Source: [Flexibacter] sp. ATCC 35208
GTDB taxonomy: Bacteria; Bacteroidota; Bacteroidia; Chitinophagales; Chitinophagaceae
Length of the DNA stretch: 64,000 nt
Reading direction: 5' to 3'
Assembly: GCF_001975825.1 (NCBI RefSeq)
Contig: NZ_MTKN01000047.1
Span: forward strand, 1 to 64,000
Part shown: piece after piece, positions 1-64,000 of the stretch
How the letters are laid out: every line of letters begins with the position of its first letter
Position numbering within the stretch: position 1 is the stretch's first letter
The notes under the pieces: generated by a model
The model's database searches: none
What the model saw: only the letters and a program-made list of their open reading frames with translations
What the model was told of the DNA's origin: nothing
Program-made: the position numbers and the translations under genes

Positions 1-1
1 T

Positions 2-15
2 ACCTGTTACAGTCA
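2..15 (-). repeat. tRNA-Ser 3'-region remnant (copy 1)
   Basis: Fourteen bases here repeat the variable-arm/T-arm junction of the intact tRNA-Ser gene at 1812-1896 and recur in a second remnant near 1691-1704. The sequence after it (to about 58) only loosely recalls the rest of the tRNA. It is cut by the window edge, so how much of a tRNA remains to the left is unknown. Confidence 0.5.
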
Positions 16-59
16 AAATCATTCGCGGCATGACCGCCAATTTCGATCTCAAACCTACC

Positions 60-106
60 AAATATTGAAGGCCTTCAGATGGAAAATCTGAAGGCCTTCA
101 ATATTT
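60..106 (-). terminator. Hairpin terminator behind tRNA remnant 1
   Basis: A perfect 21-base inverted repeat (60-80 against 86-106) with a 5-base loop. Its core, GAAGGCCTTCAGAT, is shared with the hairpin behind the intact tRNA-Ser (1750-1779). It sits at the same relative place, just downstream of a tRNA 3' fragment in the leftward direction. The stretch 107-489 holds no gene I can support; one short open stretch near 140-235 ends in a stop but cannot be assigned. Confidence 0.6.
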
Positions 107-489
107 GCTAAACCCGGTCAGTTTATTTAGTGGGCTGCCGGGGTACAACTTTCGAACCAGTTTATAGAAGATTTATCTAAAATTCACGCTTTCATTAGAG
201 ATATTATTCATTCTGAAACTAGTTATTGGTAATTGTGGAATACTCCACCGCCTTGTTACCTCTTAGTTTTGAGTTGAGCTTTATTAAACTTAAGTGTGCA
301 AATACGAACCTGCCGGATTTCACTCAAGGAGCCCTGAGAAGGATGCTTCAACATTTGATTTGCTAATCAGCTACCAATAAAATAACTTCATAAAGTGAAG
401 TAAAAGAAGATGATTTTGGGAGTTGTAAATCACTTTCTTACATTATCATATTGGCCAAAACATAACCTAATTATACGATATCATTCTAA

Positions 490-1533
490 ATGGAAAACGA
501 AAATTCATTTCAATATAACGACATTATTTTCTACAGTACACCTTCAGGAGATATAAGAATTGAAGTAATATTTAATGATGAAACATTTTGGCTTACTCAA
601 AAACGGATGGCCGAATTGTTTGCAGTGGAAGTACCTGCCATTAGTAAGCATCTGAATAATATATATGAGTCGGGAGAGCTGGATAAAGGTTCAACTATTT
701 CCATTTTGGAAACGGTTCAACAAGAAGGGGAAAGGCAGGTAAAACGTAAATTGGAATTTTACAATCTGGATGCAATAATAGCTGTCGGCTACAGGGTAAA
801 TTCAATGCAGGCTACTCAATTTAGAATTTGGGCTACCAGGAACCTGAGAGAATTTATCGTTAAGGGTTTTTTGTTAGATGATGAACGTTTGAAACAAGGG
901 AAGTCATTTGGCAAAGATTATTTTGACGAACTATTGGAACGTATTCGCGAGATACGGGCAAGTGAACGTAGATTTTATCTCAAAATAACCGATATATATG
1001 AACAGTGCAGTATCGACTATAGCAAGGATTCTGAAATAACACAAACCTTTTTCAAGACAGTACAGAATAAATTACATTGGGCTATTACCGGTAAAACAGC
1101 TGCTCAAATTATTGCGGAGCGGGCTAATGCTGACAAGCCCAATATGGGGTTGCAAACATGGAAAAATGCGCCGTCCGGTAAAATACTTAAAACAGATATC
1201 AGTGTTGCGAAGAATTATCTAATTGAAAAGGAAATTAAGGAACTGGAACGTATTGTAACTATGTATCTTGACTTTGCTGAGTTACAAGCATCGAGGCAGA
1301 TTTCTATGAAAATGGCAGATTGGATAAGTCGTTTGGATGCCTTCCTGCAATTTAACGAATATGAGATACTAAAGGATGCTGGCACAGTAAGCCATGCAGT
1401 CACTATTAAGTTAGCCGGTGATGAGTACCAGAAGTTTAGGATAACACAGGACGAAAATTTTGAGAGCGATTTTGATAAAGAGATTTTAAAGATTACGACA
1501 TCTTCCGCTAAAGGACGAAAAAAGAACGTCTGA
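490..1533 (+). CDS. RhuM family protein
   Basis: A 347-residue protein of the virulence RhuM family (COG3943). The N-terminal part carries the family hallmark around residues 32-60 (TFWLTQKRMAELF followed by ISKHLNNIYESGEL), which looks like a small DNA-binding or KilA-N/Bro-like fold. The C-terminal two thirds match the RhuM body, with FRIWATRNLREFI near residue 115. There is no signal peptide. RhuM genes are typical cargo of genomic islands and restriction loci; their molecular role is not established. The gene stands alone between degenerate tRNA-Ser 3' ends, and both it and its surroundings look more AT-rich than the neighbouring core genes, which suggests acquisition by transfer. The start is the first ATG of the open frame, preceded by an AT-rich leader. 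Confidence 0.85.
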   Translation: MENENSFQYNDIIFYSTPSGDIRIEVIFNDETFWLTQKRMAELFAVEVPAISKHLNNIYESGELDKGSTISILETVQQEGERQVKRKLEFYNLDAIIAVGYRVNSMQATQFRIWATRNLREFIVKGFLLDDERLKQGKSFGKDYFDELLERIREIRASERRFYLKITDIYEQCSIDYSKDSEITQTFFKTVQNKLHWAITGKTAAQIIAERANADKPNMGLQTWKNAPSGKILKTDISVAKNYLIEKEIKELERIVTMYLDFAELQASRQISMKMADWISRLDAFLQFNEYEILKDAGTVSHAVTIKLAGDEYQKFRITQDENFESDFDKEILKITTSSAKGRKKNV

Positions 1534-1621
1534 TTAATATCTGCCTATTGAATTATATCAACGGTAATAAGAATCAACTTTATCCGCTAATAATTCTTAG
1601 TGTCGGTTTCGAGTTTTCTAA

Positions 1622-1657
1622 AAAAAGCCTTCAAATCTCACGACTTGAAGGCTTTTT
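1622..1657. terminator. Hairpin terminator between RhuM and tRNA remnant 2
   Basis: Thirteen-base arms (1622-1634 and 1645-1657) pair perfectly around a 10-base loop, with A and T runs at the two ends, so it can terminate in both directions. It shares the AAGCCTTCA core with the other two hairpins of this tRNA neighbourhood and lies downstream of the rightward RhuM gene. Confidence 0.6.
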
Positions 1658-1665
1658 ATTTAGCG

Positions 1666-1704
1666 AAGAAAGAGGGATTCGAACCCCCAAACCTGTTACA
1701 GTCA
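1666..1704 (-). repeat. tRNA-Ser 3'-end direct duplicate (copy 2)
   Basis: This 39-base stretch matches 1814-1852 of the intact tRNA-Ser at 36 positions, covering the acceptor 3' strand, the T-arm and part of the variable arm. The rest of the tRNA (anticodon arm and 5' half) is degenerate or lost. A terminator-like hairpin follows on the left, as it does after the real tRNA. Duplicated tRNA 3' ends are the classic scar of tyrosine-recombinase integration. Confidence 0.7.
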
Positions 1705-1749
1705 GAATAATTTTTGATAAGACCTGCCATTAGATCTCAAATACGAAAG

Positions 1750-1779
1750 AAGCCTTCAGATTTTTACATCTGAAGGCTT
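1750..1779 (-). terminator. tRNA-Ser terminator
   Basis: Twelve-base perfect arms (1750-1761 and 1768-1779) lie about 30 bases beyond the 3' end of tRNA-Ser in its direction of transcription. It is the presumed native terminator of that tRNA. Confidence 0.6.
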
Positions 1780-1811
1780 TAATATTTCCGAAACTGGTCA
1801 AGTTTCTTCGG

Positions 1812-1896
1812 CGGAGAAAGAGGGATTCGAACCCCCGGACCTGTTACAGTCAACGGTTTTCAAGACCGCCGCATTCGACCGCTCTGCCATTTCTCC
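1812..1896 (-). tRNA. tRNA-Ser (anticodon UGA)
   Basis: On the minus strand the gene begins GGAGAAA, which pairs with the 3' TTTCTCC (seven-base acceptor stem) followed by a G discriminator. The anticodon loop reads CTTGAAA between GCGGT and ACCGT, giving anticodon TGA. A long variable arm of class II type and the T-arm GGTTCGAATCC are present. CCA is not encoded. This is the intact member of a small array; degenerate copies lie to its left. Confidence 0.93.
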
Positions 1897-2044
1897 GGTG
1901 CAAAAGTAGGAAACTGGAACAATTTTCAAAAAAAAATTTTCAAGTCCCCCCTCATCACGCACGAAAATCCAACCGTAGTCTGCATTTGCAAAGAAAAAAA
2001 ACCTATTTTTAAGAACTAAAATGTTTACCCGGACGACTTAAAAC

Positions 2045-4075
2045 ATGCTAATTAAGAAATTTTTCCTGTACCACCTGTTGGTGCTGGCTCTTATGAAAAC
2101 TGCTACAGCGCAAACCTGTACCTCCATCGGCCAGACTCCCTCCACCGCCTTCCCGGTCTGTGGTACAAAATCTTTTATTCAGCAATCCGTCCCCGTCTGT
2201 GTCACCCACGAAATTCCCGGACCAAATTGTAACGTGCCCGGCGATGGCACCCACACAGACGTCAATCCTTACTGGTATAAATTCACCTGCTATACTTCCG
2301 GCACCCTGGGCTTTACCATCACCCCCAATACATTATCCGACGACTACGACTGGCAGATCTTCGACATCACCAACAAAACAGCTGATGCTGTTTTTACTGA
2401 TAAGTCATTGTATGTCTGTATGAACTGGTCAGGCGAAGGCGGTAAAACCGGCGCCTCTTCTGCCGGCACCTCCCTGGATGTATGTGGTGGCTATGGACAG
2501 CCACTCTTCAGTAAGATGCCCACCATCACCAAAGGACATAACTACCTGTTACTAATCAGTCACTTCGATGGCGATTCGCAAAGCGGGTACAGCCTTTCCT
2601 TCGATGGCGGTACCGCAGATATTACAGATCCGACTGTTCCGGAATTACAGTCAGCAACTTACCGCTGTCTCAATAATACCATCAAGGTGGCCCTCACCAA
2701 AAAGGTCAATTGTACGACCCTCGCTGCAGATGGCAGTGACTTTACTTTCGTAACCACAGGCGGTTACCAGGTAACCGGCGCTTCCAGCACACAGTGTAGT
2801 AATGGGTTCGACCTGGATACCATCACGCTCACCCTCAATACCACACTGCCTTCCGGAGATTATATCATTGCCGCTCAGGCAGGTACAGATGGCAATACAT
2901 TGGCGAATACCTGTGGCAACCCGGTACCTGTGGGTGATACGTTGCATTTCCATATTGGCACGCCATCAGTGGTCACCACCGTTTCGGATGTAACTACCGG
3001 CTGTGCTCCGGACCAGTTAAAAGTAGGACTATCCTCCCCGGTACGATGTGGATCTATCGCGGCCGATGGTAGCGACTTTACCATAAGCGGACCCACAACA
3101 GTGAGTATTACAGCCGCTTATGGCCTTTGTGACAGCGATAACCTGACGGATACAATCGTGCTGCAACTCTCCCGCCCTATCTATACAAAGGGCAATTATA
3201 GCGTCACTATCAAAAACGGCAGTGACGGCAACACCTTGCTAGGTGAATGTGGCCAGTCGGTACTATATCCTCAAACCACTGTTTTTCATACGGCCGATAC
3301 CGTAAATGCGGCTTTCTCTTACACCAGGAATATCAATTGTAAGATCAGTACCATTGATTTTTCGCATGATGGCGCCCACGATGTAAACAGCTGGCTATGG
3401 ACATTTGAAGATAGTTCCACCGCTACCACACAGGAAGTGGTGAAGGTGTATAATTCCTTTGGCGTCAAAACCGCACAACTGATAGTGTCCAACGGTGTAT
3501 GTACAGATACCGCATTTACCAGCATCACCTTTGAAAAAACACTGGGCGCCTACTTCACAGTAGATCCTGGACCATACTGTCCACTGGATGTAGTGATGGC
3601 GAAAGACAGTAGTTATGGCAATATCATCCGTTACTACTGGGATTATGGCAATGGGGTAACCAGCGTCAGCCCATCTGCAGAGCCACAACAATACTTCCCG
3701 ACCAGCAGGGAGCAACAATACCTGATCCGGTTAATTGTGGAAGACGAACTCCATTGCAAGGACACTGCCGATCATTACATTACAGCTGTAACGAGTTGTT
3801 ATATAGATGTTCCGAATGCATTTTCTCCCAATAATGATGGAGTGAATGATTATCTTTATCCACTGAACGCATACAAAGCGATAGACCTGTATTTTGCTGT
3901 ATATAACCGCGTAGGACAACTGGTATTTGAAACCACCGACTGGACCAAACGGTGGGACGGAAATGTAAAGGGACAACCTGCCGATATTGGCACTTATGTG
4001 TGGATGCTCAGGTACACAGTGAAAGATTCCGGAAAGAAGATTTTTAGAAAAGGGACAGCCACCCTGATAAGATAA
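2045..4075 (+). CDS. Secreted T9SS substrate with PKD domains and type B sorting domain
   Basis: A 676-residue secreted protein. Residues 1-22 form a signal peptide ending in TATAQ. Two related modules of about 100 residues follow (roughly 200-300 and 310-405), each with a CxTxAADGSDF-type motif, resembling repeated immunoglobulin-like or bacterial Ig modules. Two PKD-like domains lie at about 420-500 (LWTFEDSS) and 500-585 (YYWDYGNG). The last 80 residues are a gliding-motility/T9SS type B C-terminal domain, starting at FSPNNDGVNDYLYP and ending in a basic tail, which sends the protein to the surface through the type IX system. Cys-rich pairs in the N-terminal region suggest disulfides outside the cell. 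No enzyme domain is visible, so it is probably an adhesin or structural surface protein. It lies 22 bases before the amidohydrolase, possibly co-transcribed. Confidence 0.87.
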   Translation: MLIKKFFLYHLLVLALMKTATAQTCTSIGQTPSTAFPVCGTKSFIQQSVPVCVTHEIPGPNCNVPGDGTHTDVNPYWYKFTCYTSGTLGFTITPNTLSDDYDWQIFDITNKTADAVFTDKSLYVCMNWSGEGGKTGASSAGTSLDVCGGYGQPLFSKMPTITKGHNYLLLISHFDGDSQSGYSLSFDGGTADITDPTVPELQSATYRCLNNTIKVALTKKVNCTTLAADGSDFTFVTTGGYQVTGASSTQCSNGFDLDTITLTLNTTLPSGDYIIAAQAGTDGNTLANTCGNPVPVGDTLHFHIGTPSVVTTVSDVTTGCAPDQLKVGLSSPVRCGSIAADGSDFTISGPTTVSITAAYGLCDSDNLTDTIVLQLSRPIYTKGNYSVTIKNGSDGNTLLGECGQSVLYPQTTVFHTADTVNAAFSYTRNINCKISTIDFSHDGAHDVNSWLWTFEDSSTATTQEVVKVYNSFGVKTAQLIVSNGVCTDTAFTSITFEKTLGAYFTVDPGPYCPLDVVMAKDSSYGNIIRYYWDYGNGVTSVSPSAEPQQYFPTSREQQYLIRLIVEDELHCKDTADHYITAVTSCYIDVPNAFSPNNDGVNDYLYPLNAYKAIDLYFAVYNRVGQLVFETTDWTKRWDGNVKGQPADIGTYVWMLRYTVKDSGKKIFRKGTATLIR

Positions 4076-4097
4076 GATAACCTAAATTAAATTTACG

Positions 4098-5804
4098 ATG
4101 AAGAGCCCTTGTTTGCTGCTGGCAGCACTATGCCTGACTGTGTCAGCAGCAGCCCAGACGATTTGCATTGCCCATGTGAACATGATAGATGTGAAAAAGA
4201 ATGTGACCCTGCCAGACCAAACCATTATAATTACAAAGGATCGCATTGTCACCACCGGCCCTGCAAATAAAGTAAAAGCCCCCGCTGATGCCACCGTCAT
4301 TGATGGCACAGGCAAGTATATCATGCCGGGGATGACAGATGCACATATTCACTTCTTTCAGAGTGGAGGTTTGTATACACGCCCTGATGCGATCAACCTG
4401 ACCAATTATCATCCTTATCAAAAAGACCAGGATTATGTAAAAGCAAACCTGAGCGACCTCATGGCGAGATACCTGGCTTGTGGGATTACGTCTGTCATAG
4501 ATGTAGGTGGTCCCATGGCTAATTTTGAAATCAGGGACAGAGCGAATAGCGATTCCGCAGCGCCGACAACATGGGTGACGGGCCCCCTGGTTTCTACCTA
4601 CCTGCCGCAGAGACTGGATGAAAAAGATCCGCCGATTGTGAAAGTGACCTCTCCGGAAGAAGCGAAGAGACAGGTGCAAAAAGAGCTGCCTTATAAACCG
4701 GATTTTATCAAGATATGGTATATCGTCTATTCCGGACATAAAGCGGATAGTACTTTGCCCATTGTGAAGGCCGCTATTGCAGAAAGCCATGCCAATGGAC
4801 TGAAAGTAGCAGTGCATGCTACACAGTACGAAACAGCCAGACTCGCGGTAGCGGCGGGTGCCGATATTCTCGTACATAGTGTGGATGATGCTGTTATGGA
4901 TGGTGGCATGCTGAAGATGCTGAAGGATAAACATATCCTGTATATTCCAACACTGAGGGTGATGGATGGATATTACAGGGCAATGATACAACGACAGCCA
5001 TTTACCACGCATGAACTGGCCTATAGTGATCCTTTTATGCTGGGTACGCTGACTGATTTGCTGCATATGCCTGAAGCATATGATTATAAAGCGGCGCGTG
5101 GTTTTATTCATGTACCGAACAAAGCAGATACGATTATGGCCACTAATTTAAAACTGGCTCAGGATGCAGGTGTATTGGTAGCGGCAGGTACGGATGCGGG
5201 AAATATTGGTACTCTGCATGCCAGTTCTTTTCTGGAAGATTTGTTGGCCATGCAAAAAGTGGGTTTGAGTAATGCTGAGATTATTAAGGATGCGACATTG
5301 AATGCAGCGATCGGTTTTGGAAAAGAGAAAGATTATGGGAGTATAGAGAAAGGGAAAATCGCTGACCTGATCTTGTTGGAAAAGGATCCTTTACTCGATC
5401 TGAATGTGTTGGGGAACGTATCGATGACTATTCATAATGGAAAGATCTTTACTAAAGAAAAATTATTGCCGGTGACACCGGAGATACTCGCACAGCAACA
5501 ACTGAATGCGTATAATGCGGGGAACCTGGAAGCTTTTCTGGCGCCTTATAGTGATAGTGTGAAGATCTATGATCAGGCAAGTGGTAAATTGTTACTGGAA
5601 GGTAAAGAGGCGATGAGGAAAAGTTATGGACCGCTTTTTAAAGCAGCACCGGAATTACATTGTCAGGTGGTGAAGAGGATTGTGGCAGGGAATACAGTAG
5701 TGGATGAGGAACGGGTAACGGGGATAAAAGATAAGGCGCTGACAGCGGTAGTGATTTATACTATTGATCATGATAAAATAGTGAAAGTTGCAATGGCGAT
5801 GTAG
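4098..5804 (+). CDS. Secreted amidohydrolase family protein with C-terminal NTF2-like domain
   Basis: A 568-residue exported metal-dependent hydrolase of the imidazolonepropionase-like amidohydrolase group (COG1228). The signal peptide ends at SAAAQ (residue 20). The metal-binding HxH lies at 83-85 (DAHIHFF), a candidate carbamylated lysine in FIKIWY near 205, further histidines in VHAT (about 240) and HSVDD (about 262), and the catalytic aspartate in GTDAG (about 367). Residues from about 455 on (AYNAGNLEAFLAPYSDSVKIYD) look like a SnoaL/DUF4440 NTF2-fold domain, an uncommon addition. The substrate cannot be told; relatives cleave dipeptides, cyclic imides or small amides. It acts in the periplasm. 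The start ATG is 22 bases after the preceding stop. Confidence 0.85.
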   Translation: MKSPCLLLAALCLTVSAAAQTICIAHVNMIDVKKNVTLPDQTIIITKDRIVTTGPANKVKAPADATVIDGTGKYIMPGMTDAHIHFFQSGGLYTRPDAINLTNYHPYQKDQDYVKANLSDLMARYLACGITSVIDVGGPMANFEIRDRANSDSAAPTTWVTGPLVSTYLPQRLDEKDPPIVKVTSPEEAKRQVQKELPYKPDFIKIWYIVYSGHKADSTLPIVKAAIAESHANGLKVAVHATQYETARLAVAAGADILVHSVDDAVMDGGMLKMLKDKHILYIPTLRVMDGYYRAMIQRQPFTTHELAYSDPFMLGTLTDLLHMPEAYDYKAARGFIHVPNKADTIMATNLKLAQDAGVLVAAGTDAGNIGTLHASSFLEDLLAMQKVGLSNAEIIKDATLNAAIGFGKEKDYGSIEKGKIADLILLEKDPLLDLNVLGNVSMTIHNGKIFTKEKLLPVTPEILAQQQLNAYNAGNLEAFLAPYSDSVKIYDQASGKLLLEGKEAMRKSYGPLFKAAPELHCQVVKRIVAGNTVVDEERVTGIKDKALTAVVIYTIDHDKIVKVAMAM

Positions 5805-5861
5805 GATTGTTGCAGTGGGATAGTGTAAATTGATTGCTTTATTACCTTCAAAATAACATGT

Positions 5862-5990
5862 ATGAAAAAGCAACAAGCGAAAAAGCTGAACCTGCAGAAG
5901 ATTAAAATTGCAAATCTGAATGTGAGTAAAGGTGAGAAGAATGTAGCGCCGACTACTACGGTTTGGTTGAGTTTGAAGAATCTTTGCTGA
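5862..5990 (+). CDS. Putative class I lanthipeptide-like precursor peptide
   Basis: A 42-codon gene reading MKKQQAKKLNLQKIKIANLN for its first 20 residues, then a GEKN region and the C-terminal part APTTTVWLSLKNLC. The lysine-rich start and the KLNLQKxKIANLN pattern match the leader of Bacteroidota class I lanthipeptide precursors (pinensin-like leaders of Chitinophaga). The C-terminal part has three Thr, one Ser and a terminal Cys that could form one (methyl)lanthionine ring. A strong terminator follows within 20 bases, so it forms a compact unit. No dehydratase, cyclase, protease or exporter gene is in the window, so it would be an orphan precursor matured elsewhere. The call rests on leader resemblance only. 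Confidence 0.6.
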   Translation: MKKQQAKKLNLQKIKIANLNVSKGEKNVAPTTTVWLSLKNLC

Positions 5991-6007
5991 GTGATTAAAT
6001 CATTGTC

Positions 6008-6055
6008 AAAATGAGAATGGGATTGGCTTAAAAGTCAATCCCATTCTCATTTTTT
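6008..6055 (+). terminator. Strong terminator after the precursor peptide
   Basis: Perfect 18-base arms (6008-6025 and 6036-6053) with a 10-base loop, followed by a T run. It ends the transcript of the small peptide gene and perhaps of the amidohydrolase. Confidence 0.85.
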
Positions 6056-6117
6056 GTGCAATATCATTCATTATTATGGACTTTAAAAAAAACATACGAC
6101 ATTTGAAAGAAATGAAA

Positions 6118-6163
6118 AAGCCCGCCATCCGACCAAAGATAAAACGGGCTTTTATTTTGTAAC
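6118..6163 (+). terminator. Terminator-like hairpin (AAAGCCCG...CGGGCTTT)
   Basis: Short arms AAAGCCCG and CGGGCTTT separated by about 20 bases and followed by TTATTTTG. A second small hairpin, TGCAGGG/CCCTGCA, lies at about 6171-6188. Together with the hairpin near 6330-6358 (GGCCTGGG/CCTGGGCC with G-U pairs) this stretch from 5991 to 6488 is unusually rich in hairpins. It holds no gene other than the doubtful one at 6199. Confidence 0.4.
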
Positions 6164-6198
6164 CTGCAGGGCCGTAACCCTGCAAAAAATTTGAGATA

Positions 6199-6303
6199 AT
6201 GAAAAAGAAACGAAAACCTCCGCGATGTTTTTGGGAGGTATTCCCTATTATTTTAAAATTGTTACCGGTCATTATTGATTTATTACACAATCATCGATGG
6301 TAA
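6199..6303 (+). CDS. Possible small hydrophobic peptide
   Basis: A 34-residue frame with a basic start (MKKKRKPPRCFWEV) followed by a hydrophobic segment (FPIILKLLPVIIDLL) and a polar end. The pattern, basic head plus one short membrane helix, is like small membrane peptides, including type I toxins, but chance cannot be excluded. It lies between two hairpins with no clear partner RNA. Confidence 0.25.
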   Translation: MKKKRKPPRCFWEVFPIILKLLPVIIDLLHNHRW

Positions 6304-6488
6304 CAGAAAAATTTAATTACATTCATCATAAACGGCCTGGGAATTCCTTCCTGGGCCTTTTCTATTTCATTGATACCAAAGATAAGAATATATTCATAAT
6401 TACACTCCGATTATCAACTCAGAAAATATTTATACAAAAATGATAATTTCAATATCATATCCAATTTAATTTCGCCAACATCAGCAAG

Positions 6489-6728
6489 CTATTTTGCAGC
6501 TTTTTTTTCTTCAATCATTCTCTCAGCAAGATGAATAAGGTCTTCATTATAATATTTATTCTCTTTATCAAACGCAGCCCAAACGGTATTTCTATGGAAT
6601 GGTCTGCCATCTTCTCTCAATTCACCACTACGCTCTTCAATAGCTTTAAGAGTGATCCGATAGTTTTTCAATTTAGCTCGAACAATCCCCTTCTTTACTT
6701 TTTGCTGGCGGGTGGTTAATACGGACAT
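6489..6728 (-). CDS. Small basic hypothetical protein, divergent partner of the HTH regulator
   Basis: A 79-residue protein with a lysine/arginine-rich first half (TTRQQKVKKGIVRAKLKNY) and a stretch HRNTVWAAFDKENKYYNEDL that resembles the recognition region of small phage-type DNA-binding proteins. I do not recognise a named family. It is transcribed away from the gene at 6898, with 169 bases between the two starts that are packed with repeated TCACTGTGA-like motifs. This is the classic layout of a cI/cro-like switch or an antitoxin with its regulator. The start chosen is the first ATG, at 6728. Confidence 0.6.
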   Translation of the reverse strand: MSVLTTRQQKVKKGIVRAKLKNYRITLKAIEERSGELREDGRPFHRNTVWAAFDKENKYYNEDLIHLAERMIEEKKAAK

Positions 6729-6760
6729 GAGTAATTTTTATATTTATATTTGCTAAAATC

Positions 6761-6878
6761 TCACTGTGAAAATCACTATGGAAAATACTGTGATAAATAC
6801 CGTGAAATTCACTGTGGACGTGATACAATAAGATTTAAATTCATCAAATTATTCAACGTGAAATTACAGTTTTTCTGT
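6761..6878. promoter_or_regulatory. Operator array between divergent regulators
   Basis: Within about 120 bases the GTGA-containing motif recurs: TCACTGTGA at 6761, TACTGTGATA at 6786, TACCGTGAA at 6798, TTCACTGTGG at 6808, ACGTGATA at 6818 and AACGTGAAA at 6855. The 13-base string AAAATCACTATGG occurs at 6769-6781 and again at 6889-6901, where it contains the start codon of the rightward gene. A small inverted repeat, ACAGttttTCTGT-like, lies at 6866-6878. The spacing and shared core point to cooperative repressor binding. Confidence 0.6.
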
Positions 6879-6897
6879 ATAAAAATAAAAAATCACT

Positions 6898-7311
6898 ATG
6901 GCAGCAAACCAGCTAACTGAACGGTTTATAGACCTTTTTAATATCCTGAAAAAAATTAAAGGACTTCCTGCTAACAAAATTTTAGCTTCAGAACTGGGAT
7001 ATAAAACTGGAAATTCAATTACTGAAATCTCAAAAGGAAGGCAGAATATTACATTAAAAGCAGTTCAGGCTTTCTGTGATATTTACGGAAAAAAATATGG
7101 TTTTTCTATTGACTATTTTATTAGAAGTGAAGGAAGCCAATCAGAAATAAAAACCTTGATCGAAGAAGAAAGAATTACACGCGAATTTTATATGGATCAA
7201 TTTGCTGAACTAAAAATGGAGCTTGCCGAGTTAAAAGGCCAATCATTCTCCCGGGAAGATTATAGAAAAAAACTATCAGCAAAATTAAAGGCCAAACTTC
7301 AGGGGGATTAA
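6898..7311 (+). CDS. Helix-turn-helix transcriptional regulator with coiled-coil tail
   Basis: A 137-residue protein. Residues 10-75 form a helix-turn-helix: the segment ASELGYKTGNSITEISKGRQ is the turn and recognition helix region, then NITLKAVQAFCDIYG. Residues 85-137 are charged and predicted helical (EEERITREFYMDQFAELKMELAELKG), probably a coiled coil for oligomerisation. It resembles Bacteroidota XRE-like regulators of mobile elements. The operator array lies directly upstream, and one repeat copy overlaps the start codon, which suggests autoregulation. It is AT-rich like the preceding gene. Confidence 0.75.
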   Translation: MAANQLTERFIDLFNILKKIKGLPANKILASELGYKTGNSITEISKGRQNITLKAVQAFCDIYGKKYGFSIDYFIRSEGSQSEIKTLIEEERITREFYMDQFAELKMELAELKGQSFSREDYRKKLSAKLKAKLQGD

Positions 7312-7314
7312 ATA

Positions 7315-7725
7315 TTACATCAACTCCAACTCCTCCCCTGTCAAACCATAAAACAAATTCTGCAACTGATGCACATACACCATTGACCTCCCATACGGCA
7401 CCAACCCTGCCGGTGACTCTGCCAGCATTTGAAAAGAATACCCCTCATCCCGGATATAAACACTATCCTTGTGCGTATACCGATAAGAATATACGTTGAT
7501 ATCCTCCCCATACTCCCGCTCCCCCCTCACAAAACCCAACGCATTCAACTGATCCACCTCCAACTTTAACGGATTCACTTTTGCCAATGGCAACTTGCTT
7601 TTCGGCAGACAGGAATTATAGACATACCCTTCCAATATACCTTCTATTTTGAAAGTAGTTTCATTCATATACAAATCATAGTAATAAACTAAATTCCCCA
7701 CACGGATGTCTGTATCTGCTATCAT
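7315..7725 (-). CDS. Hypothetical phage-type Bacteroidota protein
   Basis: A 136-residue cytoplasmic protein with an N-terminal RVGNLVYYYD segment and a C-terminal HQLQNLFYGLTGEELEL. This pairing (RVGNLV ... HxLQNLYxxLTGEEL) is common in short uncharacterised proteins of Bacteroidota genomes and prophages. The function is unknown. It lies 3 bases beyond and converges on the HTH gene, so the two may belong to the same acquired block. Confidence 0.7.
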   Translation of the reverse strand: MIADTDIRVGNLVYYYDLYMNETTFKIEGILEGYVYNSCLPKSKLPLAKVNPLKLEVDQLNALGFVRGEREYGEDINVYSYRYTHKDSVYIRDEGYSFQMLAESPAGLVPYGRSMVYVHQLQNLFYGLTGEELELM

Positions 7726-7793
7726 TTACAAAACTTTGTTATGCAATTATAGGTATTTTGTCTATTTTGACGACCTACTAATTTTAATTATTG

Positions 7794-8276
7794 ATGCCCA
7801 CTATCAGAACAATGGAACAGCGAGACAATAGCGCACTCGCAAAAATAATCAGGGACATCTTCATTGAATTCGACGCACCTTTGATCGGAACAGTTTATGA
7901 CGATCCGAATACAGATAGATTGTATGAAGTTTTCCAACACCCCGGATGTGTTTATTATTTAGCAGAAGAAAATGGAGAAGTATTAGGAGGATGTGGATTG
8001 TACCCTACAGATGGATTGCCGGATAAATGTGCAGAACTCGTGAAGTTTTATCTTTCTCCTGCAGCACGTGGAAAAGGATTAGGGAAAATATTAATGGAGC
8101 AGGCTATTGCCGCGGCACCCGGATTGGGATATAAGGAGATCTATTTAGAAACATTTGATCAACTGGCGACTGCGGTGGGAATGTATGAGAAAGCAGGATT
8201 TAGAACACTGGAAAAACCGGTGGGAAATTCAGGACATTATAATACCACCCTGTGGATGATAATGGACGTGAAATAA
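7794..8276 (+). CDS. GNAT family N-acetyltransferase
   Basis: A 160-residue GNAT acyltransferase. The acetyl-CoA binding motif A is seen as LSPAARGKGLGKILMEQAI (about residues 86-104), followed by the motif B region EIYLETFDQLATAVGMYEKAGF. It transfers an acetyl group from acetyl-CoA to an amine; the substrate is unknown. The open frame begins at a TTG at 7791, but the ATG at 7794 is the more likely start. A bidirectional hairpin follows immediately. Confidence 0.85.
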   Translation: MPTIRTMEQRDNSALAKIIRDIFIEFDAPLIGTVYDDPNTDRLYEVFQHPGCVYYLAEENGEVLGGCGLYPTDGLPDKCAELVKFYLSPAARGKGLGKILMEQAIAAAPGLGYKEIYLETFDQLATAVGMYEKAGFRTLEKPVGNSGHYNTTLWMIMDVK

Positions 8277-8278
8277 AC

Positions 8279-8314
8279 AAACCAGTTTTGCCATAAATGG
8301 CAAAACCGGTTTAC
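8279..8314. terminator. Bidirectional terminator
   Basis: A near-perfect 16-base inverted repeat, AAACCAGTTTTGCCA / TGGCAAAACCGGTTT, with a 4-base loop. It sits between the convergent GNAT gene and the small gene at 8311-8550, whose stop it overlaps. Confidence 0.75.
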
Positions 8315-8550
8315 TTTAAAGGACGTTTCTTTGTATCCGGCACCCTATATTTCTTTTCAGGAGTCAGCGACCACTCCGCTTCAAACCGCCCCCGCACATT
8401 CTCCACCTCACCATCACTCATATCCAACAGTACCGTCTGCGGCAGCAGACTACCATCAATAATATTCACGCCACAAATATGTAAAGTCTCCTTTACCTGC
8501 TGTGAATCAGGAATACCTTTACCCCTGTATTGTAATATATAGTTTGCCAT
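8311..8550 (-). CDS. Small protein paired with subtilase, possibly I9-like
   Basis: A 79-residue protein without a signal peptide, encoded 9 bases after the subtilase gene and so surely co-transcribed with it. The pattern ANYILQYRGKG, an amphipathic stretch (DSQQVKETLHICGVNIID), then LLPQTVLLDMSDGEVENVRGRF resembles the beta-alpha-beta layout of peptidase inhibitor I9 / subtilisin prodomains. The neighbouring subtilase carries a comparable segment at about residues 60-100 (VKVIDSIQENGAKLVQLSQE). It could be a stand-alone chaperone or inhibitor. This is an inference from pattern and position; no family was confirmed. Confidence 0.65.
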   Translation of the reverse strand: MANYILQYRGKGIPDSQQVKETLHICGVNIIDGSLLPQTVLLDMSDGEVENVRGRFEAEWSLTPEKKYRVPDTKKRPLK

Positions 8551-8559
8551 AACAATGAA

Positions 8560-10056
8560 TTATTTTTCTTCTGTCAACATACCTTTTCCCTCATAATTCG
8601 CACCAAATCCCATAAATTGAATCTTTGTTGAAAGATATTTCATCATCTCATCTGCCCTTGCTGAAGCTCTTGGCAAAGCCAAAATATCAGGCGCATCCGC
8701 CAATACCCGCGCTGCCATACCTACCGCCGCCGGACAAGCCATACTCGTACCATCCATGATCGCATACAAATCATCCGGAAAGGTAGATATAATTCCCACC
8801 CCAGGAGCTGTCAAATCCGTTTCCACACCTATATTGGAAAAGTCTGCTATAAAGTTAGCCTTATCTGTACCATATGGTGACTTTACAATCCCTGTTTGTA
8901 CCGTATTTTTTGGAAACGTATTTTTACGCCCCATAGCAGACACGGCTACCGACAGACTGTAATTGGCAGGAAAACTCACCGGTCCCCTATCATCATTGCC
9001 ATTGGCACAAAAACACAATATCCCCGCATTATAAGCCTGCTTGATATAACTACTAATCCCTTCATCCGTTCCTGATTCACCCAGACTCATGTTGATGATA
9101 TCACATTCATCCTGTATCGCCTGCGCCAATCCTTTCATGATGTAAAAGTTAGACGCATCGGAATTTTTAGGGAACACCCTGTAACTATAAATTTCCACGC
9201 CGGCAGCCAGTCCATATACCCCCCCATAGGCACTTACAATACCTGCTACGTGGGTCCCATGCCCTTCGCCATTATCTTTATAATCACCAGGATCTTCATT
9301 CGCCACACAATTCAGACCGCCACTTACCACCAGGTCTTTGTGCGGCCCTACACCTGTATCTATAATACCAATGCGGAGCTTCTGCGTAATTTTTGGCCAC
9401 TGTGGTGTGTCGTAAAAATGACGTAAGGAATCGGTGTAACCGGTATCTATTTTCTGCAGTTTGATGGTGAGACTGGTGGCAGAAAAACCCGTTTTGTAAT
9501 ATCCCCAGTACGTATGTTCCGGATACACATAAATCCGCTCTATATTCTTGCTGGCTAAGGTCAGTGAGAGCCTGCCCTTTGCATTGGTATTCCCGGAATC
9601 TCCCGTTCTGTTCTCAAAATCAGTAAATGCAACAATGAAAATACCAGCTATGGGCGTACCGTCTGTATCCGTTACTGTCAGATCCAGTTTTTTAGTGGTC
9701 TTCGTTTTCTTTGCCTTCTGTTGAATAGATTCCCTGAATACCAGCGCTTTCTTGTAAAATTTCTCTTTAATAATACGCAGACCGGGATAGGAGAAACGAA
9801 AATCTGCCAGTTCTTCCTGACTAAGTTGTACGAGCTTGGCACCGTTTTCCTGAATAGAGTCGATGACTTTCACAGGAATTCTCTTTGCAGATTTTTCAGG
9901 TCCGCGGGTTTTCAGGCTAACGGCCTCCCTGCTTACTGCGGGTTCTAACACAGCTGTCAGGAAGTTTTCAACTTTAGGATTCGTGTCGGCAGTAGTTTGA
10001 GTGTCTGTGACGGGCAGCAGGATGTAGTTACCGGTCTTTGATTTGCTCTTTGCCAT
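8560..10056 (-). CDS. Subtilisin-like serine peptidase (S8) with inserted beta-sandwich domain
   Basis: A 498-residue subtilase. The catalytic triad is complete: Asp233 in IGIIDTGVGPH, His269 in GHGTHVAGI and Ser438 in GTSMACP. Residues about 60-105 look like an I9-type prodomain. Residues about 123-200 (LDLTVTDTDGTPIAGIFIVAF) form a carboxypeptidase-regulatory-like beta-sandwich between prodomain and catalytic domain. Remarkably, the N-terminus (MAKSKSKTGNYILLPVTD) is not a signal peptide, so the enzyme is either cytoplasmic or leaves the cell by an unusual path. The downstream small gene may encode its inhibitor. The substrate is unknown. The last 40 residues hold no sorting domain. Confidence 0.87.
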   Translation of the reverse strand: MAKSKSKTGNYILLPVTDTQTTADTNPKVENFLTAVLEPAVSREAVSLKTRGPEKSAKRIPVKVIDSIQENGAKLVQLSQEELADFRFSYPGLRIIKEKFYKKALVFRESIQQKAKKTKTTKKLDLTVTDTDGTPIAGIFIVAFTDFENRTGDSGNTNAKGRLSLTLASKNIERIYVYPEHTYWGYYKTGFSATSLTIKLQKIDTGYTDSLRHFYDTPQWPKITQKLRIGIIDTGVGPHKDLVVSGGLNCVANEDPGDYKDNGEGHGTHVAGIVSAYGGVYGLAAGVEIYSYRVFPKNSDASNFYIMKGLAQAIQDECDIINMSLGESGTDEGISSYIKQAYNAGILCFCANGNDDRGPVSFPANYSLSVAVSAMGRKNTFPKNTVQTGIVKSPYGTDKANFIADFSNIGVETDLTAPGVGIISTFPDDLYAIMDGTSMACPAAVGMAARVLADAPDILALPRASARADEMMKYLSTKIQFMGFGANYEGKGMLTEEK

Positions 10057-10132
10057 AACAGGTAGTTTTTTGAGTAAATGGAATTCTTCTAATGGTATAA
10101 AAGTTAACTATATGAATGTACTAAAGAAATAG

Positions 10133-10315
10133 CTAATCGTATCTGAACTTATTAAAATGAGCCAAATCATCAAAACCAAGCTGACGCGCAATCTCCTTCA
10201 TACTCGCCCCTGAATAGGGAGCCTGTCGCCTGACCTCGGGCACGACCCGTTGCCTGATATGATGACTCGCAGGAAAACCGGAGACCTTCTTCACCATTTC
10301 ATTCAGATATCCCTC
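10133..10315 (-). pseudogene. AraC-family C-terminal remnant
   Basis: The minus-strand reading gives about 60 residues closely related to the C-terminal DNA-binding domain of the intact AraC gene at 10521: GYLNEMVKKVSGFPASHHIR against NYLNEIVKKITGYPASHHIR, then SMKEIARQLGFDDLAHFNKF against CMKEVAWNLGFSDIAHFSKF. It begins right after two stop codons and ends at TAG (10133-10135), so neither the cupin half nor the last helix remains. It points away from the intact paralog and is presumably a decayed duplicate. The surrounding 10057-10520 holds otherwise only the palindromes described separately. Confidence 0.75.
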
Positions 10316-10381
10316 CTACTACACTGGAGTCAAAAATGAGAAAACCGGGGATCCGGAAACAACATTTCCCGATCGACTAAA

Positions 10382-10427
10382 TAACGATATTTCGCACCAA
10401 TTTTAATAATATAACGATATATCGTTA
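10382..10427. promoter_or_regulatory. 16-bp palindrome upstream of AraC gene
   Basis: TAACGATATATCGTTA (10412-10427) is a perfect palindrome, and the 10-mer ATAACGATAT also occurs at 10381-10390, exactly 30 bases upstream. It lies about 95 bases before the AraC start. The form suits a dimeric repressor; which regulator binds is unknown. Confidence 0.45.
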
Positions 10428-10520
10428 ATTTCAAAATCGGCACCTATTCATAAATAATTGATTTACAATCATATTTAGTTAGGCACAGGATGTGACACTT
10501 TCAGGCAAAACACAGCTATC

Positions 10521-11420
10521 ATGAAATATCCTGAATATTTTCCTTTGGTGGAATTTAAACAGAAGGAAGCTGATCTTCCTTTTGAAATCCATCCCTTCCG
10601 GTGGGATGATGAATCTGTCAGAGCGCATAACGCGCTTCCTCACCGTCAGAACTTTATTGAGATCATCTGGATAACAAAAGGTCACAGCACGCTGATAGTA
10701 GATTTGCAAAAGTATGAGATGCCCGCCAATAGTGTTTACTGTGTTACTTCCGGACAAATCCATCAGCTGGTTGGGAATGAACATACTGAGGGGTACATTT
10801 ATCAGTTCACGGAAGACTTCCTGTATATGGGAAAGCATGAGTTTGATCTGATGTATCATTCGGGTTTGTTTCAGGCGTTTTCGCGATCGGCAGGCATAAC
10901 CGTTGATAGCGAGATAGCGGTGGAAATGAAAGAGATTACATTGAAGATGATGCGGGAGGCGGATAATTTGTATTTATTGCGGACGGAGTTGATGCGGAGG
11001 TATCTGAAGATCTTTTTGATTTATTTGACAAGACAGCTGAGAGGGACTTTGCAGACGACGATTCAGACGAGGAATATTGAATTGGTGGAGAAGTTCAAGA
11101 ATATGGTGGAGGCGATGTTTAAGAGTAAGAAAAAGGTGGCGGATTTTGCGAGGGGGTTGTCAGTCACGCCAAATTATCTGAATGAGATTGTGAAGAAGAT
11201 TACGGGATATCCGGCGAGTCATCATATCAGGCAAAGGATTGTATTGGAGGCCAAGCGGCAGGCAGCGTATTCAGATGTGTGTATGAAGGAGGTGGCGTGG
11301 AATCTGGGGTTTTCTGATATTGCGCATTTTAGTAAGTTTTTTAAGAATTCGACTGGGACAAATTTTTCTGATTTTAAGAAGGAGTGCCTGGTATTTGCTT
11401 CTACACCCCCTGAAAATTAG
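10521..11420 (+). CDS. AraC family transcriptional regulator
   Basis: A 299-residue AraC/XylS regulator. Residues about 20-120 are a cupin-like sensor domain (HNALPHRQNFIEIIWITKG, then YCVTSGQIHQL). Residues about 195-292 hold the double helix-turn-helix (FARGLSVTPNYLNEIVKKIT and MKEVAWNLGFSDIAHFSKFF). Such proteins activate nearby genes in answer to a small molecule. The target is not obvious; the esterase at 11515 is convergent and separated by a terminator. A decayed paralog lies upstream on the other strand, and a palindrome sits in the promoter region. Confidence 0.88.
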   Translation: MKYPEYFPLVEFKQKEADLPFEIHPFRWDDESVRAHNALPHRQNFIEIIWITKGHSTLIVDLQKYEMPANSVYCVTSGQIHQLVGNEHTEGYIYQFTEDFLYMGKHEFDLMYHSGLFQAFSRSAGITVDSEIAVEMKEITLKMMREADNLYLLRTELMRRYLKIFLIYLTRQLRGTLQTTIQTRNIELVEKFKNMVEAMFKSKKKVADFARGLSVTPNYLNEIVKKITGYPASHHIRQRIVLEAKRQAAYSDVCMKEVAWNLGFSDIAHFSKFFKNSTGTNFSDFKKECLVFASTPPEN

Positions 11421-11421
11421 T

Positions 11422-11465
11422 CCCCAAAAATCGCTTTTACCTTCGGCAAAAGCGATTTTTTGGGG
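11422..11465. terminator. Bidirectional terminator
   Basis: Arms CCCCAAAAATCGCTTTT (11422-11438) and AAAAGCGATTTTTTGGGG (11448-11465) pair almost fully around a short loop, between the AraC gene and the convergent esterase gene. Confidence 0.85.
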
Positions 11466-11514
11466 CGTAGTGGCCTGCAGCTGGCTTTTAATGTTTATAA
11501 TTTTATGAAAGCCT

Positions 11515-12576
11515 TTATTTTATGAATGCTTTGATGAATGCACCAGCATGTAACATCGCATCTTGTGTACTAGGTACTGTCGCCAGTGGATTCAACAGCC
11601 CCCAATCGTGGATGGTAGTGCTATAATCTACAAGTGTAGTGGTTACCCCTGCAGCATCCAGTTTGTGTGCATAAGCAGTGCCTTCATCATGCAGTACATC
11701 ATTACCTGCTACCATTACCAATGCTGGTGGTAAACCTTTCAGTTGTTCGGTGGTAGCCTGTAATGGAGATGCGTAGATATCTTTACGCCTTGCAGCATCA
11801 GGCAGGTAGTTATCCCAGAACCATACCATCATGCTCTTTGTGAGGAAACGGCCGGTGGCATATTTATTATAAGATTCAGTTTCGAAGTTAGCATCTGTCA
11901 CTGGCCAGAACATCAGCTGGAACCTTATTTCAGGACCTTTCTTATCTTTGGCCATGAGCGCTACTACAGCGGTCATGTTACCACCTACGCTATTACCTGC
12001 GATACCCAGTTTTTTGCTGTCTACATTGATTTCTTTACCATGTGCAGCTACCCATTTTGTTGCAGCATATGCCTGGTTAATTGCTACAGGATATTTTGCT
12101 TCAGGAGAAGGTGTATAATTTACGAAAACCGCTACAGCGCCGGAACCTACTACCAGGTCACGTACCAGACGCTGGTGTGTTGGAAAATCGCCCAGTACCC
12201 ATCCACCACCATGGAAAAACATAAATACAGGCAACTGCCCTTTTACACCTACAGGACGAACGATGTTTAATTTAATAGACTCACCATCTTCAGTGATTGT
12301 CTTTTCAGACACTTCGATGCCAGACAGATCAACTTTTACAGATTCCTGTGCACCTGTCAGTACTGCGCGTGCATCTTTTGGAGAGAGGGTCTCGATTGGA
12401 GCACCACCACTTGTATTGAGGGCATGTAGAAAACCTTTTACACGGGTTTCAATGGCGGGGTCTTTGTCCGGATCTAACGGTGTAATGGTTTGTGCTCTCA
12501 TGTTCATTGCGTTGAATGTGAAAGCTGTCATTAACAGGAATGCAGCGGCTTTGTTCACTCGTTTGATTTGTTTCAC
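11515..12576 (-). CDS. Secreted alpha/beta hydrolase (HSL-like esterase)
   Basis: A 353-residue esterase of the hormone-sensitive-lipase type. The signal peptide runs to about residue 28 (NAMNMRAQ). The oxyanion motif HGGGW lies near residue 121, the nucleophile in GNSVGG near 195 (GNS rather than the more usual GDS), the acid in AGNDVLHDEG near 290 and the histidine in IHDW near 322. It would hydrolyse short-chain esters in the periplasm or outside. It is a single-gene unit, divergent from the GNAT gene at 12864. The intergenic region of 287 bases contains no other gene I can support. Confidence 0.87.
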   Translation of the reverse strand: MKQIKRVNKAAAFLLMTAFTFNAMNMRAQTITPLDPDKDPAIETRVKGFLHALNTSGGAPIETLSPKDARAVLTGAQESVKVDLSGIEVSEKTITEDGESIKLNIVRPVGVKGQLPVFMFFHGGGWVLGDFPTHQRLVRDLVVGSGAVAVFVNYTPSPEAKYPVAINQAYAATKWVAAHGKEINVDSKKLGIAGNSVGGNMTAVVALMAKDKKGPEIRFQLMFWPVTDANFETESYNKYATGRFLTKSMMVWFWDNYLPDAARRKDIYASPLQATTEQLKGLPPALVMVAGNDVLHDEGTAYAHKLDAAGVTTTLVDYSTTIHDWGLLNPLATVPSTQDAMLHAGAFIKAFIK

Positions 12577-12863
12577 TTGTAGTTATTTATATTGTGAAAA
12601 TTCCTGCAAATCTATGCCTGTATTGGGCGGGAGTCAATTGATAAATACTGTTTACCCTTGTACATTTCACTGTGTTGAAAATAACCATTATACGTACAGC
12701 GCTTTCGATAATTTGTACAACAGTTGCGATAATCCGGCAATTGGTTATGGAGTTGGTTGCACCTAGCTTTGACCCCATATTGTCTCCATAAAAATCAGGT
12801 ATCCACGTTACTGTTTAACCGCTTCAGCATTTAGTTAAAGCATTATTTTAAAAAATATTAAGA

Positions 12864-13325
12864 ATGAATACTTCATATAGATTAGCGCGGCTGATGGATG
12901 CTGAAGAACTCACCATAATGTCGATGGAACTATACACCGAAATAAGCAGTCGCAAAGACTTTACGGAGAATAAGATTGTGGCTACGCTACGGTTCTATGA
13001 GCAGCATAGTAATATGGGGGAAGTATTGATGATTGAATGTAATGGTGGACTGGCAGGGTACTCGGTGATATTTCGGTTTTGGAGTCAGGAATATGGAGGG
13101 CTGATGGTGGGGGTAGATGAATTATATATCAAAAAGAAATACCGCAGATTAGGGACGGCGAAGCAATTCATCGATCTGTTAATAGATAGTGAACGTATGC
13201 ATCCCCAATTTGCGGGTATTGAGCTGGAAGCGCATTATAGTAATACACTTGCACTTAAACTATTCTCCTCTCTTGGTATTCCTAAGAATAATAACGCTTT
13301 TTATATAAAGCTGCTCAAGGAGTAA
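12864..13325 (+). CDS. GNAT family N-acetyltransferase
   Basis: A 153-residue acetyltransferase. Motif A is seen as VDELYIKKKYRRLGTAKQFID (about residues 88-108), with the R-R-x-G-T acetyl-CoA loop. The following region, GIELEAHYSNTLALKLFSSLG, is the usual motif B and gives the substrate-side strand. The substrate is unknown. It is a single gene with its own upstream AT-rich leader. Confidence 0.83.
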   Translation: MNTSYRLARLMDAEELTIMSMELYTEISSRKDFTENKIVATLRFYEQHSNMGEVLMIECNGGLAGYSVIFRFWSQEYGGLMVGVDELYIKKKYRRLGTAKQFIDLLIDSERMHPQFAGIELEAHYSNTLALKLFSSLGIPKNNNAFYIKLLKE

Positions 13326-13515
13326 ATACCCCTAATACGTACAAGTTATTCCGCTTAAATGCCATTGCAGGTGTGTGATGGGATGAGCATCTTTGTGTTA
13401 CAATTTATCAGGTTGGCATTGGTTATGATCCGGCTTTTTTTATAGAGGAACAGCCTATTTTTTGAGAGGATGTTGAATGACAGTGTCAAACAATCTATTC
13501 AGAATTTACCTTCCT

Positions 13516-13974
13516 CTACATGGTCGGATGCTGTTCAACCAAGGTCCATGATTGTGAACGAACATCTTTTTTCTTTGCAGCTAATACAATGTTCTCCTCC
13601 GCCTGTGTAATGTATAACTCCGTTCCCTTCACCCGAATCAGGTAACTATTCTTTTCAGCAGGCAGAAATTCATACTGCTGGTCCGCAATAGGTTGCTCTT
13701 CCAGAGATGCTCCTTTTGGTTGTAATGTTTTACCAGAAAAAAGATTCTTTAGCTGGTAGGTCTGGCCTTCTACAATTTTGAAATCCCAGGTCACACATTT
13801 CCAGTTGACTGGAGAGTATGGAACAATGGGGGTACCATTGGCTGTATTCGCATCTTTAATACGGAGTACCATGCCGGAGGCTACGTTCTTAATGGCATAT
13901 GTGCCATGGATGGTCTGAGCATACGTGGTGACAGTGGCTATGATGAGCGCCAATGTACAAAATAAGCTTTTCAT
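13516..13974 (-). CDS. Secreted ricin-type beta-trefoil protein
   Basis: A 152-residue exported protein. The signal peptide ends at TYAQ (residue 20). The mature part matches ricin-B-like beta-trefoil repeats: GTYAIKNVASGMVLRIKDAN, then TWDFKIVEGQTYQLKNLFSGKTL, then SYLIRVKGTELYI and QSWTLVE. Each subdomain shows the aromatic-x-hydrophobic pattern (in place of the classic QxW, TWDF and SWTL are seen). Such domains bind carbohydrate. No catalytic domain is attached, so it is a small lectin or a scaffold. The gene stands alone downstream of the efflux operon's terminator. Confidence 0.7.
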   Translation of the reverse strand: MKSLFCTLALIIATVTTYAQTIHGTYAIKNVASGMVLRIKDANTANGTPIVPYSPVNWKCVTWDFKIVEGQTYQLKNLFSGKTLQPKGASLEEQPIADQQYEFLPAEKNSYLIRVKGTELYITQAEENIVLAAKKKDVRSQSWTLVEQHPTM

Positions 13975-14003
13975 GTTGGATGGATTTTTCTATATCAAAT
14001 ATA

Positions 14004-14040
14004 TAAAAAAGGCAGCGCCATACGGGGAATATGGCGCTGC
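14004..14040 (-). terminator. Efflux operon terminator
   Basis: An 11-base perfect stem (14012-14022 with 14030-14040, GCAGCGCCATA/TATGGCGCTGC) is followed in the leftward direction by a run of six T and AT-rich sequence. It lies 240 bases after the outer-membrane factor gene, so the operon's transcript would include the tandem repeat at 14109-14267. Confidence 0.75.
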
Positions 14041-14108
14041 GGGTTAACAACAACTTATCTACCTATTACAACTGTTATTTTTTTTGATTTTATATAAATC
14101 TGATTCGA

Positions 14109-14267
14109 TCTGGTTCTGATCCCTTCTACTTTTGATCAAATCTAATTCCGACCCTTTCTAATTCTGATCCTATCCAATTCGAATCATTTCTACTGCCGAT
14201 CCCATCTAATTCTGATCCTATCCCAACCAGATCATTTCTACTCCCAATCCATCCAATCAGATCTAAA
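14109..14267. repeat. Degenerate 16-bp tandem repeat, about 10 units
   Basis: Ten consecutive units of 16 bases (one of 15), consensus TCTAATTCTGATCCTA. Two units (14157-14172 and 14205-14220) match the consensus exactly; the others differ by two to seven bases. It fills most of the 307-base gap between the outer-membrane factor gene and the ricin-like gene, in the presumed 3' untranslated part of the efflux transcript. It codes for nothing recognisable. Confidence 0.8.
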
Positions 14268-14281
14268 TCTTTCTTCGCTTC

Positions 14282-15766
14282 TTAATTCCATCCACCCCCC
14301 AGGCTTCTGTACAATTCCACACCAGCACTCAGTTGCTGACGGGTAATATCTGCCTGTGTCAGCTCAGCCTGCAAATATTTTCCCTGTGCAGTGATCACTT
14401 CCAGGTAGTTAGCCATACCGCTGCGGAATAGTAATTGTGCTTGACGGGTAGCCAATTGCGTAGTTTCTACCTGTTGGGAAGCGATGGTTTGCTGCGATTT
14501 CAACTTATCCAGTTTCACGAGTGAATTGCTCACCTCTCCTACTGCATCCAATGCCAGTTGGCGGAAACGGATCACAGCTTCTTCACGCTGAATCTTTGCT
14601 ACTTCCAATTGTGTTTTCAATTGTCTGTGCTGAAACAATGGCTGAGTGATACCTGCAGCAGCTACTCCAAACAGGGAAGCCGGCACGGTGAACCAGTCAC
14701 TCGCTTTGAAAGCATTCAATCCGCCGGTGGCAGTGAGGGTCAGAGTGGGATACATACTCCCCTGCGCCACACCTACTTTTGCATTGGCAGCTACCAGCGC
14801 CATCTCTCCTGCTCTCACATCCGGACGCTTGCTGATCAGATTGGCAGGAATACCTACCGGCAATGATTCGCGCATCAGGTTAGTACTCAGTTGCTGACTA
14901 CGTACGATGGTACCTGGTAATTCACCTGTGAGGATACGCAGGGAATTTTCCTGGATAGCCAGTGCCTGTTCAAGCTGAGGTATGAGCAGGGCGGCTGTTT
15001 GCTGTTGGGCAATGGCCTGCTGTACACCTAGTTCTGTTACTTCGCCCGCTGTTTTTTGCAGGCGGATCATCTGCACAATGGTATCGCTCAGCGACAGGCT
15101 GTTTTTAGCTACCTTTAACTGTGCATCCAGCATAAGCATGTTATAATATGCATTGGCGATATCTGATACGAGGGTGGTTTGCACAGCATGTGCTCCTTCG
15201 TAGGTTTCCAGATAACTGGCCAGTGCTGCTTCTTTTTGTCTTCTGATCTTGCCCCACACATCTATCTCCCAGGATACTGCTGCATTCAATGAATAGTCTT
15301 CGATATGATCGGTACCCAGGAATGAACTAAGGCTAAGTCCATTCAAACTGTTATCAGACGGATTGGTGGTATTCGCGGATACATTCAGCGTGGCAGTTGG
15401 CAACCAGGCTGACTTTGCCTCCTTTAAGTAGGCAGATGATTCTTCGATTCGTTTTACAGCCAGCTGCAGGTCGTAGTTGCCACTCAGGCCTGCGGCGATC
15501 AGCCTTTGTAGTGTCGTATCGGCAAAGAAGTTCTTCCATGGTATCTCCGCTATACTGGTATCTGAAGGAGCTTTACCACCGCCAGCAGTGCTGGTACCTG
15601 AAGCAGCCTTATCGCCAGCAGCACTCGTACCTGAAGAGGCATTGTCGCCAAACCGCTCCGGCAGTACCAGGGCAGGCTGTTTGTAGTCACGGCCCACCCG
15701 GCAAGCTGCCAGTATAATTATAGCAATGAAGACGGTTAGGACACTGATATATTTTTTAGTCATCAC
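14282..15766 (-). CDS. Outer-membrane efflux lipoprotein (TolC/NodT family)
   Basis: A 494-residue outer-membrane factor of an RND efflux system. A lipoprotein signal with lipobox IILAAC ends near residue 22, then RVGRDYKQP, typical of NodT-type factors. Two OEP repeats make the helical barrel (about 80-280 and 300-490), including NLISKRPDVRAGE near 312. Residues about 42-75 carry an unusual low-complexity insert with three imperfect copies of SGTSxAGxxKA. It is the last gene of the operon, 17 bases after the pump gene, and forms the exit duct across the outer membrane. Confidence 0.9.
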   Translation of the reverse strand: MMTKKYISVLTVFIAIIILAACRVGRDYKQPALVLPERFGDNASSGTSAAGDKAASGTSTAGGGKAPSDTSIAEIPWKNFFADTTLQRLIAAGLSGNYDLQLAVKRIEESSAYLKEAKSAWLPTATLNVSANTTNPSDNSLNGLSLSSFLGTDHIEDYSLNAAVSWEIDVWGKIRRQKEAALASYLETYEGAHAVQTTLVSDIANAYYNMLMLDAQLKVAKNSLSLSDTIVQMIRLQKTAGEVTELGVQQAIAQQQTAALLIPQLEQALAIQENSLRILTGELPGTIVRSQQLSTNLMRESLPVGIPANLISKRPDVRAGEMALVAANAKVGVAQGSMYPTLTLTATGGLNAFKASDWFTVPASLFGVAAAGITQPLFQHRQLKTQLEVAKIQREEAVIRFRQLALDAVGEVSNSLVKLDKLKSQQTIASQQVETTQLATRQAQLLFRSGMANYLEVITAQGKYLQAELTQADITRQQLSAGVELYRSLGGGWN

Positions 15767-15783
15767 TTTTTTCTTTAATTTTT

Positions 15784-18700
15784 TTAATACTCTGCTGCTG
15801 TCTGCATGTCTTCCTGTCTTGCAGGTTTACCGCTGATGCGCTCCTGTATATACTGGAAGATGATGAACAACACCGGTATCACAAAGATGCCCAGCAATAC
15901 GCCTGTCAACATCCCTCCTGCTGCACCGAAACTGATTGAACGGTTACCCTGTGCAGATGAACCTGTCGCTCTCATGAGTGGTGTCAGACCTGCAATGAAT
16001 GCAAACGATGTCATGAGGATCGGACGCAAACGTAACCTGGCCGCTTCCAATGCGGAGGCCAGCAGCCCCATTCCACCCTTGCGCCGTTGTACGGCATATT
16101 CTACGATCAGAATGGCGTTTTTAGCCAGCAAACCTATCAGCATGATCAGACCTACCTGCACATATATATTGTTGTCTATACCAAACAGATTGATGAAGGC
16201 AAATACACCGAAGATACCCAGTGGAATAGAGAGGATCACTGAGAATGGCAGAATGTAACTTTCATACTGTGCTGACAGCAGGAAGTATACAAAGATCAGA
16301 CACAACAGGAAGATAATACCAGCCTGACCACCAGCTGCAATTTCTTCTTTTGTCATACCTACCCACTCGTAAGAATAACCTCTTGGCAGGTAACTAGCCG
16401 CCACTTCTTCTACTGCCCTGATCGCATCACCAGAACTATAACCCGGTTTTGGCTGACCATTGATGCTCACCGCATTAAAGAGGTTATTGCGGGTAACGGT
16501 TTCAGGGCCATATACTCTTTCCAGTTTTACCACGGCATTGATCGGTACCATTTCACCTGATTCATTCTTTACAAACACTTCATCCAGTGAAGAAGGTTCT
16601 GCACGTGCAGGTACATCCGCCTGTACGATAACACGGTAGTATTTACCAAAACGGTTAAAGTCAGATGCAAAGGTGCTACCATAAAACACCTGCAATGTTT
16701 GCAGGATCTCTGATACTTTCACTCCCAGCTGTTTCGCTTTGCTGTCGTCGATCTGCACACTGTACTGAGGGTTACCGGCATTAAAGGTGGTAAAGGCAAA
16801 TGCAATTTCTTTGCGCTTCATCAATTCTCCGATAAAACCGTAAGTGGTATTTGCCAGTTTATCCATTGGGCCACCGTTACGGTCCTGCAATATCACTTCG
16901 AAACCATCTACGTTACTGAAACCAGGTACGGTTGGCATGTTAAACATGAAGATATTTGCTTCAGGAATACCTGCCAGTGCGCCTTGCATCATACCCATCA
17001 CGGTTTTCAGGTCTTTCACCTTCCCACGCTGTTCGAATGGTTTGAGTTTTACAAACCCTACACCAGATGAAGAACTGCTGGAGTTGGTGATGATGTTAAA
17101 ACCGGAAACGCTCAGATAAGAATTGACAGACTCGAAGTCGTGCATGATTTTTTCCACCTTGCCCACAACTTCCCGGGTACGTTGCAATGAAGCACCTGGA
17201 GGCATGCTCACAGAGTATACTACGAAACCATTGTCCTCTGTAGGAATAAACCCGGTAGGGGTACGTTTTACTAAGAATACCGTTACTGCAGTGATCAGTG
17301 CCAGACCACCTATTGCAATCCATTTACGTCTTACGAGGAAACGGAGACTATTGATATATTTATTTGTTACCGCATTAAAACCTGTATTGAATGCTTTGAA
17401 GAAACGACTACCGAAGCCCATTGTTACATGCTTTGGTTGATGGTCATCTCCATGGTGTATGTTCTTCAACAACAGGGCACAGAGAGCAGGACTCAGGGTC
17501 AATGCATTCAATGCAGAGATCAGGATCGCGATAGCCAGTGTGAAGGCGAACTGACGGTAGAATACACCCGCAGGGCCCTGCATGAAACCAACAGGTACGA
17601 ATACCGCTGCCATGACGAGGGTGATGGAGATGATCGCACCGGATATTTCCTGCATACTGGTGATGGTCGCATTTCTTGGAGACATATTGATCTTCTCCAT
17701 CTTGGCGTGCACCGCCTCGACGACGACGATAGCGTCATCCACTACGATACCAATAGCCAGCACCAGTGCAAAGAGGGTAAGCAGGTTGATGGTAAAACCA
17801 AACAGCTGCATGAAGAAGAATGTACCTATGATCGCTACTGGTACTGCGATAGCAGGAATCAGTGTAGAACGGAAATCCTGTAAGAATATGAATACAACGA
17901 TAAATACCAGTATAAATGCTTCCAGCAGGGTGTGTTTCACCTGGTCAATAGATTCATCCAGATATTCCTTGGTGCTATAGATATTGAAATATTCTACGCC
18001 TTTAGGGAATTGCAGGGATGCTTTCTTCATCAGGGCATTGGCAGCTACCTGGATATCATTTGCGTTTGAACCCGCTGTCTGATAGATAGCTATACCAATA
18101 CCGTATTTCCCATTCACCTTGGTGTCACTGCTATATGTAAAGGAACCGAACTCCACTCTTGCCACGTCTTTCAAACGCAGTAAGGAACCATCTGCATTTG
18201 CCTTCAGCACCATGTTTTCATAGTCTTCGTGCTGATTCAGTTTTCCTTTATATTTTAATACATATTCGAATGCCCTGTCACTGCTTTCACCGAAACGACC
18301 CGGTGCTGCTTCTACGTTCTGCTCCTGGATTGAACTCAGTACATCCTGTGGTGACAGGTGATTGGCAGCGAGACGATCAGGGTGCAGCCAGATACGCATT
18401 GAGTAATCTTTGGAACCGAATACCATGGCCTGACCTACGCCTGTGATACGCTGTAATTCAGGGATGATGTTGATCTTTGCATAGTTCTGCAAAAACTTTT
18501 CATCGTATTCTGATGTATTACTCATCAGGTTCACCACCATAATCATACTGTTCTGTTTCTTCTCTGTGGTGATACCTGCACTCACGACTTCGGATGGTAA
18601 GAGGCTGGTGGCTTTGGATACGCGGTTTTGCACGTTTACTGCTGCCAGATCAGGATTGGTCCCCAGTTTGAAGTACACGCTCAGGGTCATGGAACCGTCG

Positions 18701-18951
18701 TTGTTGGAAGTAGAGGTCATGTAGGTCATGTTCTCTACGCCGTTTACCGCCTCTTCTATAGGGGTGGCTACGGAACGGGCTACCACTTCGGCGTTAGCGC
18801 CGGGGTAGGATGCTGTAACGGCCACGCAGGGAGGGGCAATGTCCGGAAACTGAGTAACCGGCAATGTGAATAGCGATAAGATCCCCAACAGTACCAGCAG
18901 GATGGAGACCACCGTAGCCAGTACCGGCCTTTCTATAAATCTTCTTAACAT
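15784..18951 (-). CDS. RND efflux pump, HAE1 family (AcrB-like)
   Basis: A 1055-residue inner-membrane proton/drug antiporter. Twelve membrane segments and two large periplasmic loops are arranged as in AcrB/MexB: the first helix is LATVVSILLVLLGILSL. The proton-relay aspartates are present in IGIVVDDAIVVVEAV (about 400-415) and the relay lysine in GLLAKNAILIVEYA (about 935). The C-terminal motif GNRSISFGAAGGM is also typical. Together with the membrane-fusion protein and outer-membrane factor it exports drugs or other amphiphiles. The gene is 17 bases before the outer-membrane factor gene. Confidence 0.95.
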   Translation of the reverse strand: MLRRFIERPVLATVVSILLVLLGILSLFTLPVTQFPDIAPPCVAVTASYPGANAEVVARSVATPIEEAVNGVENMTYMTSTSNNDGSMTLSVYFKLGTNPDLAAVNVQNRVSKATSLLPSEVVSAGITTEKKQNSMIMVVNLMSNTSEYDEKFLQNYAKINIIPELQRITGVGQAMVFGSKDYSMRIWLHPDRLAANHLSPQDVLSSIQEQNVEAAPGRFGESSDRAFEYVLKYKGKLNQHEDYENMVLKANADGSLLRLKDVARVEFGSFTYSSDTKVNGKYGIGIAIYQTAGSNANDIQVAANALMKKASLQFPKGVEYFNIYSTKEYLDESIDQVKHTLLEAFILVFIVVFIFLQDFRSTLIPAIAVPVAIIGTFFFMQLFGFTINLLTLFALVLAIGIVVDDAIVVVEAVHAKMEKINMSPRNATITSMQEISGAIISITLVMAAVFVPVGFMQGPAGVFYRQFAFTLAIAILISALNALTLSPALCALLLKNIHHGDDHQPKHVTMGFGSRFFKAFNTGFNAVTNKYINSLRFLVRRKWIAIGGLALITAVTVFLVKRTPTGFIPTEDNGFVVYSVSMPPGASLQRTREVVGKVEKIMHDFESVNSYLSVSGFNIITNSSSSSSGVGFVKLKPFEQRGKVKDLKTVMGMMQGALAGIPEANIFMFNMPTVPGFSNVDGFEVILQDRNGGPMDKLANTTYGFIGELMKRKEIAFAFTTFNAGNPQYSVQIDDSKAKQLGVKVSEILQTLQVFYGSTFASDFNRFGKYYRVIVQADVPARAEPSSLDEVFVKNESGEMVPINAVVKLERVYGPETVTRNNLFNAVSINGQPKPGYSSGDAIRAVEEVAASYLPRGYSYEWVGMTKEEIAAGGQAGIIFLLCLIFVYFLLSAQYESYILPFSVILSIPLGIFGVFAFINLFGIDNNIYVQVGLIMLIGLLAKNAILIVEYAVQRRKGGMGLLASALEAARLRLRPILMTSFAFIAGLTPLMRATGSSAQGNRSISFGAAGGMLTGVLLGIFVIPVLFIIFQYIQERISGKPARQEDMQTAAEY

Positions 18952-18971
18952 AAATCTTTAGTTGAATTTTT

Positions 18972-19170
18972 TACAAATGGACTTGCCTTTAGCTGGCAAT
19001 CCATTTAACTGGTTTGGCCATCTACAGGTAATTCATGATAATGGAACTGCTTTCGACACATCATCCATTTACATGTTTTTCACCTTTAGACAGGCAATCC
19101 ATTTATGATGGAATCACCTTCATACAGCCGCCCCATTTTACAATGGCTTTACCTTCAGCAGGCTATCCAT
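18972..19170 (-). repeat. Degenerate repeats of the membrane-fusion gene's 3' end
   Basis: The end of the preceding gene (19133-19170, minus-strand ATGGATAGCCTGCTGAAGG...) recurs in altered form at 19062-19103 (ATGGATTGCCTGTCTAAAGG) and at about 18972-19011 (ATGGATTGCCAGCTAAAGG), inside the 186-base gap before the pump gene. Each copy ends in a TGTAA-like string matching the stop-codon region. These look like decayed partial duplications of the 3' end. Confidence 0.5.
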
Positions 19171-20346
19171 AGATATTGGCTGTGGAGCAATCACAGCACC
19201 ATCCTGTAGTCTTCCCAATCCTGCATATACAATAGTCTCACCTGCCTGCAGTCCTTTCTCTACGAAGTAGTACGCGCCAGATTTACCAGAGATTATAATT
19301 GGCTTGCTCGCCACTTTATTGCTATCTCCTACTGTGAATACAAATACTTTGTCCTGCACCTCAAATGTCGCTTCCTGTGGCACCAACAGTGCTGCAGAGA
19401 GTTGTTCAGGAATACGGACTTTACCTGTATTACCGGAACGAAGCAGCCCTGCACCATTCGGGAAAATAGCCCGGAAACTTACAGAACCCATTGTTTTATC
19501 AAACTGACCTTCCATCGTTTCTACATGCCCTTTTTCGGTGTAGATGGTATTGTCTGGAAGTACCAGGTCTACAGCCGGCAATTTTTTCACTTTATCAGCG
19601 ACGGTATTACCAGCTATTTTATTTTTAAATTGGAGAAAGTCGATCTCACTCATGGAAAAGTAAGCATACACCTCATTTATATCCGATAATAAGGTAAGTG
19701 GCTGTGTTTCTCCACGGCCTACCAGGCTACCGCTTTTGAATGGAATACGACCGATGTAACCACTAACAGGTGCAGTGATCAGGGTGTATCCTACACTGAT
19801 ACGTGCATTGCTTACATTGGCACGTGCCTGCGATACGTTGGCTTTCGCAGCCGCATAGGCAGCATTGGCAGTTTTCAGTTGTACGTCAGATACCACGTTG
19901 TTTTGTACGAGTGGCGTAAGACGGTTTACCTCTACCAGTGCCTTTTCTTCATTGGCCTGTGCAGCGAGTAAGAGTGCAGATGCATTACTCAATTGTTCCT
20001 GGTAAGGACGGTCATTGATGCGGAATAAAGGTTGGCCTGCTTTTACGTAAGCACCTTCATCTACAAAGATCTTGTCGAGGTATCCATCTACCTGTGGGCG
20101 GATTTCAACGTTTACCTTTCCTTCTAATGTCGCGTTGTATTCACGATAGGTAGTAGCTGGAACGGAAGTTACTTTCAGCACAGGAAGTACTGCTGCTGGT
20201 GCTCCTCCTGCATTTTCTGTTTTTGCAGAAGAGGAGGCGCATGATGAAAGGAACGCGACAATAATGATACTATAAAGAAGACTCGCTGGTCCGTGTTTTT
20301 TGTGCGCTTGTTGTAAAAAGAATAAGTGATTCATACAATTGTTCAT
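19138..20346 (-). CDS. RND membrane-fusion lipoprotein (AcrA/MexA-like)
   Basis: A periplasmic adaptor of about 402 residues. The open frame reaches 20469, but the ATG at 20346 (or 20334) is preferred because the lipoprotein signal (SLLYSIIIVAFLSSC) then sits at the N-terminus. The biotinyl-lipoyl half motifs are seen around VNVEIRPQVDGYLDKIFVDE and TLITAPVSGYIGRIPF, with a coiled-coil hairpin between (LLLAAQANEEKALVEVNRL). The beta-barrel and membrane-proximal domains follow. It bridges the pump and the outer-membrane duct. It is the first gene of the three-gene operon. The region 20347-20737 between it and the AraC gene is promoter space with no further gene. Confidence 0.9.
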   Translation of the reverse strand: MNNCMNHLFFLQQAHKKHGPASLLYSIIIVAFLSSCASSSAKTENAGGAPAAVLPVLKVTSVPATTYREYNATLEGKVNVEIRPQVDGYLDKIFVDEGAYVKAGQPLFRINDRPYQEQLSNASALLLAAQANEEKALVEVNRLTPLVQNNVVSDVQLKTANAAYAAAKANVSQARANVSNARISVGYTLITAPVSGYIGRIPFKSGSLVGRGETQPLTLLSDINEVYAYFSMSEIDFLQFKNKIAGNTVADKVKKLPAVDLVLPDNTIYTEKGHVETMEGQFDKTMGSVSFRAIFPNGAGLLRSGNTGKVRIPEQLSAALLVPQEATFEVQDKVFVFTVGDSNKVASKPIIISGKSGAYYFVEKGLQAGETIVYAGLGRLQDGAVIAPQPISMDSLLKVKPL

Positions 20347-20737
20347 TTTAAGAAAAGTATGGCAATAGATAGCCACGCCGCCAATGGCGGAAATTTTAGG
20401 CAAAAGCCTCCCCATGGCCATAGTTAGCCATTCCACCATTGTCAGAGATGTAATGCATACCTCTCCCACACACGGTGGTCACCGGTTAATAAATAACGAC
20501 AGTTATTGGAGATAGAAAAGCCACCCCACCCGCCTGAACCGGGAAGCCAGATGACAAAGTTTTTTGATTGGTTACTGCTAAGAGAAACTTATGAACAGGT
20601 TAGCAGGAGAAATTTAGATACTTCATGTGCTAGTGGTTTTTTAGGACGACATTATTTCAACATCATCATGTTATGATTATTATAACCTTACAAAAGTACA
20701 ATGATCAGCAAGGAAGTTCATTTAACTAATTACGGTA

Positions 20738-21619
20738 TTAATTGTACTTTTCCCGGATACTCTTCTGGAACGTTGCTGGTGTGTATCCAGTATGCTTTTT
20801 AAAGAACCGATTGAAGTACCCATCGTCTTCAAACTTAAGCTCCCACGCGATTTCCTTGATGGTATGTTCGCCATAAAACAAGAGTCGCTTGGCTTCCATC
20901 ACCCGTTTTTCATCGATAATCTGTTTTGCGGTTTTTCCCAACACAGCCTTGATCGTATCGTTGAGATGACCAGGTGTTACATACATCATATCTGCATAGT
21001 GCGCTACCTGCGTTTTGTCTTTGTAATGCACATCAGACAATTCATCGAACTGACGTACGATGCGGTTAGGCAGCGTATCTGATTGCATAGCGGCAATGTC
21101 CCGTTGTGGTAAACGGGAGATAGCAGCAATGAGAGAATGTAGCATGTTGCGGATAATCAGTTCCCGCAATGGTTGCCTGGTTTCCATTTCTCTCAGCATG
21201 AGACGCGCGAATCCCATGAGATCTTTCAGTTGTGCATCCGTGAGTTCAATTACAGGCGTGCCGCATACGCAACCCCAGCAGATAGGACTACCTAAGCCTG
21301 TTTCATTCACAAGAAATTCCTGTGAAAAGATAATATTAACGACCTCGCATAAACTATCGCCTGTATGTTGATGTACCTGGTCAGGATATAACATCACTAC
21401 AGCAGGACCTGTGACAGTATATTTTTCGAAGTCGATATATTGAGTTGTTTCGCCTGATAGCACAAGTGTGATACTGAAATGCTTACGGCGATGCGGTTCT
21501 TTAAGATCTTCTGGTTGTACCAAGTAGGTAGTGCGGTTGATTAAAAAACCTTTTAAAGGATTTTGTATATCAACACAGTCGTCAACATTGTAAACTGGTA
21601 TGACTACATTAGTCTTCAT
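20738..21619 (-). CDS. AraC family regulator upstream of the efflux operon
   Basis: A 293-residue AraC regulator. The N-terminal cupin part (ITLVLSGETTQYIDFEKYTV) is followed by helix-turn-helix motifs at about 195-285 (YADMMYVTPGHLNDTIKAVL and IKEIAWELKFEDDGYFNRFF). The cysteines in ICWGCVCGTP near residue 125 are unusual for the family. It is in the same orientation as the efflux genes and about 390 bases upstream of them, so it is a likely activator of the pump. Its own upstream region contains a SlyA/MarR-type palindrome at 21847-21860, placing it under the neighbouring MarR gene. Confidence 0.88.
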   Translation of the reverse strand: MKTNVVIPVYNVDDCVDIQNPLKGFLINRTTYLVQPEDLKEPHRRKHFSITLVLSGETTQYIDFEKYTVTGPAVVMLYPDQVHQHTGDSLCEVVNIIFSQEFLVNETGLGSPICWGCVCGTPVIELTDAQLKDLMGFARLMLREMETRQPLRELIIRNMLHSLIAAISRLPQRDIAAMQSDTLPNRIVRQFDELSDVHYKDKTQVAHYADMMYVTPGHLNDTIKAVLGKTAKQIIDEKRVMEAKRLLFYGEHTIKEIAWELKFEDDGYFNRFFKKHTGYTPATFQKSIREKYN

Positions 21620-21846
21620 ATCACATACAGTTTAGTCGTTAAAAAGAAGAGGGCTCAGTCGTAAAAGTTCAGAGGCAGTGCCATTCTAGCTACAGAATCG
21701 GCATGGATTAATTAGTCGGCAGGATTGTAATCAGTAGATGATTAGCAGATTATATCTATTACATAGTGCGACAAAAATATAATTTACATTTCATTTTTCA
21801 TCGAACTATTTTTACATGATAAATATACTTATTATCTTCAATTATT

Positions 21847-21860
21847 ATTAGCCGGCTAAT
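21847..21860. promoter_or_regulatory. MarR/SlyA-type operator, distal site
   Basis: ATTAGCCGGCTAAT is a perfect 14-base palindrome whose core TTAGCCGGCTAA differs from the known SlyA site TTAGCAAGCTAA only at the two central bases. It lies 18 bases after the MarR stop and 230 bases before the AraC start. A half-like site, ATTAGTCGGC, is at 21711-21720. Confidence 0.65.
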
Positions 21861-21877
21861 TAAATAAGTAAAAAATA

Positions 21878-22312
21878 TTATTTCTTCAGATTTTCCAGTA
21901 CCTGCATGAGCAGACGTTTTAAGATTATCCTTTCTTCTGTACTTAGCCCTTGCACCATTTGCTGCTCCAATTGGTTCCAGGTTTGTTCTGTGATATGCAT
22001 AGCGGCTTCTTTACCTTTTTCAGTAAGGGAGACGCGGACGGCGCGCTGATCGGTACAGCATTTTTCTTTGACAAGGAAGCCGTTTTTTTCGAGACGGTCA
22101 GCCATGCGGGTGACAGTTACGGGTGTGACTTCCATGTTAGTCGTAAGGTCACTGAGCATGATGCCGTTGTGACATAGTACTTGTTGCAGGAAGATCTCCT
22201 GACCGGCGTGCAGGTTGTATGCCGCGAGCATTTGATTTCCTTTGTTTCTGTGCGCTTTGCTGATTTGTACCAATAGGTGACCAATGGTACTGCACATAAG
22301 CGGTTTGTTCAT
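21878..22312 (-). CDS. MarR family transcriptional regulator
   Basis: A 144-residue MarR regulator. The winged helix-turn-helix is seen at about residues 55-105: GIMLSDLTTNMEVTPVTVTR as recognition region, then MADRLEKNGFLVKEKCCTDQRAVRVSLTEKG as wing. N- and C-terminal helices for dimerisation flank it. MarR proteins repress drug and oxidant resistance genes until a ligand is bound. Identical palindromes at 22329 and 21848 suggest that it represses itself and the AraC/efflux genes downstream. Confidence 0.9.
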   Translation of the reverse strand: MNKPLMCSTIGHLLVQISKAHRNKGNQMLAAYNLHAGQEIFLQQVLCHNGIMLSDLTTNMEVTPVTVTRMADRLEKNGFLVKEKCCTDQRAVRVSLTEKGKEAAMHITEQTWNQLEQQMVQGLSTEERIILKRLLMQVLENLKK

Positions 22313-22328
22313 GAAGCAAATATAATAA

Positions 22329-22340
22329 TTAGCCGGCTAA
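22329..22340. promoter_or_regulatory. MarR/SlyA-type operator, autoregulatory site
   Basis: A 12-base perfect palindrome, TTAGCCGGCTAA, 16 bases before the MarR start codon, where a bound repressor would block the promoter. It is identical to the core of the site beyond the other end of the gene. Confidence 0.7.
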
Positions 22341-22354
22341 ATAAAATAAAAATT

Positions 22355-22393
22355 AAAAAAAACGCTTTTACCACAGGTAAAAGCGTTTTTTTT
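22355..22393. terminator. MutS2 terminator
   Basis: Arms AAAAAACGCTTTTACC and GGTAAAAGCGTTTTTT form a 16-base stem around a 4-base loop, 82 bases after the MutS2 stop codon in its direction of transcription. Confidence 0.85.
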
Positions 22394-22474
22394 CGAACGA
22401 AAGCGGTCTTTCTGATGCCGTCGCATTAGAAAGACTGCAGAAACACAGAAATGCAGGAAGCCTGCAAAAATCTA

Positions 22475-24598
22475 TTATTTAGTAGCCGGCTCCTTTTCTT
22501 TAGGACGTTCTTTCACTAATATCAGATCAGCCAACAATACGTTCATCGGGATATTACCCAATTTAACGATGCCTCGCTTATCACGTATTTCGATCAGTTT
22601 GCCCACCTGGCCGTTTGTTTTAATTTTTACAAGGTTGCCAATCTCGAGGTTGCTACCCACTACTTCCTGGAATTTGTCCTGTACCTTCTTCTCCAGCTTG
22701 TCATTGATAGCCTTTTCACGTTTTCTGAACAGGAGTGCTTCGGCCTGCTTCAAAACTTTCTGTTTGTCGTCGGTACGCTTCCATTCAATCACGATCTGCT
22801 TCATCTTGCGCTCCATATCTTTCAGGTAGGCCAGTTCGTCTTCCTTGATCTTATTCTGCAACTTCATCATGCCGAACTGCTGGTTCTTTCGTTCCTTGTC
22901 AGAAAGTACCTCGTACTCACGTTTCAACTTTTCGTTTTCACGCAGCAACTGCTGTAATTCCTTCTCTTTTGCCTCTATCTTTTGCAGATCCTGTTCTGCT
23001 TTGTTCAGGAGCTTATCCAGCTGAAAATGGCCTTCATCTACCAGGTTTCTGGCCCTGTTGATCAGGGAAGGATGCAGACCTATCCGCTGTGCGATAGAGA
23101 ATGTATAGGAGCTACCCGGTTTACCTACTATCAGTTTGTACATCGGTGACAAGTTCTCCTCATCAAAGCCCATCGCCCCGTTGATGATACCCTTTACCTT
23201 GTTGGCCATTACCTTCAGGTTCAGGTAGTGGGTGGTCACAATACCAAATGCGTGTTTCTTAGCCAGCTCCTCCATGATCACCTCCGCAAAAGCACCACCA
23301 AGGTTCGGATCGGAACCGCTTCCCAACTCATCGATGAAAAAGAGGGTCTTACCATTCGCATTTTCCATAAAATACTTCATATTTTTCAGGTGCGAACTGT
23401 AAGTACTCAATTCAAATTCGAGGGATTGTGTATCACCAATATGGATCATCAGTTGCCTGAAAATACCTATCTGGGAACTGGGATGTACCGGTACCAGCAG
23501 TCCTGCCTGCAGCATGAGCTGGACCAAACCGACTGTTTTCATAGTCACCGTCTTACCACCGGCATTCGGTCCACTGATCACGAGGATATGATTGTTCTGA
23601 TCCAGCGTGAGGTTGATGGGAATGGTCGGCTTGGTATTACGACGGTTGTACAAAAGTAACAGTGGGTGATACGCATCTACCAAATGCAGTTGTGCTGTGG
23701 GTGTGAGCATTGGGTAATTACCATCCATATCAAGTGCCAGCTTAGCTTTGGCACGGATAAAGTCGTAAGTACCGAGAATAATGTGGTAGTTGTTCAGCAG
23801 CAATGAATGCTTGCTCAGGTCTGCTGTCAGGGTACGCAATATCTTGTACACCTCACGGCTCTCATCTCTTTCCAGGGCGGCTACATCATTATTCAGCTCA
23901 ATGGTTTCTTCCGGCTCCACGAATGCGGTACGACGGGTATCAGATTCTCCATGGAGAATTCCTTTTACCATACGTTTGTTTTCGGCATAAATGGCCACTA
24001 CCCTTCTGCCATTCAGAAAAGCTTCGCCTGTATCGGCGAGGTAGCCCAGTTTGCTGAGTTTGGACAAACTACGGTCAAATACCCGGCGCAGTTCATTCCG
24101 CTTGCGAAACAGGGACATACGGATCCTGGATAACTCCGGAGTGGCGTTATCCCTTATCAGTCCTGCCTCATCCAATATCTCGTCGATGATCAGGATGATC
24201 TTCTTTTCGTAGTGGGTATGAGTGATCACTTCGAACAGACCCGCATAAGTGACGCGCCTGTCGTGATCAAAAAAACGTACAATGCTGCCCATGCTTTCGG
24301 CCAGCTTGCGCAATTGCATTACCTGCTCTCCGCTCAATACGGCTCCCTGGATGCCCAGTAAGCGCAATTCACTTTTCAGGTTCAGTACATAATCGTTGGG
24401 AAAATGTTCCTGCAGCAGCGTGAGCTGCTTATATTCGTGCGCCTGCTGTAATGCTGTTTTGACGTAGTCAATGTGGGTATGTAAACGCAGTTCCTGCGCC
24501 ATTTCTTTACCCAGCTCCGTTTTACAATGTTCCTCCAACAAAGCCTGAACTTTGTCGAATTCCAGCTGTACTAAGGCTGAATCGGGAAAATACTTCAT
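22475..24598 (-). CDS. mutS2: MutS2-type ATPase lacking the Smr domain
   Basis: A 707-residue MutS2 homologue. The Walker A motif GPNAGGKT lies at residues 343-350, the Walker B region at LFFIDELGSGSDPNLGG (about 425), and a signature-like VTTHY near 455. A long coiled coil runs from about 515 to 630. The C-terminus has a KOW/SH3-like module (EIGNLVKIKTNGQVGKLIE) and then stops. The Smr nuclease domain of canonical MutS2 (785 residues in Bacillus subtilis) is missing. Known roles of MutS2 are suppression of recombination and rescue of stalled ribosomes; without Smr, the nicking function should be lost. The gene is transcribed alone and is divergent from msrA. Confidence 0.9.
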   Translation of the reverse strand: MKYFPDSALVQLEFDKVQALLEEHCKTELGKEMAQELRLHTHIDYVKTALQQAHEYKQLTLLQEHFPNDYVLNLKSELRLLGIQGAVLSGEQVMQLRKLAESMGSIVRFFDHDRRVTYAGLFEVITHTHYEKKIILIIDEILDEAGLIRDNATPELSRIRMSLFRKRNELRRVFDRSLSKLSKLGYLADTGEAFLNGRRVVAIYAENKRMVKGILHGESDTRRTAFVEPEETIELNNDVAALERDESREVYKILRTLTADLSKHSLLLNNYHIILGTYDFIRAKAKLALDMDGNYPMLTPTAQLHLVDAYHPLLLLYNRRNTKPTIPINLTLDQNNHILVISGPNAGGKTVTMKTVGLVQLMLQAGLLVPVHPSSQIGIFRQLMIHIGDTQSLEFELSTYSSHLKNMKYFMENANGKTLFFIDELGSGSDPNLGGAFAEVIMEELAKKHAFGIVTTHYLNLKVMANKVKGIINGAMGFDEENLSPMYKLIVGKPGSSYTFSIAQRIGLHPSLINRARNLVDEGHFQLDKLLNKAEQDLQKIEAKEKELQQLLRENEKLKREYEVLSDKERKNQQFGMMKLQNKIKEDELAYLKDMERKMKQIVIEWKRTDDKQKVLKQAEALLFRKREKAINDKLEKKVQDKFQEVVGSNLEIGNLVKIKTNGQVGKLIEIRDKRGIVKLGNIPMNVLLADLILVKERPKEKEPATK

Positions 24599-24783
24599 CT
24601 TAAATTAATTCCATACAAAGCCTGCGGTTACAATTACACAGGCGGTTAAAATTGGCTTTTGGCCCTTCAAAAGAATGTTAAAGTTAATTAATTGGGCGAT
24701 CCGTTACATCAAACTTATCGTAATTTAACTTGTCTGGGGTGGAAGTGGTTACGCATACAAAACTACTCCAAACGAAAAAAATC

Positions 24784-25440
24784 ATGCGAAGATACTCATT
24801 ATTAAGCTTTTTGCTCGCACTTACCTTTGTAGCCTGTGCGCAAAGCAAATCATCGAACGACAAAGTTCCAGGTGATATAAAAGTTCCTAAAGACCTGAAA
24901 ACAGAGACCGCGACCTTTGGCGGAGGGTGTTTCTGGTGTACCGAAGCCCAGTTTCAATACCTGGATGGGGTGATAAAGGTAGAATCAGGTTTTTCCGGAG
25001 GTACGGTAAAAAATCCTTCTTATGAGGAAGTGTGTACCGGCACAACGGGGCATGCGGAAGTGATCCAGGTGACTTATGACCCTGCTAAGATCTCCTATGA
25101 GGAATTACTAAAGGCTTTCTGGACCGCCCATGACCCCACCCAGCTGAACAGGCAGGGGAATGATGTGGGTACCCAGTATAGATCTGTGATCTTCTATCAT
25201 AATGAAGAACAGCATAAACTGGCGGAATTATATAAGGACAAACTGGATAAGTCCGGAGCCTATGATAAGCCGGTGGTAACGGAGATTGCGCCTTTTACGA
25301 AGTTTTATAAGGCAGAAGATTATCACCAGGATTATTATAAGCAAAATGGAGAACAACCATATTGTCACTTTGTGATAGCCCCAAAATTGGAGAAGTTTAA
25401 GAAAGTGTTTAAGGATAAACTCAAAGCTGACGCAAACTAA
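24784..25440 (+). CDS. msrA: Peptide-methionine (S)-S-oxide reductase lipoprotein
   Basis: A 218-residue MsrA. The open frame begins at 24730, but the ATG at 24784 gives a clear lipoprotein signal (LLALTFVACAQ). The catalytic motif GGCFWC lies near residue 48, with the EVCTGTTGHAE block near 85 and the QYRSVIFYH region near 130, as in all MsrA proteins. It reduces methionine sulfoxide in exported proteins at the membrane. No MsrB or resolving partner is nearby. It is a single gene with its own terminator. Confidence 0.95.
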   Translation: MRRYSLLSFLLALTFVACAQSKSSNDKVPGDIKVPKDLKTETATFGGGCFWCTEAQFQYLDGVIKVESGFSGGTVKNPSYEEVCTGTTGHAEVIQVTYDPAKISYEELLKAFWTAHDPTQLNRQGNDVGTQYRSVIFYHNEEQHKLAELYKDKLDKSGAYDKPVVTEIAPFTKFYKAEDYHQDYYKQNGEQPYCHFVIAPKLEKFKKVFKDKLKADAN

Positions 25441-25442
25441 TT

Positions 25443-25487
25443 TATAACAAAAACGCTTTTCCCTAAGGACAAAGCGTTTTTGTTATA
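25443..25487. terminator. msrA terminator
   Basis: A perfect 17-base stem (25443-25459 with 25471-25487), TATAACAAAAACGCTTT and its complement, directly after the msrA stop. Confidence 0.9.
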
Positions 25488-25580
25488 GGCTGATACCAGT
25501 TAAAAACCGGGAACTTAAAATTTAAATATTATATATTAAAAAATTTATTATATTGCTGTAGTACAATCCCAACCTATGCT

Positions 25581-26261
25581 ATGAATCACGTTACTACTCA
25601 ATCCCTAATTACCCTGATCCGCCGGGATGCTGTTTTAATTTCGTTTCTGGAAACAGGTACTATTCCCAAAGGAGGTCGGTTCCTGAACGATCCCAGATAC
25701 AATGAACCTGCATTACTACAAATCATCGCTCCTCATTTTGAACCTGTCTTTACCGCAGCAGTCATTAGTTGCCTGCAAATGAAAGATACTCAATTGATGC
25801 GCGATCTGATGGCGAATCCACATCTGCTCGATGATAGTCATGAGGCAAAGAGCTACACCGCAATCCTGCAATTCCTGAATGAAAAAGAGCGATTCTTATT
25901 GTCACTCAGACATCAGCTGCAACTGGCGCAGGCCGTAGATGCTGTGGCGCTGGAAGAAACGGCTGACATCACGTACATCTGTCTCCTCAATTTACTGCCG
26001 GATGAATTTCATTCCTTCCGCTCAGAATATTGTAAGGAGGTGATAAAAACCGCCCGTATACTCGCGAAGAAACATCACAAAATGGCGATAATAATGCTCT
26101 CTAATATCCTCGAACTGCAATGCGATTCGCCTTCTCACCTGCGGGCAGAAATGCTCTACAATGAATTACAGGCGGAAATCCCTGACCTGAGCAGACAAAT
26201 TCCGACTTCACGCACATCTATCTGGATGACGATCGGCAGTTTATATTCTAAGTTATTTTAG
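25581..26261 (+). CDS. Hypothetical helical protein
   Basis: A 226-residue protein without a signal peptide or membrane segment. I do not recognise a family. It is almost wholly alpha-helical by composition, with repeating hydrophobic-charged patterns (LITLIRRDAVLISFLETGTI, FLNEKERFLLSLRHQLQLAQ, IKTARILAKKHHKMAIIMLS) that recall HEAT- or TPR-like arrays. The next gene, an esterase, begins 29 bases later on the same strand, so co-transcription is possible, but no functional link is evident. Confidence 0.75.
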   Translation: MNHVTTQSLITLIRRDAVLISFLETGTIPKGGRFLNDPRYNEPALLQIIAPHFEPVFTAAVISCLQMKDTQLMRDLMANPHLLDDSHEAKSYTAILQFLNEKERFLLSLRHQLQLAQAVDAVALEETADITYICLLNLLPDEFHSFRSEYCKEVIKTARILAKKHHKMAIIMLSNILELQCDSPSHLRAEMLYNELQAEIPDLSRQIPTSRTSIWMTIGSLYSKLF

Positions 26262-26290
26262 TATTTTTCGCAGAGATTTATTTCCCTGCT

Positions 26291-27343
26291 ATGATACAAC
26301 GTATTTTATTTTCGCTGCTCATACTATGCAGCCTGCAGACCTTTGCACAGGACCTGGTCGACTACAGGGCCAATCATCCTTATATCCAATACACCGGCCG
26401 TATTTTTAAGAGCAATTTTGTGACATATCGCTTCTGGCAGCCAGGGGTATATATCCGCGCGAAATTTAAAGGCACTTACTGCAATATCGTGATGGATGAT
26501 GAAGAACTGTATAACCAACACAATTACCTGGCTATTCAGATTGACAACCAACCTCCTCAAAGGGTGCAGACCACTGCGAAGCACAATGTGATCAAAGCCG
26601 CTTCCAATCTGCGTGACGGAGAGCACATCATCACTATCTGTAAAAATACAGAAGCAGGTATCGGCTACCTGGAGTTTATCGGATTCCAGTGTAATAAGCT
26701 CATGCCTATTACGGCTACTCCATCGAGAAGACTTGAATTTATAGGGAATTCAATTACCTGTGGTACGGGGAGTGATCAATCTACCTTTCCCTGTGGACAG
26801 GGACAATGGTATGATCAGCACAATGCCTTCATGAGTTATGGACCCTTGACCGCCCGTGCGCTGGATGCACATTGGATGCTGTCTTCCGTGTCCGGCATTG
26901 GATTGATCCATAGCTGCTGTGACATGAAGATCACTATGCCTCAGGTGTTTGACAAGATCAACATGCGGGATAATAGCCTGCAATGGGATTTTAATAAATA
27001 TCAGCCACATGTAGTGACGGTTTGTCTTGGGCAGAATGATGGTAAGCAGGATTCTACTACTTTTTGTAATGCCTACCTGCGGTTCATTCGTACATTGAGA
27101 GGGTATTACCCAAATGCCAGTATTGTTTTGTTGAGCAGTCCAATGGCAGATGCAGACCTGAGTGCTGTATTGAAGTCTTATATTAAGACGATCGTGGTGG
27201 CAAGTGGCGATAAGAATGTATCTTATTATTTCTTTTCGAAAAGATATCATGGCGGATGCGGAGATCATCCTACACTGGAAGAGCATCAGCTGATTGCCAA
27301 AGAACTGACGGCTTATATCAGTAAATTGAAAGGATGGAATTAA
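26291..27343 (+). CDS. Secreted carbohydrate esterase, CE2-like SGNH hydrolase
   Basis: A 350-residue exported esterase. The signal peptide ends at TFAQ (residue 20). Residues 25-135 form the jelly-roll domain seen in CE2 enzymes (YTGRIFKSNFVTYRFWQPGV). The catalytic SGNH domain follows: nucleophile Ser154 in FIGNSITCG, the Gly block near 200, the Asn block in VCLGQNDG near 247, and Asp/His in GDHPTLEEH near 326. CE2 enzymes remove acetyl groups from xylan or glucomannan. It converges on the epimerase gene at the end of the SusC/D locus, and the two suggest use of an acetylated beta-mannan or glucomannan. Confidence 0.85.
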   Translation: MIQRILFSLLILCSLQTFAQDLVDYRANHPYIQYTGRIFKSNFVTYRFWQPGVYIRAKFKGTYCNIVMDDEELYNQHNYLAIQIDNQPPQRVQTTAKHNVIKAASNLRDGEHIITICKNTEAGIGYLEFIGFQCNKLMPITATPSRRLEFIGNSITCGTGSDQSTFPCGQGQWYDQHNAFMSYGPLTARALDAHWMLSSVSGIGLIHSCCDMKITMPQVFDKINMRDNSLQWDFNKYQPHVVTVCLGQNDGKQDSTTFCNAYLRFIRTLRGYYPNASIVLLSSPMADADLSAVLKSYIKTIVVASGDKNVSYYFFSKRYHGGCGDHPTLEEHQLIAKELTAYISKLKGWN

Positions 27344-27348
27344 AATAA

Positions 27349-27405
27349 AAAAGGCCGGCTAATCAGTGGCTGTTGTGCAACGGCCACTGATTAGCCAGCC
27401 TTTAT
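27349..27405. terminator. Bidirectional terminator
   Basis: Arms of about 20 bases (27350-27369 with 27383-27402), AAAGGCCGGCTAATCAGTGG and its near complement, lie between the convergent esterase and epimerase genes, with A and T runs at the ends. Confidence 0.8.
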
Positions 27406-27418
27406 GTTCATGTACGTG

Positions 27419-28591
27419 TTAAACAATTCGGTGAATGAGTTCCAGGCACGCCCTGCTATTGTGATAAGGACATTTCCAGAACCCGGCTTTATCTTGTCCG
27501 GGCATGATTGTCAATGTTTCTGTAACCCCCCAGTACCACTCCCCTTTTTCCGGGTCAATGATGTATTTTTTTACAAATGCCCAGGTATCTAAAGAATAGT
27601 GTAAATAATTTTCCTCCCCACTTAGTTGCCAGGCGTTGAAAAATCCCACCATTGCTTCTGCCTGTACCCACCAGTGTTTTTCTTTGTTGTCATCTTCGTA
27701 TTGCAAACCTCCGTTCTCTTCTACACCGGCAATGGTAGCTTTCGCCATCAGGATGGCGTTTTCTTTCACTTTGTTTAAAAGGGACTCATCTGCCAGGACC
27801 TCTGCGGCATCGTACAACAGCCAGGATGTTTCTATGTCATGACCATAAGAAACGACGGCTGATTCCGGCTCCCAGGCTGTATTGAAGAACAGAATCTGCT
27901 GGTGGGTGACAGGATGAATGATCTTATTTAAAAAGAGTTCAATGAGTTGTTTTATTTTTTTATTCAATTCCGCATCCGGCCAGATACGATACAGGTTAGT
28001 ATAAGCCTCCAATACATGTAGATGCGTATTCATGGTCTTGGCGGCATTGTCATCTTTTGCACTCAGGCGCAAGTCTGATATAGGCCCCCATTCCCTGGAA
28101 AATGCTTCGTAGTAACCCCCGTCTACAGGATCATAACTATGCGCTTCCAGCAATCGATATACATCAATGGCCCAATCTAATACTTCTTTTGAAGGTTGAA
28201 TGGCATGGTACTCACTTAAGGCATAGATCAGAAAAGCTTGTCCATATACCTGTTTCCGTGTTTCCAGTGGTTCGCCGGTGGCGGTTACCGACCAATATAT
28301 GCCACCGTATGCAGGATCATTGAAGTGAGTACGTAAGTACTGGAACGCTCTATCGGCCAGTGCTAAAAATTGTGGTTGTGGATCGAATTTATATGCGGCG
28401 GCAAAGGTCCACAATATGCGGCTATTCAGCACCCCACCTTTGGGACTTCCCTCCAACACGACATTGTCGTTGTTTAATGCCCCATAAAATCCCCCATCTT
28501 GTATATCAACTGTAAATTGTTGCCAGTAGTGCAGGATATCGTATAACGCTGTTGTTACCTCCTGCCTGTAAGCCGCTAGTCGCTTGTCCAT
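27419..28591 (-). CDS. AGE family epimerase, cellobiose/mannobiose 2-epimerase-like
   Basis: A 390-residue (alpha/alpha)6-barrel protein of the N-acylglucosamine 2-epimerase superfamily. The signature SYGHDIETSWLL (about residue 240) and KHWWVQAEAMVGFFNAW (about 305) are those of cellobiose 2-epimerases, along with the histidine in NTHLHVLEAY (about 183) and the final YHNSRACLEL. Such enzymes turn cellobiose or mannobiose into the epimer with a mannose or glucose at the reducing end. There is no signal peptide, so it acts in the cytoplasm on imported disaccharide. It would be the intracellular step of the nearby SusC/D locus. Confidence 0.88.
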   Translation of the reverse strand: MDKRLAAYRQEVTTALYDILHYWQQFTVDIQDGGFYGALNNDNVVLEGSPKGGVLNSRILWTFAAAYKFDPQPQFLALADRAFQYLRTHFNDPAYGGIYWSVTATGEPLETRKQVYGQAFLIYALSEYHAIQPSKEVLDWAIDVYRLLEAHSYDPVDGGYYEAFSREWGPISDLRLSAKDDNAAKTMNTHLHVLEAYTNLYRIWPDAELNKKIKQLIELFLNKIIHPVTHQQILFFNTAWEPESAVVSYGHDIETSWLLYDAAEVLADESLLNKVKENAILMAKATIAGVEENGGLQYEDDNKEKHWWVQAEAMVGFFNAWQLSGEENYLHYSLDTWAFVKKYIIDPEKGEWYWGVTETLTIMPGQDKAGFWKCPYHNSRACLELIHRIV

Positions 28592-28711
28592 AGTCTTTCG
28601 AAAACGTGGTGCTGTTTCTTCAAAGCTAGGGTTATTCCGGATGCAGGAATAATACTTTTTTATCTAAATATTGACCTTAAAGGCATAGCGCGATGCCGCC
28701 ATGATCAGTAT

Positions 28712-28782
28712 ACCAAAAGGTCACTAAAAGGTCACTTCAATATCCCTGGGATAATGAGGTGTCCTTTTAGTGACCTTTTGGT
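28712..28782. repeat. 20-bp inverted repeat built from 11-bp units
   Basis: The left arm ACCAAAAGGTCACTAAAAGG (28712-28731) is perfectly complementary to the right arm at 28763-28782, with a 31-base spacer that itself holds the palindrome TATCCCTGGGATA (28741-28753). Inside the arms the motif AAAAGGTCACT recurs with an 11-base period; on the right a third copy follows (to 28790). It lies in the 236-base gap between the epimerase start and the end of the small YtxH-like gene. No T run follows, so it is not a plain terminator. Confidence 0.75.
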
Positions 28783-28827
28783 GACCTTTTAATGTACTAG
28801 TTGTACTATAGCTTGCCTATAGCCCGA

Positions 28828-29031
28828 CTAAGGCTCCATATGCTCATGAATCATATTATTAACTTTTTTGCGGGTTTTGCGCAAATGTTTCTTTGCCAGA
28901 CGACGACCTTCGTCTGCGGTATCATTCAATTCGTCCAGGATCTGTTCTGCACGACTTCTGTTGGTCAGATAATAAATTACACCGGCTGCTGCTGCACCCA
29001 CGATAGTGGCTGCTATTAATGCCTTTTTCAT
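28828..29031 (-). CDS. Small YtxH-like membrane protein
   Basis: A 67-residue protein. Residues 3-21 (KALIAATIVGAAAAGVIYYL) form one membrane segment and the rest is a charged helix (DELNDTADEGRRLAKKHLRK). This is the build of YtxH / gas-vesicle-GvpP-like envelope stress proteins. The function is unknown. Divergent from the membrane protein gene at 29123. Confidence 0.75.
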   Translation of the reverse strand: MKKALIAATIVGAAAAGVIYYLTNRSRAEQILDELNDTADEGRRLAKKHLRKTRKKVNNMIHEHMEP

Positions 29032-29122
29032 ATCTCTGCTTTTTTGGTTCCCTATAGATATTACAAGAGTTATACCAATTGATGCCAGATTTTTTATTTT
29101 TGCCCCTCAATCAAAATCAACA

Positions 29123-29542
29123 ATGGCTGAAACCACCATTACGCAGGAGAAAAGTCCTGTTTACAGCATTCCCCTTAAATACCGGAAGATGGAGAACCTC
29201 CACATCGTTTTCTGGTTGCTCAAAGATATCAGCTGGTGCATGGCATGGCCTGTATTAGGGATTATTATGATCTTCCCAACGCTGATCATTTCTATTGTGA
29301 TTGCATGGCGTACACGGCAGTTCATGTCTGAACTCTGCCATAACCTGGCGATTACTGTGTGGATTACGGCGAATTCTTACTGGATGATCAGTGAGTTTAT
29401 GCATTTCGACACGGAGATCCTCTTTGGAAGTATTACTTACAAGCATCTGGCACTGATTCCATTTTTTATGGGGGTGGTGATCCTGGCTTATTATTATTTC
29501 TGGCACAAGCCCAGGTACCCTGAGGAGCAGGAAACGATGTAA
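29123..29542 (+). CDS. Membrane protein of unknown function
   Basis: A 139-residue inner-membrane protein. The frame is open from 29006, but the ATG at 29123 follows a normal leader and avoids overlap with the divergent gene. Four hydrophobic stretches are likely membrane helices: about 30-55 (WLLKDISWCMAWPVLGIIMI), 55-65, 75-95 and 112-130 (FFMGVVILAYYYF). It resembles small conserved Bacteroidota membrane proteins; no function is known. Confidence 0.75.
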   Translation: MAETTITQEKSPVYSIPLKYRKMENLHIVFWLLKDISWCMAWPVLGIIMIFPTLIISIVIAWRTRQFMSELCHNLAITVWITANSYWMISEFMHFDTEILFGSITYKHLALIPFFMGVVILAYYYFWHKPRYPEEQETM

Positions 29543-29608
29543 TTTCTTTTTAACAGGAAAATAACTTCGAAACGGAAATGGATTTGTCCCCAGGGGGCTC
29601 CGGCACAA

Positions 29609-30646
29609 TCATTTCGAAGGCAGGAAGAACTCAAACGGCGCATCTCTGTCGCACGTCAACGTACCATTATCAAACTTCAGTTCAGCTACCTCAATGCTGG
29701 ATCGGCGGATGGAGTAAGGTTGTATGCCATCTTCATTCACCGGACTTTCGCTATGTACTTTTCTGCCTGGGTGGGTGAAGTAGATCACGTATGCCTGATC
29801 GCCGGTGACTACCACATCGCCATGTGCACCGGTAGGCGTATCGTCTTTTCTCTTGCCCGGAACGTCAAGTATTAATCCCTGTCTGGTCCAGGTATTCAGG
29901 TCGTCAGAACGGTATACGCGCATGCCATGCCATTCATCGGTGACCATCCAGTAGTAATCTTTGAAGCGGAATACCTTGGGACCTTCGTGGCCGGTGCCGC
30001 CAATGGCTGGTTTGGTACTGGTGTAGGTCCATTTATTGAGGTCCTTGCTACCGGCCATCATGGTGTTTGAGCCATGATCTTCATCTTTGTACCAGATGCG
30101 CCAGGTCTTGTCCGGGAGTTGGTATAGCGTAGGGTCAATCACTTTTTCGGAGGTGAGTTGAGGGAAGCCTTCGAACTTCCAGTCCCACATATCTTTGCTG
30201 GTGTAGTGTGCAATGCGGGCGTGACCTCCCCAGTTGCTGCGAACGCCCTGGATATAGGCGACGAACATATGGTAGGTACCGTTGTTGTAAACGACGTCGG
30301 GAGCCCAGAAGGTGTTTTCGCCTTTTTCGAATTCAAGGTTTAGTGCGCCTCTGTATACCCAGCTGTGGCCGTTGTCTTTTGATTCGGCAATACCGATTTT
30401 ACTGCCATAACAGTAAGCCACGTTTTCAGCGTCGACGCTGGCACGGCGTTGGGTGTAGAGCATCCACCAGGCTTTTTCTTTGTCGTTCCAGATGAGGGTT
30501 GGGTCAGCGGCGCCATCGAAGATAGGGTCGCGGTAGAGAGGTGCAGATGCTGTATGGATGGGCTTTGTTTGCGCACAGCTGTTGAGTACAGGCAGGGCTG
30601 TAGCCAGTGTTAAAGCCAGATAAAGTTTATACATAGTGGAACGCAT
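29609..30646 (-). CDS. GH43-like five-bladed beta-propeller lipoprotein
   Basis: A glycoside hydrolase of about 345 residues in the GH43/GH32 five-bladed propeller superfamily. The frame is open from 30694, but the ATG at 30646 or 30634 puts a lipoprotein signal (ATALPVLNSC) at the N-terminus. Blade motifs with acidic residues are seen: DGAADPTLIW (candidate base Asp), TFWAPDVVYNNGTYHMF and KVIDPTLYQLPDKTWRI, then HEGPKVFRFKDYYWMV (candidate acid Glu). The exact GH family and substrate cannot be told. It follows the SusD gene within about 45 bases and belongs to the same operon. Confidence 0.78.
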   Translation of the reverse strand: MRSTMYKLYLALTLATALPVLNSCAQTKPIHTASAPLYRDPIFDGAADPTLIWNDKEKAWWMLYTQRRASVDAENVAYCYGSKIGIAESKDNGHSWVYRGALNLEFEKGENTFWAPDVVYNNGTYHMFVAYIQGVRSNWGGHARIAHYTSKDMWDWKFEGFPQLTSEKVIDPTLYQLPDKTWRIWYKDEDHGSNTMMAGSKDLNKWTYTSTKPAIGGTGHEGPKVFRFKDYYWMVTDEWHGMRVYRSDDLNTWTRQGLILDVPGKRKDDTPTGAHGDVVVTGDQAYVIYFTHPGRKVHSESPVNEDGIQPYSIRRSSIEVAELKFDNGTLTCDRDAPFEFFLPSK

Positions 30647-30690
30647 GATTATAAGCGTGCGAATTACAAATAATTCGGGAGATATTATAA

Positions 30691-32190
30691 TCATTTATTC
30701 CACCATACTGGTATCATCCAGTCATTGCTCCCTCCCAGCCTGTCTATCGCTTCCTGGTAATGTACAGGATTAGATGTGGCCTCTGTAGCTGGATAGAATA
30801 ACCGCTTTGGCTCATGGCCGCCAGTTTCAGACTCCCCATCTATGTCCACTATCGGGTTCAATTCAGGATAACCTGTTCTACGTTGATTCGCAAAAGCCTC
30901 ATATCCATTTGGAAATAACGCTACCCATTTCTGCATACTGATAGCTGCTATTGCATTGGATGGTAAAGTATGTGTACCCACAAAACTATCGATCGCAGCA
31001 CCAGATAACGGCGTCATACCCGGATACATTTCCAGTTGATGCATAGCCGCTCTCAATCCTGACTGATAATGGGTATTGGCATCTTCGCCAATCCAGCCAC
31101 GTACGGCGGCTTCTGCCAACAATAATTCTACTTCTGCATAGCCGAGATGTAACCATGATCCTCCCTGTTGATAGAAAGGTGCATTGATGTGGCAATATTT
31201 ATTCGCCTGTCCTACTATCTCTCCGTTTTCACCTACAAAGTCTGACCAATACTCCCACCAGTAAAGGCCCGATTGAATAGGGAGATAATTGGTAATGCTA
31301 TCTGTATTTACGAAAAACAATCCTAAGCGGGGATCATTTTCTGCTTTGAGGTAATTGACAAAGGTAGTTGTACCAATGGTATATTTATATGCTGCTTCCT
31401 CCTGTAATGCCTGCGCATAGCCATTGCCACGAAGATCAGGGTAACTGTAGTCTTCATGTATCATCACAAAATTATCATTATTGCTTTGCATCACGCCACC
31501 GGCAAATGCCGCCGCTGCCTGTATTTGTGCCAATGAGGGATCCGCGGCAGACAGGCGTATGGCAAGGCGTAGTTGTAGCGAACGGGCCATGCGCTTCCAT
31601 TTGGTGAGATTACCATTGTAGACAATATCATTGAGGATGACAGGCTTACGATCATCAAATTGCTGAATAGCGGCTTCCAGTTCTACAAAGAAATCTTTGT
31701 AAATATCTTCCTGCTTATCGTAGACAGGGGTGTAAATTTTATCATAATAAGCAAGACCTGCCTGAGAATAAGGAATATCACCATATGCATCTGTCAATAA
31801 GGAAAAGATATATACTTTCAAAATGCGCGCAGCAGCTACATAGTTCACTTGTGTGCTATCATCCTGATGTTGCTTCAACAGGTCTGCCAGTTGTTTGATG
31901 CATTTACCATAATAGTTAGACCACATCAATCCATTGTAAAATTCATCTCTTACATACTTGCCACCTGCACGCATACCATAAGTACCACTTACATATTGCA
32001 CCATTGGCTGGAATAGATATAAGTTTGGATATCCCATTTCCCGGCCACCATCCAGCAGGTAAGCAGCGGCTGTGAGTTGCTCTCCGGCTGCAATGGTAGT
32101 GTCATTGACAGGATCCGTATTTATGACGCCAAAGTTTGTTGTACAGCTGCTACTCAAAATTATGATCAGGCAATAATGATAAAACTTCAT
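30691..32190 (-). CDS. SusD/RagB-type outer-membrane lipoprotein (SusD-like)
   Basis: A 499-residue surface glycan-binding lipoprotein. The lipobox is in IILSSSC (residue 16). The TPR-like helical scaffold typical of the SusD-like_2 group follows (DDSTQVNYVAAARILKVYIF, DAYGDIPYSQA), and the C-terminus has the family's PNGYEAFANQRRTGYPEL and final IPVWWNK. It works with the SusC channel 3 bases upstream to capture and import oligosaccharides. No glycan specificity can be read from the sequence. Confidence 0.92.
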   Translation of the reverse strand: MKFYHYCLIIILSSSCTTNFGVINTDPVNDTTIAAGEQLTAAAYLLDGGREMGYPNLYLFQPMVQYVSGTYGMRAGGKYVRDEFYNGLMWSNYYGKCIKQLADLLKQHQDDSTQVNYVAAARILKVYIFSLLTDAYGDIPYSQAGLAYYDKIYTPVYDKQEDIYKDFFVELEAAIQQFDDRKPVILNDIVYNGNLTKWKRMARSLQLRLAIRLSAADPSLAQIQAAAAFAGGVMQSNNDNFVMIHEDYSYPDLRGNGYAQALQEEAAYKYTIGTTTFVNYLKAENDPRLGLFFVNTDSITNYLPIQSGLYWWEYWSDFVGENGEIVGQANKYCHINAPFYQQGGSWLHLGYAEVELLLAEAAVRGWIGEDANTHYQSGLRAAMHQLEMYPGMTPLSGAAIDSFVGTHTLPSNAIAAISMQKWVALFPNGYEAFANQRRTGYPELNPIVDIDGESETGGHEPKRLFYPATEATSNPVHYQEAIDRLGGSNDWMIPVWWNK

Positions 32191-32193
32191 CTT

Positions 32194-35100
32194 TTAAAAT
32201 TTTGCATGCAGGGTGATACCATAGGCACGGCGGGTAGGCAACGATCCATATTCAAAGCCCTGCCCATCGCCACTATTATAACTGGATTCAGGATCTATAT
32301 TGGGTACATGTTTACTTAATGTAAGCAGATTACGGGCAATCACTGATACAGATACTTCTTTCAAAATCCTGTACCCCAGCGTGAGTTCGCGGATCTTTAC
32401 CATACCTGCATCGTATACAAAAGGTTCGGGAATATTCTCTGTCACTCTTGTCCAGTAGGTTTCAGGATTTACGTACCGGTCTACCTGCTCATATTGTGGT
32501 CTGTTCAAACCGACTATTTTTACCCCCTTCACACGCAGTCCCCCGGTAGGTGTCCAATCTGCTGACGATACACCGGCGGCGATCCTTTCTTTTTCTGATC
32601 TGGCCCACCCCTCTCTGCCTTCCAGCGTGCCTTTCTGTTGGCCATTCTGATAGGCAAGTAAGTTGGTCATGGAGAATATCTTACCTCCTTGTTTGATATC
32701 TAATAAGACGGCGCAGGACCAGCGACGATACGTAAATGTATTTGTGATACCTCCGATCCAATTGTATTGCGTACTTCCAAGGTTGTAATCAGTAGATGTA
32801 TATTGAGGTAAATAATTTGCATCCAGTACCATCTGCCCATTCTCATCACGAAGAAATTTCTTACCGGTGATCATACCATAAGTGGATCCGGCTTTTGCAA
32901 TGATACTGGCATTTCCCCAGCGTGCGGAAGCAAGGGTGTAGTAGTCGGAGACCAATGAGCTTAGAGAGATAATCTTATTCCTGTTGCGTGCAAAGTTGGC
33001 GTTCACCTGCCATTTAAAATCTTTGTTGCATATAGGCCGCCCTCCCAATGAGATTTCTACACCTTCGTTGGATACATCTCCTGAATTGATAACTGCACTG
33101 GTGTAACCACTGGTTGGTGAAATAGGTGCATTCAATATCTGGTTCCTTGTATTGGAATGATACCATGTCAGATCCAGGTTAATACGGTTATCAAAAAACA
33201 CCATGTTCAATCCTGTTTCATAAGAACGGCTGATACTTGGTTTCAGGTTTTCATAAGGTACTTTATCTGTCGCTACGCCACCAATGAGATAGCCACCCAC
33301 ACTGGGGATATCAGGATTCGTGGCATAAGTGAGTGCTGTCTGATAAGGTGCGATGGCATCTGTGCCTGTCTGCGCAATGCTTGCTCTCAGTTTTCCAAAG
33401 GATAATATAGCATTTGACGGTAATAATGAAGAAAATACAAAGCTGGCAGATGCAGAAGGATAAAAATAAGCATTGTGTCCGGCGGACAATGTAGAAGACC
33501 AGTCATTACGACCAGTCAGATCCAGGTAAAGAAAGGCATCATAACCAATGGTGACCCCTCCGTAAACAGAGTTGATCCGCTTTCTGTACAATTGATGACT
33601 GCTCAGTTGTGTCTCAAAATTATTGAGTTTTTTAACACCTCTTGTTTTCATATCTCTCCCAGTTATATTGCGCACATCTTCTGTATAGTCCATTCTATTG
33701 GTACCCACATTTATTTCGAGAGAGAACCTGTTCCATTTTTTATGATAATTCACTAAAAGATCGGAGTTGGTTTCCTGCAGATTCCGGTGCAGGAGTACGA
33801 TACCCCCGGTTGTATAGTAAGGCGTGGAATATTGCATAAACTCAGTAAATGAAAAACGGGAATAATCCGTACCTGTACGTCCCTGAATATATAATCCCGG
33901 CCACAACTGGTATTTCAATAGGAGGAATCCATTAAAGCGGCGCTGAGTACTGTTGTTAGGTTGTTCATTAATAGCCCAGTAAGGGTTTACCTGGTAGGCA
34001 TTGTTATTCCAGTTGATATAATCGCCAGCGGAATCTTTGTATTTTTTGAGCCAGTTGATATCGATATTGGGTGCAATGCCACTCAGTACATAACCGATAT
34101 TATTCGGGTTATCAGAGAGTGCAGGGCGATTAAATACATCTTCGGAAAGATAAGTTCCTTTGGCATCAAGTATCAGTTTTGAAGACAGCTTTGCAGTACC
34201 TCTCAGGGAAATATGATGACGATCGAGTTTACTACGGGGAATAATATCATTGTTTCTCACATTAGTATAGGTAGCGCGCAATTGCGCTTTGTCTGTACCC
34301 GTAGATAAAGAAACTGAATTGGTAAGTGTCAGCCCTTTGCGAAAAAACTTACTAATGGCATTACTTGCATTCACGTAAGGAACTTTTCTGCCATCCCAGA
34401 TCACGACGGTGCTGTCTTTACTCATTTTTGGTCCCCAGCTTTTCTGTGCATCCACCCGGGCAGTAAAAACATCTTTTGGTAAAAAGCCATCCTGCCCACT
34501 ACCATATTCATGCTGAAAGTCGTAACTATTATTCAGTTTTTCAACGAGCATATTGGCAGTGTATTCTACCGAAACACCTTTGTTTCCTTTCTTTGTGGTG
34601 ATAATAATCACACCATTTGCAGCGCGACTACCATACAATGCGGAAGCAGAGCCGCCTTTTAAAATAGAGATGCTGGCTATTTCATCAGGATTGATAATGG
34701 AAGTCCCATCTCCTAAATCATATCCGCCATATTTATCTGCCTGACCGGGGGAGGAATTATTCACAGGAATACCATCTATTACAAACATAGGGGTATTATC
34801 ACCACCTATAATTTTCAATCCTCTCAGGGTCACTTTGGCCGATCCTCCTACTCCGCTATTCACAGGCGTGATATTCAATCCGCTTACCTTTCCGGATAGT
34901 GCACTGACCGGATTTATCGTAAAAGTCTGCGGTCCCAGGTCGGCGTAGGCATAGCCTAAAGATCTTTGTTGCCTGCTGATACCCAATGCGGTGATCACGA
35001 CAGGGGTGATATCAATAATATGGGGTGGCGGAGTTACAGGCACAGGCGCCTGTTTTTTCAGGATCACAATCTGTTTGCCTATGAATCGTAATTCATACAG

Positions 35101-35349
35101 AGAAGATGGAAAAATAACGTCTAAAATGGTCTTTAATGGCACATTGTCCCAATGTATGGTAATGCGGTCATGCACATCGATGACTTCATTGCGATAAGCA
35201 AATAAAACACCTGCCTGTTTTTCTATGAGATGGAGTACGGAAATGAGGGGTTCATTCACTACATGAATGGTTAGTTTTTCCTGCGCTTTTACGCAGTGGC
35301 ACATAACGAGGAACAGGGTGAGTAAACAGCAAATGGCTTTGGTTTTCAT
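32194..35349 (-). CDS. SusC/RagA family TonB-linked outer-membrane receptor
   Basis: A 1051-residue TonB-dependent transporter. The signal peptide ends near residue 22. Residues 25-98 form an STN (secretin/TonB N-terminal) domain, ISVLHLIEKQAGVLFAYRNE, typical of SusC proteins controlled by a FecR/ECF pair. The plug domain follows at about 115 (VVITALGISRQQRSLGYAYA) with the SusC motifs GGDNTPMFVIDGIPVNN and EIASISILKGGSASALYGSRA. The usual CarboxypepD_reg-like domain between STN and plug is absent. The 22-stranded barrel ends in TLHAKF. It imports glycan fragments together with SusD. Confidence 0.95.
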   Translation of the reverse strand: MKTKAICCLLTLFLVMCHCVKAQEKLTIHVVNEPLISVLHLIEKQAGVLFAYRNEVIDVHDRITIHWDNVPLKTILDVIFPSSLYELRFIGKQIVILKKQAPVPVTPPPHIIDITPVVITALGISRQQRSLGYAYADLGPQTFTINPVSALSGKVSGLNITPVNSGVGGSAKVTLRGLKIIGGDNTPMFVIDGIPVNNSSPGQADKYGGYDLGDGTSIINPDEIASISILKGGSASALYGSRAANGVIIITTKKGNKGVSVEYTANMLVEKLNNSYDFQHEYGSGQDGFLPKDVFTARVDAQKSWGPKMSKDSTVVIWDGRKVPYVNASNAISKFFRKGLTLTNSVSLSTGTDKAQLRATYTNVRNNDIIPRSKLDRHHISLRGTAKLSSKLILDAKGTYLSEDVFNRPALSDNPNNIGYVLSGIAPNIDINWLKKYKDSAGDYINWNNNAYQVNPYWAINEQPNNSTQRRFNGFLLLKYQLWPGLYIQGRTGTDYSRFSFTEFMQYSTPYYTTGGIVLLHRNLQETNSDLLVNYHKKWNRFSLEINVGTNRMDYTEDVRNITGRDMKTRGVKKLNNFETQLSSHQLYRKRINSVYGGVTIGYDAFLYLDLTGRNDWSSTLSAGHNAYFYPSASASFVFSSLLPSNAILSFGKLRASIAQTGTDAIAPYQTALTYATNPDIPSVGGYLIGGVATDKVPYENLKPSISRSYETGLNMVFFDNRINLDLTWYHSNTRNQILNAPISPTSGYTSAVINSGDVSNEGVEISLGGRPICNKDFKWQVNANFARNRNKIISLSSLVSDYYTLASARWGNASIIAKAGSTYGMITGKKFLRDENGQMVLDANYLPQYTSTDYNLGSTQYNWIGGITNTFTYRRWSCAVLLDIKQGGKIFSMTNLLAYQNGQQKGTLEGREGWARSEKERIAAGVSSADWTPTGGLRVKGVKIVGLNRPQYEQVDRYVNPETYWTRVTENIPEPFVYDAGMVKIRELTLGYRILKEVSVSVIARNLLTLSKHVPNIDPESSYNSGDGQGFEYGSLPTRRAYGITLHAKF

Positions 35350-35382
35350 AATAGGCGATACAGTGGTCAGATTAGCTGACGG

Positions 35383-36303
35383 CTATTGCTCCAATATCGC
35401 ATTGAGTACCTGCTGTACTTCACTGGCTGACATGTTTTGGAAGTTGGCTGTTATTTTTTTCTTCCTGAATGTGCTGTCTGGCAATGTAATGTTCACCAGG
35501 TAAAACTCAGACAATGCAGTAGCCACTGTACCGGCTTCTTCGTTGGTAAAGGACAGTTTGGGTTGAAGTAGTTTTCCGCCTTTTGTGACCTGGCCGGCCA
35601 GACCTTTGGTCAGAATCAGGGTATCTGTCAGGGTAGTCAGGCGAACCTTTCCTTCCTGCACGACTACTTTTTCCGTTGTGCCACTGACATTTACATTGAA
35701 TTGGGTACCGAGTACTGTGACCGTGGAGCGTGGCAGCTGTACAATAAATGTACGCTTTTCATCTGGTGAAATAGAAAAATCTGCTGCTCCCTGCGTAAGA
35801 GAAACGCGGCGGTTGGCAAATGCGGGGTCGTATTTTATTACAGTGCCGGGCTGTAGCTGGATGGACGAACCATCTGGCAGGGAAAGGGTATTTTTTATAG
35901 CAGCATGAATAGTAACAGGTTGTTCCACCTTTTGCCAGATCAGGTAACTGGCCACGAGGAATAAAGGGAAACATGCAGCTGCCAGCCATCTGTATCGCCT
36001 TAAAAATGGAGCAGTAACGCCGGGTGCTTCTTCCCGGGTACTGCTCGCAATTTCCCTCTTTAATTCAACAACGTGAGCTGATGTACCAGAAATTTGCTGA
36101 GACAGGGCCTGCCATCCCTGTTCCTTGTCAAAAGGTATAACAGGCATGTTTTCCGTGGCATCCCATAACTGCTTCAGTTCAGCATAAAGCGTACGGTTTG
36201 CTTCGGATTGCTGTAGCCATTGCCCCAGTGCTGCCTGTTTATCTGCGTTTGCAGGGTGTGCCAGACAGTCGATTAAAAATTCCCTTATATCATCAACACT
36301 CAT
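35383..36303 (-). CDS. FecR family anti-sigma / signal-transduction protein
   Basis: A 306-residue FecR-type protein. The cytoplasmic N-terminal part (LIDCLAHPANADKQAALGQWLQ) holds the sigma-binding region. A single membrane helix lies near residue 105 (YRWLAAACFPLFLVASYLIW). The periplasmic FecR domain follows (LPDGSSIQLQPGTVIKYDPA, VTVLGTQFNVNVSG), then a C-terminal DUF4974-like part (FQNMSASEVQQVLNAIL). It senses occupancy of the SusC STN domain and releases the ECF sigma factor upstream. Gap to SusC is 33 bases. Confidence 0.93.
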   Translation of the reverse strand: MSVDDIREFLIDCLAHPANADKQAALGQWLQQSEANRTLYAELKQLWDATENMPVIPFDKEQGWQALSQQISGTSAHVVELKREIASSTREEAPGVTAPFLRRYRWLAAACFPLFLVASYLIWQKVEQPVTIHAAIKNTLSLPDGSSIQLQPGTVIKYDPAFANRRVSLTQGAADFSISPDEKRTFIVQLPRSTVTVLGTQFNVNVSGTTEKVVVQEGKVRLTTLTDTLILTKGLAGQVTKGGKLLQPKLSFTNEEAGTVATALSEFYLVNITLPDSTFRKKKITANFQNMSASEVQQVLNAILEQ

Positions 36304-36349
36304 GATTGTATATTAATTAAGACAATTCAGGATGGAGGTACTTTGATAG

Positions 36350-36907
36350 TTATTTTTCTTTTTTTTCACCCAGCAGGTGGATGCGGAGGTGTTTTAGTGC
36401 GACAGATAGCTGAAAGTAAACGGTATTTAGTGTAATATTCAGTTTTTCAGCGATTTCTGATGGTTCGAGGCCGTTGACCCTGCTTAATAAGAAGATTTCC
36501 CGACAGCGGGGCGCGAGTCCCTGTAAGAGTTGAATCATTTCTTTTTGTAGCAGGATGTAGTCAGCGGTTTCGTATAGGGAGGCCGGATCCGCCTGCCATT
36601 GGAGAATGTCTTCGCTTACGTGACGCGATTGACGTTTTAGCTCATTGATAGAACGGTTGGTGACGGCACGGTACAGGTAGTGCCGGACATTGCCGGTGAT
36701 AGTGAGGGTGGCGCCTTTTTCCCAGAGGTGCACGAATAAGTTGTGGACGAGGTCTTTTGCAAGGTTTTCGTCTTTTACCCAGCGGAAGGCGAGTAGGAAC
36801 AGGTCTTCGCTGTAGGTGAGGTATAGTTGTTGAAAGACTTCCATATTCCGGTCACGGAGGCCTTCGGTAACGATTGCGGCAGAAATGTCAGTTCCGTACC
36901 AGGTCAT
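36350..36907 (-). CDS. ECF-type RNA polymerase sigma factor (SusC/D-linked)
   Basis: A 185-residue extracytoplasmic-function sigma-70 factor. Region 2 is seen as LFLLAFRWVKDENLAKDLVHNLFVHLWEK (about residues 34-62; here split by motif: DENLAKDLVHNLF). Region 4 is LAPRCREIFLLSRVNGLEPSEIAEKL with NITLNTVYFQLSVALKHLR as recognition helix (about 125-175). It is the first gene of the FecR-SusC-SusD set and should activate it. In the 161 bases between it and eutC lies a GC-rich stretch with no clear gene. Confidence 0.94.
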   Translation of the reverse strand: MTWYGTDISAAIVTEGLRDRNMEVFQQLYLTYSEDLFLLAFRWVKDENLAKDLVHNLFVHLWEKGATLTITGNVRHYLYRAVTNRSINELKRQSRHVSEDILQWQADPASLYETADYILLQKEMIQLLQGLAPRCREIFLLSRVNGLEPSEIAEKLNITLNTVYFQLSVALKHLRIHLLGEKKEK

Positions 36908-37068
36908 TTTGATTGTGTCTGGTCAGTAAAATATTAATAATTTTTGATAAACTGCCTGTTTTTTGAGGGGGCCTCCGGCACCATAGAAGAGGAGCTTAGT
37001 TCGGCTGACGCCGTCGGGGCGGGTTCGCGCTAAGACGGTAGGGAAGAGTCGTTTTTTTAAAAAAGATT

Positions 37069-37842
37069 TTATTCCAATAGGCCGGCATTATCTAAACTGG
37101 TATTATCTTTTAATGCAACACCAGTCAACTTTAACCGAATCGCTTCCATTATCAGGTATAAAATTTTCTGCGCGGCTGCCTCATACTGTAACCCCTCCTC
37201 CCTGATATTTGAAATACAATTCCTTGCCTCATCTGTTATACCAGGTTTGGGTGCAAATGTAATATACGCCCCCATGCTATCTGCCGCGCTGAGACCAGGC
37301 CGCTCTCCTATCAGCATCAGGGTCACTTTCGCCTGTAATATCTGGCCCGCTTCGTCACCACTGGCCACTCTTCCCTGTTGCACCATACAAATAGGTGCTA
37401 ATGACAGACCTGCTTTTTTAAATACCGGAATTAATACTTCCAAAAGAGGTTGTGTATGCACATTCATAGCTGTTGCAGACAAGCCATCAGCAAGAATGAT
37501 AGCGACATCTTTATGAAGGTACCTGGAGTCCGTTTTCCCTAATAATGCAATACTATCTTCATCTAATTGTCTGCCTTTATCCGGCCGTTGCAAATATTCA
37601 TGGCGATCCCCAGCTTTGCTGTGTAGCAATAAAACAGGGAGGTGAAAAGGTTGTAGCTGCTCCTGCAAAGTATTGACTGATAGTGCAGAATACACCGCAT
37701 CGCGGGCATGTGCATGCGCCAGTCTGAAATTCAGCACTTCACGTAAAGGTATAGCAGTGCCTGTTCTACCCAATGCAATCCGGGCAGTTGTAAAAGCTTT
37801 CAGCGAAGCCCATGGATCCTGTTCTATTATTTCCTCACTCAT
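37069..37842 (-). CDS. eutC: Ethanolamine ammonia-lyase small subunit
   Basis: A 257-residue EutC. Family motifs are visible: ARIALGRTGTAIPLREVLNFRLAHAHARDAV in the N-terminal part (here the core ARIALGRTGTA), HKDVAIILADGLSATAMN near 125, CMVQQGRVASGDEAGQI near 170 and MLIGERPGLSAADSMGAYIT near 190. With EutB it forms the adenosylcobalamin-dependent lyase that splits ethanolamine into acetaldehyde and ammonia. The start overlaps the eutB stop by 4 bases, a sign of coupled translation. Confidence 0.96.
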   Translation of the reverse strand: MSEEIIEQDPWASLKAFTTARIALGRTGTAIPLREVLNFRLAHAHARDAVYSALSVNTLQEQLQPFHLPVLLLHSKAGDRHEYLQRPDKGRQLDEDSIALLGKTDSRYLHKDVAIILADGLSATAMNVHTQPLLEVLIPVFKKAGLSLAPICMVQQGRVASGDEAGQILQAKVTLMLIGERPGLSAADSMGAYITFAPKPGITDEARNCISNIREEGLQYEAAAQKILYLIMEAIRLKLTGVALKDNTSLDNAGLLE

Positions 37843-39209
37843 ACGTATTTCAGTAATTTATGTGCACTCCCTACCGGTAATAACCCACCACTTTGATTCA
37901 TAATTCCCTGTTGCTGCAACCACTGATCAAACTCCGGCGCAGGTTTCAGCCCCAAAACCTTCCTCGCATACAATGCATCATGAAAGGAGGTAGACTGATA
38001 GTTCAACATGATATCATCCGCCCCAGGCACCCCCATGATGAAGTTACAACCTGCTACCCCTAATAATGTAAGCAGGTTATCCATATCATCCTGATCCGCC
38101 TCTGCATGATTTGTATAGCAAATATCTACACCCATCGGCAATCCCAACAACTTGCCGCAAAAATGATCTTCCAATGCCGCACGGATGATCTGTTTTCCAT
38201 CAAATAAATATTCAGGTCCGATAAAGCCGACCACTGTATTTACTAACAACGGCGAAAATTTACGCGCCACCGCATATGCTCTTACTTCGCAGGTTTGCTG
38301 GTCCACCCCTCCATGCGCATTTGCAGATAAGGCGCTCCCCTGCCCTGTTTCAAAGTACATCAGGTTATTGCCTGCTGTTCCTCTCTGCAATGATAATCCT
38401 GCTTCATATGCTTCCTGCAATAGTGAAAGATGGATACCAAAACTACTATTCGTCTGCTCAGTACCACCGATTGACTGAAACACCAGATCCACAGGTGCAC
38501 TTTGCATGATCTGCAATGCCGTCGTCACATGACAAAGCACACAGGATTGCGTAGGAATTTCAAATTGCTGCCGCAACTGATCCAGCATTTTCAATAAGGT
38601 GATTACGGCCTGCGGACTATCCGTAGCCGGGTTGATACCTATCACCGCATCCCCACTTCCATACAATAATCCATCTATGATACTGGCCGCTATTCCTTTA
38701 GGATCATCTGTATTATGGTTGGGTTGTAAACGCACAGAGAGATGGCCTTTCAACCCGATCGTATTTCTGAATTTAGTCACCACCTCACACTTCTTTGCCA
38801 CACTGATCAGATCCTGGTTCCGCATCAACTTCGACACAGCCGCCACCATTTCTGGCGTAATCCCAGGGGCTAATTGCTGCAAGGTGAATGTATCCGCATG
38901 ATCACCCAATAACCAATCCCGAAACTGCCCTACTGTAAAATGACTGACCAAAGCAAATGCATCCGCATCATGCGAATCAATGATCAAACGGGTGATTTCA
39001 TCTTTCTCATAAGGAATCACAACCTCTTGCAGGAACGTCTTCAATGGTACATCTGCCAATGCCATCTGTGCCGCTACCCGCTCCTCTGCACTATCTGCAC
39101 ACAGCCCTGCCAGCGCATCGCCGGAACGGAAAGGCGTCGCCCTCGCCAATAAGGTGCGCAAATCACTGAACGCGTAATTTGTATGCTGAATCGTATGCCG
39201 GTAACTCAT
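37839..39209 (-). CDS. eutB: Ethanolamine ammonia-lyase large subunit
   Basis: A 456-residue EutB, the usual length. It forms the TIM barrel holding the cobalamin and substrate sites. Family motifs: SVRLQPNHNTDDPKGIAASI (about 170), GDAVIGINPATDS (about 195), IGGTEQTNSSFGI (about 250) and MGVDICYTNHAEADQDDMD (about 350). It needs adenosylcobalamin, whose supply genes are not in the window, and no cobalamin riboswitch is seen upstream. It overlaps both neighbours by 4 bases, in an operon eat-eutB-eutC. Confidence 0.97.
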   Translation of the reverse strand: MSYRHTIQHTNYAFSDLRTLLARATPFRSGDALAGLCADSAEERVAAQMALADVPLKTFLQEVVIPYEKDEITRLIIDSHDADAFALVSHFTVGQFRDWLLGDHADTFTLQQLAPGITPEMVAAVSKLMRNQDLISVAKKCEVVTKFRNTIGLKGHLSVRLQPNHNTDDPKGIAASIIDGLLYGSGDAVIGINPATDSPQAVITLLKMLDQLRQQFEIPTQSCVLCHVTTALQIMQSAPVDLVFQSIGGTEQTNSSFGIHLSLLQEAYEAGLSLQRGTAGNNLMYFETGQGSALSANAHGGVDQQTCEVRAYAVARKFSPLLVNTVVGFIGPEYLFDGKQIIRAALEDHFCGKLLGLPMGVDICYTNHAEADQDDMDNLLTLLGVAGCNFIMGVPGADDIMLNYQSTSFHDALYARKVLGLKPAPEFDQWLQQQGIMNQSGGLLPVGSAHKLLKYV

Positions 39210-40522
39210 GAAATCAGGTTTATGACGGCTTGATGTTTATGTCTGCCCATCCCTATAAATATAAGTAATGCCACCACCAAACCGGCGAAAAAGATCAAAC
39301 TTAACATTGGATAAGTGTAAATGATGGCAACCAAAGAAACGATCGAAAGGAACAATGCAATACCCGGAAACCAGGGATATAATGGTGCTTTGTAAGGGCG
39401 GTCTAAAGCTGGTTCTTTATCTCTTAATATAAACAGGCTGATCATACTCAGGATGTACATCACCAGGGCACCCATTACGGACAATATAACCAACTGATCC
39501 GTTTTCCCCATATACAATGCGAACACACCTAACAGCCCACCTATTACCAGGGATATATAAGGAGCTTTCCGACGCGGACTTAAGGTCGACATAAAAGCCG
39601 GCAAATACCCCGCACGCCCCAATGCAAACAATTGCCTGGAATAACTGATGATGATTCCATTGAATGAAGCAATCAGGCCAAATAAACCGATGCCTGCAAA
39701 GAGTTTCGTGATTCCATTTTGTTTGCCTAACACGACCCCAATCGCCTCCGGCAATGGATAATCTATGGCAGACAACGATTTCCAGTCTGTTATGCCCCCG
39801 GTAAACACCATCACTGCTATCGCCAGCAGCATCAGGGTCAGGATGGCAGAAATGTACCCTTTCGGGATGTTCCGGTGCGGGTCCTTTACTTCCTCCGCTA
39901 CCATCGCAATCCCTTCTATACACACATACAGCCAGATGGCAAATGGCAGGGCATTGAACACCCCCCTCCAACCAAAAGGCATGGCATCATGGAGAAAATT
40001 GGATGTCTTGAAATGGGGGCCTACAATCCCAAGGTAGATCAGTAATTCCACCACCGCCAATAAGGTGATTATCAAAGAAAATAAGGCTGACTCCTTGATA
40101 CCTAATAAATTGACCACCGTCAAAAGTATATAAAAAGCCACCCCACTCCCCAACACCGGCAATGCCGGATGTAAGAAATGCAGGTAGTTTCCCAGCGCCA
40201 ATGCAATCGCCGGCGTGGCCAGCAAAAACTCCACTGCTGTCGCATAGCCCGCTATCAATCCGCCAATTGGCCCCATGGCCCTATGCGTATAGGTAAAAGG
40301 CCCGCCTGCCTGCGGGATAGAGGTTGTCAATTCCGTAAAACTGAATATAAATGTAATATAGAGCAGGGTAATGACCAGCGTTGCAATGAGAAAGCCAATG
40401 GTACCGGCTACCCCCCAGCCATAATTCCACCCGAAGTACTCTCCGGATATCACTAATCCAACACCAATAGCCCACAAATGAATGGGCCTGATCACTTTTT
40501 TTAACGAATGCGAAGACGACAT
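39206..40522 (-). CDS. eat: Ethanolamine permease (APC superfamily)
   Basis: A 438-residue permease with about 12 membrane helices of the APC superfamily. The N-terminal VGLVISGEYFGWNYGWG and the later PQAGGPFTYTHRAMGPIGG match ethanolamine permeases (Eat). The helices that follow show the typical glycine-rich unwound segments. It imports ethanolamine for EutBC, whose genes follow with a 4-base overlap. It is the first gene of the operon. Regulation is not visible; no EutR-like gene is adjacent. Confidence 0.93.
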   Translation of the reverse strand: MSSSHSLKKVIRPIHLWAIGVGLVISGEYFGWNYGWGVAGTIGFLIATLVITLLYITFIFSFTELTTSIPQAGGPFTYTHRAMGPIGGLIAGYATAVEFLLATPAIALALGNYLHFLHPALPVLGSGVAFYILLTVVNLLGIKESALFSLIITLLAVVELLIYLGIVGPHFKTSNFLHDAMPFGWRGVFNALPFAIWLYVCIEGIAMVAEEVKDPHRNIPKGYISAILTLMLLAIAVMVFTGGITDWKSLSAIDYPLPEAIGVVLGKQNGITKLFAGIGLFGLIASFNGIIISYSRQLFALGRAGYLPAFMSTLSPRRKAPYISLVIGGLLGVFALYMGKTDQLVILSVMGALVMYILSMISLFILRDKEPALDRPYKAPLYPWFPGIALFLSIVSLVAIIYTYPMLSLIFFAGLVVALLIFIGMGRHKHQAVINLIS

Positions 40523-40589
40523 AACAGAACACTACCTTTTGATGAAAAAAGAATGTTCCCAAATCCCTGAAGTGCGCTTAAGATACAAA

Positions 40590-40622
40590 TAAAAATGGGA
40601 CCAGGTATACCCCGGCCCCATT
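40590..40622 (-). terminator. Terminator of tricorn-like gene
   Basis: In the leftward direction GGGGCCGGG pairs with CCTGGTCCC (two G-U pairs) around GTATA and is followed by ATTTTTATTTG. It lies 25 bases after the tricorn-like gene's stop and before the eat promoter. Confidence 0.7.
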
Positions 40623-40646
40623 ATACTTAAATAAAAAAACGACGAC

Positions 40647-43600
40647 TTATTTTATTTCCTGCAGCATTTCTTTCACTGCCGCTTCCAGTTGAGCATCCTT
40701 GCCACTCATTTCTTCTTCATATTTCAATGGTACCCTGATATCAGGCTCTACCTGTAAGTTCTCGGTAGGACGGCCTTCTTTACCAATTGTGGCAATCATT
40801 GGTATACCAAAAATGATGGTCGGGTCTATCTGTCTTTCCCACCATACAGCAGTACCCGTACCAGCTACAGGCATACCTACCAGTTTACCCAAACCATTCT
40901 GCTTGTACACGTATGGGAAGATAAAGGCATCGCTATAGTTGCCTTCACTCATGATCACACAGCTAGGGCGTGTCCATCTATCCAGCGGTTCAGCACCTTC
41001 TACCTTTTCCATCTGCGGAGCAAAGGTCAGGTATTGCTTACCACTCAGGAAGGTATTCAGGTCATTGTGCAACCATCCACCCCCATTGAAACGGGTGTCT
41101 ACGATCAAGGCTTTTTTGCCTCTGTTACGGCCCATTACTTCATCGTATACAGAACGGTAGCTGGCATCATTCATAGACTGTACATGTACATAGCCTACTT
41201 TGCCATCACTCAGTTTGTCTACCATATCCTGCATCCTGGCCACCCAGCGTTTGTACATCAGCTCAGTTTCTTCACCTGCTGCAAATGGGATGACTGTTTC
41301 TTCCCAACGCTCCTGCGAACCAGGGTTGTACAAGCTTAACAACACATTATCCCCTGTTTTGCGGTTCAGGAAAGTTGCCCAGTCTACATCAGGCGTAACC
41401 GTTTCGCCATCGATCTTTTCGATCACCACGCCTTTTTTGATCTTGCTCTTAGCTTTATCAGAAGGACCACCAGGTATTACCTCATCTATCTTCAGACCGC
41501 TGCCTGTAAAGGTTTCGTCGTACAGCAATCCAAGAGATGCTGTTGCATCGCCCTCTGGTGCAGATGGATAATAACGACCACCTGTGTGTGACGCATTCAG
41601 TTCTCCCAGCAGTTCGCTCAGGATCTCCTGGAAGTCGTAGTTATCGCTGATGTGTGGCAGGAAACGCGCATAGTTCTTTGCATACATTTCCCAGTCTACG
41701 TTATGCAGTTTTGGATCGTAGAATTTATCTTTCACTTCCTTCCATGCGTGTTCATAGATATATGCTCTTTCGCTGGCGGGGTTCCAGTTGAACTCTGTAC
41801 TGATGCTTACGGGTGTGATCTTACCGGAGGTGGCATCTACTTTTACTACGCTACCTCTGTTGCTTACGAACAGGGTATTACCATCTTTGCTCAATACGAT
41901 ATCACCGGATGTACCACCGAGTTTAGCAAGGATCTTTGTTTCGCCGGTGCGTGGTTCTGTTACCCACAGGTCGTATCCCTTTTCAAATGAAGCCATGTAA
42001 TACAGTTTGCTGGCATCTTTGTTCAGCACATAGTCACTGATACTTGCACTGTTGATAGTGAGACGAACTTTCCTGTTTTCAAGGTTGTCGAAGTCCGGTT
42101 TGAAAGGAGTTTTGGAAACAGTATCCTTTTTTGTAGCAGCTGTATCATCCTTCAGCAGGTTGAACTGATCTTTGGATAATTTGAAACGATCGTATGCTTC
42201 CTGATCTAAGAACACAGCATAAATATCTTTCTCCTTGCTACCTTGTCTGGCAAGAGAACGACGACCATTAGCGTTACTCAGGTAGAGCAACATTTTACCG
42301 TCTTGTGAGAACTTATTACCTTCTTCACCGAAACCGCTCATTACAGGGTAAATGGCTTTACCATTGCCATCGGCAGGGATCATCGCTGCATTGCTTACAT
42401 CAAAATAACCCTGCTGATCTTCGGTCACAATATACTTACCATCGGGGCTCCAGGCAAAATCCCAGTCTTCGTCAGAGTAAGAATGATTGCGGCCTTTCGG
42501 TAAGATGGTACGACTCTTTTTAGCAGCAAGGTTGTATACCTTCAGGATATTTCTATCTTCTACATAAGCCACTTCTTTTCCATCAGGAGAAAATACCGGC
42601 TGGAACTCTGTAGCTGCAGTAGCTACCAGCGGTTCTTCGTTCACCAGTGTTGCACTGAAGAAATAATTTTCTGCTGGTCTTGTCAGGGTTGCTTTGTACA
42701 GATCCCAGTTGCCATTACGCTCTGCGGCATACACCAGTGTTTTGCCATCAGGTGACCAGCTAAGGCCACGCTCCTGTGTAGGCGTATTCGTAATACGGCG
42801 GGTCATGTTATTTTCCACGCTGCTTACAAATACTTCACCCCTTGCTATGAAGGCCATCTGTTTGCCATCAGGACTCATTCTGAACTGTGTGACATTGCCA
42901 TTGACAGGCAGGTGTTTTACCACTGCTGCACGGCCATCATTCAGTACCTGGATGGATAGTTTCTTAGGCTCCTGCCCTTCTTTCAGGGTGTAGATTTCAC
43001 CATTGTAAGAAAAGCAAAGGATGCTATTATCAGCGATGGATAAATGACGTACAGGATGTTTGTCAAAATGCGTCAGTTGTTTCATTTCACCTTTGGTGGT
43101 CAAAGAAGCTTTGAACAGGTTTTGTGAAATGCCGCCTTTCTCACTCAGGTAGTACAGCTGGTCGTTTGCACCCAGTACAGGTTCCCTGTCTTCGCCTTCG
43201 TAAGTAGAGAGCTGGTTGTATGACTTATTCTTTATATCGTACACCCATATATCGCGGGTTACGCTGCTGGTGTGGTGTTTGCGCAAAGGATCTTCGTATC
43301 CTTTCCTGTCCTGGAAAACGATCTGGTCACCTTTGGCAGAATAATGTGCATTGTCCGCACCCGCAGACGTCACCAATATTGAGCGGCCACCGGTTACGGG
43401 TACAGTATAGAGGTTATTGAACAACCTGACACTAAAGCGGATATCTGAAGCCGGCGCATTGCGGGGGCTACCAAATAATACCTGTTTATTATCAGGCGTA
43501 AAGTCGTAAGGATAATCAGCAGTGCTGTTGTAAGTAAGGCGTACCGGATTGCCGCCCATGGCTGGCATTACGAATACGTCGAAGTTCCCATTCCGGTCGC

Positions 43601-43844
43601 TGGCAAAAGCGATTTGCTTACCATCATGACTCCATACCGGCATCATGTCGTGTGCTTCGTGAATGGTGAGCGGTACAGCAATGCCCCCATTGACATCCAC
43701 CCTGTAAATATCTCCTTTGTACCCAAATGCAATGGTCTTACCATCGGGAGAGATGGCGGGATAACGTAGCCATAGTGCATTGTCCTGGGCATAGGTTGCC
43801 AGGGTCATACAGCAGGCTGAAAAAGCAAGCAGTAATTTTTTCAT
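40647..43844 (-). CDS. Secreted tricorn-like S41 protease
   Basis: A protein of 1065 residues. The frame is open from 43907, but the ATG at 43844 starts a clear signal peptide (MKKLLLAFSACCMTLATYAQ). Two beta-propellers follow: WD40/PD40-like repeats such as SPDGKTIAFGYKGDIYRVD and WSHDGKQIAFASDRNGNFDV (about 25-330), then a second propeller to about 690. The tricorn core, a PDZ domain (about 745-830, LKIDEVIPGGPSDKAKS) and an S41 peptidase domain follow, with the Ser in MSEGNYSDAF near 970 and VDTRFNGGGW near 920. It degrades peptides, here in the periplasm rather than the cytosol. No partner tricorn factors are nearby. A single-gene unit. Confidence 0.92.
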   Translation of the reverse strand: MKKLLLAFSACCMTLATYAQDNALWLRYPAISPDGKTIAFGYKGDIYRVDVNGGIAVPLTIHEAHDMMPVWSHDGKQIAFASDRNGNFDVFVMPAMGGNPVRLTYNSTADYPYDFTPDNKQVLFGSPRNAPASDIRFSVRLFNNLYTVPVTGGRSILVTSAGADNAHYSAKGDQIVFQDRKGYEDPLRKHHTSSVTRDIWVYDIKNKSYNQLSTYEGEDREPVLGANDQLYYLSEKGGISQNLFKASLTTKGEMKQLTHFDKHPVRHLSIADNSILCFSYNGEIYTLKEGQEPKKLSIQVLNDGRAAVVKHLPVNGNVTQFRMSPDGKQMAFIARGEVFVSSVENNMTRRITNTPTQERGLSWSPDGKTLVYAAERNGNWDLYKATLTRPAENYFFSATLVNEEPLVATAATEFQPVFSPDGKEVAYVEDRNILKVYNLAAKKSRTILPKGRNHSYSDEDWDFAWSPDGKYIVTEDQQGYFDVSNAAMIPADGNGKAIYPVMSGFGEEGNKFSQDGKMLLYLSNANGRRSLARQGSKEKDIYAVFLDQEAYDRFKLSKDQFNLLKDDTAATKKDTVSKTPFKPDFDNLENRKVRLTINSASISDYVLNKDASKLYYMASFEKGYDLWVTEPRTGETKILAKLGGTSGDIVLSKDGNTLFVSNRGSVVKVDATSGKITPVSISTEFNWNPASERAYIYEHAWKEVKDKFYDPKLHNVDWEMYAKNYARFLPHISDNYDFQEILSELLGELNASHTGGRYYPSAPEGDATASLGLLYDETFTGSGLKIDEVIPGGPSDKAKSKIKKGVVIEKIDGETVTPDVDWATFLNRKTGDNVLLSLYNPGSQERWEETVIPFAAGEETELMYKRWVARMQDMVDKLSDGKVGYVHVQSMNDASYRSVYDEVMGRNRGKKALIVDTRFNGGGWLHNDLNTFLSGKQYLTFAPQMEKVEGAEPLDRWTRPSCVIMSEGNYSDAFIFPYVYKQNGLGKLVGMPVAGTGTAVWWERQIDPTIIFGIPMIATIGKEGRPTENLQVEPDIRVPLKYEEEMSGKDAQLEAAVKEMLQEIK

Positions 43845-43934
43845 ATAAAATGGCGATTCAGATTGTTGTTTATCCTTTAAAGGTAACAATTGATGAGCTG
43901 GCGCCACTAAATAACTGGATAAAAGGCAACAAGC

Positions 43935-44387
43935 CTACAGCAAGGGTTTCTGCAGACATACACTGTTCTCCATCTGCTCGTAAGGCGGGTATTTATCCAT
44001 GAATGTATAACCGGATTTTTGATAGAGGGCGATGGCTTCCGGCTGACGAATGCCGGTTTCCAGTACGGCACGGGAAAAACCCTCAGAGATGGCCCAGGTT
44101 TCCAGCTCTTTTAAGATGGCGTACGCAATGCCCTGACCACGATGGGTATTATGTACGAACATGCGCTTGATTTCGATCGTATTTGTGTCAAACTGGCGAA
44201 AACAGGCACAACCTACCGGCAGCGCATCTACATATGCGACTACAACGGTAGGTATGTTTTTAACTTTATCGAGGACTTCGTAATCCTGTTGTACTTCAGG
44301 ATACCTGATCCATAAATCTTTGTCAAGGGCAATTATCAGCTCCTGAAAATGAGGATCATCACTGTGCGTTCTTTTGAGTCTTAGCAT
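43935..44387 (-). CDS. GNAT family N-acetyltransferase
   Basis: A 150-residue acetyltransferase. Motif A is KRMFVHNTHRGQGIAYAILKE (the core HRGQGIAYAIL near residue 88), then AISEGFSRAVLETGIRQPEA and LYQKSGYTFMDKYPPY, typical of small GNATs acting on amino acids or small amines. Its 5' end overlaps the 3' end of the permease gene by 29 bases in another frame, so the two are translated from one transcript. Substrate unknown. Confidence 0.87.
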   Translation of the reverse strand: MLRLKRTHSDDPHFQELIIALDKDLWIRYPEVQQDYEVLDKVKNIPTVVVAYVDALPVGCACFRQFDTNTIEIKRMFVHNTHRGQGIAYAILKELETWAISEGFSRAVLETGIRQPEAIALYQKSGYTFMDKYPPYEQMENSVCLQKPLL

Positions 44388-45843
44388 AGCCCCCTAATTT
44401 ACTGTTTTTTTTACCGTATCCAAAGTATACGATAAAACCTAACAGCAACCATACAATGAGGCGGATCCACGTATCCAGTGGCAGGGAAAACATCATTACC
44501 AGACAGGTCAAAATTCCTAACACCGGCACTACCGGCACCCATGGTGTTTTGAATGCACGGGGAATATCCGGTTGCTTTTTGCGGAGAATAAGGATACCTA
44601 AGCAGACCATTACAAACGCCAGCAATGTACCGATGCTACACATCTCTCCTACTACTGAAATAGGTACCAGACCTGCAAAGAGACTGATGAAGATACAGAG
44701 TACGATATTAGATTTGAATGGTGTGGCAAAACGCTGATGCAGCTGCGCAAATACGGGTGGCAATAACCCGTCTTTACTCATGGAATAAAATACCCTGGAT
44801 TGTCCCAGCAGGTCTACCAGTATCACGGAAGTATATCCTATGAGGATGGCGCCGATCACTGCCAGGAACAAACCTTTATAAGGTGTATGTGCGATGGCCA
44901 CTGCAACGGGTGCAGGGTTGTCTTTAAACTCTGTGTAATGCGCCATACCTGTCATCACGTAACCAAACAATACAAACAGTATGGTACATATGATGAGGGA
45001 ACCTAAGATCCCTATCGGCATATTCTTTTTTGGATTGCGGGTTTCCTGCGCCATGGTGGCGACGATGTCGAAACCAATGAATACAAAGAATACTACGCCC
45101 GCACCTCTCAGAATACCGCTCCAGCCAAAGGAACCAAATTCGCCGGTGTTCGCAGGGATGAATGGGTGATAGTTTTCAGGATGAATGTATTTCCATCCCA
45201 ATGCAATGAATACCAGTACCACTCCTACTTTCAGTGCTACTACGATCGCATTGAACAATGCCGAACTTTTAGTACCGCGTATGATAATAGAAGTAATGGC
45301 TACAATGATCAATACAGCTGGCAGATTGATAAACCCATGTACGAATGTATGATCTGCCAGTTCTATTTTTTCAAATGGAGACGCGACCAGCTGAGGAGGT
45401 ATATGAATATTGTAAGTGCCGAGAAACTTGACAAGATAACGTGACCAGCTGATGGCTACAGTAGAGGCGCCTACTGAATATTCCAGGACCAGGTCCCAGC
45501 CTATGATCCATGCCCACAGTTCACCGAGTGTAGCATAAGCGTATGTATACGCACTGCCTGCTACGGGTACCATGCTGGCCATTTCTGCGTAGCAGAGTGC
45601 GCTGAAAGCACAGCCTACGGCCGCCAGTATAAATGATAAAATAACAGCAGGACCAGCGTTATTCGCAGCTGCAATACCAGTGAGGGAAAAGAGCCCTGCA
45701 CCGATGATCACGCCAATACCGATGGCAATGAGATTGAAACCTCCGAGACTACGTTTTAATGTATTACTGCCACTTTGAGCAGCTTCCTGTTGCAGGCTTG
45801 CAATTGATTTTCTTATCACAGGTATGATTTGGATTGGGTGCAA
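44359..45843 (-). CDS. APC family amino-acid permease (cationic type)
   Basis: A 494-residue amino-acid transporter with 12 or more membrane helices. The start of helix 1, GVIIGAGLFSLTGIAAANNA, and the repeated GAxCxFxALCYAEMASMVPVAGSAYTY match the cationic amino-acid transporter / YfnA-type group. The C-terminal part has the extra helices of this branch (about 14 in all). A predicted uptake permease; substrate not fixed. The following gene overlaps its 3' end by 29 bases. The upstream region 45844-46237 carries a VOC-like remnant but no other gene. Confidence 0.9.
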   Translation of the reverse strand: MHPIQIIPVIRKSIASLQQEAAQSGSNTLKRSLGGFNLIAIGIGVIIGAGLFSLTGIAAANNAGPAVILSFILAAVGCAFSALCYAEMASMVPVAGSAYTYAYATLGELWAWIIGWDLVLEYSVGASTVAISWSRYLVKFLGTYNIHIPPQLVASPFEKIELADHTFVHGFINLPAVLIIVAITSIIIRGTKSSALFNAIVVALKVGVVLVFIALGWKYIHPENYHPFIPANTGEFGSFGWSGILRGAGVVFFVFIGFDIVATMAQETRNPKKNMPIGILGSLIICTILFVLFGYVMTGMAHYTEFKDNPAPVAVAIAHTPYKGLFLAVIGAILIGYTSVILVDLLGQSRVFYSMSKDGLLPPVFAQLHQRFATPFKSNIVLCIFISLFAGLVPISVVGEMCSIGTLLAFVMVCLGILILRKKQPDIPRAFKTPWVPVVPVLGILTCLVMMFSLPLDTWIRLIVWLLLGFIVYFGYGKKNSKLGGYAKTQKNAQ

Positions 45844-46086
45844 AGGTAAGGGATTGAGATTACTCTACAAAACAACTAGACTTAATACCATCCCACGATC
45901 GTATTTGCCGTCTATAAAGTTTCCGCATTCTTTAACATCGCATTAACCGATGGTAACTTGGCTGAGTTGTAACTTAGCCGGACTATAAAATTATTATTTC
46001 ATAGGTATAGGGATATCAGACAGCTGCTCTTTTAAGGGTGGCTTTTATTTTTTTAAACCATTGTTGATTTTAAATGTTACATCATT

Positions 46087-46161
46087 ATGGCTCCACTCAA
46101 TCCTTATCTCAATTTCAACGACTCCTGCAAAGTATGGCATCCACTGGATGGTGAACTATGA
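46087..46161 (+). pseudogene. Remnant of a PhnB-like VOC protein
   Basis: Twenty-four codons starting MAPLNPYLNFNDSC, then KVWHPLDGEL and a stop. The first ten residues match the usual N-terminus of PhnB/VOC (glyoxalase-fold) proteins, NPYLNFNGNxxEAxxFY; the rest seems to have lost the following helix, as the end LDGEL recalls the FGGE segment about 13 residues later. A decayed, internally deleted gene. Confidence 0.5.
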
Positions 46162-46237
46162 TTATAAATAACAAAGATACTGCGGTGCGGCATAGTTTGG
46201 CATTCATTATGTTCACTATATCCCAAAAGGTAATATT

Positions 46238-47284
46238 ATGAAAAGCGTTAAACTGGCCTTCTATGCCCGCCTGGCCCTGATCTTACATGCGCTTATCCTG
46301 TCCATGCTAATTATGCATCTTGGCAAGACGGTGATTATTCCACTGTTCTTTGCCTTGCTGATCTCCTTTGCTCTACTGCCTGTATGCCGGCAACTGGAAA
46401 AATGGGGATTGCATCGTGGTATTGCGGCCGCTATTTCAGTACTGCTATTTGTGGTACTGATCGGTTCTTTTATAGATGTGCTGAGTCACCAGGTGGTAAA
46501 CTTCACCCATAATCTGCCTGAACTGCAAAAGCGGTTTACGGAAAGTCTGACAGACGTCAGAGCCTGGCTTTTTAATACCTATCATATCGATTATCAACAG
46601 CAAACAGACTATTTGAAGCGCTCTACCAGCGGTCTGCAGTCTACGGCTATGAGTTCACTGGGAGCCACCTTTATTGGGGTAGCAGAGGTCTTTATCCTCT
46701 TTATCTTCTTCCTCATCTTTACTTTCTTCATGCTATACCACCGCCGGTTGCTCAAGCGCTTTGTGGTAGCCCTCTTTCCAAAAGAAGAACTGCCCAAGGT
46801 AGAGGAAGTACTGGTAAGTGCCCGCAGCATGATCAACCGATATATTATCGGGCTGCTGACTGAAATGTTTATCCTGATCATCTTATTGCTTTCTACCCTG
46901 GCCATATTAGGGATCAAATATGCCCTGCTGATCAGTGTAATGGCAGCACTGTTGAACGTAATACCCTATCTGGGTATTTATACAGCGATGGCCATCAGCA
47001 TGTTCATCACTTTTGCCAATGGGGAACCTTCACAGGCGTTAACTGTTGGTATTGTTTTTATCGTGGCGCATTTCCTGGATGCAAATGTTATTCTGCCCCG
47101 TGTGGTAGGTGGTAATGTAAAGCTCAATCCCCTCATCACTATTATCGCCGTACTCACCGGCAAGCTGATTTGGGGCATACCGGGTATGTTCCTGTTTATA
47201 CCCCTGGCGGCCATTATCCGGATTATCAGTGAAAAGGTGGAATCATTGCAACCATGGGCAATTTTGATGGGAGAGGAAAAATAA
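46238..47284 (+). CDS. AI-2E family transporter (TqsA/PerM-like)
   Basis: A 348-residue inner-membrane protein with about eight helices of the AI-2E transporter family. Typical features: the first hairpin (ALILSMLIMHLGKTVIIPLF FALLIS in parts), a large central loop (residues about 85-150), the motif INRYIIGLLTEMFILIILLL, NVIPYLGIYTAMAIS and the C-terminal VVGGNVKLNPLITIIAVLTG with PGMFLFIPLAAI. Members include exporters of autoinducer-2 and Na+/H+ antiporters; which applies here is open. Confidence 0.9.
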   Translation: MKSVKLAFYARLALILHALILSMLIMHLGKTVIIPLFFALLISFALLPVCRQLEKWGLHRGIAAAISVLLFVVLIGSFIDVLSHQVVNFTHNLPELQKRFTESLTDVRAWLFNTYHIDYQQQTDYLKRSTSGLQSTAMSSLGATFIGVAEVFILFIFFLIFTFFMLYHRRLLKRFVVALFPKEELPKVEEVLVSARSMINRYIIGLLTEMFILIILLLSTLAILGIKYALLISVMAALLNVIPYLGIYTAMAISMFITFANGEPSQALTVGIVFIVAHFLDANVILPRVVGGNVKLNPLITIIAVLTGKLIWGIPGMFLFIPLAAIIRIISEKVESLQPWAILMGEEK

Positions 47285-47352
47285 TTTGGGGGCTACTGAC
47301 ATACTGTTGTCACCTGCCCTTTTTTACTTTGTGATAACAAAACAAACCTCAC

Positions 47353-47847
47353 ATGAAAGAAATGACCACCACTGTAGCTACGGAAACATTTATGACCCCG
47401 GCTCAACTGCTGAAACACTGGCAGTTGCACCGTAACCTGACCCGTAAAACGATCAATGCATTCCCGGAAGATAAACTCTTTAGTTATTCTGTAGGTGGCA
47501 TGCGTCCTTTTGCTGAACTGGCAATGGAATTCATAGGTATGGCCGTACCTACCCTGACAGGGATTATCACTGAAAAATGGGAAAAATTCAAGCATGATGA
47601 AGCTCCTGATACCAAACAGGCATTGCTGGAATTGTGGGATGAGCAGACGGAAATTATTGACACCTTATGGCCAAAAATTTCTGCTGAAAGATTCAATGAT
47701 GTTGTATTAGCCTTCGGTCAATGGGAAATGCCGGTATACCTGTTGGTAATGTATGTGGTTGATAATGAAATACATCATCGCGCTCAAGGCTATGTGTACC
47801 TGCGTTCACTGGGTATTGAACCACCTTTCTTCTGGGACAGAGAGTAG
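47353..47847 (+). CDS. DinB family protein
   Basis: A 164-residue four-helix-bundle protein of the DinB/DfsB superfamily. Metal-binding histidines are not fully clear: the first helix (LLKHWQLHRNLTRKTINAFP) and the VDNEIHHRAQGYVYLRSLGI C-terminal motif are those of the family. Family members include thiol transferases (bacillithiol, mycothiol) and stress proteins; the specific role here is unknown. It has its own terminator, which overlaps the convergent AraC fragment. Confidence 0.85.
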   Translation: MKEMTTTVATETFMTPAQLLKHWQLHRNLTRKTINAFPEDKLFSYSVGGMRPFAELAMEFIGMAVPTLTGIITEKWEKFKHDEAPDTKQALLELWDEQTEIIDTLWPKISAERFNDVVLAFGQWEMPVYLLVMYVVDNEIHHRAQGYVYLRSLGIEPPFFWDRE

Positions 47848-48234
47848 TAGTATACCCCCCATTCTAAAATCTGATAAGAAGCGCCTGCTGTATAGCAGGG
47901 GCTTTTTTATTGAAAATAGTTTGAGATACACCTCATCCAGCTCCTGCCATTCGAAGGACTTAAAATGCCCCGGATTGGTGAAGTAAATGGTACCCGGCTG
48001 GGTAGTGTATATCTGCTCATCTGTTGTATAACGGCCCGTTCCACTCTTTACAAATACGAAAGAGAAGAAATTGACACGGTATACAATAGAAGTATAGGGC
48101 AATACCGGATGTATGTCCCTGATATTATGAATCGTAAAGTCGGTTTGATCATCAATAAGATCGGTGGGCAAATCCTGAAAAAGGTATTGTTCTTTTAAGG
48201 AGTTAAAAACATGCCTTTCTATATCCTTTTTCAT
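47806..48234 (-). pseudogene. AraC-family N-terminal cupin fragment
   Basis: A 142-residue frame whose first 108 or so residues are an AraC-type ligand-binding domain (FFSFVFVKSGTGRYTTDEQI, TIYFTNPGHFKSFEWQELDE). The DNA-binding half is missing. After the fragment, the frame runs through the DinB terminator hairpin and into antisense of the DinB gene (42-base overlap), ending in unrelated sequence. It looks like a truncated regulator, possibly dead, though a solitary cupin cannot be excluded. Confidence 0.65.
47879..47908 (+). terminator. DinB terminator
   Basis: AAGCGCCTGCT and AGCAGGGGCTT form an 11-base stem with one mismatch and a GTAT loop, followed by TTTTTATT, 32 bases after the DinB stop. 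Confidence 0.75.
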
Positions 48235-48244
48235 GGGTTGCGAT

Positions 48245-48826
48245 TTAGTCCACGTAGCTCACGATATAAGCATCCTGCTCCTTTGCCTTTTCATAGATAG
48301 CTTTCAGCGCCATCAATTCTGTAGCCATATGCTGGGCATTGAATGTTACGCCTTCTTTTTCATCGTCTGTCCATACCTGGCCAGGTTCTATGTCATGTTC
48401 ATTCAGCTCTGCATGGTCAAACAGCGCGATAATGTTGCCTGGTTCGATAGCTGACAGCAGGTCTGCAATCTCTACCACGGTAGCCGGATCATTGAAATAT
48501 AACGGTTGCCTGTCGAAGTCAAAATCGTCAGGGAGTTCGTCGATATCGATATTTTCAAAGTCGATCTCCTCTCCTACATATGCTTCAGGGTAAAAGATCT
48601 GCCTTACGATAGAGATGTCCTCAGGTCTGCTACCTTTGGAAATCAAAAATAATAATCCTTCGAAGGATTTCTCAAAAGTTGTTTTTTCCCTGGCTATGTT
48701 GGCCACTGGGTATTCAGGATCGTCTCCTATTTTGGAAAATTCGTTCCTGTCTACGAGAAATAGTGTAGCACTTTGTCCCATAAGAGCGTTTAAAGATTCC
48801 GCAAATTTATTTGAAGATATTAACAT
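48245..48826 (-). CDS. DUF1877 (YfbM-like) family protein
   Basis: A 193-residue cytoplasmic protein. The C-terminal two thirds match YfbM/DUF1877 proteins: SFEGLLFLISKG near residue 56, YFNDPATVVEIADLLSAIEP near 108, FDHAELNEHDIEP near 136 and a final helix ending in AYIVSYVD. A run rich in acidic residues (EIDFENIDIDELPDDFDFD) lies near 86-104. The function of the family is unknown. It lies 10 bases before the start of the AraC fragment in the same direction. Confidence 0.8.
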   Translation of the reverse strand: MLISSNKFAESLNALMGQSATLFLVDRNEFSKIGDDPEYPVANIAREKTTFEKSFEGLLFLISKGSRPEDISIVRQIFYPEAYVGEEIDFENIDIDELPDDFDFDRQPLYFNDPATVVEIADLLSAIEPGNIIALFDHAELNEHDIEPGQVWTDDEKEGVTFNAQHMATELMALKAIYEKAKEQDAYIVSYVD

Positions 48827-48889
48827 CTGCCAAAAAAAGCAAAAAAGGATATTTGAGTGGGGGGTTTTATGCTTTTTGTGGGCTTAACC

Positions 48890-48930
48890 AAAGACAATCG
48901 CTTCTGCCTTGGGCAGAAGCGATTGTCTTT
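48890..48930 (-). terminator. Bidirectional terminator
   Basis: A perfect 19-base stem (48890-48908 with 48912-48930), AAAGACAATCGCTTCTGCC and its complement, with a 3-base loop, downstream of the fucosidase gene in its direction of transcription. Confidence 0.8.
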
Positions 48931-48988
48931 AGAAGGTGGGCCTGCGGCCGGTTAAGAAGATCCGGCATCATTCGAAAGCAAGCCAGCA

Positions 48989-50914
48989 CTATTTTATTAT
49001 GCCTATTTCGGCGATGCCTACATATTGTTTGCCATCTTTAGCTGGCAGTACATGTAAAGGCTCAAACCGGAAGTATCTTGCGGTGACTGGTTTTTCCAGG
49101 TCAATCCTTTGTTCGATCGGGTTAGCTTTAATATTAGAGAACTCCCCTTCTTTCTGCAATTCCCAGGTCTTACCATCCTCACTGGTGTAGATCTTATACT
49201 TGTCTACCAGGCCTTTATCTTTTAACGGCAGGTAGTTAAAGCCGATCATCTTCAGTGGAAACTGCATATCTACGATCACGCCTTTAGGAGCAATCTTCTT
49301 AAAGGTAGACATTTCCATCTGTACAGCACTCGTTGCATCCCCGTCAATAGCGGCAGAGAACTTCGTATTCGGCGATTTCCATTGTGTTTTATCGACAATG
49401 GTATTTTTGTTTGTAGTGGCTACCTTTACCTCAGGGGCTTTGAACAGGGCTACATCACTGAGACAGATACTCGCAGCACCCTTTGTGATACGGATCCTTA
49501 CCTTATCGGTCGTTACCGTACGCTCACTACGGATCAGGCGGCAATAACCAATTGCTGTACCTTTCTTCAGTTCTGTCCACTGGTTATTTTCCCAAACATC
49601 TACTGCCCAGTCGTCTATACGCTGACCTAATTTAATATTCTCACGGAGACGGATGACGTTGAATGTTTTTGTACCTGCCAGGTTCAGTACCAGCTCACCG
49701 GTGTTCACACCATCTTTAGTACCCCAGTAGGTGTATGGATCATTATCCAGTACATTCTCAGCAGCATATGCCTTATCCTCGCTTCTTACATCGCTGGCCT
49801 GCACTGTTGCGCCTGCCGCGAAGTTCACCTTGTACATTTCTTTGATGATATCGCCAAAGCCTTTCAGCGAAGCAACGTCAATTTCATTTACCAGACCTCG
49901 TTGATCAGGAGGTACGTTCAGCAACATGGTAGTACCATGACCTACTGAAGCGAAGTAATGGTTCAGCAGATCCTCCGGTGTTTTCACTTTGCCATCCTCA
50001 GTAGCATGGTAAAACCATCCTGGCCGGATGGAGAAGTTTGTTTCTGCCGGCATCCATTGTTTACCATTCCGGGTACCATTCAGCCCCAGTTCATACAATA
50101 CCTGTCCCGGTGATGCCACCGCTGAATCCTTATCACCGATGGGGGTGTAAGTAGCCCAGCAAGGGTCGCCGGAGAAACCGGTTTCGGTACCTACCCAGCG
50201 TACATCCGGTCCTACATCGCTCATGATCACTGCATTTGGCTGCTGCTCTTTTTCCTGTCTCCAGGTTTCAGGCCAGTTATAATAAGTGTAACGATCGATC
50301 TTTACTTCTTTACGTGCACCACCATAATAACCATCGCCACCATTTGCGCCATCATGCCAGATCTCGAATACCGGACCATAGTTGGTCAGCAATTCTTTCA
50401 TCTGTGCGCGATAGATGCGTACATACTCCTGAGTGCCGTAAGCAGCATTGTTCCTGTCCCATGGAGAGAGGTATACGCCAAATTTGATCCCCTGTTTTTT
50501 ACAGGCATCTGCAAATTCTTTTACCATATCGCCCTGGCCATTCTTCCATGGGCTTTTGGTAATGTTGTGAAAAGTGGTTTTGGTTGGCCAGAGGCAAAAA
50601 CCATCGTGGTGCTTACAGGTCAGGATCAAACCTGTCAGTCCTGCGGCCTTAATGCTCGATACGATCTGATCGGCATCGAAGTTGGTAGGATTAAATATTT
50701 TCTCATCTTCGTCGCCATACCCCCATTCCTTGTTAGTGAAAGTATTCACAGTGAAATGTACAAACGCGTACATATCCATAGCCTGCCATTCCACCTGTGG
50801 TGCGGAAGGCAATACGCCGTAAGGTGCAGGTGCACTTACCTGTGCGTTGCTACAGCTGGGCCCGAGCATCAGCATGGCAAATGCCAGACTTGTGCCGCCT
50901 ATAAATTTCTTCAT
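48989..50914 (-). CDS. Alpha-L-fucosidase, GH29, with C-terminal discoidin-like domains
   Basis: A 641-residue exported glycoside hydrolase. The N-terminus is a signal sequence that could be a lipobox type (LMLGPSCSNAQ). The catalytic (beta/alpha)8 domain spans about 35-360, with the motif CKHHDGFCLWPTKTT near 100 and the nucleophile aspartate in VFEIWHDGANGG near 195. Two F5/8 type C (discoidin-like) modules follow: about 375-495 (AYAAENVLDNDPYTYWGTKD) and 515-641 (KFSAAIDGDATSAVQM). It cleaves terminal alpha-L-fucose from glycans. It may act with the TonB receptor upstream, though they need not form an operon. Confidence 0.93.
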   Translation of the reverse strand: MKKFIGGTSLAFAMLMLGPSCSNAQVSAPAPYGVLPSAPQVEWQAMDMYAFVHFTVNTFTNKEWGYGDEDEKIFNPTNFDADQIVSSIKAAGLTGLILTCKHHDGFCLWPTKTTFHNITKSPWKNGQGDMVKEFADACKKQGIKFGVYLSPWDRNNAAYGTQEYVRIYRAQMKELLTNYGPVFEIWHDGANGGDGYYGGARKEVKIDRYTYYNWPETWRQEKEQQPNAVIMSDVGPDVRWVGTETGFSGDPCWATYTPIGDKDSAVASPGQVLYELGLNGTRNGKQWMPAETNFSIRPGWFYHATEDGKVKTPEDLLNHYFASVGHGTTMLLNVPPDQRGLVNEIDVASLKGFGDIIKEMYKVNFAAGATVQASDVRSEDKAYAAENVLDNDPYTYWGTKDGVNTGELVLNLAGTKTFNVIRLRENIKLGQRIDDWAVDVWENNQWTELKKGTAIGYCRLIRSERTVTTDKVRIRITKGAASICLSDVALFKAPEVKVATTNKNTIVDKTQWKSPNTKFSAAIDGDATSAVQMEMSTFKKIAPKGVIVDMQFPLKMIGFNYLPLKDKGLVDKYKIYTSEDGKTWELQKEGEFSNIKANPIEQRIDLEKPVTARYFRFEPLHVLPAKDGKQYVGIAEIGIIK

Positions 50915-51014
50915 GTAGTATTGTGTTTTTTGTTAGACCTGTGTTCACATGAGCTATAAAAATAGGTCGTTTTATCAAGGAATGGAACTATACGGAAAAT
51001 AGTATTACCTATAC

Positions 51015-51052
51015 TCAAAATAATATGAGGGCCCGCATATGCAGGCCCTCAT
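51015..51052 (-). terminator. Terminator of TonB receptor gene
   Basis: ATGAGGGCC (51025-51033) pairs with GGCCCTCAT (51044-51052), followed leftward by ATTATTTT, 22 bases after the stop codon. Confidence 0.75.
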
Positions 51053-51073
51053 TACAATTCAAATCCTTATCAG

Positions 51074-54000
51074 TTAAAAGATATATCTCAGCCCCAGCTG
51101 CATCTGCCATCTGGATGGCAGGTCAGGACTGGTGGTAAAGGTCTGTGTTTGTCCGGGGTCAAACTGGTAAATTGCCTTGCCATCGGTATCCTTGCCGGTA
51201 TAGGCCAATGGCTGGTAGTAACCTGTAGTACTGGCGTATTTACGCAATCCCCATTTACTGCTGATCAGGTTTCCGAGGTTCACGATGTCCAGACTCACCT
51301 GAATGGTGCTGGTATGATCTTTCCCTTTAAAGTTGAAATCCTGTAACAAACGCAGGTCCAGCTGACTAAACCAGGGCGTGGTACCATCATATTTTCCGGT
51401 ATACTGACCTCTGTGTGAACTAAGGTATTTATCCTGCTGGATAAATCTTTCCAATGCTGCTCCCTGCGCTGCCGCATCCTGCACCGTACCATTTGCATCT
51501 GTCAATGTTGCAAAATTCATTTTGCTGATCTCTGACTGCGTAGGCACATACAGGAGGTCGTTTGCTGCAGAACCATCATTGTTTACATCGCCACCATATA
51601 CATAGGAGTAGCGGTTGCCGCTTGTCCAGTTGCTAAAGAAGGAAATGGTGGTTGCATATTTTCCTTTGCTGTATTCAAACTTCTTGATTCCTGCCAATGT
51701 GATACGGTGGGTGTTACCATATAGGGAGTTCGATTCTCTCGCCTTGTTTGCATTGCCCAATACCGGGTTACGGTCAAATGCATCGCCGGAAATCTCTGCG
51801 GAGATTGAGCTTGCATCTTTTGCAATCAGATAGTTATATCCTAACATGAGGAAATAACCTTCGCCAAATGTTTGCTGCGCCTGGAAAGAAGCATTGAATG
51901 AATAACCGATCTTTGTATTGGTAAACACATAGGTAGCTGTATTGCCTTTATCACTTGCCTGGTATACTTCGCGTGTATCGCCTGTGCCTGAGTTCAACAC
52001 ACCAGTTGGGGTACCCAGACCATAATCTCTTACCATCATAGAGTTCAGGTCTTTTGAATAAGCCAGGTCACCTGTCAGGATCGTACCGATTGGTAATTTA
52101 TAATCCAACCCGATATTAGAACGCCAGATCTGTGGCCACTTAAAGTTGCGCGCTGTCACATCATAATAACCGGTGAAAGGATTACCAATCTGGTTACCCA
52201 CCCATACAAAGGGGAAACGGCCGGTAAACAAACCGGTACCACCACGTAACTGTACGGTTTTATCACCATTGATGTCCCAGTTGAAACCTACTCTTGGAGA
52301 GACTAAGACCTTACCGCTGGGCATGCGGGTATTATCAATTGTCTGACCGGGACCATTCTTTACGGGGTTCCCGTTTTCATCAAATAATGTGAGATCATCT
52401 GTATTCGCCACTGTGGGAGAACCTTCTACAAATGTACCTGCGAAGGTGCCATCTGCATTGACGTTAGGGCTCTTATAGCTTGCTTTGGACGGATAATACA
52501 ATGCCTTGTCAAAGCGTACACCATAGGTTAATTTGAAGTTGGATACCGGGTTCCATTCATCCTGTGCATAAGCAGAAGCCTGCCCTACAGTGAGGTAATA
52601 CCAGGTCCACTGATCAGCAGCTGCGCGGTTCTTTGCATAAGATACATTTGCATCGTACCCGCCAGCAGCAGCAGAGGTGAGGAAGTCATTGATGTCTACC
52701 CCTGAGAAGAGGGTATATCCAAACCCTGTCAGGTTGAAAGAGTTCCCAAATTTGAACTGCTCGTACGAACCACCAATGGTGATGGTATGCTTAGGCAGAA
52801 TGATGTTGAAGTTATCTGTCAGCTGTAGTGCATCCTGGTTCAGTACATTATTAATTGAGAATGGCTCATACCCTGCTACGATATAAGGCACGCCATACTT
52901 CGTAATATTCAAAGCAGGGAAAGGGGTTGAGAATGGATTACGGTTATCTCTGAAGATGGTATAAACTGCCCTGAATTTATTGGCGTAGGTATCATTGAAG
53001 TTCGACTTCAATTCCAGTCCGAATGAGTGCAGTTTATTGACCATTTCATATCCTGAATTTCTAAATTGCAGGGTAATGGCATCTGGTCCGCGACGGTTGA
53101 TGGCATTGGGGTGAGCCGTTTTTTCCTGGGAACCATCCAGGCCATTATAAGTAAATGCCAGTGAATGTTTATTATTGATCACCCAGTCAATTTTTGCCAG
53201 CCATTTATAGTTGCTTCGTTTCAGGTTATAATGTTCGTAAGGTCCTGTGTTATAACCATACTTTGAACTCAGCAGGTCACTCACCGCCTGCAGGTCAGAT
53301 GCCAGTACGCGGGAAGTGGTGATGTCGCCGGCATTATCCGCAGTTTGTGCTACATATGCACTGGCTTCATCCTTGCGCTGTTCGGATTCGAAGTTGACGA
53401 AATAAAACAGTTTGTTCTTTTTGATAGCTCCACCTAATGAAAACCCTGCCTGAAAGGATTCCAGTGTAGGCACAGAAAATTTCTGTCCGTCTATTTTGTT
53501 GCCGGACAATGCATCATTACGATAGAAAGCGTAGACGGTACCACTAAATTTGTTGCTACCGCTTTTGGTCACTGTGTTTACACCAGCGCCGGTAAACCCT
53601 GACTGGGTTACATCATAAGGTGCGATGTTGATCTGGATCTGATCGATCGCATCGATAGAAATGGGCGTGGCATTGGTTTGCCCGCCGGGAGTAGGTGCAT
53701 CCAGACCGAAAGGGTTATTGAACACCGCTCCATCCAGGGAGAAGTTGTTGTACTGCCCGTTCCTGCCTGCAAAGGAAATTCCGTTGTAAGTAGGAGAAGC
53801 AGATGGTGTAAGGCGCAGGTAGTCGTCTGCCGAACGGGAAATGGTAGGCAGCTGACGGATCTGGATGCTGGAAATATTTGTAGATGCACCCGTGCGCTGG
53901 TCATTAAAAATGGTAGAGCGACCACTCACTACAACTTCGCTGAGGGTACCTGCGGCTTCAGAAAGACGCAGATCCAGTGAGGTCGTTTGACCCAGGTTCA

Positions 54001-54298
54001 GGAAAACCCCGGAAGCAGTTTTAGTCGCGTAACCGGTAAAAGACACTACTACGGTGTAAGGACCTCCCACACGGAGGTTGGGCACAAGAAAACTTCCATC
54101 TGATTTGGTAATCAATCCTTTGTTGATACCTGCGTCTGACCATGTTACCTGTACTGTAGCACCGGGTAAAGCCTCCCCGGCCTCGGTTTTTACTACACCA
54201 CTCAGGCTGGCTGTCGTTACCTGGGCAAACACACTACTTAACGAAATACAGGCAATTAATAAGCTCAAAAGGAGCTTGTGGCGATTTGGTTGATACAT
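51074..54298 (-). CDS. TonB-dependent receptor with carboxypeptidase-like N-terminal domain
   Basis: A receptor of 1074 residues. The frame is open from 54418, but the ATG at 54298 gives the signal peptide (KLLLSLLIACISLSSVFAQ). A CarboxypepD_reg-like domain follows (VTTASLSGVVKTEAGEALPG), then the plug (SEVVVSGRSTIFNDQRTGAS near residue 120) and a large OmpA-like barrel ending in MQLGLRYIF. It belongs to the large Cna-B-type TonB receptors of Bacteroidota, whose substrates are mostly peptides, glycans or metal complexes. No SusD partner is adjacent, so it is not a SusC/D pair. Confidence 0.88.
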   Translation of the reverse strand: MYQPNRHKLLLSLLIACISLSSVFAQVTTASLSGVVKTEAGEALPGATVQVTWSDAGINKGLITKSDGSFLVPNLRVGGPYTVVVSFTGYATKTASGVFLNLGQTTSLDLRLSEAAGTLSEVVVSGRSTIFNDQRTGASTNISSIQIRQLPTISRSADDYLRLTPSASPTYNGISFAGRNGQYNNFSLDGAVFNNPFGLDAPTPGGQTNATPISIDAIDQIQINIAPYDVTQSGFTGAGVNTVTKSGSNKFSGTVYAFYRNDALSGNKIDGQKFSVPTLESFQAGFSLGGAIKKNKLFYFVNFESEQRKDEASAYVAQTADNAGDITTSRVLASDLQAVSDLLSSKYGYNTGPYEHYNLKRSNYKWLAKIDWVINNKHSLAFTYNGLDGSQEKTAHPNAINRRGPDAITLQFRNSGYEMVNKLHSFGLELKSNFNDTYANKFRAVYTIFRDNRNPFSTPFPALNITKYGVPYIVAGYEPFSINNVLNQDALQLTDNFNIILPKHTITIGGSYEQFKFGNSFNLTGFGYTLFSGVDINDFLTSAAAGGYDANVSYAKNRAAADQWTWYYLTVGQASAYAQDEWNPVSNFKLTYGVRFDKALYYPSKASYKSPNVNADGTFAGTFVEGSPTVANTDDLTLFDENGNPVKNGPGQTIDNTRMPSGKVLVSPRVGFNWDINGDKTVQLRGGTGLFTGRFPFVWVGNQIGNPFTGYYDVTARNFKWPQIWRSNIGLDYKLPIGTILTGDLAYSKDLNSMMVRDYGLGTPTGVLNSGTGDTREVYQASDKGNTATYVFTNTKIGYSFNASFQAQQTFGEGYFLMLGYNYLIAKDASSISAEISGDAFDRNPVLGNANKARESNSLYGNTHRITLAGIKKFEYSKGKYATTISFFSNWTSGNRYSYVYGGDVNNDGSAANDLLYVPTQSEISKMNFATLTDANGTVQDAAAQGAALERFIQQDKYLSSHRGQYTGKYDGTTPWFSQLDLRLLQDFNFKGKDHTSTIQVSLDIVNLGNLISSKWGLRKYASTTGYYQPLAYTGKDTDGKAIYQFDPGQTQTFTTSPDLPSRWQMQLGLRYIF

Positions 54299-54484
54299 CT
54301 TTAAGATATTGGTGAGTAAGTAATGGCTAACATTCAAAGAACAACTACAGCACCATTCGGATAAACATACTGTACAATTTACCATAAAAACTGCACAATT
54401 CCACCGGGTTTTCTGCAAAAAATTCAGGCAAGAGCTTCAAAATAAATACATAAAATTATTTAACATGTATATGTTCCTACCCCA

Positions 54485-54513
54485 TTATGCAGAGTTATGT
54501 AAACACTGCATAA
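54485..54513. promoter_or_regulatory. Inverted repeat upstream of catalase
   Basis: TTATGCAG (54485-54492) and CTGCATAA (54506-54513) form perfect 8-base arms with a 13-base spacer, 79 bases before the catalase start and in the divergent promoter region. A second, weaker AACAT/ATGTT pair lies near 54463. Possible operator; the regulator is unknown. Confidence 0.4.
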
Positions 54514-54591
54514 AAGTGCGAAACCTTCTCCCTATTCGGTTATGTGCTCAGGCACCATCCTTGTTGCGCAGAGTAATTAAAATCTGATAAA

Positions 54592-56766
54592 ATGACGAAG
54601 AAAAAACCACTTGCGAAAAACTCCCCAAAAGACAATACGGGTCAGCCAGCATCTTCCGAAACGGCCAAGACCATCGACCTACAGCCACAGACCATCGATG
54701 CAACAGATCAAACCATGAATACGAACCAGGGCACACTGATCAATGATGATATGAATACCCTCAAAGCAGGCGACCGGGGACCTTCTTTACTGGAAGACTT
54801 CATTTTCAGAGAGAAAATGACACACTTCGATCATGAGCGCATTCCGGAACGTGTGGTACATGCACGCGGCGTTGGTGCCCATGGGGTATTCCGGGTATAC
54901 GAATCACAGGCAGATATTACTAAGGCAGGGTTCTTAAACGACCCCTCCAGAGAAACACCCGTATTCGTCCGCTTCTCTACGGTTGCAGGCAGCAGAGGTT
55001 CTTCTGACCTGGCCCGCGATGTAAGAGGCTTTGCCGTAAAGTTCTATACACAGGAGGGAAATTTTGATTTAGTAGGCAATAACATACCTGTGTTCTTTAT
55101 ACAGGATGCCATGAAATTTCCAGACCTGATCCATGCGGCCAAACCAGAGGCAGACAATGAAATACCACAGGCGGCTACGGCACATGATACTTTCTGGGAT
55201 TTCATTTCCCTGATGCCGGAGAGTACACATATGGTGATGTGGGTGATGAGCGATCGTGCTATTCCACGTAGCCTTCGTATGATGGAAGGATTTGGTGTAC
55301 ATACCTTCCGCCTGATCAACGAAGCAGGTCAGTCACACTTTGTAAAGTTCCACTGGAAACCTATACTGGGTGTACATGCTGTAGCATGGAATGAAGCGCT
55401 GAAGATCTCTGGTATGGACCCTGATTTTCATCGCCGGGATCTCTGGAATGCTATTGAAAGCGGGAACTACCCTGAGTGGGAACTGGGCATACAGGTGATT
55501 GCAGAAGAAGATGAACACAAATTTGACTTTGATATATTGGATCCTACCAAGATCATCCCGGAAGAATCTGTGCCGGTACAAAAGATAGGGCGACTAACAT
55601 TGAACCGCAACCCGGACAATTATTTTGCAGAAACAGAACAGGTAGCATTTCATGTGGGGAACATTGTACCAGGTATTGATTTCTCTGATGATCCATTGAT
55701 GCAGGGAAGACTGTTTTCTTACACGGATACACAGCTGATCCGGTTAGGAGGGCCTAACTTTCATGAAATTCCGATTAACAGACCTATAGTCCCTGTATAT
55801 AACAATCAGCGGGATGGGCATATGCGCCAGACCATTAATAAAGGGAAAGCGAATTATAGTCCGAACACTGTTGGAGGTGGTTGTCCTTATCAGGCAATGA
55901 TGAAAAATGGTGGTTTCAGTTCTTTTCCTGAAAGAGTAGATGCGAATAAGATCAGACAACGCAGCAAAAGTTTTATGGATCACTTTAGCCAGGCAAAGTT
56001 ATTCTGGTATAGTCAGAGTGACTATGAAAAGAATCACATCATTGATGCATTGAGTTTTGAACTGGGTAAAGTACAGACGAAGGCGATACGTGAAAGGATG
56101 TTGCGAACATTGGTGCAGGTGAATGATAAACTGGCGGCGGCAGTAGCTTTTGCGTTGGGTATGCCGGTGCCCGATGAACCCGTAGTGAATGAAGGAAAGC
56201 CTGCTGATGGAAATCCCAAACACTACGCCAGCATCATACGTGAGCCTGATGTAAAATTCTCTGCAGCATTAAGTATGGCGCATACAATTAAAGATAGTAT
56301 TCTAACCAGGCAGATTGCAGTGCTGGTAGCCGATGGGGTGAGTGCAACTTCGCTAAATACCGTAAAGAACAAGCTGATGGCAGCAGGTGCGGTAGTAGAA
56401 ATTATTGCGCCCAGGCAAGGGTACATTCAAACAGCAGAAGGAGATGCGATCGAAGTGGATAAGAGTTTTCTGACGAGTGCATCTGTGTTATATGATGCAG
56501 TGTATGTGCCGGGGGGAGTAGATAATGTGATTGCTTTGCAGGATGAACCGGATGCGATTCATTTTCTGAATGAAGCATGGAGGCATTGTAAAGCGATTGC
56601 GTTTGATGCGGATGCGGAGCCTGTTTTAAAGGTGACTTATATTAAAGAGAAGGCGGCAGGGTTAATTATTGGTGACGATGCGGCAACACTGGCAGACGAG
56701 TTTATAAAAGCGGTGCAGCAGCATCGCTTCTGGGAAAGAGAGACAGCGAGAAAGGTACCCGCTTAA
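54592..56766 (+). CDS. katE: Large-subunit catalase (HPII/KatE type)
   Basis: A 724-residue clade 2 catalase. Residues 1-60 form the extended arm. Key features: the essential His in RVVHARGVGAHG (about 83), the distal FVRFSTVAGSRGSSDLARDV region and Asn of VGNNIPVFFIQDA (about 155), and the heme-ligand Tyr in GRLFSYTDTQL (about 373). Residues about 580-715 are the DJ-1/PfpI-like domain of large catalases (RQIAVLVADGVSATSLN, DAVYVPGGVDNV). It decomposes hydrogen peroxide in the cytoplasm. It is a single-gene unit followed by a terminator. Confidence 0.97.
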   Translation: MTKKKPLAKNSPKDNTGQPASSETAKTIDLQPQTIDATDQTMNTNQGTLINDDMNTLKAGDRGPSLLEDFIFREKMTHFDHERIPERVVHARGVGAHGVFRVYESQADITKAGFLNDPSRETPVFVRFSTVAGSRGSSDLARDVRGFAVKFYTQEGNFDLVGNNIPVFFIQDAMKFPDLIHAAKPEADNEIPQAATAHDTFWDFISLMPESTHMVMWVMSDRAIPRSLRMMEGFGVHTFRLINEAGQSHFVKFHWKPILGVHAVAWNEALKISGMDPDFHRRDLWNAIESGNYPEWELGIQVIAEEDEHKFDFDILDPTKIIPEESVPVQKIGRLTLNRNPDNYFAETEQVAFHVGNIVPGIDFSDDPLMQGRLFSYTDTQLIRLGGPNFHEIPINRPIVPVYNNQRDGHMRQTINKGKANYSPNTVGGGCPYQAMMKNGGFSSFPERVDANKIRQRSKSFMDHFSQAKLFWYSQSDYEKNHIIDALSFELGKVQTKAIRERMLRTLVQVNDKLAAAVAFALGMPVPDEPVVNEGKPADGNPKHYASIIREPDVKFSAALSMAHTIKDSILTRQIAVLVADGVSATSLNTVKNKLMAAGAVVEIIAPRQGYIQTAEGDAIEVDKSFLTSASVLYDAVYVPGGVDNVIALQDEPDAIHFLNEAWRHCKAIAFDADAEPVLKVTYIKEKAAGLIIGDDAATLADEFIKAVQQHRFWERETARKVPA

Positions 56767-56772
56767 ACAACT

Positions 56773-56824
56773 CCCGGGTGCTAGCCCCCCTTCCCAGGGC
56801 AAAAGTGTTAGCACCCGGGTTCGC
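56773..56824 (+). terminator. Catalase terminator
   Basis: CCCGGGTGCTA (56773-56783) pairs perfectly with TAGCACCCGGG (56809-56819) around a longer loop, 7 bases after the katE stop. The rest of 56825-57345 holds no gene I can support; it is the promoter region for the stressosome operon. Confidence 0.75.
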
Positions 56825-57345
56825 TTATTTAGCTTATTTTGGATGGTTTCTACCCTATAACCATTGCTGTGACCAAGTCGCATTTTGCCCATAAAAGTCT
56901 GGCGATTGTACCAATAACGTATAAAACTGTGCAGTCCGGTCCACACATGAATTCCCCAATACTGGTGAAACACAGTACTACCAGTCTGCAAATATTGCAT
57001 TTGCCGGAATATTTTTTTTCACCACATCGGGTTTGTAATGTAATACCAAATAGCATATGCTACAGCCAGCCAGTATTCCTTCAATTGCCGTATGGTGGCT
57101 GGATTCAAATATCCTCAAAATGATTAAAAGGAGAAACAGGCGATCCGCTCTGTAATATTTATTGCTGAGATTTTTTCTTTATTTGTGTGGAATCCAAAAT
57201 TCCCTTATCAATTAGCATGCCTATTGCTATGTACATGAATTACGCTAACAAAATAAAAATGACACCGCAACGAACTTATAACTGTTAACTATTAGGATTG
57301 GCAGTGCTATAAATAATATCTACATTAAATTTCTAAACATCAACA

Positions 57346-58215
57346 ATGGCAACAGACATAGCGAAGCTGCTTCAAAAGAAGCAGAAAAAGATTATGGAAA
57401 ACTGGATGAACGCCCAGCTTTCCAACGTCAGCCTTAGGGAAGACCTAATGAGTAACGAAGACCTTAGAGAACAATCCACTGAACTCTTAGACACACTTTT
57501 AAAAGTATTATCTGAGAAAAATCTCAGCAATTTTGAATCTACTGAATTTGAACCCGTTCATGAACTCCTGGCCGGGGTATCTCATTCCCGTGCTCAACAA
57601 GGATTTACCCCTTCCGAAACTGGTGTTTATATTTTTAGTTTGAAAGATGCCCTGCTATCGACTTTACTCACTGATTTGAAGGATGATCCGGCTACCCTGG
57701 TCGATGGTGTGATCAGAATAGGTAAGCTGATGGACTATCTCAGTGTGGTTGCATTTGAAACTTTTATCAAGGGAAGAGAAGAAGTTATTCTGCGCCAGAC
57801 AGATGAGATCGCAGAAATCTCCACTCCTGTGATTCGTATATGGGATGGCATTCTCGCCCTGCCTATTATTGGCACCCTGGATAGTTCCCGTACGCAGGTA
57901 GTAATGGAGAGCCTGCTGCAGGAAATTGTGGAAAGTGGCAGTACAATTGCCATATTGGATATTTCAGGTGTGGCTGCTGTAGACTCACTGGTAGCACAGC
58001 ACCTGATCAAAACTGTTGCGGCGACCCGCCTGATGGGTGCAGAGTGTATTATTAGCGGTATCCGTCCTGAAATTGCACAAACAGTGGTTCACCTGGGTAT
58101 CGATCTTTCCAATATTATTACCAAGGCGACACTCGCCAGTGCGCTCAAACAGGCGTTTGGTATGTTGAGACTGAGTGTAAAAAAATTGGAATTCACAAAT
58201 AAAACAGCTATTTAA
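57346..58215 (+). CDS. rsbR: RsbR-type stressosome protein (RsbRD domain + STAS)
   Basis: A 289-residue co-antagonist of the stressosome. The N-terminal helical RsbRD sensory domain covers about 5-150 (LLQKKQKKIMENWMNAQL, FIKGREEVILRQTDEI). The STAS domain covers about 160-275: PVIRIWDGILALPIIGTLDS, AILDISGVAAVDS and GIRPEIAQTVVHLGIDLSNI. Thr246 matches Thr205 of Bacillus subtilis RsbRA, and Ser214 stands at the place of Thr171; both are the phosphorylation sites for the RsbT kinase. RsbR and RsbS build the large signalling complex. It is the first gene of a six-gene operon. Confidence 0.93.
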   Translation: MATDIAKLLQKKQKKIMENWMNAQLSNVSLREDLMSNEDLREQSTELLDTLLKVLSEKNLSNFESTEFEPVHELLAGVSHSRAQQGFTPSETGVYIFSLKDALLSTLLTDLKDDPATLVDGVIRIGKLMDYLSVVAFETFIKGREEVILRQTDEIAEISTPVIRIWDGILALPIIGTLDSSRTQVVMESLLQEIVESGSTIAILDISGVAAVDSLVAQHLIKTVAATRLMGAECIISGIRPEIAQTVVHLGIDLSNIITKATLASALKQAFGMLRLSVKKLEFTNKTAI

Positions 58216-58218
58216 TAT

Positions 58219-58620
58219 ATGGATCGTATTCCTATACTTCGTATGGGGAACCTGTTACTGGTGACCATACAGATAGATCTGTACGACAGGTTAGCGACCA
58301 ATCTGGAGACAGATTTGGTACAAATGGTAAATAAGACCGAAGCGAAAGGTGTATTAATAGATATCTCCGCATTATCCATCGTCGATTCTTTTATGGGCCG
58401 TATTCTTGGCAACATTGGTTCTATGTCCAAAATTATGGATGCCGAAACCGTTGTTGTAGGTATGCAGCCGGCTGTCGCTATTACGCTGATTGAACTTGGG
58501 CTGGAACTCAAGGGCGTACATACGGCTTTGAATGTAGAAAAGGGAATGGAATTATTAAAGGGAAAAATTAGTAATTATGAAGATGACCTAACAGAAGACG
58601 ATGAAGATAGTACTGAATAA
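58219..58620 (+). CDS. rsbS: RsbS-type STAS anti-sigma factor antagonist
   Basis: A 133-residue single STAS domain. The start RIPILRMGNLLLVTIQIDLYD and the phosphorylation motif VLIDISALSIVDSFMGR match RsbS; Ser57 corresponds to Ser59 of Bacillus subtilis RsbS. The C-terminal tail is acidic (DDLTEDDEDSTE). RsbS holds RsbT inactive in the stressosome until it is phosphorylated. Only 3 bases separate it from rsbR, and its end overlaps the rsbT start by 20 bases. Confidence 0.93.
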   Translation: MDRIPILRMGNLLLVTIQIDLYDRLATNLETDLVQMVNKTEAKGVLIDISALSIVDSFMGRILGNIGSMSKIMDAETVVVGMQPAVAITLIELGLELKGVHTALNVEKGMELLKGKISNYEDDLTEDDEDSTE

Positions 58621-59014
58621 GGACCGTATGCTAATCGAAAGAGAACAGGATGTGGTTCCATTCAGGAATCGTGTAAAAGAGTATGCGGTGAAAATTGGAA
58701 TGAGTCTTGTGAACCAAACCAAACTGATCACAGCCGCCAGTGAACTTGTCCGCAATATGCTGAAATATGCCAATGGTGGAATTGTGTTGATTGAGGTACT
58801 CACCCAGGGCAGAGATAGTGGAATCCGGCTTGTCTTTACCGACAAAGGACCGGGGATTAAAGATATTTCGCTAGCTATGCAAGATGGCTATTCCTCCGGC
58901 AAAAGCCTGGGGATTGGCCTACCCGGTACCAAACGACTGGTCAATGAATTTGAAATCAAAAGTATAGTCGGCGAAGGCACAACTGTTTCAATTATTAAGT
59001 GGAAGAATGGATAA
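58601..59014 (+). CDS. rsbT: RsbT-type serine/threonine kinase (GHKL ATPase)
   Basis: A 137-residue GHKL-fold kinase. The ATP-binding boxes are complete: ASELVRNMLKYA (N-box, Asn52), DKGPGI (81-86) and SLGIGLPGTKRL (about 102-113). It phosphorylates RsbS and RsbR and is then released to switch on a partner. In Bacillus subtilis the partner is RsbU; here the neighbouring RsbT-phosphatase fusion or the histidine kinase would be candidates. It overlaps both neighbours (20 and 8 bases), so translation is coupled. Confidence 0.93.
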   Translation: MKIVLNKDRMLIEREQDVVPFRNRVKEYAVKIGMSLVNQTKLITAASELVRNMLKYANGGIVLIEVLTQGRDSGIRLVFTDKGPGIKDISLAMQDGYSSGKSLGIGLPGTKRLVNEFEIKSIVGEGTTVSIIKWKNG

Positions 59015-60014
59015 AAACATACACCTGGCGCTCAATGCATCTGAGCGAAGCTATTTTGCTATATTAAAAAAAGAAATCCATACTATGGCAATCGCTGGCG
59101 GACTTTCTGAAAAGCGGGTTGCAGAGATCGATATTATTGTGGCAGAAATAGTGACCAATCTGGTCAAACATGCAGGTGGCGGCCAGGTACTAGCTAAACT
59201 CATCCAGGAAAACGGCGAAAAAGGCATAGAACTGATCAGTATTGACAACGGCCCCGGTATGACGGATGTGACCCGGATGGTAGCAGACGGCGTATCTACA
59301 AAAAAAACACTGGGGCAGGGTCTGGGCGCCATGAAAAGGCTCTCCGATGTATTCCAGATCTATTCTAATAAGAACTGGGGTACCATCATCCTGATCAGGG
59401 TATTCAATAAGCCACCGGTCAAAGCCTTTAAAACAGAGATCAGATCCGTAATCATCCCTAAACCAGGCGAAACTGAAAGCGGAGATAATTTGTACTCTAT
59501 AGTAGACAAAAACCACGTGAAATTATTCCTGGGAGATGGTCTGGGCCATGGCCCCGAAGCGGCGAAAGCCATGCGTGTAGCCGGAGAAGCATTTATGGAA
59601 TGCACGCATACCAACCCCGTAGAAATCATCAGGTATATTAATTTAGCTGTCAAACGAACAAGGGGAATGGTAGGCACTGTCGCGGTTTTTGACCATGCCG
59701 CCAGGAAATGGCGCATCTGCGGAGTGGGTAATATTATCACAAAAGTGTACAATCCGGAAAGCAACAAAAACTACCTGGCGTACAACGGTATCATTGGACT
59801 CAATGTTCCCAATACCCTCAATGCCCAGGAAATTCCTTACGAAGATGGTCAGTATATCCTGATGTCAAGCGATGGTCTCAAAACGCGTTGGGAGACTTCA
59901 AAGTATACATCCATAATGCGTTACGATCTTTCTATTCTATGCGCTTCTCTCATTAAAGACTTTGCCCGCCTCACAGACGATATGTCGGTAGTGGCGTGCA
60001 AAATAAACTTGTAA
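59007..60014 (+). CDS. RsbT-like ATPase fused to a PP2C-type phosphatase (RsbX-like)
   Basis: A 335-residue fusion. Residues 1-135 form an RsbT-like ATPase with intact boxes (EIVTNLVKHA, DNGPGM at 80-85, TLGQGLGAMKRL at 101-112). Residues about 145-335 are a SpoIIE/PP2C-type phosphatase: metal-binding GDGLGHG (176-182), the MSSDGL motif (about 296) and TDDMSVVAC (about 323). This matches the RsbX role of dephosphorylating RsbS and RsbR and so resetting the stressosome, but the kinase-like domain is an addition. It could compete with RsbT for the STAS proteins. It starts 8 bases inside rsbT. Confidence 0.88.
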   Translation: MDKNIHLALNASERSYFAILKKEIHTMAIAGGLSEKRVAEIDIIVAEIVTNLVKHAGGGQVLAKLIQENGEKGIELISIDNGPGMTDVTRMVADGVSTKKTLGQGLGAMKRLSDVFQIYSNKNWGTIILIRVFNKPPVKAFKTEIRSVIIPKPGETESGDNLYSIVDKNHVKLFLGDGLGHGPEAAKAMRVAGEAFMECTHTNPVEIIRYINLAVKRTRGMVGTVAVFDHAARKWRICGVGNIITKVYNPESNKNYLAYNGIIGLNVPNTLNAQEIPYEDGQYILMSSDGLKTRWETSKYTSIMRYDLSILCASLIKDFARLTDDMSVVACKINL

Positions 60015-60018
60015 TCTC

Positions 60019-61650
60019 ATGCACGAACTTGCCCGGGTGACCCTTGAGAATGAAATGGATCTCATACTTGCGCATAAGCGCTCTATGAAACTGGCAGAAC
60101 TGGCCGGTCTCTCCCTGTCGGCACAAACAACTTTTGCTACTGCCGTGTCCGAGGTGTCAAGAAACGCCATCGACAGCGGCAAAAGAGGTAGTCTCATTCT
60201 AAGCGTAGAAAGCGATCTGCGGGAAAAATTCATCGTAGCCTGTCTAAAAAATGAGCAACAGAACAACGCCCGGGAAGGTCTTGAACATGCCAAAAAACTG
60301 GTTAATAAATATAAAGTATCTACTAATGGTCCGGAGACCAGCATCGAACTCTTTTATACCATCTCCCCTGCTTTCCGTATAGATATACAAAAGCTGGATG
60401 AGTGGCGGAGTCTCTTTCGCAATGAACCTTCTATCTCCCCTTACGAGGAACTGAAAAGGAAGAATGAACAGCTGCAGGAACTTTCAGAAAAAGTGCAGAA
60501 AAGTGAAGACCAGTACAAGGTGCTTACCAATTCACTCCCCCTTATGATCTTCTCGCTCGACGATCACGGACAATTGCTCTATGCCAATGACTGGCTGTTA
60601 CACTACACAGGTCAAAACCTGAATAGTCTCAACAACAGCAAATGGAAAACCATCGTGCATGCTGATGATTATGACGCCTTCTGTCTGCTGTTGCAGAATG
60701 ATATTACACGGGGTGCAACCACCATCAAGATACAGGCAAGGCTGATGAACAAAAGTACCAGCGATTACCTCTGGCACCAGATCTCCCTGTCACCACTCAA
60801 TGGAGATAAGGAAGAGCCCAGTTACCGTATCGGGTTTATGGTCGACATCCATGCACAGAAAACGGTAGAGGAAACGCTGAAAGATAACTACGAATTAAAA
60901 CAGGCGGAAAAGAAACTGAAAGATAACCAGCATACACTGGAACAGTATATTGAAGAACTGAACCGCAGTAACCAGGAGCTACAGCAATTTGCCTTTGTAG
61001 CTTCTCATGATCTGCAGGAACCGGTACGTAAATTGCTCTTTTATAGTGACTACCTGCTGAATAAATACCAGGCTTCTTTTGATGAGAAAAGCCTGCATTT
61101 CCTGAACAGTATACAGGGCGCTTCCCGCAGAATGCGATCATTGATTCAAGACCTGTTACTCTTCTCACAAATCAATAAAGAACAGATTCAGTTCCAGGAA
61201 GTTGACCTGAATACGGTAGCGACAGATGCCTGCCAGGATCTGGAAATGGCGATTGAAGAAAAGAATGCCGCACTCAATATTCAATCACTGCCAAAACTCT
61301 ATTGTGACGAACGTATGATGCGGCAGCTGTTTGGCAATATCATCAGCAATTCATTGAAGTATAGCAAGGATGCCCTGGCTCCTCAGATAGATATTTCTTA
61401 CAAGCAGGAGAACGGGCATATTGAACTTATATTCAGGGACAACGGGATTGGATTTGATGAAAAGTACCTGCCTAAAATGTTCACCCTCTTTCAGCGCTTA
61501 CATACACGACAAACGTATGAAGGCACAGGATTGGGACTGGCCATATGCAGGAAGATCGTAGAAATGCACCAGGGGAAAATATGGGCTACCTCAGAAGAGG
61601 GATTAGGTGCAACCTTTTTCATTTCTTTGCCTACACATCCGATTATTTAA
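60019..61650 (+). CDS. Histidine kinase with degenerate RsbT-like N-terminal domain, PAS, HisKA and HATPase
   Basis: A 543-residue cytoplasmic sensor kinase. Residues 1-115 resemble an RsbT kinase domain: LENEMDLILAHKRSMKLAEL and the N-box-like SEVSRNA (Asn49) are present, but the DxGPG and GxGLGxxK boxes are lost (residues 73-95 read VACLKNEQQNNAREGLEHAK). A coiled coil (about 140-165) leads to a PAS domain (about 165-285). The HisKA phosphoacceptor is His330 in VASHDLQEPVRKL. The HATPase boxes are NIISNSLKYS (Asn444), DNGIGFDEKYLPKMF (Asp474) and GTGLGLAICRK (502). It lies 4 bases after the fusion gene. The dead RsbT domain may dock on the stressosome. Confidence 0.92.
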   Translation: MHELARVTLENEMDLILAHKRSMKLAELAGLSLSAQTTFATAVSEVSRNAIDSGKRGSLILSVESDLREKFIVACLKNEQQNNAREGLEHAKKLVNKYKVSTNGPETSIELFYTISPAFRIDIQKLDEWRSLFRNEPSISPYEELKRKNEQLQELSEKVQKSEDQYKVLTNSLPLMIFSLDDHGQLLYANDWLLHYTGQNLNSLNNSKWKTIVHADDYDAFCLLLQNDITRGATTIKIQARLMNKSTSDYLWHQISLSPLNGDKEEPSYRIGFMVDIHAQKTVEETLKDNYELKQAEKKLKDNQHTLEQYIEELNRSNQELQQFAFVASHDLQEPVRKLLFYSDYLLNKYQASFDEKSLHFLNSIQGASRRMRSLIQDLLLFSQINKEQIQFQEVDLNTVATDACQDLEMAIEEKNAALNIQSLPKLYCDERMMRQLFGNIISNSLKYSKDALAPQIDISYKQENGHIELIFRDNGIGFDEKYLPKMFTLFQRLHTRQTYEGTGLGLAICRKIVEMHQGKIWATSEEGLGATFFISLPTHPII

Positions 61651-61661
61651 TTGCTTACCTT

Positions 61662-62069
61662 ATGAAATGTGGAAAAATACTGGTTATTGACGACGACTCT
61701 GAAGATATGGCTATTATCAGAGAAGCCATGGAAATGATCAATGCTGATCATGTGATGATGTTTGCCGAAGGTGGCGAAAAGGCCCTGCAATTGCTGGACA
61801 CACGCTTTAGCGCAGAACACATAGTTCCTTGTCTGATCGTACTGGACCTGAACATGCCAAAGATGAACGGTACGCAGACACTGGCAAACCTGAAGGCAGA
61901 TGACCGCTTCAGGAATATTCCTGTTATCATCTACTCTACCTCTATTAATCCTTTTGAAAAAGCGAAATGTGTCACCTTAGGTGCACATGCGTATATTACC
62001 AAACCTGTATCTGTCAAAGAAAGTCTGGAAACAGCGCAGGTGTTTCTGAATTTCTGCCAGGCAGATTGA
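61662..62069 (+). CDS. Single-domain response regulator (REC)
   Basis: A 135-residue receiver domain. The frame is open from 61545, but the ATG at 61662, 12 bases after the kinase stop, is the natural start. Acidic pocket Asp10-Asp12 (LVIDDDSEDM), phosphoacceptor Asp62 (LIVLDLNMPKMNG) and the Lys in AYITKP near 111 are present. No output domain follows, so it signals through protein contacts, most likely with the kinase of the operon or a chemotaxis-like or sigma partner elsewhere. It ends the operon. It belongs to the group with a D-D-x-x-D start seen in light- and stress-response kinases. Confidence 0.92.
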   Translation: MKCGKILVIDDDSEDMAIIREAMEMINADHVMMFAEGGEKALQLLDTRFSAEHIVPCLIVLDLNMPKMNGTQTLANLKADDRFRNIPVIIYSTSINPFEKAKCVTLGAHAYITKPVSVKESLETAQVFLNFCQAD

Positions 62070-62212
62070 TTGTTATGCCAACACTGGCAGCCACACACTC
62101 ATACCACTCTTCCCCGTATTTGCCCAGGCAACATAAGGTATCAACTTTATCGTAACTGGTTTGGCGTTATCATTCAACTCCTGGTACAAGGTATTGTGCC
62201 ATTTTGAGTGTC

Positions 62213-63571
62213 TTAACGTGGCGCATTCCATAGTTTTTCCAGTTGCGTAAATCCGTGAATAGCATGCGCAGGGAGTGTTTCTCCTTTTTCTCCAAACACA
62301 TACATCGCGGCGGGTTGTTCAATAGTTATTTTGGTTTCGTCTGCGGCGGTAATATTAAGTTGTAGATATTTAGCCATAAATTCATATACTGCTTTGCGCT
62401 TGTTGCTACCAAAGTCATGGCCTTCTGCAGGCAGGTGTACATTGGATACTTTGCCGGTCTGGCCGTAGTAGCCGTAGATCTTTTGCAGGTAAGGGAAGTC
62501 GTGTTCGGGCATTTTATCTGTCCAGTCGCCGCCATCGCTGACTAACAACTGTGGTCTGGGAGCTGCCATAGCAGCGATTTCTACGTTGTCCGTTCTATTC
62601 CCGCAACCATGTATGGGCATCCCACTTTCGCAGGGGCAACCACCATAAAAATAAGAACTGATGGCCACTACAGGTGCACTCACTTTGATACGGTCATCAA
62701 TAGCTGTCATCAATACCGTATGACTCCCTGCCCCTGAACCACCTGTAATACCGACTCTACTGGTATCTGCATTTTTAAGAGACAATAAATAATCGAGTAT
62801 CCTGATGGTGCCAAGCGCCTGTACACTCATGGCCAGACTACGACGGTGATCGGCTTCTTCAAATTGCAACTGAGATTCACCCCATGCAAATAGATCGTAG
62901 CTGAAAGCCATAGCACCCATGCGTGCTAAGGCAGCACAGCGATATTGACAGTCCGGTCTGTATCGCTGATCTTTCCAATGCCCGTCGGGATTGAGGATCA
63001 CAGGAATCTTTCCTTTGCTTTTTGCAGGTGCGTACAGTGAACCATTAATATACACACCTGGCAGTATTTCTATGGCAATGTTACGTACAGTGTATCCATC
63101 AAACTTTCTTTCGGCAGTAATGATCGGTGCAGATGCAGGTTTAGGTGGTAATGGAGACAATTGTAATGCCTGTAAGATACAGGGTTGTAGTGTTGCTTTC
63201 CTGTTTTCCCATTCCTGTTCGTTATGATATTGCGAAGCGATCCGGTCCAGCTCTGCCCAACCATCGGCAACAGGCCAGCGATAGTATTCATAATTGGTAA
63301 GGCGGTATTGCTTATCCTTTTCCTTTCTTACTTTCAGATCGAGTGGTGCGAGTACACGCTCAAGCGTCGCCTCTGCATCCGGTCGATACCGCCAGTCCGC
63401 ATAAGTCACATACTTACCGGCTACCTCTGCCTCCGTGTATCGGATTTTAATACCATAGCGGTGCTGGATATCGAGTAGTACATCCTGCAAGGGTTTCTTA
63501 TACCCGCTGTCAGAGTTTTGCTGTGCATAGGCACATTGTACCAGTAACAGGCAGAAAAGCAATCTTATCAT
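62213..63571 (-). CDS. Secreted alpha/beta hydrolase with STN domain
   Basis: A 452-residue exported protein. The signal peptide ends at AYAQ (residue 17). Residues about 27-92 form an STN-like domain (LQDVLLDIQHRYGIKIRYTE, ATLERVLAPLDLKVRKEK), usually found in SusC receptors and FecR proteins. The rest is an acetylxylan-esterase/abhydrolase_7-like catalytic domain: NPDGHWKDQRYRP near 190, nucleophile Ser in GITGGSGAGSH near 275, and HDF near 385 as the likely His (the acid lies in SDGGDW near 345). It may remove acyl groups from glycans; why it carries an STN module is not known. A single-gene unit. Confidence 0.82.
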   Translation of the reverse strand: MIRLLFCLLLVQCAYAQQNSDSGYKKPLQDVLLDIQHRYGIKIRYTEAEVAGKYVTYADWRYRPDAEATLERVLAPLDLKVRKEKDKQYRLTNYEYYRWPVADGWAELDRIASQYHNEQEWENRKATLQPCILQALQLSPLPPKPASAPIITAERKFDGYTVRNIAIEILPGVYINGSLYAPAKSKGKIPVILNPDGHWKDQRYRPDCQYRCAALARMGAMAFSYDLFAWGESQLQFEEADHRRSLAMSVQALGTIRILDYLLSLKNADTSRVGITGGSGAGSHTVLMTAIDDRIKVSAPVVAISSYFYGGCPCESGMPIHGCGNRTDNVEIAAMAAPRPQLLVSDGGDWTDKMPEHDFPYLQKIYGYYGQTGKVSNVHLPAEGHDFGSNKRKAVYEFMAKYLQLNITAADETKITIEQPAAMYVFGEKGETLPAHAIHGFTQLEKLWNAPR

Positions 63572-63612
63572 GGGAAAACATTAATAACGTGGTCACAACG
63601 GTGAATTAAGTG

Positions 63613-64000
63613 TCAATCAAACGAATATATTTTATTTGCCTGAAAAATCAAAATACAGGGTAAGTTGTAATAAGCGTCCTTTTTATACAGATCGTGTGAA
63701 TGGTATCCAGGTGTTTTTACATCATATTTTCCGAATCCCTGAAGCTCCCGGTATAGTCATCCATTTGCCGGAATTGGCACCTGCGGTGCAATAAAATGCC
63801 CAATTGGTATTGAATTTCGGTTTCCTGGGCAGCCAGACGATATGCGCCTGTCAAAACAATAAAAAGGGGCATAATGGTCTTCTTTATAACAAAAACGTGG
63901 AGCCTGACCGGGAGTAGGATAGACAATAAAATGAATAATGGGAATTACAGCCACGGAAGGGCTCCCCATGTATACTTCACCCATATAATCATATTTCTTT
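63613..64000 (-). pseudogene. Interrupted, partial gene at the right edge
   Basis: On the minus strand a frame is open from the window edge to a TGA at 63757-63759, and the same frame stays open for 47 more codons to a TGA at 63613. The part beyond the internal stop (LYRELQGFGKYDVKTPGYHS, DLYKKDAYYN) reads like normal protein. The part before it (EVYMGSPSVAVIPIIHFIVY, then a weak stretch near CFDRRISSGC) is also plausible. So a gene, perhaps broken by an in-frame TGA, runs off the window. Product unknown. Confidence 0.4.

Follow-up and report, generated by a model that had tools for sequence, protein, structure and literature searches.

A degenerate RsbT-like domain on a histidine kinase conserved with stressosome genes in Bacteroidota: a candidate stressosome output

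The 64,000-nt window (the whole stretch of DNA analysed here) carries a stressosome operon in which rsbR, rsbS and rsbT are followed by an ATPase–phosphatase fusion (TX) and by a histidine kinase (HK) that begins with a third, degenerate RsbT-like domain, here called HKn. The R–S–T–TX–HK operon is conserved in Bacteroidota, and HKn has lost its ATP site yet kept the helix-2 signature of RsbT. Our tentative reading, which we place just short of an even call, is that the stressosome signals through a histidine kinase coupled to it directly, whose activity would be gated by the docking of its dead RsbT domain on the STAS core.

The gene order given in the first-pass annotation (RsbR, RsbS, RsbT, ATPase–phosphatase, histidine kinase, receiver) was borne out: the open reading frames and Pfam matches placed all six genes where it had put them, on the forward strand, with intergenic gaps or overlaps of ≤20 nt. 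The co-antagonist RsbR (57346–58215) consists of an RsbRD_N sensor (PF14361, 5.8e-28) and a STAS domain (PF01740, 7.2e-14), and RsbS (58219–58620) of a single STAS domain (Pfam STAS, 3.6e-7). The start of the gene for the serine kinase RsbT (58601–59014; Pfam HATPase_c, 3.5e-10; HATPase_c_2, 1.5e-8) overlaps the end of rsbS by 20 nt. The three thus stand in the order of an RST module, with an N-terminal sensor and a STAS domain on RsbR. TX (59007–60014) joins an RsbT/RsbW-like ATPase (Pfam HATPase_c_2, 2.3e-10) to a PP2C/SpoIIE phosphatase (SpoIIE, 7.4e-13). The kinase gene (60019–61650) encodes HKn (residues 1–116; 60019–60366), a junction and coiled-coil-like linker of the SPYEEIKRKN type (60367–60513; assigned from conservation and the model, the term "coiled-coil-like" being a judgement by eye) and a PAS–HisKA–HATPase_c core (60514–61650; Pfam PAS_3, 1.2e-5; HisKA, 3.6e-8; HATPase_c, 5.4e-28). 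Last comes a lone receiver without an output domain (61662–62069; Pfam Response_reg, 8.1e-19), with its phospho-acceptor Asp in LDLNMP; its frame is listed as 61545–62069, and from the reading frame the ATG at 61662 is the likely start rather than 61545. A promoter scan found promoter-like sites at no more than the shuffled level (11, against a mean of 11.5); in the same scan there were nine terminator-like sites, against a shuffled mean of 4.4.

RsbR carries both phosphoacceptor motifs (VDSLVA and GIRPEIAQT), and the corresponding patterns were present in all 74 related loci that have an RsbR; no second RsbR was found elsewhere in the source genome at E ≤ 0.001. The phosphoacceptor Ser of RsbS lies within VDSFM, and the pattern [VI][VI]DSF was likewise found in 74/74 related loci having an RsbS. 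We assume that the choice of acceptor residues in the STAS domains of RsbS and RsbR follows B. subtilis. RsbT has an intact ATP site (SELVRN, DKGPGI and GIGLPG), and the sole further match to it in a search of the source genome was TX.

In TX, the ATPase and PP2C motifs are all intact, and each of six motif patterns was kept in 73–75 of the 75 related loci. These include the metal-binding Asp motifs expected of a SpoIIE/PP2C phosphatase: DGxGHG (75/75), SDG (73/75) and DD (74/75). The ATPase domain may be a second active kinase. It had been suggested in the first pass that this domain targets the phosphatase to the same STAS proteins. Two observations weaken that suggestion: the domain lacks the RsbT helix-2 signature except for the Glu, and the TX ATPase domains form their own clade in the tree (support 100/96). 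A scan of genome contigs with TX as the query gave no matches, and matches of PPR proteins to the TX-domain profile were discounted as sums of weak repeat matches.

The kinase core has the phospho-acceptor His, N box and G boxes of a HisKA kinase, and the catalytic His of the H box was present in 24/24 rows when the window kinase was aligned with 23 relatives. Although a lone receiver is indeed present in the window, as first annotated, it is not universal. It lies 3' of the kinase in 39/80 loci and 5' of rsbR in 10/80, 2 of these loci having it at both places (the receivers of L197 and L199 being weak matches), and 33/80 have none near at either place, a count in which L145 was scored as having no receiver owing to a split kinase frame, though it has one.

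The identification of HKn as a third, degenerate RsbT-like domain held up in BLASTP, hhalign, a profile scan, an AlphaFold2 model and the residues kept in its signature. BLASTP aligned it to the RsbT of the window with E 6e-8 and 30/124 identities, and the profile–profile comparison (hhalign, 23 HKn, 18/23 RsbT) gave 97.6% with E 2.8e-12. The comparison with the TX ATPase domain (18/23 TX rows) gave 51% and the clades are separate, ruling out an origin of HKn as a copy of that domain. The AlphaFold2 model (pLDDT 87.6) matched the structures of RsbW (Z 15.9 over 107 residues) and SpoIIAB (Z 14.1). This answers the first-pass annotation, which would have given up its reading had the kinase N-terminus been unrelated to the GHKL fold, and it leads us to reject the ideas that the fold is unrelated or that HKn is a sensor of the PAS type. 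The model is alpha/beta and contains no RsbU_N-type four-helix bundle. By sequence and fold, HKn is an RsbT paralogue, descended from RsbT/RsbW-type GHKL domains. It is almost invisible to profile libraries: Pfam and NCBIfam gave nothing meaningful for the window HKn taken alone, Pfam HATPase_c_2 matched 1 of 23 members (E 5.5e-4) and gave no match, at its curated cut-off or otherwise, for the window copy, and the HKn profile had no match among PDB sequences. The 23-row counts omit a second kinase in L086, which has an intact RsbT-like domain and falls outside the HKn clade; L094–L102, where no HKn kinase was found, were used in the tree and as the U/Y groups only.

Three RsbT-like domains with different fates, which might compete for one complex, had been proposed for this operon, and their fates do differ: RsbT and TX keep their ATP-site motifs, and the kinase copy has lost them. 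The ATP lid is deleted in 23/23 HKn, the two DxGxG glycines are kept in 0/23 and 1/23, and the N-box Asn is found in 4/23, or 16/81 in the larger set; the window HKn, unlike most of its relatives, retains it (N49). Position 78 is still Asp in 46/81. We call HKn degenerate because the DxGxG glycines and the G2 box are lost and the lid is deleted. Since HKn does not keep the full set of ATP-site elements that serine kinase activity needs (N-box Asn, DxGxG, lid and G2), it is a pseudo-RsbT and not an RsbT. The helix-2 signature QTxxxTAxSExxR, by contrast, is frozen: at any one of its positions, no more than one of the 81 sequences departs from it. Mean identity is 99.5% at positions 36, 37, 41, 42, 44, 45 and 48, compared with 56% over the whole domain and 33% at six positions of the ATP site; the seven signature positions were picked after viewing the alignment, and a randomisation of their conservation is descriptive only. 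Folding could also cause conservation of the signature. Outside it, Y142 (79/81) and E144 (75/81) are conserved in the junction and linker, positions 38 and 40 differ from RsbT, and position 19, the Arg equivalent, is His in 20/23. We take position 19 to correspond to RsbW Arg23, which contacts RsbV.

A scan of genome contigs with the HKn alignment gave 173 relatives that could be confirmed, and we examined the best 80 of them. A survey of the gene order had been proposed in the first pass; R, S, T and TX all lie upstream of the HKn kinase in 74 of these 80 named related loci, so the arrangement is not due to chance, and in a further 3/80 TX is present and the locus is cut off by the end of the contig. 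In these figures L187 and L195 are one genome, L138 holds two RST sets and was counted once, and some loci come from the same genomes as the other locus set (L130 and L071, for example). The spacing between TX and HK is −14 to +23 nt in 73 of the 74 complete loci. Among 395 Bacteroidota genomes, the 8 with a strong HKn match (that of the window included) are the same 8 that have a strong full-length TX, and the 23 matches to the HKn profile comprised these 8 kinases, one second kinase (in G245) and 14 RsbT frames. Catalase was ruled out as part of the module, katE being found in only 2/80 relatives within the DNA examined. The genomes of Larkinella rosea (L176) and Chitinophaga costaii (L193) have the HKn kinase, and no RsbT or RsbS was found in them at E ≤ 0.001; the same searches matched in two positive-control genomes, and the weak matches in the two exceptions were receiver or histidine-kinase frames only. 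The HKn signature is intact in L. rosea, and in C. costaii it is intact except for T41S. The signature can therefore outlast the stressosome, at least temporarily.

We infer that HKn docks on the STAS proteins, and the freezing of its helix-2 signature raises the likelihood of this, since the signature includes the Glu that in RsbW–RsbV meets the phosphoacceptor serine of the STAS partner: RsbW Glu49 bonds RsbV Ser56, and Ser48 contacts RsbV as well (PMC7340262). The RsbW–RsbV and SpoIIAA–SpoIIAB complexes have been used as the blueprint for docking RsbT on RsbS/RsbR (PMC9237128). HKn would bind the unphosphorylated STAS domains of RsbS and RsbR in the fashion of RsbT, with Glu45 facing the phosphoacceptor Ser/Thr, and the kinase would thereby ride on the stressosome. 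Upon stress, phosphorylation of the STAS proteins by RsbT would deprive HKn of its site, or the departure of RsbT would open one. The change would pass through the SPYEEIKRKN-type junction and the linker to the PAS–HisKA core (docked being either off or on), which would then phosphorylate a receiver, the adjoining one where present. TX would reset the system by dephosphorylating the STAS proteins; its ATPase domain, being intact, may contribute a further kinase activity or provide a binding site for a STAS protein. Counting against docking are the His at position 19, the changed positions 38 and 40 and the deletion of the ATP lid, which probably makes a STAS contact in a relative for which a model has been built (PMC10120452), as well as the two species that keep the HKn kinase without RsbT or RsbS.

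These two species favour a reading in which HKn is the sensing or dimerisation domain of an ordinary kinase in a shared operon, linked to the stressosome through transcription or through phosphorylation of the kinase by RsbT. The tight adjacency and co-occurrence of the genes, the descent of HKn from RsbT itself and the STAS-facing Glu frozen in a dead domain all argue the other way, and we regard this explanation as unlikely. That HKn senses a nucleotide or other ligand in a remodelled pocket seems very improbable: the RsbW-type fold is kept and the Asp at position 78 survives in about half of the sequences, but the two DxGxG glycines, the lid and the G2 box have either disappeared or show no conservation.

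HKn might instead bind RsbT, or the TX ATPase domain, through helix 1 and strand 1, so that a heterodimer with RsbT freed by stress would switch the kinase in the role of RsbU_N. On leaving the stressosome, RsbT is known to act as a messenger by binding to RsbU_N (PMC12143880), and RsbW dimerises through the same two elements (PMC7340262). Helix 1 of HKn is also highly conserved (D14, L15 and M23 each in 79/81), although the two peptide search patterns lie in strand 1 and helix 1 and bias the conservation of this region in the 80 loci. We consider RsbT binding rather unlikely, as it does not account for the freezing of helix 2 on the face that bears the once-catalytic Glu, and in the parts of the literature covered we found no report of an RsbT dimer with an RsbT-like domain.

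Among the papers listed by literature searches, no titles or abstract openings described this stressosome architecture; an earlier mention would most likely be in Pane-Farre et al. 2005 and 2017. It is possible, if somewhat doubtful, that the kinase, held on the stressosome surface by its dead RsbT paralogue, competes with active RsbT for the same STAS sites, converting Ser phosphorylation into a His–Asp relay without released RsbT, a sigma-B cascade or RsbU_N, and that such stressosomes are a widespread class in Bacteroidota. The HKn kinase suggests that stress sensing could feed straight into two-component signalling, and so offers a concrete link for Gram-negative bacteria whose stressosomes have no sigma-B output. 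A docking rule of this pseudokinase style may explain other orphan stressosome outputs; in a survey of globin-type stressosomes, RsbU_N was not found in the majority of downstream proteins (PMC9237108).

The operon resembles the rsbRSTX operons of Vibrio vulnificus and other Proteobacteria, in which an RST core and a PP2C phosphatase are followed by a histidine kinase and receiver as the presumed output, with no SigB cascade (PMC9237108, PMC10014275). As described there, the Proteobacterial phosphatase is a single-domain PP2C, and the downstream proteins have RsbU_N or no recognised docking domain; in the window, an RsbT/W-like domain is joined to the phosphatase, and a dead RsbT paralogue forms the N-terminus of the kinase. 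As in the kinases, diguanylate cyclases and phosphatases that RsbT switches through RsbU_N, a small N-terminal domain would couple a dimeric effector to the stressosome by way of a helical linker; however, RsbU_N is a bundle of four helices to which RsbT binds (PMC12143880), whereas HKn itself has the RsbT-type fold. TX shares the combination of kinase and phosphatase in one chain with SypE of Vibrio fischeri (RsbW-like serine kinase–REC–PP2C; PMC10120452) and with Rv1364c (PP2C and RsbW-like, from the title of 3ke6), but has its kinase domain followed by the phosphatase with no receiver between them, and is encoded within a stressosome operon. The anti-sigma serine kinases RsbW and SpoIIAB share the fold of HKn and the Glu that faces the STAS serine (PMC7340262), whereas HKn no longer has the ATP-site motifs and forms one chain with a histidine kinase.

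The operon comprises six genes on the + strand (57346-62069), with neighbours spaced by 20 nt or less, as gap or overlap. Pfam domains support RsbR (RsbRD_N and STAS), RsbS (STAS), RsbT (HATPase_c), the ATPase-phosphatase fusion TX (HATPase_c_2 and SpoIIE/PP2C), a histidine kinase (PAS-HisKA-HATPase_c) and, as the last gene, a receiver, which lies 11 nt from the kinase if its inferred start is taken. In the host genome (8.6 Mb in 384 contigs), the RsbR query matched only itself and the adjoining RsbS at E <= 0.001, and the RsbT query only itself and TX. A large catalase with a Catalase_C/DJ-1-like domain is encoded on the same strand (54592-56766, +), about 580 nt upstream of rsbR; it is probably a chance neighbour, since just 2 of the 80 relatives carry it in the locus DNA examined. 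The convergent gene adjoining the operon end (62213-63571, − strand), a weak match to glucuronyl esterase, recurs in only 1 of the 80 related loci, that of Chitinophaga silvisoli.

The N-terminal 116 residues of the kinase (HKn) matched nothing meaningful in Pfam or NCBIfam, and HATPase_c_2 was matched by one of 23 HKn relatives (E 5.5e-4). BLASTP against the window's own RsbT gave E 6e-8. The HKn family profile matched the RsbT profile with a probability of 97.6% (E 2.8e-12) and the TX-domain profile with 51% (E 1.5e-4), the latter two each built on 18 of the 23 rows. Searched against 395 Bacteroidota genomes, it returned 23 hits: eight strong HKn kinases, including the window's, one second kinase and 14 RsbT frames. 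An AlphaFold2 model (alignment n=23; pLDDT 87.6, pTM 0.80) has the order E-H-H-E-E-H-E-E and resembles RsbW (Z 15.9, rmsd 2.0, 107 aligned) and SpoIIAB (Z 13.2-14.1); related anti-sigma kinases also match, followed by SiaB (Z 11.8), LvrC (Z 10.2) and histidine-kinase catalytic domains (Z 8.6 and below). The first-pass annotation had named an N-terminus unrelated to GHKL folds as one refuting outcome; the model, which matches RsbW, SpoIIAB and their relatives, did not refute it.

The N-box Asn, the DxGxG Asp and both its glycines, and the G2 glycines were present in 23/23 RsbTs and 23/23 TX domains. In HKn, the N-box Asn remained in 4/23, the DxGxG Asp in 12/23 and its glycines in 0/23 and 1/23, while the ATP lid was absent from all 23; the labels N box, lid and G2 are what we take these motifs to be. 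The description of the kinase domain as degenerate and the other two as active-type thus holds. Seven positions are common to HKn and RsbT: Q36, T37, E45 and R48 (23 of 23 in both), T41 and S44 (22 and 23) and A42 (23 and 20). TX retained only E45 throughout (23/23), with S44 in 4/23. Over 81 HKn sequences (the window's and those of 80 named loci), mean identity was 99.5% at these positions, 33% at six ATP-site positions and 56% across the domain. The search patterns that gathered the named loci did not include helix 2; the randomisation of the seven positions is descriptive, because they were selected with the alignment already seen.

Of 173 confirmed relatives, the best 80 make up the named loci, which came from Chitinophagaceae, Spirosoma/Larkinella/Emticicia and allies, Mucilaginibacter/Pedobacter and Flavobacterium; 79 bear Bacteroidota names and one is titled Williamsia sp. 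(MAG). The latter, with operon proteins 52-92% identical to the window's, is likely a misnamed record. The gene order first noted recurs widely, RsbR, RsbS, RsbT and TX lying directly upstream of the HKn kinase in 74/80 of this best set. Three loci were cut by contig ends, with TX present in all three and RsbT too in one, and three had none of the four genes near the kinase, one of these genomes carrying them elsewhere. The other two of these genomes, those of Larkinella rosea and Chitinophaga costaii (the latter 99% complete), yielded no RsbS and only weak RsbT hits, in receiver/histidine-kinase frames, with control genomes positive in both searches. As natural stressosome losses, these two loci could reveal the role of the HKn kinase alone.

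Among the same best 80 of 173, 18 kinase frames of 396-433 residues, most titled Mucilaginibacter or Pedobacter, were too short for PAS; the catalytic His was present in 24/24 aligned rows. The receiver lay just downstream of the kinase in 39/80, just upstream of rsbR in 10/80 (2 loci counted under both) and at neither place in 33/80, some of them truncated. Three Emticicia loci have the receiver gene ahead of rsbR and HKn kinases of about 690 residues with, by eye, an apparent second PAS region before HisKA. In Sediminibacterium roseum (L138, 1594-8043), an additional RsbR-RsbS-RsbT set immediately precedes the full module. In the first relatives' set, HKn was found at E <= 0.001 in 10/59 genomes (window's included), all within the genus; the module is patchy there, since only 9/35 other members carried HKn. 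Across the 395 phylum genomes, the eight with strong HKn were the same eight with strong full-length TX, again including the window's.

In a tree of RsbT-like domains, built from few columns and with long branches, the 23 HKn formed a single clade (support 100/100) and the TX domains a separate one (100/96), and the RsbTs joined the unfused RsbTs, with weak support for the fork concerned. The second kinase, at locus L086 (4669-5979), follows a further histidine kinase within its stressosome operon. Since its RsbT-like N-terminus has ATP motifs (DEGPGI and GMGIGL) and falls outside the HKn clade, the RsbT-kinase fusion may have arisen more than once, or L086 may retain an early state.

According to the RsbV-RsbW crystal structure paper, RsbW helices 1-3 contact RsbV, hydrogen bonds are made by Arg23, Asp42, Lys44/Ser48, Glu49 and Tyr118, and Glu49 touches the phosphoacceptor Ser56 (PMC7340262); PMC9237128 took this complex and SpoIIAA-SpoIIAB as templates when docking RsbT onto RsbS and RsbR. 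HKn S44-E45 correspond to RsbW Ser48-Glu49. That a Glu catalytic in active kinases is still kept in HKn, which is without ATP motifs, fits a retained STAS contact. By sequence offset, we take HKn positions 19, 38 and 40 to be equivalent to RsbW contact residues; counting against such a contact, position 19 is His in 20/23, and 38 and 40 are unlike RsbT. With these changes and the lid gone, the interface with STAS would be altered.

Our best reading, held tentatively, is that a dead RsbT paralogue docks on the STAS proteins and gates the histidine kinase. HKn could also bind RsbT itself, which we consider unlikely, and it is slightly less probable still that the kinase is a mere operon partner of the stressosome. 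A remodelled ligand sensor seems very improbable. TX is probably the reset phosphatase, and its pairing of an active-type domain with a phosphatase, as first described, stands. Pure targeting by that domain is no likelier than a second kinase activity, which would be as plausible because the ATP motifs are kept; the SypE arrangement (PMC10120452) offers a parallel.

Among open-licence PMC papers, searched by titles and abstract openings, we found no RsbT-derived domain in an output kinase. PMC9237108, PMC12143880 and PMC10014275 describe stressosomes of the RSTX type with two-component or other modules after them, some of which include RsbU_N, agreeing with the first-pass annotation that such combinations are known in outline. 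We therefore rate the RsbT-derived domain in the output kinase as a new form of the known theme of a stressosome with a downstream module.
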